Below, in pieces: positions 1 to 57,043 of a stretch of DNA of 57,043 nt. This DNA comes from Promethearchaeota archaeon (GTDB taxonomy: Archaea > Asgardarchaeota > Lokiarchaeia > Sigyniarchaeales > SOKP01), in the NCBI GenBank assembly GCA_016839765.1, contig JAEOTP010000064.1, forward strand, positions 1 to 57,043. Direction: 5' to 3'. Each line of letters opens with the position of its first letter. The stretch's first letter is position 1. The position numbers were made by a program, and so were the translations under genes. Below the pieces are notes generated by a model, which had not been told where the DNA came from, did not search any database, and saw only the letters and a program-made list of their open reading frames with translations.

Positions 1-2742
1 CATCTGTTTATCTGCTTTTTGCTCGACTACTGCCTTCTCTAAGAAATAGGGATCAATTATAGCTGAAATTTGTTTAAAATCATAATGTCTGGGATCAATC
101 GCTTTTAATCTGCATGTTGCTGAACATTTTCCACATCCTTTACAGATAGCAGGATTGATATGCGCCTTTTTTGTAGGAATACTAACATCCTCATATTCTT
201 GTTTGAGATCAGTCAATGAGATAGCTTTAAATTGACATACTTCAGCGCACCTACCACAACCGTTACATTTTTCCACATTTACTCTCATATCTTTAAAGAA
301 ACACTCAATTGATAGCAGAAATGAAAGTAATTCTAATTTTGTTGTTGAAATCTTTTTTTGACTTAAAAATCTACTCGATCTTCCTGCTGCACCATTTGCT
401 TCTGAAATGCAATCTTGGATATTTTTGGGCCACTGAGCACACCCACACACAAATATCCCATGCCCAGTAAAATCTAAAGGTCTTAATTTCGTATGTGCTT
501 CAATAAAGAATCCATTTACGTCAAGCGGAATATCAAGCATTTCTGATAAAATATCTAAATCATCAGGAGGAACCATGGGAGTTGCTAATATAATTAAATC
601 TGAATTAAATTCAATAATCTCATTTGGGTTGATATCATCTCGCAGTTTAATTAAATATTTTTCAGGATTTTGCCCCACTTTAACAATATCAGGAATATTT
701 TCAAGATTATATCTAACATAATCCGCGATATTTTTTCTTTCACTAAATATATCTTCAAGTTCTTTTTTAGCCATATGAAGATCTCTGAATAATACATGTA
801 TTTCAGCTTTTGGATTAATTTCCTTTAAGATATTCATATTTTTTATTGCATTACTGCAACATACATTTGAACAATATGAAAAACCTTCTTTTTGTCTTGC
901 CTTCACGCAAAGGATAATAGTTATATGCTTTATCTTATTAAGCCAAGAAATATCCTTACTCTTTAGTTTTTTTTCCAATTCTAAAAGAGTTAAAACTTGT
1001 TTATTATCTTTGTTGTATTGAAAAAGTCCAATTGGTTTAAATTCTTGACTACCTGTAGCAATTATTATAATTCCAATGCTTATATCATGAATTTTTTTAT
1101 TTAGGTCTAAAATCGATATCTCGTAATTTCCAATTGATCCTGTAATGTTTTCAATTTTAGAATTCAGAAAAATTTTAATTTTTGTATTCTTTCTGACTTC
1201 TTCTTCAAGATTAAAAAGAAAATCTGAACTACTTTGCTTAGTAGGGTATAATACGTTAATTTCATTAATGTTACCTCCTAATTGATTTTCCTTCTCTAAA
1301 AGAATTGTATCAAAACCCTGTTTTCCTAAATTTAATGCCGCAGTCATTCCAGAGACTCCACCGCCAATTACTAATGCTCTTGGAGTGATCTTAATTATAT
1401 TTTTTTCTGGTAGTATATCAATTTCCTTTTCTTTTATTTGTGAATATCTTACTGGTGCTAATAATGCTGCTATTTCACCTGCGATTCCACTGGCATTGAC
1501 TACAGTTTCTGATATGTTCATTGGGCTCTGATTAAAGCCACATAAATATATTCCTTCCTTCGTTGATAAAGATTTATTAAAGTAGGATTGTGATTTGAAA
1601 AACTGGTATTTATCTTGTTCAATTCCCAAAATTTTAGCTAATTTTTTAGCCCCTTTTGAAGATACTAAAGGTGCTGCTAGAACTACTAGATTTGCTCTAT
1701 AAGTTTCATCTTTTCCAGTTTTCATATCTTTATAATGTATTATTAAATCATTTGATCCTGACTCTTCTTCAATGTTATCTATTTTGCTATTAATATACTT
1801 AATATCATGCTCATCTTGAGCACTTTTAGTGTATTCATAAAAATCACGACCAAAAACTCGGATATTATGTCTAAATACGGAGATCTGTGCATTCTCAGTG
1901 TAATCTTTTGTTATAATTGCATTTTTTGCTGTATACATGCAGCACACTCGGGAACAATAAGGAATATGATCTTCCAAATACCCAGATCCCGCACATTGAA
2001 TGAAAGCAATCTTTTTCGGCTCTATTTCATCGCTTGGTCGTAAGATTTGCATACCAAATGGACCTGTTGGACAGAGCATTCTTTCATATTCTAAAGCATT
2101 AACCACATTCTTATGTTGATATCCCCATTTAGAATGTAATTCTTTACCAAGCATATCGAATCCAGTGGCAACTACAATTGCGCCTACATTTACTTCTATT
2201 TCTTGGGGTTTTTGATCAAAATCGATTGCCTCACCTTTACATACTTTTTGGCATACTCCACATACATTCCTATTTAAATAAAGACATATTTCAGGATCTA
2301 TTACATATACAGGAGGAGTTGCTTGAGGAAAAGGCATATATATTGATTTTCTTTTACCTAAATTCATGTCAAAAATATTAGGGGTTTCTATTTTTGGACA
2401 CTTTGCAGCACAATCACCGCATCCCTTACATTTAGATTCATCAACATATCTTGGATGCTTTAAAACAGACACATTAAAATTTCCAGCCGTTCCAGAGACA
2501 TGTTGTACTTCAGATAAAGTATATAGCTCTATATTGGGATTTCTATATATTGCAACCATTTTAGGTGAAAGCATGCATAAAGAGCAGTCATGTTGTGGAA
2601 ATAATTTATCAAATTGGGCCATATGACCTCCTATTGATGCATTTTTTTCCACCAGGAAAACTTTAAATCCTAACTCCGTTAAATCAAGAGAAGTTTGGAT
2701 TCCAGCGATACCCCCACCTATTACTAAAACGCTACCTTTCAT
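1..2742 (-). CDS. hdrA: HdrA-like flavoprotein, tandem FAD modules, 3' end cut by window edge
   Basis: HdrA is the FAD-containing, electron-bifurcating subunit of heterodisulfide-reductase-type complexes in the cytoplasm. The frame is open from an ATG at 2742 to base 1 (914 codons), so the stop lies outside the window. A GGGIAG dinucleotide-binding loop opens the protein, followed by DCSLCMLSPKM and a ferredoxin insert (CKGCGDCAAKCPK). A second FAD module follows, with its own GGGVSG loop. Two [4Fe-4S] motifs (CNGCGRCAEVC and CKGCGKCSATC) lie near the C-terminus. Unlike the fusion at 5631-8717, it lacks the N-terminal-type module (CHCGINI region) between the two FAD halves. The last visible residues pass the end of the paralog's C-terminus, so little is missing. 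All cluster ligands I checked are Cys, with no in-frame TGA. The family call is firm; its partner proteins lie outside the window. Confidence 0.9.
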   Translation of the reverse strand, partial: MKGSVLVIGGGIAGIQTSLDLTELGFKVFLVEKNASIGGHMAQFDKLFPQHDCSLCMLSPKMVAIYRNPNIELYTLSEVQHVSGTAGNFNVSVLKHPRYVDESKCKGCGDCAAKCPKIETPNIFDMNLGKRKSIYMPFPQATPPVYVIDPEICLYLNRNVCGVCQKVCKGEAIDFDQKPQEIEVNVGAIVVATGFDMLGKELHSKWGYQHKNVVNALEYERMLCPTGPFGMQILRPSDEIEPKKIAFIQCAGSGYLEDHIPYCSRVCCMYTAKNAIITKDYTENAQISVFRHNIRVFGRDFYEYTKSAQDEHDIKYINSKIDNIEEESGSNDLIIHYKDMKTGKDETYRANLVVLAAPLVSSKGAKKLAKILGIEQDKYQFFKSQSYFNKSLSTKEGIYLCGFNQSPMNISETVVNASGIAGEIAALLAPVRYSQIKEKEIDILPEKNIIKITPRALVIGGGVSGMTAALNLGKQGFDTILLEKENQLGGNINEINVLYPTKQSSSDFLFNLEEEVRKNTKIKIFLNSKIENITGSIGNYEISILDLNKKIHDISIGIIIIATGSQEFKPIGLFQYNKDNKQVLTLLELEKKLKSKDISWLNKIKHITIILCVKARQKEGFSYCSNVCCSNAIKNMNILKEINPKAEIHVLFRDLHMAKKELEDIFSERKNIADYVRYNLENIPDIVKVGQNPEKYLIKLRDDINPNEIIEFNSDLIILATPMVPPDDLDILSEMLDIPLDVNGFFIEAHTKLRPLDFTGHGIFVCGCAQWPKNIQDCISEANGAAGRSSRFLSQKKISTTKLELLSFLLSIECFFKDMRVNVEKCNGCGRCAEVCQFKAISLTDLKQEYEDVSIPTKKAHINPAICKGCGKCSATCRLKAIDPRHYDFKQISAIIDPYFLEKAVVEQKADKQM

Positions 2743-2805
2743 TATTGTTAAATCCCCAAAAAAGAATTTTACTATCAAATTGAGTTATTCTCACATATAA
2801 ACTTT

Positions 2806-2823
2806 ATGATCCATTTTGATCAT
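2806..2823. promoter_or_regulatory. Perfect 6+6 dyad ATGATC-N6-GATCAT upstream of hdrA
   Basis: The arms ATGATC (2806-2811) and GATCAT (2818-2823) are perfect inverted copies with a 6-base spacer, 64 bases upstream of the hdrA start at 2742. The 359-base gap 2743-3101 holds no gene. A dyad this close to the start of a minus-strand gene could be a repressor operator. The sequence is AT-rich, so chance is possible. Confidence 0.3.
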
Positions 2824-2887
2824 TATTCAATTTTTAATGATGGAAATTGAAAACTTTTCAGGTTTTTATGATTGATTAGTTCAATTA

Positions 2888-2906
2888 TGATCGTTTAGTA
2901 CGATCA
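2888..2906. promoter_or_regulatory. Perfect 6+6 dyad TGATCG-N7-CGATCA in the 2743-3101 gap
   Basis: The arms TGATCG (2888-2893) and CGATCA (2901-2906) are perfect inverted copies around 7 bases. This is a second GATC-centred dyad in the same gap as 2806-2823. It lies between the divergent hdrA and beta-helix genes and could serve either. The function is inferred only from the symmetry. Confidence 0.25.
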
Positions 2907-3101
2907 ATCCTGTGCAATTTGCAGTAAAGAGTGGATTCTTTCTCTAATAATTATCGGTTTTGAACAAAAATTCAGTAAATATTTATGAAAAACATAAATT
3001 TTGTAATAAAAAATTCTCTTAATTTTATCTCCTTTAGCAAAAATGTTAAGTATTTAATTGTAAGTCTTTTATTTAATACGATTATTTTTGAGCGAAATTA
3101 A

Positions 3102-4088
3102 ATGAGAAATAAAACCAAAATCAAAATAACTATAGGAGTTTTAGTGATAGTTATAGCATTTTTAAGCATCTGTAATTGTATTATCTTCAATAATTTAGGA
3201 GAAAATGATGTATCCCTAAAAGTTCAAGACGAAATTAATTTAAAAAGTCCGAAAAAGTCGGGGTATTGGAATCTCCAGTTTATCCATATTGATGGTAATT
3301 GGTCTCATACTGCTGGTAACTATACGTGGTGTAGCGGTGATGGTTCGTGGAATAATCCCTATATTATAGAAAATGTTACTATTGATGCGAGTAATTCACC
3401 TACCGGAAGTGGAATTCTTATAAATAATTCTAAAAACGATTATTTTTTCATCAATAATTGTACTGTGTATAATGCGGGTATTGGATACAATGACTCGGGT
3501 ATCAAACTAGAGAATACAAATAATGGAACTATAACAGGGAGTAAATGTTCACACAATGGAAGATTTGGTATATTCTTATACAATCATTGTAAAAATAACA
3601 CAATTTCAGGAAACACTGCAAATGAAAATTATAATTATGGGATTTATTTATTTGATGATTGTGATAACAACACTATTTCGGGAAATACAGTAAATGATAA
3701 TGATTACTCTGGGATACGTTTGTACTGGTATTGTTCTAACTACATCATTTCGAATAACAGTGTAAACTACAATGAGTGGGATGGAATACATTTAGATATT
3801 AGTGGTTATGGCATCATTTCGGGAAATACTGCAAACTACAATAGATATGGGATTCATTTATATAAGAGTCATTCTAACATCATTTCGGGAAATATATTGA
3901 TTGGAAATGATGAATGTATTTTTGAACAAGAATGCGAAGAAAATGTTTTTGAAAATAACGATTGCGTCGAGGCGGAAATCCCTTTCATGATAATTATCGC
4001 AATTATATATACTGTAGGCGGAATAGGATTAGCGGTGGTTATAATAGTTCTATTACTTAAAAGGACACGAGTAAGTGAAAGTATATAG
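3102..4088 (+). CDS. Cell-surface right-handed beta-helix (NosD-like) protein with C-terminal membrane anchor
   Basis: The 328-residue protein has a hydrophobic N-terminal segment (about residues 8-30, a signal or anchor). An Asn-rich body follows, made of short repeats such as NNTISGNT and GIYLFDDC spaced about 22-24 residues apart. This is the pattern of parallel beta-helix (NosD/PbH1) repeats. A hydrophobic segment (about 293-318) with a basic tail lies at the C-terminus. Many N-x-S/T sequons suggest an exported, glycosylated surface protein. The repeats also show at DNA level as recurring TTTCGGGAAATA stretches between 3600 and 3900. No catalytic residue can be assigned. It is transcribed away from hdrA and is not part of the redox operon. 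Confidence 0.65.
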   Translation: MRNKTKIKITIGVLVIVIAFLSICNCIIFNNLGENDVSLKVQDEINLKSPKKSGYWNLQFIHIDGNWSHTAGNYTWCSGDGSWNNPYIIENVTIDASNSPTGSGILINNSKNDYFFINNCTVYNAGIGYNDSGIKLENTNNGTITGSKCSHNGRFGIFLYNHCKNNTISGNTANENYNYGIYLFDDCDNNTISGNTVNDNDYSGIRLYWYCSNYIISNNSVNYNEWDGIHLDISGYGIISGNTANYNRYGIHLYKSHSNIISGNILIGNDECIFEQECEENVFENNDCVEAEIPFMIIIAIIYTVGGIGLAVVIIVLLLKRTRVSESI

Positions 4089-4184
4089 TTTTATTGTTAT
4101 CTTGTCCTTGTTATTTCTTAAAAATAAGAAAAAGAAAACAATAAATAATTGGTTCGCTGGTTTTTTTCATTCAAAGTATCTAAC

Positions 4185-5120
4185 TTACTTTCCATTATCT
4201 TTACTCAAACTTGAAACAAGGATTTCCATGAACTCTTTATTTCCATTCTTTGTCTTAAATTTCATGCAATAAGTTATTGGTGTTGAATTTTCACGTTTTT
4301 CCTCTAAAATTTTAATTTTTCCAGGAATTTCCTTAGTATCAACAGTCATAAATAAGTCGGTAGTAGTAAATAATGCTGGTTTTATTAAATAAATAGGTAC
4401 AAATGTATCAAATGGGTAAAATCCATTACTTTTATTGAATTGCCAAACATTCAACCAACTTCTAGTATGTTGGGAAATAAAGTTTGTTATCGGATTTTGA
4501 ATTGAGTGAATTCTTTTTTGATGCTCTTCCTTAAAAACAGCTTGACAGCAGATATCCAATCCCATACCTATTCTTGGGACCATAGTTTTTGTTTCAATTA
4601 AAAATTTTGCTGCCATTGGATCATTCTGGAAATTAGACTCAACCATTTCAGATAAACCGTCATCAAATATAAACGGTGGACTAAATGCTGAACAAGGTTC
4701 GATAGTACCTCCCATAAAGATTATCTTTTTAACTTTTTCAAGTAAATGTGGAAAAAGTTGAAATACTGTCGCAATGTTAGTTAATGGACCAAGTGTAAGT
4801 AAGACTAATTCATTCTCATATTCTTGAATTTTATCAATTAAAAATTTAGAAGCATCGGTTAAGGTTCCTAAAGCATATTTAGAGCTAGCTCCTAAGAAGT
4901 GGGGAATTTCTGTTTTATTTGCTAAATCTAAATATTTTTGTATTAATTTATAACCAGTTTCTACGGGAGTATTCCCATAAATGGTTGTGATTCCCACAAT
5001 ATCAAATATATCAGGATTATTTAGCATTAAAAATAGTGCTAAGCCATCACCTACATCGACAGCTCTCTTTCCAAGTCCAGGATCACAATCAATTATAACT
5101 TTATATTTTGGTTTATCCAT
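4185..5120 (-). CDS. Nucleoside hydrolase (IUNH family)
   Basis: This family hydrolyses the N-glycosidic bond of nucleosides using a calcium ion held by N-terminal aspartates. The 311-residue protein begins with VIIDCDPGLG (residues 8-17). The family's Asp-Asp pair then follows after a short insertion, as DVGDGLAL. The segment TLGPLTNIA matches the family's conserved strand, and FMGG follows it. Length is normal. The expected pattern in the insertion-bearing subfamily is roughly D-x-D-D-G; here one Asp reads Gly, so metal binding may be altered. It lies 51 bases after the MvhD gene on the same strand and may be co-transcribed with it. A link to the redox function is not evident. Confidence 0.8.
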   Translation of the reverse strand: MDKPKYKVIIDCDPGLGKRAVDVGDGLALFLMLNNPDIFDIVGITTIYGNTPVETGYKLIQKYLDLANKTEIPHFLGASSKYALGTLTDASKFLIDKIQEYENELVLLTLGPLTNIATVFQLFPHLLEKVKKIIFMGGTIEPCSAFSPPFIFDDGLSEMVESNFQNDPMAAKFLIETKTMVPRIGMGLDICCQAVFKEEHQKRIHSIQNPITNFISQHTRSWLNVWQFNKSNGFYPFDTFVPIYLIKPALFTTTDLFMTVDTKEIPGKIKILEEKRENSTPITYCMKFKTKNGNKEFMEILVSSLSKDNGK

Positions 5121-5171
5121 GAGAGTTAGGGTGAGAAAGTTTTATTCTAATATTAATAAGAATAACAAAAT

Positions 5172-5609
5172 TTATATAACTTTTAAAGGCCCTAATTCTT
5201 TAATTTGATTCGTAAATTCAGTAATTAAATCCGCGAAGCGCTTGCCTTCTGAAGCACTAACCCATTCTAAACGAACTCTTTTTTCATTAATCCCTAGTTG
5301 TTTTATCACTATTTTATGCAACCTTTCAAATCTTTCTTTAGCATATTCGTTACCTGAGATATAATGACAATCTCCAATATGGCAGCCAGTGACTAATACT
5401 CCATCAGCTCCTTCCTTTAAAGCCTTCATGACAAATACCGGATCTACTCTTCCAGAACACATAACTCTTATAATCCTCATATTGGGAGGATATTGGAACC
5501 TTGAGACTCCTGCTAAATCCGCTCCTGCATAAGAGCACCAATTGCAGCAAAACACAAGTATCTCAGGATTAAAATCTGGATATTTAACTTTAGTTTTTGC
5601 TTTTGGAAT
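5172..5609 (-). CDS. mvhD: MvhD-type iron-sulfur subunit, all-Cys form, probable ATT start
   Basis: MvhD carries a [2Fe-2S] cluster and passes electrons between a hydrogenase or dehydrogenase module and HdrA. The motifs CCNWCSYAGADLAGVSR, CSGRVDP and GCHIGDCHY hold its conserved cysteines. The frame opens after a TAA at 5622-5624. The only ATG/GTG/TTG before the first cluster motif is a GTG at 5555, which would delete the first beta strand (PEILVFCC). An ATT at 5609 has AGGTG about 6-10 bases upstream and gives a normal 145-residue protein, so I prefer it. It begins 21 bases after the stop of the HdrA fusion, in the same operon. It is the Cys counterpart of the Sec-containing protein at 12744-13202. 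Confidence 0.85.
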   Translation of the reverse strand: MPKAKTKVKYPDFNPEILVFCCNWCSYAGADLAGVSRFQYPPNMRIIRVMCSGRVDPVFVMKALKEGADGVLVTGCHIGDCHYISGNEYAKERFERLHKIVIKQLGINEKRVRLEWVSASEGKRFADLITEFTNQIKELGPLKVI

Positions 5610-5630
5610 GACTTCACACCTTTATTTTTC

Positions 5631-8600
5631 TTAAGTTTCTAATAAATATGATTCTATCATCGCGGTTATTTGATCAAAATCGTATTGCTTTATTGAGATT
5701 GCTCCGTTTGGGCAAGTTGCAGCACATGTGCCACATCCCTTACAGAGGGCAGAATTTATAAAAGATTTTTTTACAGTTAAGCTAATATCCTCAAAATCTT
5801 TTACTGATTCTAGAATATCAATAGCATTATAGGGACATATTGATTCACACTTTCCACATCCTATGCAATTTATTGGATCTACTTCTGCTACTATCCCTGA
5901 GGTGGTAATCTCTTTGGCACTTAGAAATCTACTTGCTCGAGCAGCAGCGCCATTTGCTTGTGAGATTGAATCTTGAATGTTCTTCGGCCATTGAGCACAT
6001 CCACATAAGAAGATTCCATCTGTTGCAAAATCCAGAGGTCTAAGTTTAACATGCGCTTCTAAGAAAAATCCATTTCTATCCAGAGGCACTTTTAACATTT
6101 TTGCTAACTCTTCCAAATTATCTGCAGGGATTATTGGGGTCGATAATATAATTAAATCAGTCTCAAATTCTAAGAAATCTTGTAGGTTGGTATCATAAAA
6201 TTTGATATTATATCTTTCTGGATTTTTATTTATTTGTTTAATTATTAGTAAATTTTCCAAATCATATCTTAAGAAGATAGCATCCTTTCTGCGTTCACGA
6301 TAGTATTCTTCATATTTTTTCTTTGCCATCTGAATATCTCTGTAAAGTACAACAATCTCAAGTTCAGGTTTTAATTTTTTTAGAAGACTAATATTTTTGA
6401 TTGAATTTCCACAACAAATATTTGAACAGTAGGTAATTCCTTCAAGCTGCCTCGCATTTGCACATAAAACAGTCGTTATTCGATTTATCTTAGTAAGCCA
6501 TGATTTTCCTTTTTCTTTTAAAATTTGCTCTAATTCTAGTTGAGTTATAACATTCTTATTTTGGTTATTGTATTGAAACAGATCTTTAGGTTTATATTCT
6601 TTACCTCCAGTAGCAACAATTATAGTTCCAATACTTAAATCTTGAGTTTTGCTATTTGAATCAGCAATAGTTACTACGTAATTACCTACATAACCTCTAA
6701 TATTATTAATTTTTCCTTTTAAGAAAACTTGAATATTCTCATTTTTCTCAACTAAATCAATGGTTTGGTTTAGAAAATCAGAGGCATTTTGTTCGGTTGG
6801 ATATAAAACATTTAGATAATTTAAATTTCCTCCTAGGATGCTTTCTTTTTCTACTATAAATGTTTTGAATCCTTGATTTGCAATATTTAATGCAGCACTC
6901 ATTCCCGCAATTCCACCCCCTATAATTAATGCTGTTGGAGTAATTTTTAACAATTCTTCCCTTAAAGGTTTTAATAACCTTGATTTAGCAATAGCCATTC
7001 TTATTAAGTCTTTAGCTTTTTGGGTTGCGGCTTCTGCATCATCCATATGAACCCAAGAACATTGATCCCTAATATTAACCATTTCAAAGAGATATTTATT
7101 TAATCCAACTTCTTGACATGTTTCTTGAAATAATGCTTCATGTGTTCGAGGTGTACAGGATGCTACGATGAATCTATTTAAATGATGATTTGTAATTAAT
7201 TCTTTAATTCTTGACTGAGAATCAGAGCTACAAGAATATAAATTATCTTCACAATGAACAACATTAGGTAGAGTTCTCACATATTCTGCCAGTAACGGAA
7301 CATGAACATATTTTCCGATATTAATCCCACAATGACAAATTAAAACCCCTATTCTTGGTTCATCAGTATCTTTAGTCTCTAGTTCGGGTACTTCTAACTG
7401 CTTCTCCTTGATTTGCTCAAATTTAACAGAATTTAGAAATGCAGCTATCTGTCCCGCCACACCACTTGCATCTGCAACGGTTTCAGGTATGTCCATCGGG
7501 CCTTGGCAGAATCCACATAAGTAAATCCCATCTTTCGTGGATTTAGATTTATTAAAATAATCTATTTCTTTGAAAAATTCATATTCATCTAATTCTATCC
7601 CTAAAACATTTGATAAAATCTTTGTTCCATTTGAGGGAACTAGAGGAGTAGCTAATACTACTAAATTAGCTTGAAAATCATTAAATTCTCCTGTTTTTAA
7701 ATTTTCATAATGAATAATTAAATCATTAGTTTCAGAATCCTCTTCAATTTTACTAATTTTTGTTTGTATGTATTTCACTCCGTATTCCTTCTGAGCTCTT
7801 TGCGTGAATTCATAGAAATTTTTACCATAAGCTCTAATATCATGTCGAAACACAAAACATTGGGAGCGATTCGAATGTTCTTTCGTGATAATAGCTTCTT
7901 TAGCAGTATACATGCAGCATACGCTTGAACAATAGGGTACACCCTCATGTAAATCTCTTGAACCAGCACATTGAATAAATGCAATTTTCTCAGGCTCTTT
8001 TTGATCACTTGGTCGCAAGACATGACCACCAAAAGGTCCTGAAGCACATAAAATTCTTTCATATTCTAATGCACTTACTACATTATTATACCGATATCCC
8101 CACCTTGAAGTTAACTTTTCAGCTGGTATATCAAATCCAGTCGCAACTACAATAGCTCCAACCTTTAATTCTATTTCCATAGGTTTTTGCTCAAAATCTA
8201 TTGCTTCAGCTTGACAAACTTTAGCACATACACCACATACTCCTTTATTTATTTTTAAGCATAATTCAGGATCTATTAAGTAAATTGGAGGAACTGCTTG
8301 AGGAAATGGAATGTAAGCAGATTTTCTTTTGCCTAGCTTCATATCAAATAGATTAGGTACTTCTATTTTTGGACATTTTATAGCGCAATCTCCACACCCC
8401 TTACATTTAGTCTCATCTACATATCGTGGCTTTTTAAGAATAATAGCAGAGAAATTCCCAGGTTCTCCAGAAACTTTTTTTACTTCATGATAAGTCATAA
8501 GTTTAATATTTGGATTACGGAATACCTCAACCATCTTTGGAGCAAGAATACAAAGGCTGCAATCGTTAGTTGGAAATGTTTTATCGAGCTGAGCCATACG

Positions 8601-8717
8601 ACCTCCAATTGAGGGATTTCTTTCTACTAAATATACCTTAAAACCTAATTCTGTTAGGTCTAATGAAGTTTGAATACCTGCGATTCCTCCTCCGATAACT
8701 AAAACAGATCCTTCCAT
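5631..8717 (-). CDS. hdrA: Tandem HdrA-HdrA fusion flavoprotein, all-Cys
   Basis: This 1028-residue protein is a double-length HdrA. In order it has: an FAD loop (VIGGGIAG, about 7-13) with DCSLCILAPKM; a ferredoxin insert (CKGCGDCAIKCPK); an HdrA N-terminal-type cluster module (CHCGINI, YSCSSDSQ, VASCTPRTHE, about 455-560); a second FAD loop (IIGGGIAG); and two C-terminal [4Fe-4S] motifs (CIGCGKCESIC and CKGCGTCAATC, about 948-1010). The family bifurcates electrons at FAD. I chose the ATG at 8717 over an upstream TTG at 8729 because it gives MEGSVLVIGGG, matching the paralog's MKGSVLVIGGG, and leaves room for the AGGTGA site. It sits between the HdrD-like and MvhD genes. It provides the Cys reference for the selenocysteine sites in the neighbouring HdrA. 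Confidence 0.93.
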   Translation of the reverse strand: MEGSVLVIGGGIAGIQTSLDLTELGFKVYLVERNPSIGGRMAQLDKTFPTNDCSLCILAPKMVEVFRNPNIKLMTYHEVKKVSGEPGNFSAIILKKPRYVDETKCKGCGDCAIKCPKIEVPNLFDMKLGKRKSAYIPFPQAVPPIYLIDPELCLKINKGVCGVCAKVCQAEAIDFEQKPMEIELKVGAIVVATGFDIPAEKLTSRWGYRYNNVVSALEYERILCASGPFGGHVLRPSDQKEPEKIAFIQCAGSRDLHEGVPYCSSVCCMYTAKEAIITKEHSNRSQCFVFRHDIRAYGKNFYEFTQRAQKEYGVKYIQTKISKIEEDSETNDLIIHYENLKTGEFNDFQANLVVLATPLVPSNGTKILSNVLGIELDEYEFFKEIDYFNKSKSTKDGIYLCGFCQGPMDIPETVADASGVAGQIAAFLNSVKFEQIKEKQLEVPELETKDTDEPRIGVLICHCGINIGKYVHVPLLAEYVRTLPNVVHCEDNLYSCSSDSQSRIKELITNHHLNRFIVASCTPRTHEALFQETCQEVGLNKYLFEMVNIRDQCSWVHMDDAEAATQKAKDLIRMAIAKSRLLKPLREELLKITPTALIIGGGIAGMSAALNIANQGFKTFIVEKESILGGNLNYLNVLYPTEQNASDFLNQTIDLVEKNENIQVFLKGKINNIRGYVGNYVVTIADSNSKTQDLSIGTIIVATGGKEYKPKDLFQYNNQNKNVITQLELEQILKEKGKSWLTKINRITTVLCANARQLEGITYCSNICCGNSIKNISLLKKLKPELEIVVLYRDIQMAKKKYEEYYRERRKDAIFLRYDLENLLIIKQINKNPERYNIKFYDTNLQDFLEFETDLIILSTPIIPADNLEELAKMLKVPLDRNGFFLEAHVKLRPLDFATDGIFLCGCAQWPKNIQDSISQANGAAARASRFLSAKEITTSGIVAEVDPINCIGCGKCESICPYNAIDILESVKDFEDISLTVKKSFINSALCKGCGTCAATCPNGAISIKQYDFDQITAMIESYLLET

Positions 8718-8725
8718 TATTTTTT

Positions 8726-9928
8726 TCAATCACCTTTAGATTTAGTACGAATAACTTTAACATGATTTATTATGAACTCTGAAAAATCCAAAATTTCAAT
8801 TGATGCAAGATCTTCAAAATCATTTTGAAGACAAGTGAGGTGTATATTACACTTTGGACAAGAAGTAATTAATTTTGATCCCGCTAATTTTGCTTCCTGC
8901 ATTCGCTTGTATCTTAAAGCTTTTGACTTTTCATTACAATTCATCCAAGAATTTACGCCACAGCACAAGGAATTTTCTTTATTATGTGCCATTTCATTGA
9001 ATTGATATCCTAAATACTTAAATTCTCTAAAAATTTCTCTAACTTTGTTTGTTATATTATCATTTTCTGGTAAAAATCTACTTAATCTGCAAGGATCGTG
9101 ATACGTGAATTGAATTTCTTTTTCTGATTTGTTTGGATTCTTAAATTCAATTTTTTGGCTTTTCCAATTCTCATAAATATAGTCAATAATGTGCTTTACT
9201 TCAAAATTTTCATCAAATTCATCAAAAATATTCGCATAATCAATCTTAAATGTTCTGTAGCACTCTGCGCAGGCAGTAACAATAGTTCTTACTCCTGCAT
9301 TCTTGAATTTTTCAAGATTTTTTTTTGCTAGTTTTATAAATGTCTTTAATTTTCCTTGTCCCCAATAAATATCATGTCCACAGCAGATTTCTTCTTTAAA
9401 AACCACTATAGGTTTTTTTTCAATTTGGTATATTAATTTTAATGTGCTAATAGCAATAGAGTTTAAATTTTCAAATTCATAATTGAAGAATGGCAAACAG
9501 CCCACATAATATAAAATGTCGCCCTTATCTGATATCTTGCAATTTTTAGGAATCCAATCCATATTTCTATCAGGATTAATATATGGACGACTCATTATTT
9601 CAGAAATTGTAGTGTATATGCCTTTATGTGCCACAAATTCATCAGAACTTTGATTTTTCTCATGCCTCATTTTATAACGAGCCATCCTTACAATATCAGC
9701 AAAATTAATTTTTACTGGACAATCCTTAAGGCATTGATTACATGTTAAACAATCCCATAATTCTCCACTTTCCAATACTTTATTTTCAAAGCCTTCTAAA
9801 ATTAATTGAATTATTTTACTTGGTGTATATTTTTGAACTTTACTTAGTTGGCATACACCACTACATCTTCCACATTGATAACACTTCTTTAATAAATTTC
9901 TTAATTCTGGTTCGTATATTTTCTCCAA
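8726..9928 (-). CDS. HdrD-like (HdrC-HdrB fusion) iron-sulfur protein with two CCG domains
   Basis: The N-terminus has two HdrC-type [4Fe-4S] motifs: CYQCGRCSGVC (about 16-26) and CLTCNQCLKDC (about 60-70). Two CCG domains follow. The first is built from YYVGC, EICCG and ACAEC; the second from YHDPCR, SLCCG and CPKC. Such domains bind the unusual clusters of HdrB/HdrD that reduce disulfides, though related proteins use other substrates. The 400-residue length fits an HdrD-like protein. The call uses a TTG start. A GAGGAG site lies about 28 bases upstream and no ATG is available in frame, so the exact start is uncertain. The gene ends in TGA, with the HdrA ATG nine bases beyond. This shows ordinary TGA termination next to the Sec genes. 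Confidence 0.85.
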   Translation of the reverse strand: MEKIYEPELRNLLKKCYQCGRCSGVCQLSKVQKYTPSKIIQLILEGFENKVLESGELWDCLTCNQCLKDCPVKINFADIVRMARYKMRHEKNQSSDEFVAHKGIYTTISEIMSRPYINPDRNMDWIPKNCKISDKGDILYYVGCLPFFNYEFENLNSIAISTLKLIYQIEKKPIVVFKEEICCGHDIYWGQGKLKTFIKLAKKNLEKFKNAGVRTIVTACAECYRTFKIDYANIFDEFDENFEVKHIIDYIYENWKSQKIEFKNPNKSEKEIQFTYHDPCRLSRFLPENDNITNKVREIFREFKYLGYQFNEMAHNKENSLCCGVNSWMNCNEKSKALRYKRMQEAKLAGSKLITSCPKCNIHLTCLQNDFEDLASIEILDFSEFIINHVKVIRTKSKGD

Positions 9929-10001
9929 ATAATCATATGCATCTGTGAAAAGTTTTCTCCTCTCTATATCTCTTTTTGATTCGGTTATGGTTTTCTCCTC
10001 T

Positions 10002-11114
10002 TTAGAGTATATTTTTCATAAATTCTTCTCGACGTTTAACCTTCGATTCTGAATATTGAGTTATCAATTTTATCATTTTATCCTTTTGAACTTCATCAAG
10101 ATCTACTGCTCTGATTACCCCCGCGTCTAGAGCTTTTTTCAACACGTCTATTCCTTTTTTAGTTCGCGGGATTACAGTAGTGTATTTATCTTGTGAACCT
10201 AATCCCCCAAAAGAAATATCAGCATAAATGTTTGTGAAATCACTGCAAGCATTACATGCAGGGCGCATATAGTCTTTTAAGTGATTAAAAGGAATATGAA
10301 TAATTTTTTCACCAGTTCCCATATCCTTTAACTTGAATATAACATCTTCTTTAATATTTATTTTTTCGAGATCTCTAAATTTTATATTAAAATCTTTTTC
10401 AAATTTTTCTATTTGAAATTTCTCAAAGAAGAAATTTTCATAACAGAATAAGCCTAAGCAGATTTCTATATTTTCTGATGGGGTTACCCCTAAATCTTGC
10501 ATGCACCTAATCGTGTAAAGTTGGCACGGAGTTCCTACAACCGCCAATTTCTTAAATTTATAGTGATTTAATTTGGGGATAGAATGAGTATACGTACAGA
10601 ATTTTTGGATTTCATCAAGCTGGGGAGATATATCTAATTTAGCTCCTGAAGCTTTTATTAAATCATATTTACTGTCAGCGAAAGTTGCTTCTCTTGAAAA
10701 AGGAGCATCAGTTTTTGAAACAATAGAGCCATCAATTAACCTTTTTTCAATTAAAAAATTTATAATAGAATTTACTACTCCTCCATCAGTTCCATAATCT
10801 AGAAAATCCTTATCCGTTGCTTGACATGAATAAATATTCTCGTAATATCCAATTGGCGTTGACGAAAATCCTGCAAATTTATAGGTTTGATTAAGTTCAT
10901 TATCTAGAACATGAGTTTGTGGGCAAATATAATAACAAATCCCACACTCAAGACATTTATCTTTATTAATATATTCAGGAGGTTTATATGGATCTTTTAA
11001 TCCAATCACATCATATTCAGCTGAACTACAAAAACTTACACATCCACCACATTCTTGGCAGATACCTTTTTCGTGAACCTCCTCAATAAGATCCTGGAAT
11101 GTTTTAGAATCCAT
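10002..11114 (-). CDS. FrhB/FdhB-family flavin-iron-sulfur oxidoreductase subunit
   Basis: FrhB-family proteins bind FAD and a [4Fe-4S] cluster and exchange electrons with F420 or, in other members, with other carriers. Two ferredoxin motifs lie at the N-terminus: CQECGGCVSFC (about 19-29) and CLECGICYYIC (about 54-64). They are followed by family motifs DGGVVNSI, KASGAK, VVGTPCQ and ACNACSDFTNIYADIS, and by the SFGGLGS loop. The 370-residue length is typical. It lies 14 bases after a second FrhB-like gene and upstream of the HdrD-like gene, all on the minus strand. It is therefore probably an electron-input or output subunit of the Hdr complex. The true electron carrier cannot be read from the sequence. 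Confidence 0.85.
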   Translation of the reverse strand: MDSKTFQDLIEEVHEKGICQECGGCVSFCSSAEYDVIGLKDPYKPPEYINKDKCLECGICYYICPQTHVLDNELNQTYKFAGFSSTPIGYYENIYSCQATDKDFLDYGTDGGVVNSIINFLIEKRLIDGSIVSKTDAPFSREATFADSKYDLIKASGAKLDISPQLDEIQKFCTYTHSIPKLNHYKFKKLAVVGTPCQLYTIRCMQDLGVTPSENIEICLGLFCYENFFFEKFQIEKFEKDFNIKFRDLEKINIKEDVIFKLKDMGTGEKIIHIPFNHLKDYMRPACNACSDFTNIYADISFGGLGSQDKYTTVIPRTKKGIDVLKKALDAGVIRAVDLDEVQKDKMIKLITQYSESKVKRREEFMKNIL

Positions 11115-11128
11115 AATTATTAAATTTT

Positions 11129-12631
11129 TTATTCTTTTTGTGTTTCTAATATAATAGGTTTACATTTTTTTCTTTTGGATATAGCTATCCTCTCAACAAG
11201 ACCTTGTCCTGGTTTAACTTCCTTCAAATTTTGGTATTCTATCAAGCCAGCATCAACCGCTCCTTTAAAAATTTCTTCTCCTTCTTTTGAACGTGTGATT
11301 ACAGAAGAATAACCACTTTGTGAGCCAATGGAGCCTACTGAAATATCTGCATAGTCTGAGGTTAGATCCTCACAGTAATGACAATTATCTCGTGCATACG
11401 ATTGAACTTCTTTCAAATCTACTGCCAATTCTTCACCTGATTTTAAAGTTATTATGAACTTACCCTTATCTATGTTCATCTTTGTTAATTCATTAATATC
11501 TTGGTTAAATTTATCTTTCGCCAATTTAATGATATCCAAGTAAGAAAATGACTCCATACAAAACAAGCCAACTTTATATTTAATATTTTTAAAGAACGGG
11601 AGTCCACTTGGGAATAGGGTTCCCTTTTCAATAGCTTTCATCATACAAGGAACGCCTACGATTGCAATCTTATTATATTTCTTTGCTTGATCTATAATTT
11701 TTAATGAGGGCGCATTGGCATATTTTGTACCCCCTGTTTTATATAAATCTTTTACATCATCTATTATAATTGGTTCTGGTCTCCATAAATCACTTGAATG
11801 TTGTACTGCTATTATCGCATCTACTAATTTATTCTCTAATAAGTACTCTAATAAAGATGTTACAATACCTCCATCTTGACGCACTTTCTTTATTTCATCT
11901 TTAGTTGTTGTTCCCGTATATGCATTAATATAACCCCCTATTTTTTCAGAGTAAGTCAGTGATTTATCTAGTTTTTTGATACTTTGATAAGCTTGATCAA
12001 TAGAAAAGGAGCGAGGACATACTGTAAAACATAAACCGCATTTCATACAAATATTATCATCGATTTCAAGATTATCTGCTGTTACTTCTATTGCATTTAC
12101 TGGACATACAGAAGAACACCACCCACAATAACAACAGACTCCTGAATCGAATACTATTGAAACTGGTTCAAAATAATGTTCAGTAAAATCATGCGGCACC
12201 TCTTTTACTTGATATCTATAGAAATATTCCTTTTCTTCGACTTCTTTTTCTTCCCCCTTTATTTTTTTTATTACCGTTTTTGTTTTAATTTCGACTTGTT
12301 CTTCAACGTATCCTTGCTCCTTTAAATAAATAACGTCTCGGATTACATTTTCAGCTAGAAAAGCTTTAATACTTTTAGTGATTTCTTCTAAAAATAATGG
12401 TTTTTTACCTCTTAGTTGATCCAAGACTATTTTGCGTTCAGTTTCTGCATCTATCATAGTATCTAGAATTTCATAGAATTCTTGCTCAGAATATTTCCCA
12501 GTTTTTAATATTTCTTCTTTTGCTTCAAAAAATGCTCTAACTTGAAAATTTTCAGAAGCTTTATATGTTGCTTCTAATAATTCCTTAGGAGAAATTCCAC
12601 TAAACAATTTATTATTTACTATTTGAACCAT
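11129..12631 (-). CDS. FrhB-family subunit with about 160-residue helical N-terminal extension
   Basis: The C-terminal 340 residues are FrhB-like. They have two [4Fe-4S] motifs (CCYCGWCSSVC, about 166-176, and CMKCGLCFTVC), then DGGIVTSLLEYL, the GGTKYA loop, GVPCMMKAI and CHYCEDLTSDYADISVGS. The first 160 residues are predicted largely helical and charged (KIKGEEKEVEEKEYFYRY region). They do not belong to the standard family and may be a docking segment. It begins 112 bases after the Sec-containing MvhD and is followed closely by the second FrhB gene. It may link the Sec pair to the Cys-type Hdr operon in one transcript. The ATG start is unambiguous. Confidence 0.85.
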   Translation of the reverse strand: MVQIVNNKLFSGISPKELLEATYKASENFQVRAFFEAKEEILKTGKYSEQEFYEILDTMIDAETERKIVLDQLRGKKPLFLEEITKSIKAFLAENVIRDVIYLKEQGYVEEQVEIKTKTVIKKIKGEEKEVEEKEYFYRYQVKEVPHDFTEHYFEPVSIVFDSGVCCYCGWCSSVCPVNAIEVTADNLEIDDNICMKCGLCFTVCPRSFSIDQAYQSIKKLDKSLTYSEKIGGYINAYTGTTTKDEIKKVRQDGGIVTSLLEYLLENKLVDAIIAVQHSSDLWRPEPIIIDDVKDLYKTGGTKYANAPSLKIIDQAKKYNKIAIVGVPCMMKAIEKGTLFPSGLPFFKNIKYKVGLFCMESFSYLDIIKLAKDKFNQDINELTKMNIDKGKFIITLKSGEELAVDLKEVQSYARDNCHYCEDLTSDYADISVGSIGSQSGYSSVITRSKEGEEIFKGAVDAGLIEYQNLKEVKPGQGLVERIAISKRKKCKPIILETQKE

Positions 12632-12691
12632 ATTTCAATCCATTTCTATCCTTAACTAAAAAATTCAAATTTATTATTAATTAATTTAAAA

Positions 12692-12720
12692 ACCCCCCCT
12701 TTGCAAGGTAAGTCACCTTA
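12692..12720 (-). ncRNA. Candidate structured 3'-UTR element (possible SECIS) after the Sec-type mvhD
   Basis: In the 112-base gap between the two-Sec MvhD gene and the next gene lies the only GC-rich patch, with seven G in a row on the transcript strand. As RNA, 12713 to 12692 can fold into a 9-pair imperfect stem closed by a GCAA tetraloop. An alternative uses the UAAGGU and ACCUUG arms (12720-12704). Archaeal SECIS elements usually lie in 3' UTRs, so the place is right. I could not identify the kink-turn (AUGA/GA) core reported for Lokiarchaeal elements, so this stays a candidate only. Confidence 0.3.
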
Positions 12721-12743
12721 AAACTAAAATTTTATTTTAAGAT

Positions 12744-13202
12744 TCATTCTACGGGAGTAGTTACTACTTTCTTTTTAATAGATTTCATATCCATGGTATT
12801 AATCGGATTTGGTCCCGCCCGCCTTATTTTTTCAAGAGCGTCTTCAACGCTTTTAACTAGTTTTTCAGATTCTGCACCGCTTAACCAGTACATGTTGACT
12901 CTTTGACTTCCAAACCCTCGAGATTCTAAAATTCTATTTGCCAAATCTACATGTCTTTGGGCTGTATAATTACCATTTTTAAATTGACATTCATCAGGTC
13001 TTCATCCAACAACCATAACACCATCAGCTCCAGATTTGATAGTATATAAAATATGTTTCACATCAATCCTTCCAGTACACTTAACTTTGATGATTTTTAC
13101 TGATGGTGTATACTTTAAACGAGAAACTCCAGCCAAATCAGCAGCACTATAACCTCACTTTAAACAAGCAAACATAATTATTTTATAGTTATAACCTTCC
13201 AT
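12744..13202 (-). CDS. vhuD: MvhD/VhuD-type selenoprotein with two in-frame TGA (Sec16, Sec67)
   Basis: Read from an ATG at 13202 with GGAGG upstream, the frame gives a 152-residue MvhD-type electron-transfer protein. Two TGA codons interrupt it, at 13155-13157 (codon 16) and 13002-13004 (codon 67). The contexts are ACLKUGYSAADLAGVSR and GURPDECQF. The Cys paralog at 5172-5609 has CCNWCSYAGADLAGVSR and GCHIGDCHY, so each TGA aligns to a cysteine. VhuD is a known archaeal selenoprotein family. The remaining thiols C13, C42 (CTGR) and C72 are kept. It starts 8 bases after the Sec-containing HdrA and is surely in its operon. The final stop is also TGA (12744-12746), and readthrough there would add only three residues after the recoded codon. 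Sec insertion is inferred, not seen. Confidence 0.88.
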
Positions 13203-13210
13203 TTTGATGT

Positions 13211-15151
13211 TTAACCTCCTTCTAGTAATCCATCTATCTCAGCATATAATTGATAATCACGGTAATAACGAATATCAATAGCTTGTGTAGGACAACAGGT
13301 TGCACATATCCCGCATCCATCGCAATTTATTTCATCAACAACAGCGCCTTCCTCATCGACTATTTTAATAGCCATCTTAGGACATTCTTTTTCACATCTT
13401 CTGCATGAGATACAAAACTCATTATCTACTTCAGCAGTAATAAGCTCAATATCTATCTCTCCTGGGGCTGTTAATTCAGCGACTTTACTCGCTGCTGCTC
13501 TTGCTTGGGATACGGAATAGGCAATGTCCTTAGGACCTTGAGCAAAGCCCGCAATAAAGATACCTTTTGTTTTAGTTTCTTGCGGCATTAAGCCAAAGTG
13601 GGATTCAGTTAGAAATCCATTTCTGTCAGCATCCAAATTTAAGACTTTTACAATTCGTTGTGTTCCTTCAGAAGGTAATGCTGCGGTAGATAACACTACT
13701 AGATCAGCATCTATTTTAATGATTTCATCAGTTAAAGAAGAGTAAACTCTAATTTTAATGTCTTTACTCTCAGGGTCTTCTGAAAATTCACCAACTTTAC
13801 CGCGAATCATCTTAATATCGGAGTCTTTAGCACGCTGATAATATTCTTCGAAACCTTTTTCATTAGTTCTTATATCAATATAGCATATAGTAATATTTGC
13901 GTCTGGAAATTCTTCTTTAAGTAATTTTCCATTCTTTAATGCTAACATACAACAAACACCGCTACAATATGGTCGTTCTGAGTCTCTACTACCGACACAT
14001 TGGATAAAAACGATTTCTTTTGGTTTTTTATTGTCTGATAGGCGCCTTACATGTCCCTCTAAAGGTCCGTTTGGTGCTAGTATTCTTTCTAATTGAGCTT
14101 GAGTTATTACATTTTCGAACTCACCATAACCATATTCACCAAAAGGTTCATAAATATCCCACCCCGTTGCTATGATTATTGTGCCAACTTTAAATTTTAC
14201 CTCTTTAGGTACTTGACTGAAATCTATAGCATCTAATTCACAAGCTTCTATACAGCTAAAACATTCAACGCATGAATCCCTGTTTACATCATACAAAAAT
14301 GGTACTGCTTGACCGAATGCAATATCTATGGCCTTACGAGCGCCCAAATATTCATCAAAATAGTTAGAAGTATAAACGGGACAAACTTCAGCACAAGCTC
14401 CACATCCATTGCAATCTTCATTGATGTATCTTGGTTTCATCTTAACTATTATATTATAATTACCAACATATCCAGAAACCTCTTTTACTTCACTAAAACT
14501 TAGAATCTCTATATTTTCATTTCGATTGACATCTAGCATTTTTGGACCACAGATTCATATAGCACAGTCATCAGTGGGAAATGTCCGGTCTAATTGTGCC
14601 ATTCTACCTCCAATAGTTGTTTTACTATCTACAAGATAAACCTTAATACCTTGATTAGCAAGATCTAAAGCAGCATTCATCCCTGCTATTCCTCCACCCA
14701 CTACCAGTGTAGCTTTTTCAACAGGAACAGTTTTAATTGGCACTATTTCAAGTTGTTTTGCTCGCTCAATCCCACTTTTTACTAAGATTTTAGCTTTGTC
14801 TAAAGCTTCTTCATTCTTTTCTGTACACCAAGAACAATGTTCTCGAACATTAACCATCTGAAAATAGTATGGATTTAAATCGGTTTTGGCGATTGAATCT
14901 CTATAAATCGGTTCGTGAGTACGAGGAGTTCAAGCAGAAGCTACAATACGATTTAATTTCTTCTCTTTGATGTCTTCAATAATCTCGTTTTGACCGCTTT
15001 CTGTTCATAGGAAACTGTGCTGTTTCGAGACAATTACTCCATCGAGTTTTTTAGCAAATTCTACTAGCTTATTGCAATCAACTTTGCCACGAATATTAAT
15101 ACCTCATTGACAAGCATAGTATCCAATCCGATGCATATCAGATTCTTCCAT
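13211..15151 (-). CDS. hdrA: HdrA selenoprotein with four in-frame TGA (Sec16, 49, 74, 199)
   Basis: From an ATG at 15151 to TAA at 13211-13213 the frame encodes a 646-residue, standard-length HdrA. Four TGA codons interrupt it: 15104-15106, 15005-15007, 14930-14932 and 14555-14557. Their contexts are ACQUGINI, SFLUTESGQ, VASAUTPRTHE and DDCAIUICGPKM. The fusion HdrA at 5631-8717 has CHCGINI, YSCSSDSQ, VASCTPRTHE and DCSLCILAPKM, so all four replace conserved Cys ligands. The first three lie in the N-terminal cluster domain and the fourth beside the FAD. The FAD loop GGGIAG is at about 152-157. A ferredoxin insert (CNGCGACAEVC, 247-257) and two C-terminal [4Fe-4S] motifs follow, all with Cys. 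HdrA is a known selenoprotein family in methanogens and Lokiarchaeota. No frameshift is needed to join the pieces. It is the first gene of its operon. Confidence 0.9.
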
Positions 15152-15228
15152 CTTTTTTTACACATCCACCTCTAATTTGACAATTTTGTATAGTTCTTTT
15201 CCTATAGTTTTTGTTTCTTAATTATGAT

Positions 15229-15268
15229 CAATTTCCGATATTGAAAATTGATTTATTATCGAGAATTG
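15229..15268 (-). promoter_or_regulatory. Inverted repeat (12-base arms, two mismatched positions) upstream of Sec-type hdrA
   Basis: The left arm CAATTTCCGATA (15229-15240) and right arm TATCGAGAATTG (15257-15268) form two perfect 5-bp stems, separated by a 2x2 internal loop and closed by 16 bases. The dyad lies 78-117 bases upstream of the HdrA start. It may be an operator or a structured 5' leader. The rest of the 15152-15582 gap is AT-rich, with a TATA-like AAATTTATAT near 15490 pointing to the plus-strand gene at 15583. Confidence 0.35.
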
Positions 15269-15582
15269 GCTTTTTTTTCATTCTTTTTTAACTTTTATGT
15301 TATTTATACTTAAATAATTTGTTATTTTCCAGTATAATAAAATTCTGATAATTTAATTACTAAAATAGGTAATTTTATCCCATTTCGAAAAATTTACTCA
15401 ATTTAATTGAGGAATTTAATAATCTAATACTAAAAAATAATTGGATTTAATAAAATAAGGTTTCAAAAATCACTGTATTTTAAAAAGAAAAATTTATATC
15501 CTTATTCGACATGAATGTATAATAATATAGAATCAATAGGGTTTCACTTGAAACCTAAAATTTAATTGTTAATAAAAATGAT

Positions 15583-16257
15583 GTGATATTCTTGACTATT
15601 ATCTTCAATTATTACCAATATCTCTCGTATTATGCGCTTATTCATTTTACAATCCCGTCCATAATTACAACCATTTTTACTGTAATTTTAAATGTTTTTA
15701 TTTTGATTTCCAGTAAGGCTTTACGTGAAGAGATTAAAAAGACGAGTCTTTTAAAGAGTGCTGCGATTATAAACATTATTTTTAGCATCTTGCTATTAAT
15801 ATTTCCATCGATCGCATATTCAACTCTAACCGAAATAGAGAAAATAATTGTAATTAGTTATATGATATTTCTTGCATTGATTGGAACCTTACCATTTTTT
15901 ATAACGTATGGACTCTTTTTTTTCCTTTTCGGCAAAGCTAACCAAGAAAGATATAATAGGTTTCTAAAAATTGCTGGGATTCTCTGGATGGTATCTTTCG
16001 GATTTTATTTACTAATTCTAAACGGTTTATTAGGCGGTATCATATACATCTTCACGGGATATCCACCAACCCTTGTAATAACTAATTTTACTAGAATTAT
16101 TTTTACTATTATTGAATTGAATGGTTTTGTGTTGCTAATGATCCATGGCATTAAAAATAATAATAAGAATCTAATGATAGCAGGTATATTAAGACTTGTT
16201 GCTTTTACTACAGTAATCTTTTATAATCTATTCGTGAATTACCTCCCATTGCCCTAA
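15583..16257 (+). CDS. Multi-pass membrane protein of unknown function
   Basis: The 224-residue protein is almost entirely hydrophobic, with about six or seven predicted membrane spans broken by short loops (for example SSKALREEIKKTS after the second span). I recognise no family motif. The start is GTG at 15583; the overlapping ATGs at 15576-15582 are out of frame. A TATA-like AAATTTATAT about 90 bases upstream may be its promoter. It is transcribed away from the Sec-hdrA operon, so it need not share its regulation. Confidence 0.6.
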   Translation: MIFLTIIFNYYQYLSYYALIHFTIPSIITTIFTVILNVFILISSKALREEIKKTSLLKSAAIINIIFSILLLIFPSIAYSTLTEIEKIIVISYMIFLALIGTLPFFITYGLFFFLFGKANQERYNRFLKIAGILWMVSFGFYLLILNGLLGGIIYIFTGYPPTLVITNFTRIIFTIIELNGFVLLMIHGIKNNNKNLMIAGILRLVAFTTVIFYNLFVNYLPLP

Positions 16258-16349
16258 ATTTAAAAATACAAATACCTCTAAATTTTTTTTCCTTTTAGTT
16301 AACTGCTCTCTAATGAATATAATTTGATGCTCTCACTTTTATAGATTGA

Positions 16350-17468
16350 TTATCTCTCAAGGATAATTTTTCCTTGTAGTTCTTCAATAAGATTTTCTAA
16401 GTTTCTAATTTTATCTTCAAGTGTATCAATTTTTTTGAAATTATTCGAAATTATCTTTCTTATTAATTTATTTTCTGAAACTGTAAAAGCACCTGTCTTC
16501 TTTTTAAAGAATTTAAATCTGCGGTAAGCATATGATCGTTTCAACAGGTTTAAGCGAACCGCCCATTTTGCCATAGGCATAAAATATTTCTTGGATCCAA
16601 TTTTTTTCCTTACTTCATTATAATAATCTGTAAGAGTGTGTCTTTGGTAAGTTAAGAGTTGCTGAGACTTTTTAGTATCCATAAAGCCACAATGAAAATC
16701 CTTCTGTTCAAACGCATGTTCAGGTAAAAAATTCCTACCTAACCCAAAAATTTCCATCATATTGTTAAGGTACTCTTTATACGTAGTCCTACATTGTTCT
16801 CCTCCAGCAATAAGAAAGGTTTTGCCCCATAGCTCATCACATTCGATTGCATTTACCAATGCATAGCCAACATCTTTTGTATCACATATCTCAATGCAAG
16901 TATCTAATGGCATATGAAACATTAAAGGATCCATTTTTAATTTTTTGATCGAAGTGATATAAGTTAATCGAAAGATTGAGAACCTTATTCCCGATTCTCG
17001 AATTAAATTTTCTGCTCTAATTTTTGTAAGCGCATAATAATCTCCTCTGCTTGGTTTTAAAGGATCACCAACCTTAATCAGAGGATTTTCTAGACGATCC
17101 CCATATACGGCTATTGATGATGTAAAAATTAATTTTGGCTTACTTTTTTTCTTTTTAATGGCATTTATTATATTTGAGGTCCCTCCAATATTAACTGCTT
17201 CAGCTAAGTCTGGATTGGTATCTGCTAATGGAGGAATGATGGCAGCTAAATGAATAACAACATCTTGCCCCTCAACAGCTTTTTTTACATCATCATAATT
17301 CCTGAGATCTCCCCAAATAATCTCAAGGTTGCTTTTGTATTTTTTAGCAATTTTTCTATTATTTTTATTATATATTTCGATAATTCTTACTTTATGATTT
17401 CTTTTTATTAATTCATCTATTGTACTCAAGCCAACATTTCCAAAGGCTCCAGTTACTAATATATTCAA
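16350..17468 (-). CDS. NAD-dependent epimerase/dehydratase (extended SDR)
   Basis: This extended short-chain dehydrogenase probably acts on a sugar nucleotide or similar polar substrate in the cytoplasm. The N-terminal NAD loop is VTGAFGNVG (residues 5-13). It is followed by WGDLRN, HLAAIIPP, FTSSIAVYG (catalytic Ser region) and the YYALTK catalytic Tyr-x3-Lys. The family's usual 310-330 residues are exceeded by a basic C-terminal tail (RLNLLKRSYAYRRFKFFKKK) and a final coiled-coil-like helix. The tail could contact a membrane or a partner. It stands alone on the minus strand, and no sugar-nucleotide pathway neighbours are present. Confidence 0.85.
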   Translation of the reverse strand: MNILVTGAFGNVGLSTIDELIKRNHKVRIIEIYNKNNRKIAKKYKSNLEIIWGDLRNYDDVKKAVEGQDVVIHLAAIIPPLADTNPDLAEAVNIGGTSNIINAIKKKKSKPKLIFTSSIAVYGDRLENPLIKVGDPLKPSRGDYYALTKIRAENLIRESGIRFSIFRLTYITSIKKLKMDPLMFHMPLDTCIEICDTKDVGYALVNAIECDELWGKTFLIAGGEQCRTTYKEYLNNMMEIFGLGRNFLPEHAFEQKDFHCGFMDTKKSQQLLTYQRHTLTDYYNEVRKKIGSKKYFMPMAKWAVRLNLLKRSYAYRRFKFFKKKTGAFTVSENKLIRKIISNNFKKIDTLEDKIRNLENLIEELQGKIILER

Positions 17469-17633
17469 ATAAAACTCCTCCTTTTCATTATTATTTTTAC
17501 TTCAAGTTCTAAACCATTACAAAACCCCTACTATAATAAAATGAATATTGACTAAAGAGTTAAATGGTAGTGATCGCAACTTATAAGAATTATTATTAAT
17601 TAGTGATAATTAAAAGCAGAGTTCTGACGAGAG

Positions 17634-18314
17634 ATGAAAATAGTAAGATTACAAATACCTGGTAGTTCTCTTAAGGAAGTTGGATTTGAAAATTTGTTTG
17701 ATAAAGTTGAATTTATAGAAATATTAAATGCCTTTCAATACGATCAAAACCACTTCTTTGCTTTACAGAAAATTAAATTCAAACAAAAAATTGAAGTCAA
17801 TATGAAGGAATTTATTATAGAAAGCTTTAAGCCTGAAACTTTACAAATTTTGGATCGATCAGGAAATGAAATAATTTGTATTATGGATCAAAGTAGATCA
17901 GCTGGCTTTTTTCCTATCGTAGATTTGGGTCCATGGGCATTTCTCTTTCCTATTCATGTATCGAGTGAAGTTGTTCTAATTACCGTTATTTGTCATGAAG
18001 ATTATATAAAAAATTTATTTGAGAAATTAACCTCATTTACAGAAGATTTTAGAATTATTGGGATGACTGATCTTGATGAAATTAGTAAATTTGATGAATC
18101 AATTTGGAGATCAATTATCCCACTTCCAAAATTTACAAAACGGCAAAGAGAAATTGCCAGTTATGCTGCAAAAAATGGATTCTTTAAATCTCCAAAAGAA
18201 ATTTCTTCTAAGGAAATTGCATCATATTTTGGATTAAAGGAAGCCACAGTAAATAAACACCTAAAAATGACAAGAAACCTCACAATGGAATACTTTTTTG
18301 GAAAGTTTATTTAA
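17634..18314 (+). CDS. Bat-type HTH-10 transcriptional regulator
   Basis: The C-terminal 65 residues fit the HTH-10 (bacterio-opsin activator) domain common in archaeal regulators. LPKFTKRQREIASYAAKNG opens it, followed by SKEIASYFGLKEATVNKHLK as the recognition helices. The N-terminal 160 residues form a divergent sensor-like domain with no motif I recognise. Length (226) is typical for the group. It is divergent from the epimerase gene at 16350-17468 and convergent with the DUF998 gene, so regulation of the divergent epimerase is possible but not shown. Confidence 0.75.
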   Translation: MKIVRLQIPGSSLKEVGFENLFDKVEFIEILNAFQYDQNHFFALQKIKFKQKIEVNMKEFIIESFKPETLQILDRSGNEIICIMDQSRSAGFFPIVDLGPWAFLFPIHVSSEVVLITVICHEDYIKNLFEKLTSFTEDFRIIGMTDLDEISKFDESIWRSIIPLPKFTKRQREIASYAAKNGFFKSPKEISSKEIASYFGLKEATVNKHLKMTRNLTMEYFFGKFI

Positions 18315-18340
18315 AAAAAATAAATATTAGAAAGAAGTAT

Positions 18341-19048
18341 TCATCTTTCTGGTTTTAATTTCTTTATTAATACAAAAAGCGCTAGTGGAATAATCCAAGC
18401 AAGTATAGAAAATAGTAGAATCCATTCCCATAGGGGATTACTTTCTATTAAAAAGACAATTATAGTTGTAAATGGTCCAACAACTCCATATAAGCCAAGT
18501 AGCTTAGGTATTTTCGTTTTATAAAGTAGTATATACCATCCCATAAAAAAGGCGGAAAGCACAAAACCTACAAATGCTAACTCTGACATTATACCATGAA
18601 GTTCTGCTCCAAAAAGAATATCACTTCTGTTTTCGCTAAATATACCCACACCAATATATCCCAATCCTCCAATGAGTCCGAAGATAAAACCACTACTTGT
18701 TAATCTTATTCTTAACCTAGTAAATTTACGCATATTTTTTTGTGGTATTGGTAAAAGGAGGTTTTCCATATAATATGTAATAGGAATAGTTAACGATCCA
18801 GCAATTATGCAGGCTATATCATATAAATAAGGAGCGGGCGTATAAGGACTTCCTCCGAGATCACTAATCCAGTTATCAATAATAGAATATCCACTTGGGC
18901 CGAATATCGATGCAACAATTACACCAGCAATGAGAAAAGAGAGGTATAGGATAATAACTAAAATTCCACAGATTTTAACGATTCTATAATTTATTACTTT
19001 ATCAAATATAGTTGCTCGTATTTTATTTATTGATTCTCTTAATGACAT
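18341..19048 (-). CDS. DUF998-like membrane protein
   Basis: The 235-residue protein has about six membrane spans. An ISDLGG motif follows the first span (NWISDLGGSPYTPAPYLYD), which is typical of the DUF998 family of unknown function. A basic N-terminus precedes span one and KKLKPER ends the protein. The stop is TGA (18341-18343), an example of ordinary TGA use in this genome. No partner genes point to its role. Confidence 0.65.
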   Translation of the reverse strand: MSLRESINKIRATIFDKVINYRIVKICGILVIILYLSFLIAGVIVASIFGPSGYSIIDNWISDLGGSPYTPAPYLYDIACIIAGSLTIPITYYMENLLLPIPQKNMRKFTRLRIRLTSSGFIFGLIGGLGYIGVGIFSENRSDILFGAELHGIMSELAFVGFVLSAFFMGWYILLYKTKIPKLLGLYGVVGPFTTIIVFLIESNPLWEWILLFSILAWIIPLALFVLIKKLKPER

Positions 19049-19149
19049 AATAAACCCATATCCATTTTTAATAATTTAAATTACAACTCTATAAAAAGTT
19101 AATTAATTAGAGGGACTGAGTTTTAATTCATCCTAATTATTAGATTTGA

Positions 19150-20391
19150 TCAATTTTTGATGTTTTTTTGCAGGAATTCATCTGTAACTCTAATTTTATC
19201 CTCATTTAATTCTATTTTATAAGGTCTAGATGGCTTTTTTTTATCAAAAGGGGTGTTACAGACCCAACATGCATTTTCTAAAGTTTCAAGCGTTCTTGCG
19301 CAATTTTGACAATATAAAACAGCACATTTAGAACATTTAAATATATTTAGCTTGGATACATTTCCTTTGCAAACAAGGCATACTCTAAATTCCTTAGAAT
19401 AGGTTATATCTTTAATGTGGATCTCTTGAGGTCTGGAGAACATTTTTAAAATATCTTGTTCTGGTTTTTCTGTTTGAATTTCAGCTCTAATAATTTTTAT
19501 AATCTTATAAAACACCACTAGATAAAAACCAAATACTATAATATAATTAATTACCATTTCGATATATCCTATCTCAATAGCACTAAATAATTGAAAACCA
19601 GCTACTATTCCAATGCTTATTCCAAATATAATCCAATATCTGAATGCATGTCTAATTACAATGGGATTAGCTATTGCTGGGATCAGCATTATTAAAAAAC
19701 CAATTAAACTTAAGATAGGACCAGCATATAAGTAAACTATCCTTGGAATAATAAGTTCACCAAAATAACTACGAATAACATTTGAAGTTAAATTATGTCC
19801 ACCCACCAAAAGCATGAGTGCGAAAGAAAAAAAAGCAGTTATAGCTTTAAACTCCATTCGAGACCATTTTGTATATAAGAAGAAAATAAAATAAACTATC
19901 AAGACTGAAACTACAGGTACACTATAAACAAAAATGAAATATGCTAATTCGAATGGTAGAATAAATATTAATATTAATATAGCGGTATATGATGTGGTGA
20001 GAATATATTTGGTACGTTTTACTATCTTCTCAAATGTAAAAAAAATAAATACGGATGCTAATGTGTATCAAAAATTGCGAATCCTTATAAGGACAGCATA
20101 CAGGGAGGGATTTATAGTATTATAAAAATCTCCATAGAAATAATCTCCATAGAAATTATGATCAACATAAGTTCCTTGAATTAAAAAATCGCTCAAAAAG
20201 GGGGTTAATACAATTCCTACTTGAGAGAAAATAAAGCCTGCAAATCCTATTAATATTAATTTGTCATTTAAGTGCTCTTTTTTAATTCCATTATTTAAAT
20301 AAATAATCCCGCCTGAGAAACCAACTATAAAAGCAAATATTCCTAAAAATCTCTCAATTAGATTATAAACTAAAACAGTTGTGAAACTAAA
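19150..20391 (-). pseudogene. Membrane protein with C-terminal zinc ribbon, interrupted by in-frame TGA
   Basis: The intact part (19902-19150) has several membrane spans and a C-terminal double zinc ribbon (CLVCKGN, CSKCAVLYCQNC, CWVCNTPF). Upstream, the same frame continues as convincing membrane sequence back to about 20390, such as LIGFAGFIFSQVGIV. A TGA at 20068-20070 breaks it (IRNF-TGA-YTLASV), and a second in-frame TGA lies at 20392-20394 (FKG-TGA-FSFTT). Both sites look like tryptophan positions (TGG to TGA) rather than cysteine ones, so decay is more likely than selenocysteine. No convincing ATG start exists for the long form. Expression of the shorter 250-residue form from a TTG at 19902 is possible. 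The 20395-20683 stretch upstream is AT-rich and holds nothing I recognise. Confidence 0.55.
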
Positions 20392-20683
20392 TCACCCTTT
20401 AAAGAGAAATCGTAAACAACTAATTCTTTAAATAAGAAACCAATGTATATAAAGCTATGTTACCGTTTTCATAGTTAAAGTACTTTAATTAAGATTTAAA
20501 AAAATTTCAACAAATCACATTTTCTAATCTTTTTTTGGAAGTATGTGAGTTTTCACAATTTTCAGCTTTGATCAAATTTTGTTGAATTTTTTATTGAAAT
20601 TCATAATATTTTTTAAAATTTTATTGAATTTGAAAATATTTTTATAGGCGAACGATCTAAAATCTTAATAATTAAATAAAAAT

Positions 20684-22315
20684 TTGACCTCCAGAATTAA
20701 ACTCAAATCTATAATGTTAGAACAAAATATACAGCCAAAAGAAATATTTCAACGGAGAGAAGAGTTTGGGATTGACAATTCTATAAAGTTGTTAACAGAG
20801 ATCATTGAAACTGAAAAAAATGAGAACCAAAGAAGGGGTGCAGTAAAATATTTAGGGTTAGTAAGCAAAGAAGCACCTTCATTAAAGAAAGAATGTTTTG
20901 CTACTCTAGAAAACATATTAATTTCTGGAGACAATATCGAAATTAAATGTGAAGCTGCCAAAGCTTTAGGAAAACTCAACTATGACAAGGCTTTAAAACC
21001 ATTGATGTGGGTTTTAGAAGAAAATCCTGATAATCTTGAAATAAGGCTCTCAGTATTAAAAGCAATAAAGAAAATACAATTTAAGGATAATGAAATTAAG
21101 ATATTTATAAAAGAATTAGGTAGTCCCTTTACATCTATTAGAGATTATGTTAGAAATAAATTACTTACTCTTAATCCCGAAAACTTAATTAATACTTTAT
21201 TAGAATCACTGAAAAGAGGAGAGTTCTCTGATGAACACAAATCAGAGCTTATAAAATTAATTGGTATGGAATTATCTTCAATTGATATTTCTTTTAAAGA
21301 TGTTAGCTATTTAAAAGTAAAGTATCCTGAAATTCTTTCTGATTTGACGGCAAATAAACATATTTTATTAAATGAAATTACACAAATTTTGAAAGAAGAA
21401 GATTCGGAATTAATGGACGCAATATTAACTATAGTAAAATTAATTAAAAGTGATATTAAGGATGAGATCATTAAATTAATACTCATTGATGATTTTATTG
21501 CTAAAAAAAACGTGATTAAGTTAACCGGAAAATTAAGACTAACTGATGCTGTGGATTTTCTTGTTACCAATTTAGATAACATCTACAATGAAGTCAGCAT
21601 TGCATCAATTAAAGCTTTAGGTGAAATTGGAGATGTTTCTGCGATCCCAGATCTTTTAGGTATTTTAGATATAGAAGATATAAGTTTTGAATATTCTGAT
21701 ATTGATATGAAATTTCAGATTATAGATGCTGTAAAAAATATATATTTAATTAACAATAGTGCTACGTATGATCATTTATATTCCCAGTTAGAAAAAGATA
21801 ATGACACCCTTAAAGAAAGTATTGCTTTTATTTTCGGTGAATTAGGAAAGGAAGATTTTGTGAATCCATTAATTAACTTATTACATGAAAGAAACTTAGA
21901 TGTTAAGAAAAATGCGATAATTGCCCTTGGGAAAATTGGTCATCTTAACGCATTAAATCAATTAATTAAACTTATAGTTGATAAAGATTCTTATTGGCTA
22001 ATTAAAAAGATAAGTGTTGACGCTATTTATAATATTTTCCATAGAAATTGGTATAAGTTAAAGGAAGGTGAGAAAGATCTGAAAAGAAACTTGAACAAGA
22101 GTCTTGCAATATTAATTGAACATTTAACAGTCAACGAAACTGAAGATTTTAAGGTCAAGCTAAGTTTAATTAAATTCTTAGAGAATTATGGAGGGAAAAA
22201 CGCTTTAGATGCGTTATTGAAACGGGTGAACGATTTTCATAGAGTTGTAAGAATTCATGCCTCCAATGCAATTAAAAGGATTGAAGAAAAACTTGAATTA
22301 GAAAAATCGGCATAA
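20684..22315 (+). CDS. HEAT-repeat (PBS lyase-type) protein
   Basis: The 543-residue, all-helical protein carries repeated HEAT-like units. Clear ones are EAAKALGKLNYDKALKPLM (about 95-115), ASIKALGEIGDVSAIPDLL (about 308-330) and NAIIALGKIGHLNALNQLI (about 408-430). Such arrays serve as protein-binding scaffolds, and nothing enzymatic is visible. The given start is TTG; an ATG ten codons later (20714) is equally plausible because neither has a clear ribosome binding site. There are no membrane segments. It stands alone between two damaged membrane-protein genes. Confidence 0.75.
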   Translation: MTSRIKLKSIMLEQNIQPKEIFQRREEFGIDNSIKLLTEIIETEKNENQRRGAVKYLGLVSKEAPSLKKECFATLENILISGDNIEIKCEAAKALGKLNYDKALKPLMWVLEENPDNLEIRLSVLKAIKKIQFKDNEIKIFIKELGSPFTSIRDYVRNKLLTLNPENLINTLLESLKRGEFSDEHKSELIKLIGMELSSIDISFKDVSYLKVKYPEILSDLTANKHILLNEITQILKEEDSELMDAILTIVKLIKSDIKDEIIKLILIDDFIAKKNVIKLTGKLRLTDAVDFLVTNLDNIYNEVSIASIKALGEIGDVSAIPDLLGILDIEDISFEYSDIDMKFQIIDAVKNIYLINNSATYDHLYSQLEKDNDTLKESIAFIFGELGKEDFVNPLINLLHERNLDVKKNAIIALGKIGHLNALNQLIKLIVDKDSYWLIKKISVDAIYNIFHRNWYKLKEGEKDLKRNLNKSLAILIEHLTVNETEDFKVKLSLIKFLENYGGKNALDALLKRVNDFHRVVRIHASNAIKRIEEKLELEKSA

Positions 22316-22368
22316 AAATTCTTATTCTTTATGGAAAAAATATTTAAGAATCCTTTGTTTCTTAAAGG

Positions 22369-22907
22369 ATGATGAAATCCAAAAATATAGGACTTCTTAT
22401 CTCTGTGGTTTTTATATTCAGAGTATTTGTTATCAAAAGAACTATAGCCTATCCCTTTTTACTTATTAATAGGGAAATAGTTCTAAAAATGTAATAATCC
22501 ATGTAGCAGGGACCTACTTCTTCGCAACTACATTTGAATTGATTATTCTTCTAATATTTATCAAGCACTATCATTTAAAATTCAAAGTTTTTATTTATAT
22601 CCCTTTTGTTAAACTGATTACCTATCCGTTTATACTTTTTGGCTATATTTTCAGCTATTCAATTTATTTTAGTTTCATATCTTTAATCTTTTATATTGTT
22701 ATAGCAGGAGGTTCTACAGTCTATATTGAATATATTTTTTTATTAGACAAATTTGAGAAATCAGGAATATGGATTTTGGACAAGAAGTTAAAAAGCATGA
22801 CATTAGCGGGGATTATTGTGGCAAATATAATACCTTTTTCGTATAACCTTTTTTTAATGGGAATTTGGCCTCCTACATTTCTTTTTTACCCTTTTAAAAG
22901 CTTTTAA
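22369..22907 (+). pseudogene. Small multi-span membrane protein with a frameshift near 22487
   Basis: An ATG at 22369 opens a frame reading MMKSKNIGLLISVVFIF, which ends at a TAA (22492-22494) after LLINREIVLK. Shifting one base within the AAAAA run (22485-22489) continues the protein smoothly as NVIIHVAGTYFFATTFELII to the TAA at 22905-22907. The joined product would be about 178 residues with four or five membrane spans. Either the gene is a recent pseudogene, or the A-run is a sequencing or assembly slip. No family was recognised. Confidence 0.6.
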
Positions 22908-23084
22908 TCTTTTTCAATAGATTTACTTAAAAATTATAAAAGTAGAAATTCTTAAAATTAAGTAGAGCAATTCATATATCTTTTAAACTTATTAATAAAT
23001 TTTAAAGGATTTAATCCATTTCATTACATAAGTTTTAAGTCAAACAACTAAGGTTATTTCTGAAGTTTAATTGGTTTCTTAATA

Positions 23085-24584
23085 ATGACAAAAGAGCAAT
23101 CAAAGATTAATGAAACAGCAACCCAATATGAATATTCTTTTGATTATATTCAAAAGAAGCTTGAAGGGAAGAAAGATTCATATGGTATGCTAATGAAAGA
23201 GATTGTACGAGCGGGAATTTGTACTGAATGTGGAACCTGTGCAGCTGTATGTCCTGTCCTTGAATGGGATTATGTTACAAGTCAACCAAAATTAATAGGA
23301 AAATGTACTGGTTGTGGAATTTGTTATAATCAATGTCCTCGCACGATTACAGATCCAATTCAACTGATGGGAGAATTTAAAACCGGATATACTGCCAATA
23401 CAAACATCCCTGAGGTAATAGGGGGTCAAGATGGAGGAACTGTGACTTCATTATTAGTTTATCTTTTTGATGAGCACTTAATAGATGCTGCAGTTGTTAC
23501 CATGAAGGATCCAAAAAACCCATGGCACCCTGTTGCCCAAATAATTACAAGTAAAGATGATGCGATAAAAGCCTCTGGATCTATTTATTCTCACTCACAA
23601 ACTGTCGAAGCACTAATGGATGCAATTCGACAAGATTATAGATCTATTGCATTCATTGGTACTCCTTGTAATATTGATGCAGTTGATAAAATGACGAATT
23701 CTCCAGCTGGAATGTTAAAGTATTTCATGAGAGCTCATATCCTTAAGATAGGGCTTTTTTGTATGGATTCGTTTGCTCCAGACGCAATCTATCCCTTTTT
23801 TAAGAAAGATGGCATTGATCTTTCTAAAGTTCAAAAAATGGATATTAATAAAGGTAAGTTTCACATATACTATGATCCTCAAGGAGAACCAATAAAATCT
23901 TATACAATAAAGCAATTAGATAAATTTAAGTCGTCAAGTTGCAATTTTTGTATAGATTTAACTGCTGAGAATGCTGATATCTCGGTTGGATCTGTTGGAA
24001 GCGGTCCAAATAAGAATACCGTATTTTCAAGAACAGGCTTAGGAACCGAAATTATTGAGGATGCTGCTAAAAAAGGATACTTAAAAATTGAACCTTTTAA
24101 TTCAATAAACCTCAATTCTGTTCTATTCTTAGCTAAACTTAAAAAAGTCTCTCAATATAACATCCAAAAACGTAAAGTTTTCATAGTAAAAGACACACTT
24201 GAAGAAGAACCGAGAATCGAAACAAAACCAGAAGTAGAACAAGCTGAAATTAGAACTACGCTTGGAGCTAAAAAATTCTTTAGCGTTTCAAAAGCTATAA
24301 TTGAACAAGATAAAATCTTAAATATTTCAATTACTAATACAGCTGGTTATGTTCTAGAAGATGTAAAAATTAGAATAGTTATTGTCGAGGAGTTATTTGA
24401 AAAACGACCATGGGTAACAAACATTAAGGAATTATTTCCATATGAAACTATTGAAATTGGCTATCCTCTTGAAGAAAAGGATAATCACCTAGTATATGGA
24501 AATGTGTTAGTCGAAGCTTCAACAGAGGGTTTCGGAAAGATATTCTCAAGAACCTTCAAACTAGCACCAAAAGAAGAAAAATAA
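23085..24584 (+). CDS. FrhB-family oxidoreductase subunit with extra C-terminal domain
   Basis: The first 385 residues are FrhB-like. They have two [4Fe-4S] motifs (CTECGTCAAVC, about 46-56, and CTGCGICYNQC, about 76-86), then GGQDGGTVTSLLVYL, KASGSIYS, GTPCNIDAV, SCNFCIDLTAENADISVGSV and the GS loop. The last 110 residues (from about TLGAKKFFSVSKAII) look like an all-beta sandwich with no Cys and do not belong to the usual family. It may be a docking domain. The gene is alone, away from the Hdr island, and 76 bases upstream of the Rag-like GTPase on the same strand. Its electron carrier is unknown. Confidence 0.85.
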   Translation: MTKEQSKINETATQYEYSFDYIQKKLEGKKDSYGMLMKEIVRAGICTECGTCAAVCPVLEWDYVTSQPKLIGKCTGCGICYNQCPRTITDPIQLMGEFKTGYTANTNIPEVIGGQDGGTVTSLLVYLFDEHLIDAAVVTMKDPKNPWHPVAQIITSKDDAIKASGSIYSHSQTVEALMDAIRQDYRSIAFIGTPCNIDAVDKMTNSPAGMLKYFMRAHILKIGLFCMDSFAPDAIYPFFKKDGIDLSKVQKMDINKGKFHIYYDPQGEPIKSYTIKQLDKFKSSSCNFCIDLTAENADISVGSVGSGPNKNTVFSRTGLGTEIIEDAAKKGYLKIEPFNSINLNSVLFLAKLKKVSQYNIQKRKVFIVKDTLEEEPRIETKPEVEQAEIRTTLGAKKFFSVSKAIIEQDKILNISITNTAGYVLEDVKIRIVIVEELFEKRPWVTNIKELFPYETIEIGYPLEEKDNHLVYGNVLVEASTEGFGKIFSRTFKLAPKEEK

Positions 24585-24660
24585 AAACAAGTTAAATAAA
24601 AAATTAAATGAGATAATTAATTATTTTTAAAAAAGAAATTAAGGCTAAAGGTGAAAAAAA

Positions 24661-25569
24661 ATTAAGGTGTCATTAGTTGGTCTTTCGGGTTGTGGAAAGA
24701 CGAGTATTTATTCAGTTGCCTTTGCTGAAAAAACTCCTGAAGATACAAAAAGTTTGAGTCCAACGATTCTGTATGAAACTAGAAGGCATCCATTTTTAGG
24801 GCTTCAAGTTGGAATTTTTGATTTTGGTGGCCAAGAACAATACAGGAAGGAATACATGGAAAAACCCGAGGTATTTCGAGGAACAGATATTCTCATTCCT
24901 ATTGTAGATCTTCATGATCCAAAAAATTTCGAGCAAGCAAAGGAATATTTTAAAGGATTATTAGATATTTATCGTAAAAGCAATGAAAAGCCTAAGATAT
25001 TCCTTTTCCTTCATAAATATGATACTGAGGATTATCAGAAGGAACTTCTTGATACAAACGTTAACAAAGCAAAGGAAATCTTCTTAAATCTTTTTAAAGA
25101 TTATGATTTTGATTACAGATTAACAAGTATCTATTTACAGGATGAATTAGCAAAGACCTTTAGAGATCTATTGATATCCTCATACGCAGATTTAAAAGCT
25201 CATGTGGAAAAAGCAGAAAGTCAACTCGAAGAAATTAAGGCAAAAATAATAATATCAGATGTTTCAGGAAATGTTATTGTTCATAATGTTCAAGGTGTAA
25301 GTAGTGGTTTGGCATTAAGGGGAGATTTAAGAGATTTCATAAATGCGTGTAATACTGTACGAGAAAACATTTTTATGTCTGATTCATCCATTTTTCAGGG
25401 GAAAAATGATGAGGGCAAGGAGATTGAACTTCATATATTTAAATATATTATTTCAGTATTAGTAATGAAATCAGAGGAATTAGATAGAGATTCTCAAGAT
25501 AAATTGAATACTTTATTAAGTGATATGAAATTATTTGCAGATTTAATTATTTCCGCTCACACAGAATAA
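24661..25569 (+). CDS. Rag/Gtr-like small GTPase with C-terminal roadblock-like domain, probable ATT start
   Basis: The N-terminal GTPase domain has G1 GLSGCGKTS (about 7-15), switch-II DFGGQEQY (about 54-61) and a G4-like HKYD, as in Rag/Gtr GTPases. The final 110 residues (from KAKIIISDVSGNVIVHNVQG) look like the roadblock/longin-type domain by which Rag proteins dimerise. A TGA at 24652-24654 closes the frame upstream. ATT at 24661 has AGGTGA at a good distance and gives a full first strand (IKVSLVGLSG). The alternative GTG at 24667 leaves the strand short. A dimerisation and nutrient-signalling-like role is inferred from eukaryotic Rag; the archaeal function is unknown. Confidence 0.8.
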   Translation: MKVSLVGLSGCGKTSIYSVAFAEKTPEDTKSLSPTILYETRRHPFLGLQVGIFDFGGQEQYRKEYMEKPEVFRGTDILIPIVDLHDPKNFEQAKEYFKGLLDIYRKSNEKPKIFLFLHKYDTEDYQKELLDTNVNKAKEIFLNLFKDYDFDYRLTSIYLQDELAKTFRDLLISSYADLKAHVEKAESQLEEIKAKIIISDVSGNVIVHNVQGVSSGLALRGDLRDFINACNTVRENIFMSDSSIFQGKNDEGKEIELHIFKYIISVLVMKSEELDRDSQDKLNTLLSDMKLFADLIISAHTE

Positions 25570-25651
25570 ATATTAAAAAAAATCAAATAGTAATTTTACT
25601 TTTATCTCTTTTTTCTATTAATTTTTGAGCAAAATATTTATAGATATTAAT

Positions 25652-26326
25652 TTAGGGGTAGAAAATTCGATAAAGTTCTTGATAAATTTCAGCAAGTTTG
25701 GAAAGATAATAAGAATTATTTGTTTGTAAGTAGTAAGAAATATAACCACCTAACCCATCTGGATTTTTTACCCATTCTAGAAACATTTCTACTTCTGCTT
25801 TTAACGTAGGGTCAATAGTAGGAATTGTTGATGGATAAGTATATGTAGTATATTGTTCTGAAGAGGTTTCTCTCACTGTTTCTGTTTTAGTATCTTTAGA
25901 AAAATCTATTTCCGTTTTAATAAATTCAGATTTTGAGCCCTTTGTTAGCATAGCAGCAGCTCTAGCAACAGCAGGATAAGCTAAATGAAACCATCCTTTT
26001 GCTTTAGCTCTAACATGAGCAATCATATAATTTTCACCATCAGGGGTAGTAGCTCCAATAAGATGACCCTTTTTATGACGATTGGTTGCGATAAAACGCT
26101 CTGGCTCCATCTGGACAATCGAATAACGGATGGAGTTTACAGTAACAGATTGCGCAGAACCACTAGCCCAACTGGATAATAAACTTCTTATATCACTTTT
26201 AATACTCCAATTTTTTGTTGAATATAACAATTTTCCATTATTACTAAATATGGCTACTGATTCAGCATCTTTATAGTGCTTTTGTAAATTATTTGCCACA
26301 GTTTTAAAATTTACTATAAATATCAC
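25652..26326 (-). CDS. Uncharacterised protein with a roadblock/longin-like N-terminal domain
   Basis: Residues 1-130 alternate strands and helices in a pattern like roadblock or longin folds (VAIFSNNGKLLYST, SIRYSIVQMEPERFIATN, GENYMIAHVRAKAKGWFHLA). This is my reading of the pattern, not a family match. A Thr/Ser-rich linker (about 145-170) leads to a C-terminal helical tail with many Tyr residues. The start is GTG at 26326. It follows the 451-residue gene at 26347-27702 by 20 bases, so the two are co-transcribed. It is convergent with the Rag-like GTPase, which makes a GTPase-associated role worth testing. Confidence 0.5.
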   Translation of the reverse strand: MIFIVNFKTVANNLQKHYKDAESVAIFSNNGKLLYSTKNWSIKSDIRSLLSSWASGSAQSVTVNSIRYSIVQMEPERFIATNRHKKGHLIGATTPDGENYMIAHVRAKAKGWFHLAYPAVARAAAMLTKGSKSEFIKTEIDFSKDTKTETVRETSSEQYTTYTYPSTIPTIDPTLKAEVEMFLEWVKNPDGLGGYISYYLQTNNSYYLSKLAEIYQELYRIFYP

Positions 26327-26346
26327 TTTTTTCTTTAATTATAATT

Positions 26347-27702
26347 TTATTTACTCAAATCTATCCAAGTATCAACTTTTTCTAATAATTCAAGTTTTTC
26401 TTTATAACTTAATCCTAGATTTGGTTTAGCTCGTTGATAAATGTTTGCATATTTACTCAGATCCCATAAATAATTAAGATGTAAAACCATGCTTTTAATA
26501 TAATTACGTGCAATTTCAAACGCTTTACCTATCGAACTTAGATCGTAATCTTGTTTTATTATTTCTTTTAATACGGATAAAATTTCAATTATATTGCTGG
26601 TGGGTATTTCTGGAAGGGTTTTAATCTCTACAGTTGGACGCTCTATAAATCTGGGCTCAAACTTCTCCCTTTTTGGTTCTTCTTTCACAATGGTTTTTTC
26701 TTCCTTTTTAGGATGATATAACCGCTCCCTTCCTATAAGAACAGAATCTTCCAATTCTTTTTTTGTTCTTCTTCTAAATTGATCAGGCCACTCCACAAAA
26801 GAAGCTAGATTTTCCTCTGCAGAAACTAAAATTGATTCCTTTAGCGTTTTTTTAGGAGTGTGTTTTACTTGATGTGTAATTGAGTTTGGCATTTTTATTT
26901 TTAACCAAATATTTACTTGATCTATTAATGAATATAAATATATTGGATCAAATTCTACCGTAGAGTAAATTTCATTTAATTTTCTAATAGTTTCTCTAAT
27001 CTCAAGAAGTTCTGAATCTGTAAAGTGCTCGATTAGAAACTTATATACGCGCAACGAAATTCCATTCAAACCTGCTACTGATTCTAAATATTTTAATTTT
27101 ATTTCAGGTTGCATGTCATCAGAAATAAGGATCTGATTGAAGAAATCCCAATGAGCACTTAAAATCATATGCCCTGTCTTATCAAATTTATACTTATTGG
27201 GATCGCGAATAGTCTCAATAAATTCCAAGATTATATCCTTATACGGTATAAATAAATTTCTCATTAAAGTTCCTTGAATAAATGTTTTTTTGTTTTCTGA
27301 CTTAAATGATAAATCAATTGGTATTTTAAATATATCCTCTCCAACAACTACATCTCGATCATTTTGGAGAGTAATATTTTTTGATTTTGCTAATCGATCA
27401 TACACAAAATCAGATAGTAATAACCCCGTTAGAGGTCTATTATCAGTAATATATCTTCCAGTTTGAACTTCAAACTTCGTATAGTAATATCCTAATCCAA
27501 AAAGATAATATATTGTACCCCTCATGGTTTTAACAGCACGTTCAATACCACCAAAAAAGATCACCAAATCTTGAGAAATACTTAGCACATCATGATTAGC
27601 ATATCGCCCTAAAGTCGGATATCCAAGTAATTTTCCCCAACTTGGAATTACTAAAAAAATATTATTATTTATCAATTTTTTTTTTAATGGAACATTGGAC
27701 AT
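26347..27702 (-). CDS. Uncharacterised 451-residue soluble protein
   Basis: I do not recognise a family. The N-terminal third is rich in aromatic residues and strands (IPSWGKLLGYPTLGRYANHD, GTIYYLFGLGYYYTKFEVQ). A helical middle (about 195-285) follows, then a charged, probably disordered linker (about 320-365, KEEKTIVKEEPKREKFEP), and a helical C-terminal bundle (about 375-451). There is no signal peptide or membrane span. It heads a two-gene operon with the roadblock-like protein at 25652-26326. A long, modular, soluble protein paired with a roadblock-like one suggests a complex, but no function can be assigned. Confidence 0.5.
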   Translation of the reverse strand: MSNVPLKKKLINNNIFLVIPSWGKLLGYPTLGRYANHDVLSISQDLVIFFGGIERAVKTMRGTIYYLFGLGYYYTKFEVQTGRYITDNRPLTGLLLSDFVYDRLAKSKNITLQNDRDVVVGEDIFKIPIDLSFKSENKKTFIQGTLMRNLFIPYKDIILEFIETIRDPNKYKFDKTGHMILSAHWDFFNQILISDDMQPEIKLKYLESVAGLNGISLRVYKFLIEHFTDSELLEIRETIRKLNEIYSTVEFDPIYLYSLIDQVNIWLKIKMPNSITHQVKHTPKKTLKESILVSAEENLASFVEWPDQFRRRTKKELEDSVLIGRERLYHPKKEEKTIVKEEPKREKFEPRFIERPTVEIKTLPEIPTSNIIEILSVLKEIIKQDYDLSSIGKAFEIARNYIKSMVLHLNYLWDLSKYANIYQRAKPNLGLSYKEKLELLEKVDTWIDLSK

Positions 27703-27890
27703 ATCAATCTTTTGATCAATTATTATCCTTTACTAATAATTATAGAAAAGTGTATTAATAATCCTTTACATATTTGGTAATATTATTAAATTTTTTTAAT
27801 TTTAAGCTTAGAGAATAATAAAAAAAAGAATAAATAGTTACAATAATTCTTATAGAAACAGAGAATATAATAATTTATACTTATCTTCTT

Positions 27891-29105
27891 ATGCAATCAA
27901 CGGGTAGAGACGATAGAAGAAGGAAAGATATGAAAGATGAGGAATATCTAACTAATTATATTAGTCATCTAGAGAATAGGATAAAAAATCTTGAAAATGA
28001 AAGACGTTCATTAAAAACAGAATGCTTGAAATTGGAACACGATTTACATACATTAAGAAATGAGATGAGCCATTTAAGAGAGGCTCCTTTAATTACTGGT
28101 ATCTTAACAGATATCTTGGATGAGAAAAAAGAAAGAGTCATTATAAATATTTCTACAGGTTCTAGCTTTATAGTAAATACTAGTAAAAATGTAAGAAAGA
28201 ATCAGTTAAGACCTGGATTGAATGTGGCGTTAAATCAAAACACATATTCTGTTATGGAAATATTGCCAATGAATTTAGAACCAATTATTAGGGGGATGGA
28301 ATTAATTGATTCTATACCAGACATTTCGTATAATGATATTGGAGGATTGGATGAGCAAATAGAGGAATTAAGAGAAGCTGTCGAATTACCTTTAATAAAA
28401 CCAGAATTATTTGAGAAAATAGGTATAGATCCTCCAAAGGGAGTTTTACTTCATGGTCCTCCTGGCACAGGAAAGACATTGTTAGCAAAAGCTGTTGCTC
28501 ATGAAACTAAAGCTACATTCATTAGAGTAATTGCATCTGAATTGGTGCAAAAGTTTATTGGAGAAGGCGCCCGTTATGTTAGAGAGATTTTTAGTTTAGC
28601 AAGAAAAAAAGCTCCATCAATATTATTCATTGATGAATTAGATGCTATAGCAGCTGAAAGAATGGAAGATGCTACTTCTGGAGATCGAGAGGTTCAGAGA
28701 ACAATGATGCAACTTTTAAGTGAGTTGGATGGTTTTAATGAGAGAGGAAATGTTAGATTTATTGGCGCAACTAACCGGATAGATATTTTAGATCGCGCAT
28801 TATTAAGACCTGGAAGATTGGATAGGTTAATAGAATTACCAATTCCTAATGAAGTATCAAGGGGAGAAATTTTTAGAATTCATACAAGATTTTTAAATAT
28901 TGGGGAAAATGTTAATTTTAAAGAGTTAGTTAGGCTAACTTCAGATGCTACAGGAGCTGATATTAAATCAATTTGTACTGAAGCAGGAATGTTCGCAATT
29001 AGAAGGGATTCAGAAACCGTTAGCAATAAAGATTTTTTAAAAGCAGTTCCTAAAATTATGAAAAAAATACAAAAAAAATTAGTTAGATTAGATTTTTTTA
29101 GTTAA
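27891..29105 (+). CDS. pan: Proteasome-activating nucleotidase (PAN), AAA+ ATPase
   Basis: PAN forms a hexamer that unfolds substrates and feeds them into the 20S proteasome. The 404-residue protein has an N-terminal coiled coil (about 17-65) and an OB domain. Its AAA+ module has Walker A GPPGTGKT (189-196), Walker B LFIDELDAIA (about 243-252) and the second region of homology (ATNRIDILDRALLRPGRLDR). The C-terminus reads DFFS, so the hydrophobic-Tyr-any motif that opens the 20S gate is replaced by Phe-Phe-Ser. It lies alone, divergent from the roadblock-type operon. Confidence 0.9.
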   Translation: MQSTGRDDRRRKDMKDEEYLTNYISHLENRIKNLENERRSLKTECLKLEHDLHTLRNEMSHLREAPLITGILTDILDEKKERVIINISTGSSFIVNTSKNVRKNQLRPGLNVALNQNTYSVMEILPMNLEPIIRGMELIDSIPDISYNDIGGLDEQIEELREAVELPLIKPELFEKIGIDPPKGVLLHGPPGTGKTLLAKAVAHETKATFIRVIASELVQKFIGEGARYVREIFSLARKKAPSILFIDELDAIAAERMEDATSGDREVQRTMMQLLSELDGFNERGNVRFIGATNRIDILDRALLRPGRLDRLIELPIPNEVSRGEIFRIHTRFLNIGENVNFKELVRLTSDATGADIKSICTEAGMFAIRRDSETVSNKDFLKAVPKIMKKIQKKLVRLDFFS

Positions 29106-29257
29106 AAACTATATGTTTTCTCGATTTTAAGTTTTAAAACTTTGTTTTTCTTCTTTTTGTTCTATATATAGTATGAAACATTGATTAAATATATTAAATT
29201 TTTAAAGGCATATCCTATTAATTTTTTAGTAATCACGTAATAGGAGGAGATTTTAAA

Positions 29258-29389
29258 TTGAAGAAATTAGCAGAAAAATTGAAAAAAATTGAATATGAAT
29301 TGCCAAAATGGACAAGAGAGCTGTTATATGAACATTTAATAGAAGTTTGTGAAGATATAGAAGAAAAAAGACAGCTCAAAGCAAATTAA
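29258..29389 (+). CDS. Small charged helical protein (43 residues)
   Basis: A strong AGGAGGAG site (29242-29249) sits 8 bases before a TTG at 29258. The short frame reads KKLAEKLKKIEYELPKWTRE and onward, ending in TAA at 29387-29389. It is charged and likely helical. The ribosome binding site, unusually good for this genome, is the main evidence. No family was recognised. Confidence 0.5.
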   Translation: MKKLAEKLKKIEYELPKWTRELLYEHLIEVCEDIEEKRQLKAN

Positions 29390-29527
29390 GAACAATATTT
29401 TTAGTATAAATTTAGAAAGCATTTGATATTACATCTTATCCTGTTAACAGCTTTCTAATAATGATTGGTCTAAATATCATTTATATATCTTTTTCAATTA
29501 GTTAAATATAAATCTAAACTTTATAAG

Positions 29528-30376
29528 ATGATTAAATTGTCACATATGGATGTTAATAACAAATTCTACGAATTTGGCAAATATATTCGGGTTGTAGCAA
29601 TTGCGACGATAATAAGTATTTTTCCATTTATATCTTTTGCTGGTATGGTTTTAACATGTATTTTTGTCATTATCGCATCAGTTCATATGCTTGCTATAAA
29701 TAGGCAATTAATGGATGCCATTTTGGGTGAATTCCGTTCAAAATGGCTAAAAGGTGTTATCATTAGGATAATTGGAATGTTTGTTATCAATGTAAGTTTC
29801 GTTATAGTTCTTACAATGATAAGTAGAAGAGGATTAATAGGTATAATTGAATTAATTACTACCGGTTGGGCATATCCTTATCCTAATCCAGCATTAGTTC
29901 TATTAATTGGAGTTGGTATAACATTTTTTATAGGTTTTATACTTGTCATAGTAGGGTCGTCGAAAGAAATGGGCGCTTGGAGACTTTTTTACAATTTTCT
30001 CAAGGAAAATGAAAGTTTATTCCCAAAAGTGATCTCTGGAAGCGCTATGGAAGGAGCTGAGAAATGTCGTACGGGAGCTTTAATGTTTGCTTTAAGTTTT
30101 TTAATTATTACACCTATTATTGGCTATATTTTTCAAGCTATTGGTTATTTCAAGATAGCTTCACTTGTCAAATTAGGGGAGCCTTATCCAGATTTAGAAC
30201 CTGTACTACCTCAATCTGTGCCAATTTCAAAACCAAAGTCTATACCAAAACCAGAACCAGAATCTATATCAATAGCATCTTCAAAGGATGTTGTTAATTT
30301 CTGCCCTCTTTGTGGGGAAAAAGTACCTCCTAATGCTAGATTTTGTGGATTATGTGGTTCTTCATTGATAAGTTAA
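29528..30376 (+). CDS. Membrane protein with C-terminal zinc ribbon (DUF996-like)
   Basis: The 282-residue protein has about five or six membrane spans with Gly-rich loops. A Pro/Lys/Ser linker (about 225-255) leads to a zinc ribbon, CPLCGEKVPPNARFCGLCG. It shares this order, and motifs such as KxxGAWxxxxxFL, with the next gene (30515-31306), so the pair arose by duplication. The family resembles DUF996; the function is unknown. The ribbon probably faces the cytoplasm and may mediate protein contacts. Confidence 0.65.
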   Translation: MIKLSHMDVNNKFYEFGKYIRVVAIATIISIFPFISFAGMVLTCIFVIIASVHMLAINRQLMDAILGEFRSKWLKGVIIRIIGMFVINVSFVIVLTMISRRGLIGIIELITTGWAYPYPNPALVLLIGVGITFFIGFILVIVGSSKEMGAWRLFYNFLKENESLFPKVISGSAMEGAEKCRTGALMFALSFLIITPIIGYIFQAIGYFKIASLVKLGEPYPDLEPVLPQSVPISKPKSIPKPEPESISIASSKDVVNFCPLCGEKVPPNARFCGLCGSSLIS

Positions 30377-30514
30377 TACAAACTACGTTAAGAACCCTTT
30401 AAATTATTTTTTTCTTTTATTTATTAAAATTTTTGACTCTTGGAAAATTTATCCCTTAAAGCATATATAGTATGTTATCTTAAAAAATCAAAACAATCAT
30501 GAGAATATTTAGCA

Positions 30515-31306
30515 ATGTTAAATTCAAACTTAGAAATGAGATGGGTTAACTTTGGAAAAAATATTCGGATTTTAGCTTTTCTTTGGATTTTTATTTTGAT
30601 TCCTTTTTTTGCATTTCTAGTTATTGTTATTCAGTTTATCTTTATAGTTATAGCACTAAATGAAATAAAATATATAAATCGACAATTGTCCAATCCAAAT
30701 CTTGGGAGATTTTTTTCTAAATGTCTGGCCGGAAATATTATCAAAGCAATTGGACTCATAGTGGTCAATATTGGTGGTTTAATGATAATTGGAGGATTTT
30801 TATCAAGGCGATTTTACGATTTCTTTATTTATTACGGGTACCCTTCTTTCAATTTCATTTGGATGTATCCTATTTTAACAGCAGTAGTGGTTGTTGGTTT
30901 TGTATTTATAATTATTGGCTGTGGTATTGAAAAGGGTGCCTGGGAGAATTTAAATATTTTTCTTAGTCAAGATAACAAAATGTTTCCTGTTTGGATAACT
31001 ATAGATCCAATTGAAGGGACAAACAAATTAAGTAGAGGAGCTTTATTATGGGCGCTTGGTTTTTTAATCATCCCAATAATAATTGGATGGATATTTTATA
31101 TAATTGGTTATTTCAAGTTATCGAAATTTAGTATTTGGCCTTCAACAAAGCAATTACCACCAACTATTGCTCCAGAATCAAAACCAACACCTACTCCTGT
31201 AACTGAAACGATAAATGATACAAAATATTGCCCTCATTGTGGATCAGAACTCGATGAAGAAGGTAGATATTGTGGAATTTGTGGTTCTCCTCTTCATGAA
31301 AATTAA
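30515..31306 (+). CDS. Membrane protein with C-terminal zinc ribbon, paralog of 29528-30376
   Basis: The 263-residue protein repeats the layout of its upstream neighbour: N-terminal helix with FGKNIRI (neighbour FGKYIRV), about five spans, IEKGAWENLNIFL (neighbour KEMGAWRLFYNFL), a Pro/Thr linker, and a zinc ribbon CPHCGSELDEEGRYCGICG. It lies 138 bases downstream on the same strand. The tandem duplication is seen directly; the role is unknown. Confidence 0.65.
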   Translation: MLNSNLEMRWVNFGKNIRILAFLWIFILIPFFAFLVIVIQFIFIVIALNEIKYINRQLSNPNLGRFFSKCLAGNIIKAIGLIVVNIGGLMIIGGFLSRRFYDFFIYYGYPSFNFIWMYPILTAVVVVGFVFIIIGCGIEKGAWENLNIFLSQDNKMFPVWITIDPIEGTNKLSRGALLWALGFLIIPIIIGWIFYIIGYFKLSKFSIWPSTKQLPPTIAPESKPTPTPVTETINDTKYCPHCGSELDEEGRYCGICGSPLHEN

Positions 31307-31319
31307 ATTATCCTAATAA

Positions 31320-31439
31320 TTACGTAGTAACTCTAATTATCTCCTCTGCTATTTCTTTTGGTTTAGTCTCTTGGATAAAATGTCCTTCGTTGGAAAAAAT
31401 TTTAATGTTACCTTGAAGTTGAGGGGTTGGAAATAATTT
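31320..31439 (-). pseudogene. Remnant of an alpha/beta-hydrolase C-terminus
   Basis: Thirty-nine codons on the minus strand read FPTPQLQGNIKIFSNEGHFI and then QETKPKEIAEEIIRV before a TAA at 31320-31322. This matches the last strand and helix of alpha/beta hydrolases of the dehalogenase/epoxide-hydrolase type, including the catalytic His in EGHFIQE. A TAA closes the frame at about 31440, and no body of the enzyme exists upstream. It is a relic of a deleted gene. Confidence 0.6.
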
Positions 31440-31500
31440 TTAATATTTAATAACCTTATATTCATAATTTATTAAACAATTTTTTAACTTAAAATAAAAG

Positions 31501-32088
31501 ATGGAATGGTTTAGAAATCTTTTCTCAAGAATCACTTCTAGTATAGAAGACAGTTTTAAGAGAGAATCAGATTATATCCAAATGAGACTTTTAGTAGAAG
31601 ATATTACTGATGATTTTGAAAAGAAATTAAAACTAAAAACTGAGCATAATATCTTGCATGCTGATATTAGAGAAGCTAAAGGAGAAGACATTAAAAGTAT
31701 AGTAAATCTGTATAATTTAGCTTGGCATTCAACTTCAATGCCATATCATATATTGAATGAGAATAATCTAACTGAGATGATGGAGGATCCTGATATTGTT
31801 TTTTTAATTGCTCAAATAGATTCTATAGATAGTGGATTTGCGCTTATTTATTATGCGGGGCAAAATAATGAAATTGGAGTAATTGCAGGATTAGGGGTAA
31901 TTCCAGAATTACAGAACAAAGGACTAGGTACGATCTTAGGATTAGCAGTTTGGAGTTATTTCAAGAAAAGAGGTGTTAAAGAATTACGGTGTAAGGTGTA
32001 TAAAGATAATAGTATATCCTATTCATTTATTAAAGGGCTTAAATTTGAAGAATATGAAGATAATATGGTTACATGGAAATTTCAATAA
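31501..32088 (+). CDS. GNAT-family N-acetyltransferase
   Basis: After an unusual helical N-terminal segment (about residues 1-55), the protein follows the GNAT fold. It begins with ADIREAKGEDIKSIVNLYN, and the acetyl-CoA loop is LGVIPELQNKGLGTILG. FIKGLKFEEY closes it, as is typical for the family. The loop keeps the Q/R-x-x-G-x-G/A pattern. The substrate is unknown. It stands alone on the plus strand. Confidence 0.8.
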   Translation: MEWFRNLFSRITSSIEDSFKRESDYIQMRLLVEDITDDFEKKLKLKTEHNILHADIREAKGEDIKSIVNLYNLAWHSTSMPYHILNENNLTEMMEDPDIVFLIAQIDSIDSGFALIYYAGQNNEIGVIAGLGVIPELQNKGLGTILGLAVWSYFKKRGVKELRCKVYKDNSISYSFIKGLKFEEYEDNMVTWKFQ

Positions 32089-32286
32089 TAATAATTTTTC
32101 CAAATTTTATATTAGCTCATATGATTCTAAGTTCATCAACACGAGCGTTAGTTATATTTAAATTTTTTTGTTTTTGAAACTTTTGTCACGTCTACTTGTA
32201 TATCACATGGTTTTAATAAAATTTTAAATTAATTAAAAACGTTAAATTAATGAATTTCTATAATTATCTTACTTGTAGCATGCATT

Positions 32287-32424
32287 ATGAGTGATCGAAA
32301 ACCAGAAAAAGAACCTGAGATTTGGCTGAAATATTGTGAAGATTGCGTGAGAAGTGTATTATCTTCATCTGAAGACGATAAGGATGACTTTTCTGGTGAT
32401 AAACAAGATGAATCCGAGAAATAA
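32287..32424 (+). CDS. Small acidic protein (45 residues)
   Basis: From an ATG at 32287 the frame reads MSDRKPEKEPEIWLKYCEDC and then an acidic, Ser-rich tail, ending in TAA at 32422-32424. It contains a CxxC pair. Codon use and acidic composition look coding, but the frame is too short for a firm call. No family was recognised. Confidence 0.4.
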   Translation: MSDRKPEKEPEIWLKYCEDCVRSVLSSSEDDKDDFSGDKQDESEK

Positions 32425-32498
32425 CTTAAGTTTTAGTTTGTATTAAAAATGTTAATAAACTTTCTAATTTTTTTAAATAGCTTCCATTAAATTTCTAT

Positions 32499-33203
32499 CT
32501 ATACTATATTTATTATATCATGTAAGGTACCTTTATAATTTGGTTCAGGGATCTCTGAATTTAAATCTGTATTTGAACTATAGACTAAAAATGTTTGACA
32601 TCCTAGATTTTTTGCAATCATATCTTTATTTTCATCTCCAACCATTAAACAATCCTTAGCAGAATAACCCAGATAATCAATAATATGTCTATAATAAGTA
32701 AGATTGGGTTTATTTGCCCGAGAGTTTTCTATGGTAGTAATTAGTTTATAATTAAAATCTCCAACGCCTGCCCAATTAAGTCTTTGCTGTATTGCAGTTA
32801 AAGGGAGAACTGGTGTGGTAGCAATAACTACTTCATATCCCTTTTCGAAAACATTATTCATTACTGAACGTGCTTCGGGTTTTTTACTTGTGTATTTACG
32901 TAATTTTGAAAATTTAGTTTCATAAAATCTATCAAACAGTGGTTGAATCTCTTCAATACTATATCCTTCAATTGGAAAAAAATTTTCAAGAAAGACCTGT
33001 TCATTAGTTTTATGGCCATTATTTTTGTTAACCGCTTCTGAAGCTTTTAATAGTTTAGTAATTACTTTATTAGGCCGAACTAAATGTGAAACAGAACTTG
33101 CTAAGAGCTTTAGATATCCTGGAATGAATTTTTTTAAGTCTACATTAATTAAAGTTCCATCTAAATCAAATAGGATTGCTTTTAGAGAGATATTTGACAC
33201 CAA
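32499..33203 (-). CDS. HAD-superfamily hydrolase
   Basis: This is a cytoplasmic phosphatase-type enzyme. Motif I is FDLDGTL (about 12-18), motif II lies in VVIATTP, motif III is the Lys of NKPNLTYY, and motif IV is MVGDENKDMIAKN. The cap is helical. Length (234) is normal. The start is GTG at 33203. The substrate cannot be read from the sequence, and neighbours give no clue. Confidence 0.8.
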   Translation of the reverse strand: MVSNISLKAILFDLDGTLINVDLKKFIPGYLKLLASSVSHLVRPNKVITKLLKASEAVNKNNGHKTNEQVFLENFFPIEGYSIEEIQPLFDRFYETKFSKLRKYTSKKPEARSVMNNVFEKGYEVVIATTPVLPLTAIQQRLNWAGVGDFNYKLITTIENSRANKPNLTYYRHIIDYLGYSAKDCLMVGDENKDMIAKNLGCQTFLVYSSNTDLNSEIPEPNYKGTLHDIINIV

Positions 33204-33411
33204 AGTGTATATTTTATATCCTTAAAAATCAAGAATTTTCTTTTGAAATAAAATATTCAATTTTGTATTTAATTTACTATTATACAAGGATTCATAAAGA
33301 ATAAAATACAAAATACCATTAATTTTTGCGATTAATAATAAATATTAATAAAATTCAACTATTAAATATAATATAGTAAATTTCATAAAATCTAATTAGC
33401 TAATTACGAAT

Positions 33412-34620
33412 ATGAAAATAGAGCTAAGCGATTTAAACAATGGTACGGTTTTTATAGGAGATAAACTTAATGTAAGAACTAAGTTCAAATTTGAAGAAGA
33501 TACATCAATTTTATGGTCAGGAATTAAACTAATCACACAACCACCATGTTTAAAGGAACTACAAGTTTCTAAGGAAGAAATCTTTTCGATGGGTCATTTT
33601 GAGGCTGGAGAATATATTAGAGAACGAGCTTTGCTCATAAAAAATAATGTTGTCCCAACAATCAAAAATCGTAATTTAGAATATGAAATTAAACTGATTA
33701 TAAGGCAACCACATCCCACTAACCCTGCTGATGATATAGTTATTAATAAAAGTCAAAAGGTGGAAATTAAGCCGCGAGATTTAAGCGCTCAAGTAAAACA
33801 GCCAAATCCTATCTCATTTTCCATCTCTGGACTTAATGTCCTTCTTAATAAAGATGTGTTTAAGCCGGGTGAAACTATTAAAATAAGTTTTACTTCTGAA
33901 GTACTCAAACAAATTGAAGTAAGACTCTTGCAAACAGCGAATCTTGTTTGCTATTGTGATGCTTATGGGCAAACGTGTAGGAAAGTTGAGGAATTACCTC
34001 CTGCTATTGCTGGTGATTCTAAAACTACTGATATGGAAAAGGGATTTTTATTACTAAAAATCCCAGAAATTGCAGAACCCACTCATAATTACATGTGGGA
34101 GCCTACTGAAAAGGAATATTGGGGATTTAAATTTGGTGATTATACCAATTGGTCCTTATTAATAATTGGAAAAAAAAAGCCTGAATATGGACGTGAACCA
34201 ATAACTTTTGAACTTCCAATAACGATTGTTTCAAAACCTATTGGAGAATTTAAGAAAGAAATTGATTTATTTGCCGAAACTCCTTCAGCGGCACCCTCAT
34301 TATTCGACGGCATTTCATCCAAATTTCAAAAAACTTATAAAATTACTTCAATAGATTCAGATATAGAAAAGTATAAATTAAAAATTAAAAACACTACCAA
34401 AGAAAAACTTCAAGGGGTTACTATAAAAGTCTCTGGACTTCAAGAGGGACTCTTTGAGACTGCTCCAATCTTAGCTGGATTTAATAATTGGAAGCCTAAT
34501 GAAGAAAAAGAAGTAATATTTCAATCAAAACAAGACATATCAGCATTAATTACTTTATTAGAAGACAATAGTCAGAAAATAATAAGAGTCCAAACTCCTG
34601 TTGCATCTAATTTTTTTTAA
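33412..34620 (+). CDS. Arrestin-fold protein (Asgard arrestin/Vps26-like)
   Basis: The first 285 residues look like the two beta-sandwich domains of arrestins. The N-domain has GDKLNVRTKFKF, a TxxPPC loop and GHFEAGEYIRE. The C-domain opens with the characteristic NKDVFKPGETIKISF, followed by KQIEVRLLQTANLVCY. A TKTDMEKGFLLLKIP-type segment continues the sandwich. A linker and a further beta domain (about 325-402) follow. In eukaryotes this fold recruits cargo or receptors (arrestins, Vps26). The protein has no membrane span. The fold call rests on pattern and motifs only. Confidence 0.55.
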   Translation: MKIELSDLNNGTVFIGDKLNVRTKFKFEEDTSILWSGIKLITQPPCLKELQVSKEEIFSMGHFEAGEYIRERALLIKNNVVPTIKNRNLEYEIKLIIRQPHPTNPADDIVINKSQKVEIKPRDLSAQVKQPNPISFSISGLNVLLNKDVFKPGETIKISFTSEVLKQIEVRLLQTANLVCYCDAYGQTCRKVEELPPAIAGDSKTTDMEKGFLLLKIPEIAEPTHNYMWEPTEKEYWGFKFGDYTNWSLLIIGKKKPEYGREPITFELPITIVSKPIGEFKKEIDLFAETPSAAPSLFDGISSKFQKTYKITSIDSDIEKYKLKIKNTTKEKLQGVTIKVSGLQEGLFETAPILAGFNNWKPNEEKEVIFQSKQDISALITLLEDNSQKIIRVQTPVASNFF

Positions 34621-34647
34621 AGATTAGATAAATAATGATGATTTATT

Positions 34648-35454
34648 ATGATTTACTCAAAATCAGATATGTTCTCTTATTTTTTTGAGGATCCAAAAGA
34701 AAAATCTTTAAACAGAAACTTAAACAATACAACAATCCAATATTTTTATATTCAAAAAGATTTGAATATTAAAACTCAACCAAATCAAGTGTTAAATGGC
34801 TGTCTACTATCTGGAAATATAGTAATAATACATGATAATGCATCATACAATTTCGATCAATTTGATTTCTTTCTCTTACCACCCAATAACGAATGTCAAA
34901 TTAAAATAAATTCTGATCGTGAAAATAAAATATGTTTATTTTATTCTTCTCTTGACCAAGATGTTGAGTCAGTATTTGAGGTTCAACGTTACAATCCTGA
35001 TAAATTTGTGCCCCGAGGGGATTATAGCTCTAAAGAAAAAATGGCAACTTATCGAACCGTTTGGACGGCATTTAAAAATGAGCTATTTATGTCTGGTTTT
35101 ACCAATATTCCAAGTGAATCTCTTAGAAGTGGAGTAATAACAAGCGTAAATCTAGAAAAGAATGAAAGCGGAAATGTGGAAATATATTCACATATACACC
35201 CAGAATATCCTGAAGTGTATATAATGTGTATTGATGATGATAAATATACAATTACTCAATATTTAATTAATGAAGAAGGATATTCGGTAAGTAGAGACCT
35301 TTCTAATGGAGATGGGGTTTTCTTTCCTGGATCTCTTGGACACAGCAATTTTGCTAGACCTACTTATAAAAAACTGGATTATGTCATGTATATGTGGATT
35401 ATACCTACTTTTGGAAGAACAGATACCGTAAATCCAATAACTTTAAAAATATAA
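34648..35454 (+). CDS. KduI/IolB-like cupin, possible sugar isomerase
   Basis: The 268-residue protein has a double-cupin pattern. YSHIHPEYPEVY (about 178-189) supplies His and Glu metal ligands, and GDGVFFPGSLGHSNFARPTY supplies another His. This arrangement fits 5-keto-4-deoxyuronate or 5-deoxyglucuronate isomerases. It lies 28 bases after the arrestin-like gene on the same strand and could be co-transcribed, although no functional link is obvious. Confidence 0.55.
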   Translation: MIYSKSDMFSYFFEDPKEKSLNRNLNNTTIQYFYIQKDLNIKTQPNQVLNGCLLSGNIVIIHDNASYNFDQFDFFLLPPNNECQIKINSDRENKICLFYSSLDQDVESVFEVQRYNPDKFVPRGDYSSKEKMATYRTVWTAFKNELFMSGFTNIPSESLRSGVITSVNLEKNESGNVEIYSHIHPEYPEVYIMCIDDDKYTITQYLINEEGYSVSRDLSNGDGVFFPGSLGHSNFARPTYKKLDYVMYMWIIPTFGRTDTVNPITLKI

Positions 35455-35536
35455 TTAATACTTTTTCCAAAATAAATATAAGTTGCATCTACAATTGTTT
35501 TTTGTTTATAGAAAAAAAAGAGAAAAAGATCAAAAA

Positions 35537-36130
35537 TTATTGAAATACTGATACAAGCTGACTTTTATAAATATTTTTAAAGATCAAACTTAATATTTCC
35601 TCAAATGAATCCAATATTCCTTCCCCGTTTATCGCAATCGTTTTCTTTACATCTATGTTTGAGAATTTGTAATAATCAATCTTATGCAGAAAAATATTGT
35701 TATTAAATTTATCTGGGAGATCTTGTTTATTAAATGCGATAACTTTTGGTAAAGTTATAATAACATCTCCAAAATATGAGCAAAGTTCTTTCCAAGAGAT
35801 CTCATTTCTCTCAAATGCACTTCTTTGAGAATCTACAACGAAAATTATACCATCCAATGCCTGTAGAGTAGCAGGTCTTGTGATAATGTAGAAATCTTGC
35901 CCTGTCGTAGCGTAAATGTGAATCATAACAGTCCATTCTTGATTTTGAAAGACTATAGTGCCATAATCAAAAAAAAGCGTACGCCCAACTGTACTTTCAA
36001 TTGAATTTACTTCATCCCTTTTTCCAAAGTGATTAAAAAGTGATTTTAATGAGGTAGTTTTACCTGATAATGCAGGTCCATAATAGACTATCTTCAGTTG
36101 TATCTTTCTTTCAAAAGAATCTATAATCAT
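35537..36130 (-). CDS. MglA/Ras-like small GTPase
   Basis: The 197-residue protein has G1 GPALSGKTTS (18-27), a switch-II with TTGQDFY (like the TVPGQ of MglA) and G4 NKQDLP. The Ala-Leu P-loop and TGQD switch match the MglA-type prokaryotic GTPases. There is no lipidation Cys at the C-terminus (LVSVFQ). Asgard genomes carry many such GTPases. It lies on the same strand as, and 129 bases downstream of, the small gene at 36260-36637. Confidence 0.8.
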   Translation of the reverse strand: MIIDSFERKIQLKIVYYGPALSGKTTSLKSLFNHFGKRDEVNSIESTVGRTLFFDYGTIVFQNQEWTVMIHIYATTGQDFYIITRPATLQALDGIIFVVDSQRSAFERNEISWKELCSYFGDVIITLPKVIAFNKQDLPDKFNNNIFLHKIDYYKFSNIDVKKTIAINGEGILDSFEEILSLIFKNIYKSQLVSVFQ

Positions 36131-36259
36131 TATCGTATTTCTAGTTAATTTTATATTGATTCTGAATTAAGATTTTTAAAATCCAAGGATTTATTTCTCA
36201 AACTTTTCAAAAATCAACTTTCTTTTGAAGAAATTTTAAGCTGGTTAAAAAAAGATTAA

Positions 36260-36637
36260 CTAAAAAAATAATTTATTTCCTTCAATATTGCATGATAATA
36301 GCTCCCGTAAAATAAGAATCTCGATCTCTCTTCTTAAAATTGTCTCATCAAGAGCTATATTTTCAATTTCTTTCAATTTTTTTTGCAATTCAGTAAAAGT
36401 TATGGAGTTTTGCTGTTGAGAAATTCTAGTAATTAAATTCAGGATTTTTTGCTGATTGTAAAGCGAAAGTGCATTTGAATCCAATTGATATAATTTATGG
36501 GTCAAATTATAATTGAAATTTGCTTGCTTTTCGATCCCTTTTAAGTTCTCAAGTAAGGCTATAGCTTCAGAATATTTTTCTCGTGATAATAAATCTTGAA
36601 CTTTATTAAGTTCATCAATAAACTCTCTAGATTCCAT
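36260..36637 (-). CDS. Small helical, winged-helix-like protein
   Basis: The 125-residue protein is predicted to be helical for its first 75 residues. It then has a segment (SITFTELQKKLKEI and onward to LLSCNIEGNKLFF) with the helix-helix-helix-wing pattern of PCI-type or other winged helices. The resemblance is only to secondary structure. It follows the SCP2 gene by 32 bases and ends upstream of the MglA-like GTPase. Confidence 0.45.
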   Translation of the reverse strand: MESREFIDELNKVQDLLSREKYSEAIALLENLKGIEKQANFNYNLTHKLYQLDSNALSLYNQQKILNLITRISQQQNSITFTELQKKLKEIENIALDETILRREIEILILRELLSCNIEGNKLFF

Positions 36638-36669
36638 TCTTTAACTCAATAAGGTTCTTATTAATCTAT

Positions 36670-37020
36670 TTACAATTTATCAAGTTTTTGTAATTTCATT
36701 ATTTCGGGCATTGTTGCTTTTACTATTAATTTTCCCTGTTGATATGCTTTCAATCCAGTTATTTCTCCTCTATTAAGAGCTAGGAAAGTTTCCGTACTCA
36801 TGGTATACATGATATCAGGATTGTCAAGTTTTTGTTGAACAATTGGTTTAGGATTTCCATCAACTAATTCTATTACGTAATACTCGTCAAGGTCGGTAAA
36901 AAAATACTGCAGAGTTTTATTCCATCCTTTAAAGTGTCTAGCCACATCCTTGTGAGTGTATTTCTTTCGTTGATCGTCTAAAATTTTCATAAATTCATCT
37001 CGATTAACCATATTATTCAC
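36670..37020 (-). CDS. SCP2 (sterol-carrier-like) domain protein
   Basis: The 116-residue protein is one SCP2 domain, which binds lipid or acyl groups. HFKGWNKTLQYFFTDLDEYYV, PDIMYTMSTETFLALNRGEI and GKLIVKATMPEIMKL match the family's strand and helix order. It begins 8 bases after the FixX-like ferredoxin gene, so it is co-transcribed with the FixC/FixX pair. That suggests a lipid, quinone or isoprenoid substrate for the flavoprotein. Confidence 0.8.
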   Translation of the reverse strand: MNNMVNRDEFMKILDDQRKKYTHKDVARHFKGWNKTLQYFFTDLDEYYVIELVDGNPKPIVQQKLDNPDIMYTMSTETFLALNRGEITGLKAYQQGKLIVKATMPEIMKLQKLDKL

Positions 37021-37028
37021 CTAATAAA

Positions 37029-37289
37029 CTATCCGTAACTAAAACGGACACCAGTTCCTCCTTTAGGTTCTTCAAATATAACGGCATCATCAAAGCAAAC
37101 ATTCCAGCAAGCACCGCACTCACAACACCGTTTTAGGTTTACAGGTCGATATATTTCACCATCTGCTTCCCATACCTCTCGTGTACAGAATTTAGCACAT
37201 TCCCCACATCCAGTGCATTTTTCTTCGTTCACTCTTACAAACTCTCCTGTGTCTCCAGGATAATAATCAACTTTCATTTCTACTTTCAT
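37029..37289 (-). CDS. FixX-like ferredoxin
   Basis: The 86-residue protein carries cysteines in CTGCGECAKFC (about 24-34) and CCECGACWNVC (about 54-64), enough for one or two [4Fe-4S] clusters. The layout fits FixX, partner of ETF:quinone oxidoreductase-like FixC. Its ATG overlaps the TGA stop of the flavoprotein gene (ATGA, 37286-37289), a sign of translational coupling. Confidence 0.85.
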   Translation of the reverse strand: MKVEMKVDYYPGDTGEFVRVNEEKCTGCGECAKFCTREVWEADGEIYRPVNLKRCCECGACWNVCFDDAVIFEEPKGGTGVRFSYG

Positions 37290-38584
37290 TTTCTTCCCCT
37301 CTCATTATATAAATTTTCAAAATCAGGATCAACATTCGCATAAGGTTGAATAAGTTCTAATAAATCATACGCTTCTTGTAGCAGTTCCGTATCTTGATCC
37401 TCAACTCCCTTCATCCATTTAGTATGTATTGCGTTGGAAATAAATCCGCCACCCATAATCACATTCTGCATCATTTTGGTGATTTCTTCATCGGATTTAC
37501 TTAAAGCTGTTGCTTTATTCACAGCACCAATGTGTCGAAAAGCTTGCATAAAGAAGTTATTAGCAATTAGTTGTTGGTATGTTTCAGATAATTCTGCCTC
37601 TGAAAAATCATTGGCTTCAATTGCCTTTGCGGCTGATTGAGCAGCATAAATTCCAGTAAAGAAGGCTTCAGGCATTCCTTCGCCTAAGAAAGGGACTACA
37701 AAACCTCCAGCTTCACCCGTTAGAATCAATCCATTTCTCACTCGTTTTTCTATGGCTTCATCATATTCTAAATGTAATCCCCAAGCTACTATTTTGCCAC
37801 CTTCTAATTTTTTCTTTACTACCGGTAAATTGAGAAAATTTTCCATGTATTTATTCACATTTGGAAATTCATCAGTAATTAGGTTTTCATCCATGTATCC
37901 ACCAGTACCGAGAGTAACCGTATCTTTTTTAGGGAAGATCCAAGGCCAAGTTTTATACTGAATTCCTGGTGATAAGTAATACTCAATACACTCTCCAATT
38001 CGTTCATCGATAACCTCCATACCTAAATGAACACATACAGTCACATACAATATCATATTTGTACCTTTTCTTTTTGGAATCAGACCTGCTTTCCTGCCTA
38101 CTATAGAATTTACTCCACCTGCATCGATTACAACTTTAGAATAACATTTTTCTCCACTATCAGTTATAACCCCTTTCACATAGTTATTCTCTTCAATTAT
38201 ATCTACTACTGTTGTTGATAGTTTAACCTCTGCTCCTGCTTTCTTAGCTTCTTCAGTATGCCAAGCATCAAAATGGTCTCTACGAATAGAAAGAAGTAAT
38301 ATCCCTTCTGAAGGGATTTCGTGGAAAATTGTTGTTCGATCCTTATTAATATGGTAAGTTCTCATTTCCCTTATTACTCTTTCAACAGGACCTTCTACTA
38401 AATAATGTAAATCAGGAATGATTAAAGCAGCTCCATTCAAACAAGTACCCGAGATATTTTTTTCTCCTGGAATTTGAGCTTTTTCGAGAAGCAGGGTCTT
38501 TAGACCTAACTCTGCTGACTTTTTCGCAGCAGCAGGACCAGCACAGCCTGCTCCTACAACAATAACATCATACTCATTTATCAA
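37286..38584 (-). CDS. FixC/geranylgeranyl-reductase-family flavoprotein
   Basis: The 432-residue protein starts with the FAD loop VVGAGCAGPAAAKKSAELG (residues 10-28) and continues with SGTCLNGAAL, VVIDAGGVNSIVGRKAG and LTGEAGGFVVPFLGEGMPEA. These fit the geranylgeranyl reductase/FixC family. Members hydrogenate isoprenoid lipids in archaea or act as ETF-quinone oxidoreductases. The FixX ferredoxin coupled to it by an ATGA overlap, and the SCP2 protein after it, favour reduction of a lipid substrate. The exact reaction is open. Confidence 0.85.
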   Translation of the reverse strand: MINEYDVIVVGAGCAGPAAAKKSAELGLKTLLLEKAQIPGEKNISGTCLNGAALIIPDLHYLVEGPVERVIREMRTYHINKDRTTIFHEIPSEGILLLSIRRDHFDAWHTEEAKKAGAEVKLSTTVVDIIEENNYVKGVITDSGEKCYSKVVIDAGGVNSIVGRKAGLIPKRKGTNMILYVTVCVHLGMEVIDERIGECIEYYLSPGIQYKTWPWIFPKKDTVTLGTGGYMDENLITDEFPNVNKYMENFLNLPVVKKKLEGGKIVAWGLHLEYDEAIEKRVRNGLILTGEAGGFVVPFLGEGMPEAFFTGIYAAQSAAKAIEANDFSEAELSETYQQLIANNFFMQAFRHIGAVNKATALSKSDEEITKMMQNVIMGGGFISNAIHTKWMKGVEDQDTELLQEAYDLLELIQPYANVDPDFENLYNERGRK

Positions 38585-38722
38585 AATACTCCCTCCATGA
38601 CATATACTCCATTTAGAGTTGTAAAAAACTAATGCTTCTAATTTTCAATATTTTATAAGCTTTACTTGATAAAAATAATTTGAACTAAATAATAATGAAT
38701 AAATATTCCATAGAATATTAAG

Positions 38723-38737
38723 AAAGCCTATAAATAG
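38723..38737 (+). promoter_or_regulatory. BRE/TATA-like promoter for the Nfu gene
   Basis: AAAGCCTATAAATAG (38723-38737) resembles an archaeal BRE plus TATA box. Transcription about 25 bases downstream would leave a 5' leader of about 30 bases with a TGAGGA ribosome site before the ATG at 38789. It is a pattern match only. Confidence 0.4.
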
Positions 38738-38788
38738 GAACTTTTATTTATTTATATAAGAATATAAAATAAAATTTGAGGATTACAA

Positions 38789-39016
38789 ATGGATAAAGAA
38801 AAAGTAAAAGAAGTTATTGAAAAGATTAGACCCCAATTGCAAGCAGATGGTGGTGACGTTGAAATCGTCGAAATCACAGATGATGGTATAGTTAAAGTTC
38901 GATTAATGGGTCATTGCGCTGGTTGTCCTTATTCACAGCAAACATTATCCTTAGGAATTGAACGTGCCGTAAAGCAATTTGTTCCTGAAGTAAAAGCTGT
39001 ACAGAATGTCATTTAA
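38789..39016 (+). CDS. Nfu-type iron-sulfur cluster scaffold
   Basis: The 75-residue protein is a single NifU C-terminal domain. It has IRPQLQADGGDVEIVEI and the cluster-binding GHCAGCPYSQQTL (CxxC, about 44-47). Nfu proteins carry [4Fe-4S] clusters to apoproteins. In a genome this rich in ferredoxin-type proteins it may serve the Hdr complexes, though it is not linked to them by operon. Confidence 0.9.
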   Translation: MDKEKVKEVIEKIRPQLQADGGDVEIVEITDDGIVKVRLMGHCAGCPYSQQTLSLGIERAVKQFVPEVKAVQNVI

Positions 39017-39134
39017 AATAAATCTTTTTAATTTTTTTAAGCAAATCTTCTATTAAGATAACTCTTAATTTATTCTGAAAATTTCTAATTTAGGGAAGAG
39101 AAAAAAAAATCCTGAAAACAGGATAAAATTTTTT

Positions 39135-40016
39135 TTATAAACCTTTATAAATTTTAAAACCTAGACTGAGCCAATATACAATTGCTTCAACTAGTCGCTC
39201 TGGGTATTCCTCAATAATAGATTCAGGAACACGTTTTTTCAAAACATTATCGATTAAATATGGAATATCCTTTATATGCTCAACATTTTCTTCAAAATCT
39301 CTCCAAAATTGATTAGTATTTGCTAAAGATTCATCAAGAATACTTTTAGCCTCATTACCGTAATAATAACCAAAATGGTCTAAGCATAGGGTTTCATATT
39401 CAATTTTTTTAATTTTATCGATACTTTTAAGGTAAGCTTTTTGATCCCATTTAGGAGGCATAAACGGAGGAACAAATACTTTATCTGCAACTTTCATGCC
39501 GAGTACATCTCCCACGAATAAATTATTATTTTTTTCATCAAGTATAGCAATTTCATCATCCATGTGACCATGTGCTTCAAAAATTTTCAAAGTTATTCCA
39601 TCCAAATCTACAATATCCCCTTCTTTAAGGGGTGTTATTTCCTCTTCAATATTATTGTAAGGACCAGCTTCAAAAATATCATTATAGGATTGATCTCTTA
39701 AATTGGGGATTGCGGCAGCAGAGGCCAATATTTCAATTTCTTTTCCTTCTTTTTTAGCTCTCTGGCATAAAAATGGTATTGCTTGGACATGATCCCAATG
39801 AGAGTGAGTAGCAATGATCATATCAGGAGGGAATGCATTTAACTCTTTTAGTTTTTTGAGAGTTTTCCTAGTTTCAATATGAGTGCCTGCATCTATTAAG
39901 CACGATTTTCCCGCTTCTATCAAATAAATAGATAGAATACTAGGAACTCCCATCATATTTGCATCTATTAAAGTCGTATCATCATTGATTTTTCCTGGTT
40001 TTCGTATAACAGTCAT
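39135..40016 (-). CDS. Metallo-beta-lactamase-fold hydrolase
   Basis: The 293-residue protein has THSHWDH (the HxHxDH metal motif, about 65-71), a GHMDDEIAI segment with a later His, FVGDVLG with its metal Asp, and a distal DHFGYYYG. This fits the glyoxalase-II/MBL hydrolase group. A helical tail of about 70 residues follows. The substrate is unknown, and the gene stands alone. Confidence 0.85.
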   Translation of the reverse strand: MTVIRKPGKINDDTTLIDANMMGVPSILSIYLIEAGKSCLIDAGTHIETRKTLKKLKELNAFPPDMIIATHSHWDHVQAIPFLCQRAKKEGKEIEILASAAAIPNLRDQSYNDIFEAGPYNNIEEEITPLKEGDIVDLDGITLKIFEAHGHMDDEIAILDEKNNNLFVGDVLGMKVADKVFVPPFMPPKWDQKAYLKSIDKIKKIEYETLCLDHFGYYYGNEAKSILDESLANTNQFWRDFEENVEHIKDIPYLIDNVLKKRVPESIIEEYPERLVEAIVYWLSLGFKIYKGL

Positions 40017-40221
40017 TTTTTCACATCTTATATTTTATAATTAAAGATTAATTATTGAATTATTTTCTTCAGCATTTATAAACCTATTCGTTGGCAAAAT
40101 TAGTAGTAGTTTGTTTTTTATTAAAAAGAACCTCTTTTTTATTTTATATTATTTTCAAAAAGTTAATTATTTTCCAATAATTATTAACTTATTAACTAAC
40201 TAGGTAAGTATTTACGGAATT

Positions 40222-41469
40222 ATGAGTGAAAACGAAAAGGAAAAACCTGAAGAAGAAGTTTCTTCTGAGGAAGAAGAGAGGAAATCAAAAAGGAAAAGAA
40301 CAGTGAAAAAAACACAAGGCCAAATGATTCAAGAAGCACTAGGTATAAAACCTGAAGATATTCAAGATATTGAAGATAAACTGTTTATTTCTAGATTTTT
40401 AGATTATTTCGTTGAGGAAACGTTAGATTTTATTCATAGAGATCGTAGTATTGAACAGTATATGAAAAGACTAACTGATACAGTCTCTAAATTGGAAATG
40501 GGCAATGAAGAAGATAAACTCTTAAAAATCAATTATGAGGATAAGAAAGTATTTGAACTAGTTCAGAAATTGAAAGTAAGAGCAGAAGAACTTGCTTTAA
40601 GCAAGGGAATAAAGACATCCGTTGATAAACGTTTGAGGAGATTAAGTTTGATTATTACTGCTCCCCTACTTGTTGCAATCATAGGATTAATGTTCATAGA
40701 GAACCTTGATATATTATTTTTATTTCCATTACTCTGTATATTTTGTATGTTACCTCAATTATTAAGAAGCTCTGTTTTGAAAAAATGGATGAGATTCAAG
40801 GAAGAGAACAAAAATGAAGTATATACACAAAATCGGGAGGATATAATGGTTTTGAAGAGTTTTGTGAATGATATTTTAAATAATATTCGAACTAAACTGA
40901 TTGAATTAAATGTACCACTTGAATTAATTAAATTTGGGTTGTATAGTAGAGATTATGAAAATTTACAACTAATCAATCAGAGAATGATGCGAGGAGTATC
41001 TCAATTTTACTTTGTTTTTGAATATCCCGAAGGAATGGAACCATTTCCTATTCCTGAAAGTCTTCAACAATATCAACAACCATTATTCCCCGAAAAAAAG
41101 TATGAAAAGAACTTCATTGTGTTGACTGAAATGAAAGGAAAAGATGGGATAATCCAAACTTTTGTCCCTAGTCTAAAAGATAAACTTGCGAAACAAATAA
41201 ATCAAATGTTAAACGATTCAGAATTCTCAGAATCACCTTTAAATTTTAAAGAGATTATTCCTGATTATTCTAAAGAAATGGGCATCTATTGTGTTTGTGG
41301 CGAATTAGCTAATATTACAAATGTGCAAATCTGTAATTGGAAGAACCAGTTTAAGTATTACTTATTTCAAGGAAAACAATGTAAGTGCGGCGAGAGCATT
41401 TATGCGGTTTCTGTAATGGATGAACAAGCCGAAATTCCAGAAGAACTAAAAGAAATTTTCTTAGACTAA
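40222..41469 (+). CDS. Uncharacterised protein with two membrane spans and zinc-ribbon-like C-terminus
   Basis: A charged N-terminus (about 1-35, Lys/Glu-rich) and a helical region precede two close membrane spans (about 141-178). The C-terminal half is soluble and ends with CVCGE and CKCGE, four cysteines that can bind zinc. I do not recognise the family. The gene ends 3 bases from the convergent acyl-CoA synthetase gene. Confidence 0.5.
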   Translation: MSENEKEKPEEEVSSEEEERKSKRKRTVKKTQGQMIQEALGIKPEDIQDIEDKLFISRFLDYFVEETLDFIHRDRSIEQYMKRLTDTVSKLEMGNEEDKLLKINYEDKKVFELVQKLKVRAEELALSKGIKTSVDKRLRRLSLIITAPLLVAIIGLMFIENLDILFLFPLLCIFCMLPQLLRSSVLKKWMRFKEENKNEVYTQNREDIMVLKSFVNDILNNIRTKLIELNVPLELIKFGLYSRDYENLQLINQRMMRGVSQFYFVFEYPEGMEPFPIPESLQQYQQPLFPEKKYEKNFIVLTEMKGKDGIIQTFVPSLKDKLAKQINQMLNDSEFSESPLNFKEIIPDYSKEMGIYCVCGELANITNVQICNWKNQFKYYLFQGKQCKCGESIYAVSVMDEQAEIPEELKEIFLD

Positions 41470-41472
41470 ATT

Positions 41473-42822
41473 TTATTTCTTTTTTATTTTTGAATAATAA
41501 TCATATAATAGTTTATAAGAACGAACTGCTCGTTCAACTTCATTTTCGAAAAGAGGAATTTTTAATTCTGTCGCTGTTTTTATAACTCTTTTTGCGCCTT
41601 CGTGTTCTGCTTGAATCAAAATTATAATAATGGGTTTATGTGGAAATTTTGATTTTAATGAAGCGTATATCCCTACATCGAACTCTATTTCGATAAAGAA
41701 TTCTAAAGCTAAAATTAAACCATCTACAGAATTGTCTTCTAATAGGGCTTGTGATGCTGTATTATATATTCCACAAATCTTGATACCAATAAACTTTTCA
41801 GGGGGCCAAAAATCTACTGGATTACCAAAAGCACAAGTTGATCCTCCCACTTTATCGGTAATTATATCTCTTGATTGCTTACTTGGTCGTGCAAGCGATA
41901 AATGTTGTTTTCTCATTTCTCTAACTATTAAATGGATAGCTCCTGATGAGGGCCCTATTAAACCTAATTTTGGACCTTTTGGTTCGGGGCACCATAAAAA
42001 TATTTTTGCAATCTCAAAAAGTTCAATGTAATTAAAGACTTCAATACCTCCAGCTTTCTTCAATTCTTTTTCTTTTAATTCTTCTTTTCCCACATAAAAA
42101 AACAGGATAGGTTTAAGAGGAGCCACATTTTTTACTGCTTCGACTAATTCATCTGTGATCTCTCTTAAAAAAAGGGAAATCACTTTTGTCGTTTCATCCT
42201 TTAAGAAAAATTCAAGGATATCTGCTTCATTTATATGATAACCTTTTCCTAAATGAATCACTTTGGAAATAGGTAACCTTTGGGAAGGCGTCCACCAGCC
42301 CATAGCTCCCGCAAGACCTCCACTTTGAGCAATGAAACTTATACCTTCTTTTATGTTTTTGTTCTCCCGCATAATATGTTGTCTTACTGGAATAATTGAG
42401 GTTGTAAAGTTATCAATAAAATTAATCACACCAAGCATTGATGGCCCTAGATAAGTAATAGCATATTTTTCGCATATTTGGTGTAACTTTATTGTTGTAT
42501 CACTAGTATTCATACCAGGTTTTAATTCTGTTTGAATAGCAATATATTTTACTCCCATTCTACCTAAACTCTCTACAATCTCTAGTATATTTTTTCCTAA
42601 TACTATTACTGCAAGTTCAGGTACTTCAGGGAGTTCTTCAAAGGAATGATATGATTGAAGTCCTAAAATTTCCCCAGCATTTGGATTCAGAATATAAAGT
42701 TTTCCTTGATAAAATATTTCTAATAGATTTTTTAACACTGTATAGCTGAAAGATAATGCTTTTCTAGATACTCCAATAATTAGCACGCTTTTGGGATTGA
42801 AAAAAGGCTCAAGATTTTTCAA
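41473..42822 (-). CDS. ADP-forming acyl-CoA synthetase alpha-subunit-like protein
   Basis: The 449-residue protein has the CoA-binding Rossmann start (NPKSVLIIGVSRKALSF, as in the alpha subunit) and FIAQSGGLAGAMGWW. A GLIGPSSGAIHLI-type second ligase domain follows. Normal enzymes carry the phosphorylated His in an SSHTG segment between these domains. Here that stretch is shortened to GKEELKEKELKKAGG and has no His. The beta subunit (ATP-grasp) is not in the window. It may be a CoA- or acyl-CoA-binding relative rather than a catalytic synthetase. Confidence 0.65.
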   Translation of the reverse strand: MKNLEPFFNPKSVLIIGVSRKALSFSYTVLKNLLEIFYQGKLYILNPNAGEILGLQSYHSFEELPEVPELAVIVLGKNILEIVESLGRMGVKYIAIQTELKPGMNTSDTTIKLHQICEKYAITYLGPSMLGVINFIDNFTTSIIPVRQHIMRENKNIKEGISFIAQSGGLAGAMGWWTPSQRLPISKVIHLGKGYHINEADILEFFLKDETTKVISLFLREITDELVEAVKNVAPLKPILFFYVGKEELKEKELKKAGGIEVFNYIELFEIAKIFLWCPEPKGPKLGLIGPSSGAIHLIVREMRKQHLSLARPSKQSRDIITDKVGGSTCAFGNPVDFWPPEKFIGIKICGIYNTASQALLEDNSVDGLILALEFFIEIEFDVGIYASLKSKFPHKPIIIILIQAEHEGAKRVIKTATELKIPLFENEVERAVRSYKLLYDYYSKIKKK

Positions 42823-42914
42823 GATTTTATTAATACTCTTAATTAGTTTATCTTTAGTTATGTTATTAGAGAAATTGGATTATTAAAAAGTTGATGTTGA
42901 TATTTATTTTATTT

Positions 42915-43919
42915 TTATTTCTTCAAAGAATATGCTTTTAATACAAATTCTACTGCTTTCCTTCCGTCATTAAAATCTGGATGTTCCTGTTTTTTATTTA
43001 ATACACAAGTAATAAAGTGATTTATTAATTCGTATTGATTATTCATTCGAGACTCTTTATGAGAAAGAGCTTTTTTAAAGATTGGTTTTTTCTTTAATTT
43101 TAAGGGTCTATAATAAATGATTTTTTTTGTTCGTAAATCAATATTGAATATTCCTTTTGTTCCATAAAGTTTTAATACCTCAAGTGGTTCTAAACACCAT
43201 GATACTGAAATTATTCCTGTTACATCATTATGAAATTTAAATAATACACTAGAAGTATCTTCATCTTTCATATCAATACAATGAGTATTGAAATCAATTC
43301 CCTTAATTTCAGAATATTCCCCTACAAGATATCTGAGAAGATCTACACAATGTACTCCTAGATCTAATAGAACTCCTCCACCTGCCTTTTCAGAATTAAA
43401 AAACCACTTCTCCTCTGACATTGCTTGCCAAGATTTATAGGGACCATAATGGCTTAAATGATAATCAACAAGAAGTAATTTCCCAATAATTTCATTAGTA
43501 ATAATTTTTTTAATTAGAGGTAAAAATGAAATATACCTTTTCTGGAATGAAGTAAAAAAAATTATCCTCTTATTCTTTAACCTTTTTTCTACCTCAATTA
43601 ATTGTTTATTTGTGACACATATAGGTTTTTCGCAGAGAATATTAATATTATTATCAACTGCTTCAATTGTCATAGGCGCATGGAGAAAATTCGGTGTGCA
43701 TATGCTCACAACATCTAAATTTTCATTTCTTAGCATATTGTGCCATTCTTCACCAATATATATATTCGGAATATTAAATTTATCAGCAGCATTTTTTGCA
43801 TGTTTTAAAGTACGAGAAGCAATAGCTACTAACTCACAATTAGGATTCTTTTGATATCCTTCTAAATGAATAGTACCAAATCCTCCAGCTCCTATTAAAC
43901 CTACTCTTAATTTCTTAAT
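42915..43919 (-). CDS. Gfo/Idh/MocA-family oxidoreductase, ATT start
   Basis: This family oxidises sugars or related molecules with NAD(P). The Rossmann start is GLIGAGGFGTIHLEGY. It is followed by the CEKPI motif with its catalytic Lys and by GGGVLLDLGVHCVDLLRYL, which carries the family's DxGxH. A start at the first ATG (43736) would delete the NAD-binding strand. Upstream, the frame opens at a TAA and contains no ATG, GTG or TTG. ATT at 43919 is the only plausible start and gives a normal 334 residues. Confidence 0.85.
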   Translation of the reverse strand: MKKLRVGLIGAGGFGTIHLEGYQKNPNCELVAIASRTLKHAKNAADKFNIPNIYIGEEWHNMLRNENLDVVSICTPNFLHAPMTIEAVDNNINILCEKPICVTNKQLIEVEKRLKNKRIIFFTSFQKRYISFLPLIKKIITNEIIGKLLLVDYHLSHYGPYKSWQAMSEEKWFFNSEKAGGGVLLDLGVHCVDLLRYLVGEYSEIKGIDFNTHCIDMKDEDTSSVLFKFHNDVTGIISVSWCLEPLEVLKLYGTKGIFNIDLRTKKIIYYRPLKLKKKPIFKKALSHKESRMNNQYELINHFITCVLNKKQEHPDFNDGRKAVEFVLKAYSLKK

Positions 43920-43993
43920 TGATTACCACGTGAGTGAGGTGAATTAATAATATCAAATTAATTAAATAGAGAAGTTATAAACATAAATTAAAA

Positions 43994-44620
43994 TTATGTT
44001 AAAGCAACCTCATATAAAGGAACTTCTTTTCGCTTTTTAGCATCATAAAGAGGAAGCCCAGATTTTTTGAAGAATTCTGGTGATTTATATTGTAGAATGA
44101 CTATAGAACAGGGACTGGATATTTTCATTGATGCCACTCGTAATCTATCTCTAACCAAGGGGAGATTCTTTAAAGATGTGCCTACTTCACATATTATTGA
44201 GCCCGCCCGGACTCTGGCACACACACCTGTGGATCGTCCAAACGAGTTTCTCATTCCGCTTTGAACCCGATCAGCTCCAGCAAATGCTAACATCCGATTT
44301 TCACGATATTTTTGAAATGGTTTTGGCCTTACTCTAAATCTATAATTCGATCTACCTAAGTATTTTTGTAAAGCGCTGTTTACCGTGATACGAATCGCTT
44401 CAAGAGCATTTGCAGATATTTGACTTTGATTATCACATTTCAAGCCAGCAACAAGCTCAAAATCTTCCCAAGGGACCAACTTTGCACCTCCCCAGTATCG
44501 TTGTATCTTTGATTGAGCTCCACCACGCGCAAATTCCCTTCTACGATTAGAGGAACGTTTGTATTGAAAAGGGCGTCTACTCCAGCTCGAATAACATCTC
44601 CAAGGACGACGATGAGCCAT
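43994..44620 (-). CDS. rpl10e: Large ribosomal subunit protein uL16 (L10e)
   Basis: The 208-residue basic protein is archaeal/eukaryotic uL16. It has KIQRYWGGAK near the N-terminus, RFRVRPKPFQKYRENRMLAFAGADR reading through the family's conserved core, then QSGMRNSFGRSTGVCARVRAG. A basic N-terminus precedes these. The ribosomal core gene supports an archaeal host. It stands alone, without other ribosomal genes, and ATG with a purine-rich leader is clear. Confidence 0.93.
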   Translation of the reverse strand: MAHRRPWRCYSSWSRRPFQYKRSSNRRREFARGGAQSKIQRYWGGAKLVPWEDFELVAGLKCDNQSQISANALEAIRITVNSALQKYLGRSNYRFRVRPKPFQKYRENRMLAFAGADRVQSGMRNSFGRSTGVCARVRAGSIICEVGTSLKNLPLVRDRLRVASMKISSPCSIVILQYKSPEFFKKSGLPLYDAKKRKEVPLYEVALT

Positions 44621-44764
44621 TTATTTTCCTCTCGTTTAAATAATTTTGCTAATTTTTTTACAATTAATAAGAAATAAAAATAAATATACTTATTAAATTA
44701 ATTCCATGAAGAATAGTTAAAAAATTTTATTAAATTGGGATGCTAAGAAAGGTTTTTCGATATT

Positions 44765-45901
44765 ATGATTGATAATTATAATGCTTTTATTAAGAAATCA
44801 GAATTATTATGTAAAGGATTATATCTTGATGAAGAGCTAATTAATCATTATAAAGAGCAAGGTGTTGAAATCGATTTTGGTCGAAAAGGAGGAGCGGGGC
44901 CCCTTGGAGGGCGCTACTTTTTATTTGAAAATGGGATTTTGGTAAATGTTGCTCTTTGGGATAACATAAACCGGACAGATTTAGTATTAAAGGAGAATCT
45001 TGAAGGATATTTTGAAGTTTTTAATATAGAAAAGAATGATTTTTTTGGTAAATTAAAACTTGTTCAAAATCCGGAATATTATAAACCAATGTATAAGACT
45101 TCCGATGGTATTCCAATGAAAAAAATCGCATTAGTTCATGGTGTAAATTGTTTAGCTAGTACAATATATCAACAATGTGTGTATTGGGCTTGTGGGGAAG
45201 GATGTAAATTCTGCGGTATTGAATTGAGCCTACATTCAGAAGATACAATTTTAGAAAAAAGTCCCCAACAAATGGTCGAAGTAATTGAAGTAGCGAAAAA
45301 GGAAAAAAGATGCGATCATATGACATTAACTAGTGGTACCGATGAAACCAAAGATAAGGGTGCTAATCGATATATAGAGCTTTTAACGGAAATTAAAAAA
45401 TATTATCCTGATCTTCCTTTACATGTTCAAATTGAACCATTAAAAGATTTATCATATATTCATAAACTAAAGAAGGCTGGAGCTGATACAATTGGAATCC
45501 ATATTGAAGTGCTTGATGACACAATCAGAAAAAAAATTACACCAGGTAAGTATCATATTCCGTATAAACAATTTAAAAGAAATTGGGAAAATGCTATTGA
45601 GATATTCGGCGATAACCAGGTTGAAACCTATGTTTTAACTGGGTTTGGAGAAGACTATAATAAATTAATATCGGATATAGCAAAAGTAGTCTCTTTAGGC
45701 ATAATCCCATTTATAACACCCGTGAGATCTATTCCGGGAAGAAATAATTTGCCTATAACGGATCACAGATTATTAGTTAAAATTTATCAGAAAGCAGCTA
45801 ATTTAATGAAACAATATGGAGTGAATCCCTTGGAAAATAAAGCTGGTTGTGTGAGATGTGGAGGTTGTTCAGCTATAAATGAAGCATATAAAGTTGCTTA
45901 A
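44765..45901 (+). CDS. Radical SAM protein (MSMEG_0568-like)
   Basis: The 378-residue protein carries CGEGCKFC (C143, C147, C150), the CxxxCxxC motif that holds the SAM-cleaving [4Fe-4S] cluster. Downstream are QIEPLKDLSYIHKLKKAGAD and SIPGRNNLP. CVRCGGCSA near the C-terminus could hold a second cluster or zinc. It resembles the MSMEG_0568 group of radical SAM proteins. The substrate is unknown. It lies 151 bases upstream of the mutase gene. Confidence 0.8.
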   Translation: MIDNYNAFIKKSELLCKGLYLDEELINHYKEQGVEIDFGRKGGAGPLGGRYFLFENGILVNVALWDNINRTDLVLKENLEGYFEVFNIEKNDFFGKLKLVQNPEYYKPMYKTSDGIPMKKIALVHGVNCLASTIYQQCVYWACGEGCKFCGIELSLHSEDTILEKSPQQMVEVIEVAKKEKRCDHMTLTSGTDETKDKGANRYIELLTEIKKYYPDLPLHVQIEPLKDLSYIHKLKKAGADTIGIHIEVLDDTIRKKITPGKYHIPYKQFKRNWENAIEIFGDNQVETYVLTGFGEDYNKLISDIAKVVSLGIIPFITPVRSIPGRNNLPITDHRLLVKIYQKAANLMKQYGVNPLENKAGCVRCGGCSAINEAYKVA

Positions 45902-46052
45902 ATTAATGTCTTTTTTAAAATAAAACTAGATTTAATACTAAACTTAATAAAAAAAGTTAATAAATTTATTTTATTATCAAGATTGTAGATTTGTATTATT
46001 AAAGAGATTTAGTGGAAATATTTATTATAATTAATTAAATAGGAAAAAATAT

Positions 46053-47687
46053 ATGACTGAAATTGATGAAAGTAAGACTTTAAAACCAACTAAAGGAGAA
46101 AGAAAAGAAAAATTTCGAAACCTTTCCAACATTGAAATAAAAAAATTATATATGCCAGATCATATTCAGGATTTAAATTATGTAATGGATTTAGGAGAAC
46201 CTGGACAGTATCCTTTTACACGTGGAGCATATAAGAATATGTATCGTGGCCGTCTTTGGACAATGAGACAATTTGCGGGATTTGGAAATGCTGAGCAAAC
46301 AAATCAACGCTATAAATTTTTGCTAGAACATGGTCAAACAGGACTAAGTGTAGCCTTTAGTTTGCATACCATATACGGAATTGAAGCAGTGGATGAGAAA
46401 GCTTTAGGAGAGATAGGAAAGGAAGGAGTTAGTATTGATACTCTTAAGGATATGGAAATCTTGTTTGCTGGTATAGATCTTTCTAAAATTAGCACATCTA
46501 TGACTATAAATGGACCAGCTTCAATTTTGTTGGCTCTTTACATTGTAACTGCTGAAAATCAAGGCCATACTCCGGATCAATTAAGAGGTACTATACAAAA
46601 TGACATACTGAAAGAATATATAGCACAAAAATCATGGATTTTCCCACCTGAACCTTCTATGAGACTTATTGTAGATACTATTGAATATTGTACAAAAAAC
46701 GTACCTCAATGGTACACAATATCTATTAGCGGATATCACATTCGTGAAGCAGGATCAACAGCGGTACAAGAGTTAGCATTTACATTAGCAGATGGATTTG
46801 CTTATGTTGAAGCTGCTATGGAAAGGGGTTTGGATGTAGATGATTTTGCTCCAAGATTATCTTTCTTTTTCAATTCCCATAACAATCTTTTCGAAGAAGT
46901 TGCAAAATATAGAGCTGCTAGAAGAATATGGGCACGACACATGAAAAATAAGTACGGAGCAAAGAAAGCAGAATCTATGAGACTAAGATTTCATACACAA
47001 ACCGCGGGTGTTTCATTAACAGCTCAAGAACCTGAGAATAATATTGTTAGAGTAACTCTTCAGGGTTTAGCTGCAGTTCTTGGTGGTACTCAATCTTTAC
47101 ACACTAATTCTTTCGATGAAGCATTATGTCTTCCGACTGAGAAGGCTGCAAAAATAGCATTAAGAACTCAACAAATTATTGCTCATGAATCCGGAGTAGC
47201 TGACACAGTTGACCCACTTGCTGGTAGTTATTATGTCGAGTGGCTAACAAATAAAATGGAAGAAGAAGCTGAAGCTTATTTCCAGAGAATTGAAGAATTC
47301 GGGGGAGTTATTCCAGCGATTAAAGCTAATTTTTTCCAAAAAGAAATCGCAAATGCATCTTACAAATATCAAAAAGAAGTTGAAAATAAAGAAAGAATTA
47401 TAGTTGGAGTCAACGATTTTTCACAAAAGGAACCTTGCTCTACTCCTTTATTAAAAATTGATGAGGAAATTGGCAAACAACAAGTAGAATCATTACAGAA
47501 AATTAAACAAGAAAGAAATAATGAAATGCTTAAAGAAAAATTAGAAAAACTTAAAAAAGCTGCGGAAGGAACAGAAAACTTGATGTCTTACATCATTGAT
47601 GCCGTAAGAGAATACGCCTCTATTGGTGAAATAATCAACACTTTAAAGGATGTATTTGGAACTTATCATGAAGATTCAATATATTAA
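46053..47687 (+). CDS. mcmA: Methylmalonyl-CoA mutase, large (catalytic) subunit
   Basis: The mutase interconverts methylmalonyl-CoA and succinyl-CoA using B12. The 544-residue barrel domain has [48 protein letters not shown], and [20 protein letters not shown] with the GGTQSLHT signature. The usual AFDLPT reads AFSLHT here, so substrate preference may differ from the standard enzyme. The B12-binding subunit follows at 15 bases and MeaB after it, which makes one operon. The strain therefore routes propionyl- or branched acyl-CoA this way. Confidence 0.93.
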
Positions 47688-47702
47688 GGAGGATATAATT
47701 AT

Positions 47703-48104
47703 ATGCCAGAAGGAAGAAAAATTAAGGTAGTAGTTTGTAAACCAGGATTGGATGGACATGATAGAGGAGCGAAAGTTCTTGCTCGAGCTTTAAGAGACGC
47801 AGGGATGGAGGTAATATACACAGGGATTCACAACACTCCAGAAGACATTGTAAATACGGTTATTCAAGAGGATCCTGATGTAGTTATGCTAAGCATGTTA
47901 TCAGGCGCTCATAATGCACTATGTCCAGTTATAATGGAAAAATTAAAAGAAAATGGAATAGATGATGTTCTAGTAGCTGTTGGTGGTATTATTCCAAATG
48001 AAGATAAACCTTTTCTTGAGAAACATGGGTTAAAGGGATTTCATGGTCCTGGAACTGAGTTAAAGACCATTGTAGAATTTGTAAAGAACAACCTTAAGAG
48101 ATAA
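47703..48104 (+). CDS. mcmB: Methylmalonyl-CoA mutase, B12-binding small subunit
   Basis: The 133-residue protein is the separate cobalamin domain common in archaea. Its motifs are GLDGHDRGAKV (the DxHxxG that supplies the cobalt-ligand His), SMLSGAH and VGGIIPNED. An AAGGAGGAT-type site precedes the ATG. It lies 15 bases after the catalytic subunit gene. Confidence 0.94.
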   Translation: MPEGRKIKVVVCKPGLDGHDRGAKVLARALRDAGMEVIYTGIHNTPEDIVNTVIQEDPDVVMLSMLSGAHNALCPVIMEKLKENGIDDVLVAVGGIIPNEDKPFLEKHGLKGFHGPGTELKTIVEFVKNNLKR

Positions 48105-48111
48105 GTAGTCA

Positions 48112-49104
48112 ATGGATTATTCAGATTTAATTAAAAGACTTTTAAATAACGAACCGAGAGCTGCAGCGCGTTTAATTACCATTGTAGAAAATGATATTAC
48201 TGCTGCTGAAGAAATAATTAATTCTATTTATAAATATACTGGTAATGCTTATATTCTTGGAGTAACTGGAGCTCCTGGTAGCGGAAAATCTACTTTTATC
48301 TCAACTTTAACTAAAATTCTAGTTGAACAAGGTAAAAAACTAGGTATTATTTGCGTCGATCCAACTTCACCTCTTACTGGAGGGGCACTTTTAGGTGACC
48401 GTATTAGAATGAAGGAACATTTTACCTTAAATAATCTGTTCATAAGAAGCATGGCAAACAGAGGGCAATTAGGAGGATTAGCTAGGGCTACTGAAGATGT
48501 TATTAAAATATTAGATGTGTATGGTTGTGATATTGTTATCGTAGAGACTGTGGGCGTAGGACAGTCTGAGGTTGACATCTTCAAATCTGCTCAAACGGTC
48601 GCCGTATTACTTCAACCCGAAGTAGGGGATGATATCCAAGCAATAAAGGCAGGAATTATGGAAATTACTGATATCTTTGTGGTAAATAAGATGGATCTTC
48701 CAGGTGTGGATCGAAAAGTAGCTGAAATTTCCCAAATGCTAGAACTGGAATCAAGTTTTAAATATAGCTCAGATGATTTTTCCAAAGAATTTACTAAAAT
48801 CCGAAAATGGACACCTGAAATAGTAAAAGTAAATTCAAAAACAGGAGAAAATTTTGATATATTTCTAGAAATTGTTGATCACCATAAAAATTTCCTTAAG
48901 GAAACAAGTATTATTGAAAGCTACGAAAAAAATAGAATTAAAAATGAAACATTACAGATTTTAAAACATAAACTAACCAAAAAAGTAGAAAAATTAATTT
49001 CATCTAATTCTGAAATAGAAAAATACATTAATTTAGTGATGGATAAAAGCTTGGATCCGTATTCAATGGCTAATCTAATAATAAAGTTGCTTGGAATTGA
49101 ATAA
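48112..49104 (+). CDS. meaB: MeaB/ArgK-type G3E GTPase, mutase chaperone
   Basis: MeaB loads and protects the B12 cofactor of methylmalonyl-CoA mutase. The 330-residue protein has Walker A GAPGSGKST (about 50-58), DPTSPLTGGALLGDRIRM, ETVGVGQSE and NKMDLPG. It begins 7 bases after the B12 subunit, closing the operon. The next gene is convergent. Confidence 0.94.
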   Translation: MDYSDLIKRLLNNEPRAAARLITIVENDITAAEEIINSIYKYTGNAYILGVTGAPGSGKSTFISTLTKILVEQGKKLGIICVDPTSPLTGGALLGDRIRMKEHFTLNNLFIRSMANRGQLGGLARATEDVIKILDVYGCDIVIVETVGVGQSEVDIFKSAQTVAVLLQPEVGDDIQAIKAGIMEITDIFVVNKMDLPGVDRKVAEISQMLELESSFKYSSDDFSKEFTKIRKWTPEIVKVNSKTGENFDIFLEIVDHHKNFLKETSIIESYEKNRIKNETLQILKHKLTKKVEKLISSNSEIEKYINLVMDKSLDPYSMANLIIKLLGIE

Positions 49105-49137
49105 ACAGCGAAAAGATATTTTATTTTTTCTCTTTTA

Positions 49138-50241
49138 TTAAAAACGTTGTAAGCAGAATTTTATTCCAGGCAAAATATGATAACCAATACCTAATATATG
49201 AGGTGTAAGTGCTGCTTTTGGATCAGAATATATTTCATAATCATGTTCAATTCCTAATTCTGCTAACTTTTCATGAAGACTAATAGCCACCTCTACGAGT
49301 CTAAATTCATCTGTGCTTTCACAATTTAATTGTAAATGAACCTTCCTTAAAGAATCGGGGAATTTTTCAATTAAATTAATTAGATCATTTTTTGCCCAGT
49401 TTTTGAATGCTTCTTTATTATAATCAATGATATTTCCATGTTCATCTCTTTTAATAGTTGGTATTAATCTATTATCATGAGAAAAAATGAGGTCATAAGT
49501 ATCAATAATATCATTCCAAGCAGAATCCCCTACTTGAGCTGCCAATTTTTCACCAAAAAGCTCTATATAAATTGGAATTCTTAATTGCCAGTCCAAACCT
49601 TCCATATTCCTTGCATTTCCAGGACTTAAAGCACAAATAGAATTATATTTTTCAGGATGATGAAGACCTAAGTAAAATGCTCCATAACCTCCCATTGAAC
49701 AGCCAATTAATGCTCTATGGTTTTTATCAGGAATAGTTCTGTAGTTAGAATCTATATAATTTATGACATCATTAACAATATAATCCATATAATTACCTGT
49801 GTATGGGGAATTTACATAAAAACTCCCTTTAGTCATAATATTACCCCTTAAATCCTTTCGTTTAAATATATTAGGAACTTGTAGGCTTCCATCAGGTTGA
49901 ACATAAATAAATGGTTTTAGATCGCCTTTTTGAATTAAGTCATCTAGAATTTCAAAGGTCAATAATCGATCAATATCTAATTTTTCAAGAATTTTTTGTG
50001 GAGCCACCTGAAAATCAAAAGCTTTATCTTTTGAATCTTTCGATGTGGTTGTCCAGCTCCAATTATTTCCAGAATATCCATGTAGAAGATAAATTACTGG
50101 ATATCTTTTATCATCCTCTTCATAATAATCAGGAGGTAAATAAATATTAATATCTCGATCCGAAGGACTATTTAGTGGATTGTTTTCTAAACTCTCAGCA
50201 TGAAAATTATCGATTATATATCTATCATTACTCTTTGACAA
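49138..50241 (-). CDS. Alpha/beta-hydrolase esterase (esterase D-like)
   Basis: The 367-residue protein has YLLHGYSGN for the oxyanion region and nucleophile GCSMGGYGAF (Ser in GxSxGG). The catalytic His is probably in LTPHILGIGYHI. No signal peptide is visible, so it is cytoplasmic. The start is TTG at 50241, since a TAG closes the frame four codons upstream. The substrate is unknown. Confidence 0.8.
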   Translation of the reverse strand: MSKSNDRYIIDNFHAESLENNPLNSPSDRDINIYLPPDYYEEDDKRYPVIYLLHGYSGNNWSWTTTSKDSKDKAFDFQVAPQKILEKLDIDRLLTFEILDDLIQKGDLKPFIYVQPDGSLQVPNIFKRKDLRGNIMTKGSFYVNSPYTGNYMDYIVNDVINYIDSNYRTIPDKNHRALIGCSMGGYGAFYLGLHHPEKYNSICALSPGNARNMEGLDWQLRIPIYIELFGEKLAAQVGDSAWNDIIDTYDLIFSHDNRLIPTIKRDEHGNIIDYNKEAFKNWAKNDLINLIEKFPDSLRKVHLQLNCESTDEFRLVEVAISLHEKLAELGIEHDYEIYSDPKAALTPHILGIGYHILPGIKFCLQRF

Positions 50242-50325
50242 ATTAGTCTACCTGTAATAAAATTTAAATTAATATAATAAAGCGTTTAATCTTTAAAAAT
50301 TATTTTAGGATAAGTAAATATGCTC

Positions 50326-50577
50326 TTATTTACTTTTTTTAGGATCAATCCATTCAGCATAAATCTCTTCAATAGATAAAGATTTATTTCGATGGCATTT
50401 TTCACATTCTTCATCAGTTAACTTCTTAAAAGTATAATCACCTGCTTTGAAGGGTCGTTCATACTTTACTTTGCATTCCTTACATTTAATAACTGATGTT
50501 TTCTTTTGGATAAATCTATCTTTTCTGTCAATATCTCCAAGATCTGGTATATCCGGGAATTGGGGTTCCTCTGCCAA
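50326..50577 (-). CDS. Small zinc-ribbon protein
   Basis: The 83-residue protein contains CKECKVKY and CEKCHRN, a CxxC...CxxC pair suited to zinc. Both ends are charged. No family was recognised. A regulatory or structural role is possible, and it stands alone. Confidence 0.55.
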   Translation of the reverse strand: MAEEPQFPDIPDLGDIDRKDRFIQKKTSVIKCKECKVKYERPFKAGDYTFKKLTDEECEKCHRNKSLSIEEIYAEWIDPKKSK

Positions 50578-50646
50578 TTAAAACACCTTATATTTATTTC
50601 TTATAATTATAATTATTCAGTACTATTAACTTTTTAGATTCTCAAC

Positions 50647-50664
50647 TAAAAGTGTTGGAACTTA
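50647..50664. repeat. 18-bp direct repeat, copy 1
   Basis: TAAAAGTGTTGGAACTTA occurs exactly here and again at 51888-51905. The two copies flank the membrane methyltransferase-like gene at 50780-51745. A partial inverted copy (TTCCAACTTTT, 50698-50708) follows and can pair with this copy as a bulged stem. Confidence 0.7.
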
Positions 50665-50779
50665 ATTATGTAATAAGGTTTTACTTTCTTCAGAGATTCC
50701 AACTTTTAAAAGTTTGACCATAAGACTAAATAAACGGTTCTATACTATTTTAAATAATAAAGAAATTTTAATTTAATTT

Positions 50780-51745
50780 ATGAAGAAATCTAAACTATTA
50801 CACATTCTAATAGTCGTATCACTAGCTATACTATTTACTATTAGTTTATTTTATTTAACTTTAGAGTTCCATAATCTCCTGAATAAAATTTTATTACCGG
50901 TATTTCCAGGAACAACTCTTTATATTGTCGACTCTCCACTTATTAGATTAATTGGTTTAATATGTCTCTGCTTCATTATAGCAGTAATTATGTTAGGATT
51001 TATAGTGAAGAGGTTAGTAATATCTAAGGTTGGATCTTTTGTACTATTTCTACCCACATTTGCCCACTTCTTTATGGCGATGTTCCTACTTGGAGGTCTT
51101 CAAGTATTTCAAATTATGTTATTACCTTTAGATTCATCTGAATTTAATATACTAACACTTGGTTCTATTATTAAATTACCTTACTTGATTATTGATTATT
51201 TAGCTTCTTTTTCATCAAATGCAGACTTAGTTGTAAGATATTTTTGTTATGGAATTATACTAATTGGTCTTATAATATTCGCTTTTGGAGTAGTTGCGTG
51301 GCTTCAAGGAGTAACCTATAAAAAAGAAATTGTAGATTTCTCAATTTATAAATATTCACGCCATCCTCAATTCCTAGGATATCTTATATGGAGTTATGGT
51401 ACATATCTTTTAACCTTAATACCAATTACTAGTTATCCAAAAGGTGCGAAGTTTTTTGAATATACATTTGTTTGGTTTCTTTCGGCATTGATAATCATAG
51501 GGATTGCATTATATGAAGAAATCATGATGAATAATAAATTCCCTGAAAAATATGATGGGTATCAAAAAAAAACACCATTTTTAATTCCTCTTCCTAATTT
51601 TATTAAAATTACAGTAACCGCTCCACTAAGACTTGTCTTCAAGAGAGATCTCCCTAAAAATAGAAAAGAAATCATTTTTCTATTAGCTTTTCACGGATCT
51701 ATAATTATTATATTTTCTCTTCTATTAAACCTTTTTATAACATAA
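50780..51745 (+). CDS. Isoprenylcysteine-methyltransferase-like membrane protein
   Basis: The 321-residue protein has about seven membrane spans. A C-terminal region reads YKYSRHPQFLGYLIWSYG, then EEIMMNNKFPEKYDGYQKK. The RHPxxxG and EE segments are typical of the ICMT/PEMT methyltransferase superfamily, which uses SAM at the membrane face. The substrate is unknown. The gene is bracketed by an exact 18-bp direct repeat, a possible sign that it arrived as a unit. Confidence 0.6.
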   Translation: MKKSKLLHILIVVSLAILFTISLFYLTLEFHNLLNKILLPVFPGTTLYIVDSPLIRLIGLICLCFIIAVIMLGFIVKRLVISKVGSFVLFLPTFAHFFMAMFLLGGLQVFQIMLLPLDSSEFNILTLGSIIKLPYLIIDYLASFSSNADLVVRYFCYGIILIGLIIFAFGVVAWLQGVTYKKEIVDFSIYKYSRHPQFLGYLIWSYGTYLLTLIPITSYPKGAKFFEYTFVWFLSALIIIGIALYEEIMMNNKFPEKYDGYQKKTPFLIPLPNFIKITVTAPLRLVFKRDLPKNRKEIIFLLAFHGSIIIIFSLLLNLFIT

Positions 51746-51887
51746 ATTCCATCAATTTAATGGGAAGTTCAGAAAAGTCAATCTAGACAAGGAAAGGGAG
51801 AAGTAATCTAAGTGAAATTTTTATGATAAAGGAGAAAATTGAACCCTTTTGAGATTAATAGAAGGTGAATTTTAATCCAATATTAAT

Positions 51888-51905
51888 TAAAAGTGTTGGA
51901 ACTTA
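51888..51905. repeat. 18-bp direct repeat, copy 2
   Basis: This is the second exact copy of TAAAAGTGTTGGAACTTA. It ends one base before the stop codon of the pirin gene (51906-51908), so it also serves as that gene's immediate 3' flank. Copy 1 is 1241 bases upstream. Confidence 0.7.
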
Positions 51906-52760
51906 TTAATATTTAATAAAAGTACCATTTTGATACTCTCGAAAAGCAATTCTTAGTTCCTCATCAGTGTTCATTACTATGGGACCACGCCACGCAACAG
52001 GTTCTTTTATGGGTTTTCCAGAAATTAAAAGAAATCGAACGTTCTTGTATGTGGTTCTTATTAAAACATGATCACCTCCTCGATAAATTACCAGATTTTC
52101 AGCTCCAACAAGATTTTCGTTATCTTCATCAAAATAAGCTTCTCCTTCTATTACATAGGCGATAACATTATTTCCTTCCTTAATTGAATGCTTAAGTTCT
52201 GAATTGGGATCCATAGCAACGTCTAAATATTCCGGTTCAGTGACTATATCTTCCACTGGTCCTTTAGTTCCATTTATTTCCCCAGCAATTATTTTAACTT
52301 TCACTTTATCATTAATAGAAACTTCAGGTATTTGTTCCTTCTTAACCTCACGGTATCGTGGTTCCATCATTTTAAATGACGCAGGTAAATTTGCCCATAA
52401 TTGAAATCCCGCTAATTTTGGATCATTCTCGTCCTTATGAGGCATCTCTTGATGAACTATCCCTGAGCCTGCCGTCATCCACTGAACATCTCCAGCTTCA
52501 ATAACTCCTCCATTTCCTAAACTATCACCATGCTCGACTTTTCCATGAAGTATATAAGTAATTGTTTCAATTCCGCGATGTGGATGCCAAGGAAACCCTG
52601 CAATATAGTCATTGGGGTCATCGGAATGAAAGTCATCTAAGAGTAAAAAAGGATCAAGTGATGGATCAGCATATCCAAAAGCTCGTTTTAATCTAACTCC
52701 CGCTCCTTCCGTAGTTGATCTGCTTTTCAAAGTTAATTTTACCTTTCTAATTTTATTCAT
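51906..52760 (-). CDS. Pirin-family cupin protein
   Basis: The 284-residue protein is a pirin. It has FLLLDDFHSDDP, FPWHPHRGIETITYIL with two metal-binding His, HGDSLGNGG, and WMTAGSGIVHQEMP with the last His. Some pirins oxidise quercetin and others act as regulators, so the role is not fixed. The 3' end abuts the second copy of the 18-bp repeat. Confidence 0.88.
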   Translation of the reverse strand: MNKIRKVKLTLKSRSTTEGAGVRLKRAFGYADPSLDPFLLLDDFHSDDPNDYIAGFPWHPHRGIETITYILHGKVEHGDSLGNGGVIEAGDVQWMTAGSGIVHQEMPHKDENDPKLAGFQLWANLPASFKMMEPRYREVKKEQIPEVSINDKVKVKIIAGEINGTKGPVEDIVTEPEYLDVAMDPNSELKHSIKEGNNVIAYVIEGEAYFDEDNENLVGAENLVIYRGGDHVLIRTTYKNVRFLLISGKPIKEPVAWRGPIVMNTDEELRIAFREYQNGTFIKY

Positions 52761-52940
52761 TTTTTTGCCCTTTAAACTTTAAATTATATAATCTAAGCAT
52801 AGGAGTTTAGGTAAAAATAGATTTTCATTATAAACAATAAGGAGAACACAGAGAATAATTAAAAATTACAAAAAAACAAGAAAATTTTTTATAAACTAAA
52901 AATGTAAGATCAATTTCGATAAATAATTAAAAACTAAATT

Positions 52941-53762
52941 TCAATCCTTTAATTCTTCTGCTTCACTTCCTTTAAGATCTTCTTCTTGTTTTTCTGGTTT
53001 CTCTTTTTCTTCTATTTTTTGTTCTTCTTTGATTTCTTCCTCTTCACCTTCTTCTTCTGGTTCTGGCTCTGGCTCTGGTTCTGGTGGTTTAGGCTCACGA
53101 GATATTATTACTTTCGCATACCGAATTACCTCTTTATCTAATTTCCATCCATCTTGGATAACATCTATGATGGTATTATTAGGCACATCATCTCTTTCAA
53201 CAGAGCTTAAGGCTTCATGATAATTATAGTCAAAAAGATCGTTGCTGTTCACTTTAGTCGGTTCCGCTTTATGAGATTTTAAGATATTCATAAATTGATC
53301 ATAAAAACCTTTTAATATATCATTCTGAGGATTTTCATTTTCAAGGGCTTTCTTAAAGGAATCATATAATGGTAAGAAGGTTTTTAATATTGAAGCAGTG
53401 TACTGAACTCTTAAATTTTGGCGATTTTTATCCCACCTTTTTTGAGCGTTTTCGAATTCTGCTTGAAGGCGCATGAACTTATTTTTCCAATCATTTGCTT
53501 GATTTTGAAATTGGGATAATTTTTCCACTGACTCTTTAAGATTTTTTTCTAAGTCTTGAATTTTTCCAAGTATTTCATCTTTAGAGAAATATTCTAATTT
53601 TTGAGGCTCTTCGCCTTCAATCTGTTTAATTTCAGTTTGCCCTTCTGTTTTTGATTCGTCTTCTATTTTATCAGTAGATGCCTGAGAATAATCTGATTTT
53701 ATTTCATTGTTTACTTGAGATTCTTTCTCTTTCTCTTCTCTTTCTTTACTTTTCCGGGTCAT
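52941..53762 (-). CDS. grpE: GrpE nucleotide exchange factor with acidic tail
   Basis: GrpE releases ADP from DnaK. The core (about 65-200) has a long coiled coil and the conserved segment WKNKFMRLQAEFENAQKRWD, then FLPLYDSFKKALE. It ends with DGWKLDKEVIRYAKVIIS. Unlike standard GrpE it has a long acidic, repetitive tail (EPEPEPEPEEEGEEEE and more, about 230-273) and a charged N-terminus. The gene is divergent from dnaK with a 207-base shared promoter region. No DnaJ gene is in the window. Confidence 0.9.
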   Translation of the reverse strand: MTRKSKEREEKEKESQVNNEIKSDYSQASTDKIEDESKTEGQTEIKQIEGEEPQKLEYFSKDEILGKIQDLEKNLKESVEKLSQFQNQANDWKNKFMRLQAEFENAQKRWDKNRQNLRVQYTASILKTFLPLYDSFKKALENENPQNDILKGFYDQFMNILKSHKAEPTKVNSNDLFDYNYHEALSSVERDDVPNNTIIDVIQDGWKLDKEVIRYAKVIISREPKPPEPEPEPEPEEEGEEEEIKEEQKIEEKEKPEKQEEDLKGSEAEELKD

Positions 53763-53969
53763 ATTCGCATCTCTTTATATTTCATAAAGATTTAGTTTTA
53801 ATAACTTATAATATCCAGTTTAAAAATCATTTTTATAATGATCTCTATATCATAAAAATTTTAAATTTTACCATTAATTATTATTTTAATAGGAAATAAT
53901 GTAGAATAAAAATATTATATTATAATTGAATTATATTGATTAATAATCTGAGTAAAGTGATATTTCATC

Positions 53970-55967
53970 ATGAGTGAAGAAAAAACAGAAAAACCGAAAA
54001 AGAAAGAAAGAGTAATCGGAATCGATCTAGGGACTTCAAATAGCGCATGTGCTGTCTTAGGTGGTACTGGAAAACCTGAAATCATTCCAGCTGCCGAAGG
54101 TCGTACATTAGGAGGAAAAGCTTTTCCATCATATGTAGCCTTCGATGAGAATGGTCGTAAAATAGTGGGGGAACCTGCTCGTCGTCAGGCAGTTTCAAAC
54201 CCCGATGGTACTGTTACAGCAATTAAACGTAAGATGGGTCTATCATATAAAGCTAAAATTAAAGTAGGAAAAGAGTGGAAAGAGTTTTCACCCGAAGAAA
54301 TTAGTGCAATGATACTCACAAAAATAAAAAATGATGCAGCAGCGTATCTTGGTGAGGAAGTAAAGAAAGCGGTTATTACTGTACCGGCTTACTTTAATGA
54401 TGCCCAGAGAACAGCTACGAAAAATGCTGGTGAAATTGCAGGATTAGAAGTCGTACGAATGATTAATGAACCAACAGCAGCGTGTCTTGCTTACGGTCTT
54501 GATAAAGATACGAAGGACAAGCTTTATAAAATATGTGTTTTAGATTTGGGCGGAGGTACCTTTGATATTACTTTAATGGAGTATGGTGAAGGGGTTGTAG
54601 AAGTCCTTTCTACAGCTGGAGATACTCAACTTGGTGGAACCGATATGGATAACGCCATTATTGACTGGGTTGCCGAGGAATTTAAGAAGAAAGAAGGTAT
54701 TGATCTAAAAGGAGATAATAAGGCTATGATTAGAATTAAGGATGCTGCTGAAAAAGCAAAAATAGAATTATCTACAACCTTATCCACACAAATAAATCTA
54801 CCTTATATTACGCAAAAAGAAGCAAACCCTGTTCATTTAGAAATGGAACTTACTAGAGCTAAATTAGAACAATTAATTGAACCAACCTTGAGAAGATTAG
54901 ATCCCATTATGCAAAGAGCCGTATCAGATGCTAAAATTCCTCCAAATAATGTGGATAAAGTCATATTAGTTGGTGGTCCAACAAGAATGCCTTCTGTTCA
55001 GGAACGATTTAAAAAATTCTTTAAAAAAGAACCAGAACATTCAGTTGATCCTATGGAGTGCGTAGCAATTGGAGCATCAATTCAAGGAGGAATTATTGCA
55101 GGAGATGTAGAAGATCTACTATTATTGGATGTCACTCCATTATCATTAGGCGTAGAAACTTTAGGTGGTGTGTTTACTAAATTAATAGAAAGAAACACTA
55201 CTATACCAACTGAGAAAAAACAAACCTTCAGTACAGCCGCAGATAATCAACCAGCAGTTACTATCAATGTCTTGCAAGGAGAACGAGCAATGGCTAAAGA
55301 TAATATTTCATTAGGGATGTTTCATTTAACTGGTATACCTCCTGCCCCTCGTGGTATGCCTCAAATTGAAGTAAAATTCTCTATTGATGCTGATGGTATA
55401 GTCCATGTTACTGCTAAAGATTTAGGAACTGGAAAAGAAACAGGGATTACAGTTACAGGCGCTAGAGGATTAAGTGAAGAGGAGATCCAACAAAAAGTTA
55501 GAGATGCTGAAAAGTTTGAAGAAGAAGATAAAAAAGTGCGAGAATCGATCGAGGTCAAAAATAATGCTGATTCAATGATTTATCAAACAAGGAAATTAAT
55601 GGAAGACAATAAAGATAAAATACAAGATAATGAGAAAAATGAAATAGAAGCAGCAATCAAATCTTTAGAGGAAGATATAAAGACCGATGATGTAAATAGA
55701 ATTAAAATGGGTATTGAAAATTTACAAAAATCTATGTATGGTTTTTCTCAGAGAATTTATGCTTCGCAGACCCAAGACCAAGTATATCAACAGGCTGCTG
55801 AACAAGCTCAGCGAGCTGCAAGTGGTATGGGTGATGTTCCACCAGGTGGTATGGGTGGAACCCCTCCAGGAGAAGCTGGTACTGGAGAAGGTGGTGCGAC
55901 ATATAAAAAGGAAAAGGAAGAAGATAAGAAGAAGAAAGTAGTAGATGTCGATTGGGACGAGGATTAA
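53970..55967 (+). CDS. dnaK: DnaK (Hsp70) chaperone
   Basis: The 665-residue protein has the Hsp70 ATPase motifs [33 protein letters not shown] and [12 protein letters not shown]. The substrate-binding domain ([17 protein letters not shown]) and a helical lid follow. It ends in a Gly/Pro-rich linker and VDVDWDED. Hsp70 in archaea is generally considered acquired from bacteria. It is divergent from grpE, so the pair is likely co-regulated. Confidence 0.97.
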
Positions 55968-55988
55968 ATTTCGATCCTTTCAAAAGAA

Positions 55989-56024
55989 AATGAATTTTTT
56001 CTTTTATTCCATTCATTTTTTAAA
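55989..56024 (+). terminator. Stem-loop with T-runs after dnaK
   Basis: The arms AATGAAT (55989-55995) and ATTCATT (56011-56017) are perfect inverted copies, with T-rich sequence in the loop and T-runs after the second arm. They start 22 bases after the dnaK stop. This fits a T-rich archaeal terminator. Confidence 0.4.
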
Positions 56025-56172
56025 ATCTTTTTTTCAAATACCAAACCCAATATTGATCCATTTTTTTGATGAAATTTTGGGTTAAAAAGAATAAAAAAGA
56101 ATAAAAAAATTTTAGATGGTTAATATCTAATCGTTCTAAATTTAAAAGATTATAAAGCCCTTCAAAACCGTC

Positions 56173-56412
56173 TTAGCGAGTAATAATAATTATAGTTATA
56201 ATAATAATAATGAATACTACTACGGGAATGCATTTAAGAATGCAAAGGTAATCTGTATATTTATCTACTTGTTCTTGTTTTATATCAGAGATCTTCGCCC
56301 CACAATGAGGACAATATTCGGGTATCTCTGCAGAAATGATATCAATACTTTGGAGAGACGACCTTGCAGGGTGAATAAGCCGTCCGCACTTTTCACATCG
56401 TGGTGTTTTCAT
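56173..56412 (-). CDS. Small zinc-ribbon protein with C-terminal membrane helix
   Basis: The 79-residue protein has a zinc ribbon (CEKCGRLIHPA, then YCPHCGAK) and ends in a very hydrophobic Ile/Val-rich helix (about 58-78). This tail-anchored layout would place the ribbon in the cytoplasm. No family was recognised. Confidence 0.55.
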   Translation of the reverse strand: MKTPRCEKCGRLIHPARSSLQSIDIISAEIPEYCPHCGAKISDIKQEQVDKYTDYLCILKCIPVVVFIIIIITIIIITR

Positions 56413-56575
56413 TTATTTACTTTTTAATTTTATTAGGATTTCTTTTTGTGCTACCAATAATTATTAATTATTTAGAAATTTAAAGGTTCTTTTTTAAAAT
56501 CTTTTTTACAATTACCAAATAATATTCATTTTTGATTAAATTCTAAAAAAAATAAAGAAATTATGATTTATAGAT

Positions 56576-56806
56576 TTACAAACCTTTCAATTTTATAGCG
56601 AGGAAAAATAGAATCCAAGAGAAAAAGAATACTATTATAGCAATCAGCAGCCATGATTGGAAATTCGCTAAACCAAAAAGATGGATTGAAGGTAATATAA
56701 GATCATTCCAAAATATAACAGATACGTCGAGTAAGATGAATAGTCCGAAAATCCATAAGAGAAAGGTTATAACTACAATAAATTTACTTGGTGGGGTCCA
56801 TGCCAT
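56576..56806 (-). CDS. Small two-span membrane protein
   Basis: The 76-residue protein has two membrane spans (about 8-30 and 48-72) separated by a short loop. No motif is recognised. The 237 bases after it, to the window end, hold nothing I can assign. Confidence 0.45.
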   Translation of the reverse strand: MAWTPPSKFIVVITFLLWIFGLFILLDVSVIFWNDLILPSIHLFGLANFQSWLLIAIIVFFFSWILFFLAIKLKGL

Positions 56807-57043
56807 TACTTATGCACTATTTTAAAATTTTTTTAAGAATAAAACTTAGTATATTAATATTTGATAAAGTTTTATAAAAGTATTTCAATTTCTAAGTATT
56901 TACAAGTTATAATATACACTTATGTCAGGTTTTTGTTTAAGCTCTACCTAATTTTGATTAAATTTTATGGTAATTCCGATTAACCACTCAGAGAAAATTA
57001 TGGAAGATTAGCTAAAATATAATCAATAAGTTCAGTATGATTA

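Follow-up and report, generated by a model that had tools for sequence, protein, structure and literature searches.

The adjacent genes hdrA and vhuD, located on the minus strand of the analyzed window (the whole 57,043-nucleotide stretch of Lokiarchaeal DNA), are best explained, with a probability that we put at about 0.9, as a single transcript in which six in-frame UGA codons are read as selenocysteine (Sec), one SECIS element serves both genes, and the UGA in the core of that element acts as a stop codon. According to this reading, the transcript would encode components of a Lokiarchaeal electron-transfer complex of the HdrA/MvhD type, its six UGAs (four in hdrA and two in vhuD) would be decoded as Sec by machinery of the archaeal/eukaryotic type, and all six insertions would be directed by one eukaryote-like SECIS, located where vhuD ends and acting up to about 2.4 kb upstream. 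Of the four conserved cysteines that presumably hold a [2Fe-2S] cluster in VhuD, two would be Sec here; in HdrA, Sec would stand in for conserved cysteines in the N-terminal domain and in the CxxC motif beside the FAD domain. The features concerned are listed in table 1.

Table 1. Features of the hdrA–vhuD region and of the surrounding gene cluster, with their positions in the window
Feature	Position	Strand	Remarks
HdrA	13211..15151	-	four in-frame UGA (codons 16, 49, 74, 199); terminator TAA; directly upstream of VhuD
HdrA codon 16 UGA, predicted Sec	15104..15106	-	
HdrA codon 49 UGA, predicted Sec	15005..15007	-	least conserved of the four
HdrA codon 74 UGA, predicted Sec	14930..14932	-	
HdrA codon 199 UGA, predicted Sec	14555..14557	-	CAIU; site common to methanogens; X in PDB 9sfi_A
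VhuD/MvhD	12744..13202	-	UGA at codons 16 and 67; terminator UGA
VhuD codon 16 UGA, predicted Sec	13155..13157	-	CLKU = CxxU; context ...FACLKUGY...
VhuD codon 67 UGA, predicted Sec	13002..13004	-	GURPDEC; context ...VVGURPDEC...
SECIS element, proposed three-way junction	12689..12761	-	common to both genes; 81.3 bits with model R1, whose training set includes the window
SECIS closing stem, 5' strand ACUCCC	12753..12758	-	within VhuD codons
AUGA of SECIS quartet	12744..12747	-	its UGA (12746-12744) is the VhuD terminator
GA, 3' side of SECIS quartet	12713..12714	-	
SECIS 3' side hairpin	12698..12708	-	CCUU-GCA-AAGG
SECIS closing stem, 3' strand GGGGGU	12692..12697	-	
FrhB-like Fe-S/flavin subunit	11129..12643	-	next after VhuD
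Second FrhB-like subunit	11114-10002	-	
HdrB/HdrC-like protein	9928-8717	-	
Double HdrA-like protein	8729-5631	-	
Cys-only MvhD paralog	5172..5609	-	last gene of the same cluster; no internal UGA

Read on the minus strand from 13202 to 12747 (152 codons), vhuD has TGA at codons 16 and 67, as an earlier note on this DNA had claimed, and its identification in that note as MvhD/VhuD agrees with matches of the translation to PF02662 (FlpD/MvhD/VhuD; 1.6e-43, residues 8–129 on positions 1–122 of 123, that is, the domain at full length) and to the VhuD model NF045873 (1.4e-45). The Cys paralog from which the note had argued does carry cysteines at both sites (FCCNWCSY and TGCHIGDC; read 5609 to 5172). 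In the VhuD/FlpD family, conserved Cys residues ligate a [2Fe-2S] cluster. Four Cys/Sec columns are invariant in the VhuD alignment and all four are present here (C13, U16, U67, and C72), both UGAs falling on two of them; by simple arithmetic, the chance that two random stops in 152 codons would both land on four conserved Cys columns is about 5e-4.

The two UGAs are conserved well beyond this genome. A close ortholog (E below 1e-69) was found in 21 of the 23 same-genus genomes, each with two TGA (21/21). The comparison of VhuD across Asgard and methanogen genomes that the earlier note had proposed gave UGA or Cys codons at these sites in nearly all relatives. At columns 13/16/67/72, Lokiarchaea, Jordarchaea, and a Methanothermococcus have CUUC, two Asgard genomes of the same order share CUCC with some bacteria, Clostridia have CCUC, and the many Cys forms have CCCC. 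More distant relatives have TGA or TGT/TGC at the two sites, the sole exception seen being an additional L155 paralog that carries Ser. Other stops in place of the TGAs, which the note had named as the observation that would speak against it, were looked for, and neither UAA nor UAG was found at the Sec-site columns of any relative compared. In the closest solved structure, PDB 9sfi, chain K has non-standard residues (X), taken to be Sec, at exactly both VhuD UGA positions, and chain A has a non-standard residue (X) only at column 199 of HdrA.

The genome also contains eight PF02662 copies without internal UGA, one of them in the same gene cluster, so that hdrA–vhuD might be viewed as a decaying pseudogene pair disabled by its UGAs, the Cys paralogs of the cluster doing the work. 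We consider this very improbable, because all interruptions are UGAs on conserved Cys columns and persist in relatives with as little as about 50% identity, because a conserved SECIS follows, and because, past the UGAs, changes are far more frequent at third codon positions than at the other two: in 23 comparisons, changes at codon positions 1/2/3 of VhuD number 158/57/570 between the two UGAs and 265/163/746 beyond the second, which indicates that the protein has been selected through both. Two more PF02662 copies of this genome (C35:18970 and C59:58024) have two TGA each.

HdrA matches the HdrA2 model NF040770 (7.9e-231) and PDB 9sfi_A (3e-201), and its four UGAs align with cysteines of Cys homologs. 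The six UGAs that the earlier note had counted in the two genes are all there, within about 2.1 kb, and all lie on conserved Cys columns, in line, for the two in VhuD, with its view that they replace cluster cysteines, cluster ligation itself being a prediction from sequence. The note's further statement that the transcript depends on recoding is a fair one, because HdrA and VhuD can be made in full only if all six UGAs are translated. From our reading of conserved motifs, the first three HdrA sites may be part of an N-terminal-domain cluster. Columns 14/16/49/74/199 of HdrA read CUUUU in nine Lokiarchaeal loci (L076–L084), CUCUU in six other loci (L085–L087 and L090–L092), CUCCU in Jordarchaea and in the two HdrA paralogs of this genome, and CCCCU in Methanothermococcus and Clostridia; the predicted Sec number is thereby a graded series, from one in methanogens and Clostridia to four in this genus, always at the same cysteine columns. 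The Sec-HdrA of methanogens (L152; X in PDB 9sfi_A) likewise has Sec at CxxU beside the FAD domain, and the HdrA of the window is unlike it in having three extra UGAs at conserved N-terminal cysteines. Three Lokiarchaeota families with multiple Sec were reportedly described by Mariotti et al. in 2016, and a multi-Sec HdrA has therefore probably been noticed before. A 2026 review (PMC13188914) gives Sec-HdrA as having one Sec per protein.

The genome encodes a tRNA-Sec (62 bits) with SepSecS as its neighbor (475 bits), a SelD whose gene contains one TGA, and a PSTK-like gene (167 bits, below the curated cut-off), whereas PF21208, used as a probe for EFSec, had no match in any genome, controls included. 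The six UGAs of hdrA and vhuD are thus very probably Sec codons. Many UGA-containing frames do open up if UGA is taken as a sense codon, as they would in any genome, and one could imagine a genome-wide reassignment of UGA to tryptophan or another residue; we give this practically no credence, since UGA often terminates related genes (34 of 60 Cys VhuD), most long ORFs of the window need no UGA readthrough to be complete, and the UGAs align to Cys, not to Trp.

Directly 3' of the VhuD core, the SECIS has the layout AUGA-N-stem-A-rich loop-stem-N-GA, in the window AUGA-A-UCUUAAAA...UUUUAAGG-U-GA, and so contains the quartet of the eSECIS-like working definition (AUGA/[G/A]A quartet, upper stem of 7–15 bp, A-rich loop; PMC11227280). 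In its upper stem, 99.6% of cells are paired and both sides have changed in five of eight pairs. It resembles the type I Asgard eSECIS-like elements in its AUGA...GA quartet, its upper stem of 8–9 bp, its A-rich loop, and its location at the gene 3' end, but differs from published Asgard eSECIS in having a 3' side hairpin and a closing stem, which would make it a three-way junction. An element lying wholly within the last VhuD codons (AUGAAAUCUAU...GUAGAAUGA) was rejected, as relatives conserve the AUGA at 12747, and no other, together with a covarying stem.

The side hairpin and the closing stem were located by a joint search. In relatives, the closing stem takes the forms ACUCCC/GGGAGU, ACCCCU/AGGGGU, AACCCC/GGGGUU, AGCUCC/GGAGCU, CCCCCAU/AUGGGGG, and AACACCCAA/UUGGGUGUU, and the side hairpin elsewhere reads AUCCU-agca-AGGAU, CUCCUG-gcu-CAGGAG, or AACCAU-aaagca-AUGGUU, among others. 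Among 17 representatives less than 70% identical, covariation of the closing stem scored 8.52 with the own partner versus 6.03 (sd 0.37) with permuted partners, and none of 20000 permutations reached the observed value; for the side hairpin alone, 35 of 20000 did. A plain MAFFT alignment gave changes on both sides in 13 of 18 pairs and a covariation score of 0.300, versus 0.161 when shuffled and at most 0.160 when slid. The minimum-energy folds of the relatives have the branched form (z of -2.5 to -5.1 for most, two being weaker). That of the window's own element is not branched (z -1.1), because its G-run permits other pairings, and its branched form rests on the relatives.

With a covariance model made from the VhuD elements, we detected 9 elements at E <= 0.01 in this genome and 3–12 in each genome of the genus; the 14 same-order genomes yielded hardly any (one, E = 0.009). 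The branched shape is also found after VhuU, an HdrA-only gene, and probably SelD of the same genome, and therefore appears to be a general feature of Lokiarchaeal SECIS rather than one specific to VhuD. A review (PMC9499178) describes the Lokiarchaeota SECIS with one apical loop only, a restriction absent from the definition of PMC11227280 and at variance with the covarying side hairpin and closing stem of the element studied here; the literature that we read contains no description of the side hairpin. Methanogen-type SECIS after vhuD are also followed by a second hairpin (CCUCC-uaggc-AGGAGG in L152, a Methanothermococcus; CCCU-aaaugcg-AGGG in L095, Euryarchaeota), which is perhaps homologous to the Lokiarchaeal side hairpin.

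With slightly less than even odds, the full three-way junction (SECIS arm, GC-loop side hairpin, and partly coding closing stem), and not the arm alone, would be the functional unit of hdrA–vhuD and of other Lokiarchaeal selenoprotein genes. To our knowledge, no SBP2 has been found in Asgard archaea, and the junction might offer a docking site where this protein is missing. If the full junction is indeed needed, that need might account for the failure of a lokiarchaeal SECIS in Methanococcus maripaludis (PMC11881835).

The VhuD terminator, at 12746–12744 on the minus strand, is the seventh UGA of the pair. In counts that are phylogenetically non-independent, unique Sec-HdrA genes end in UAA (38) or UAG (7) and never in UGA (0/45), and Sec-VhuD genes end in UGA in 35 of 53 cases (UAA 13, UAG 5), whereas UGA terminates 7 of 14 HdrA and 34 of 60 VhuD among the Cys controls. 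In Lokiarchaeal Sec-VhuD, the UGA terminator is nearly always that of the SECIS core. The simplest account, we infer, would be that terminators far upstream of the SECIS avoid UGA, which would be recoded there, and that a UGA inside the SECIS, such as the VhuD stop, is not recodable, probably because a ribosome arriving there unfolds the element; the hdrA stop overlaps the vhuD ribosome-binding region, which could also favor UAA. The presence of a UAA three to four codons downstream in many relatives (UIL-stop, UFL-stop, UVL-stop) would also suit a last UGA that encodes Sec, yielding a short C-terminal -UILK tail and seven Sec per transcript. We hold this to be unlikely, as the tail tracks the SECIS stem and not the protein (a stem-pair change turns UAA into CAA and leaves the frame open in L044, L056, and L063) and as several relatives (L049, L058, L059, and L065) have an earlier UAA or UAG stop.

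The cluster between 5172 and 15151 has the order HdrA-VhuD-FrhB-FrhB-HdrBC-HdrAA-MvhD, which points to a large electron-bifurcating complex that would contain two flavin subunits of the FrhB type and two kinds of MvhD, one with Sec and one with Cys. Two of its ORFs were discarded as selenoprotein candidates: in the FrhB-like ORF next to vhuD, the TGA at codon 3 precedes the likely start (ATG GTT CAA), which is conserved in relatives, and in the HdrBC-like ORF, the TGA at codon 401 is the terminator.

Genes preceding the other SECIS-model hits of the genome were also read for UGA. One of them, outside the window (G000:C12:3643-3834, +; L213/L157, with relatives L214–L232), encodes about 64 aa with a basic N-terminus and one apparent transmembrane span, ending in ...DNINGGGUPCPSFF..., where a Cys follows GGGU within a few residues. 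Its relatives, read in 17 Lokiarchaeal genomes, have 60–70 residues and a single UGA each, which lies in GGGU, and their AUGA-type SECIS is positioned at -1 to +17 nt relative to the stop; in an alignment of ten (30–38% identity to the copy of this genome), only M1 and GGGU are invariant. The Gly-rich GGGU is reminiscent of eukaryotic SelenoK/SelenoS, from which the family differs in its likely topology (N-in, Sec outside). With no Pfam match above cut-off and no counterpart in the seven selenoprotein families that PMC11227280 gives for Asgard archaea, these proteins apparently form an undescribed family of predicted membrane selenoproteins, which may be a more novel result than hdrA–vhuD. Further observations are a short VhuU-like ORF (VRCFDCULSCAAH; G000:C46:21315-21546, +; L161) after a large-subunit ORF, that is, a split hydrogenase, with a branched SECIS and a UGA terminator as in Methanococcus VhuU; a Sec-HdrA (CAIUVLAP; G000:C33:15773-17344, +; L159) with its own branched SECIS and no VhuD directly behind; and a hypothetical protein with two consecutive UGAs (VGCUUEKV; G000:C20:10364-10881, +; L162) before a 33-bit SECIS match, which had no match in Pfam and is a possible new selenoprotein candidate. 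Weak SECIS matches were found at G000:C96:50770-50848 (L163; 32 bits) and G000:C64:41229-41285 (L164; 24 bits), the latter of which follows a predicted UGA-containing membrane protein (GIAUDSF) and folds into a clear three-way junction.

Part of this picture is already published: a two-Sec VhuD (PMC13188914, Table 1; for M. maripaludis, PMC9622424) adjoining a Sec-HdrA, one eSECIS-like structure common to the adjacent hdrA and frhD (PMC11227280), and a stop UGA that overlaps the SECIS core, which is not new either, since PMC11227280, citing Mariotti 2016, already notes it. The VhuD of the window shows no essential difference from the known Sec-containing FrhD/MvhD/VhuD (PF02662) of Methanococcales and Asgard, which share its CxxU motif, its two Sec, and its Sec-HdrA neighbor (PMC13188914, PMC9622424, PMC11227280), and its relatives are plentiful, from 92% down to about 50% identity. 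Possibly new are the branched SECIS, the terminator asymmetry, and the explicit one-to-four HdrA series. This series would constitute a natural record of stepwise Cys/Sec exchange at conserved iron-sulfur cysteines. A single archaeal SECIS that apparently serves six Sec codons in two cistrons while its own UGA is spared would offer a natural test of SECIS range and of the confinement of recoding. Finally, the branched SECIS provides a testable hypothesis for how Asgard archaea may recruit the Sec machinery without SBP2, a step towards the eukaryotic system.
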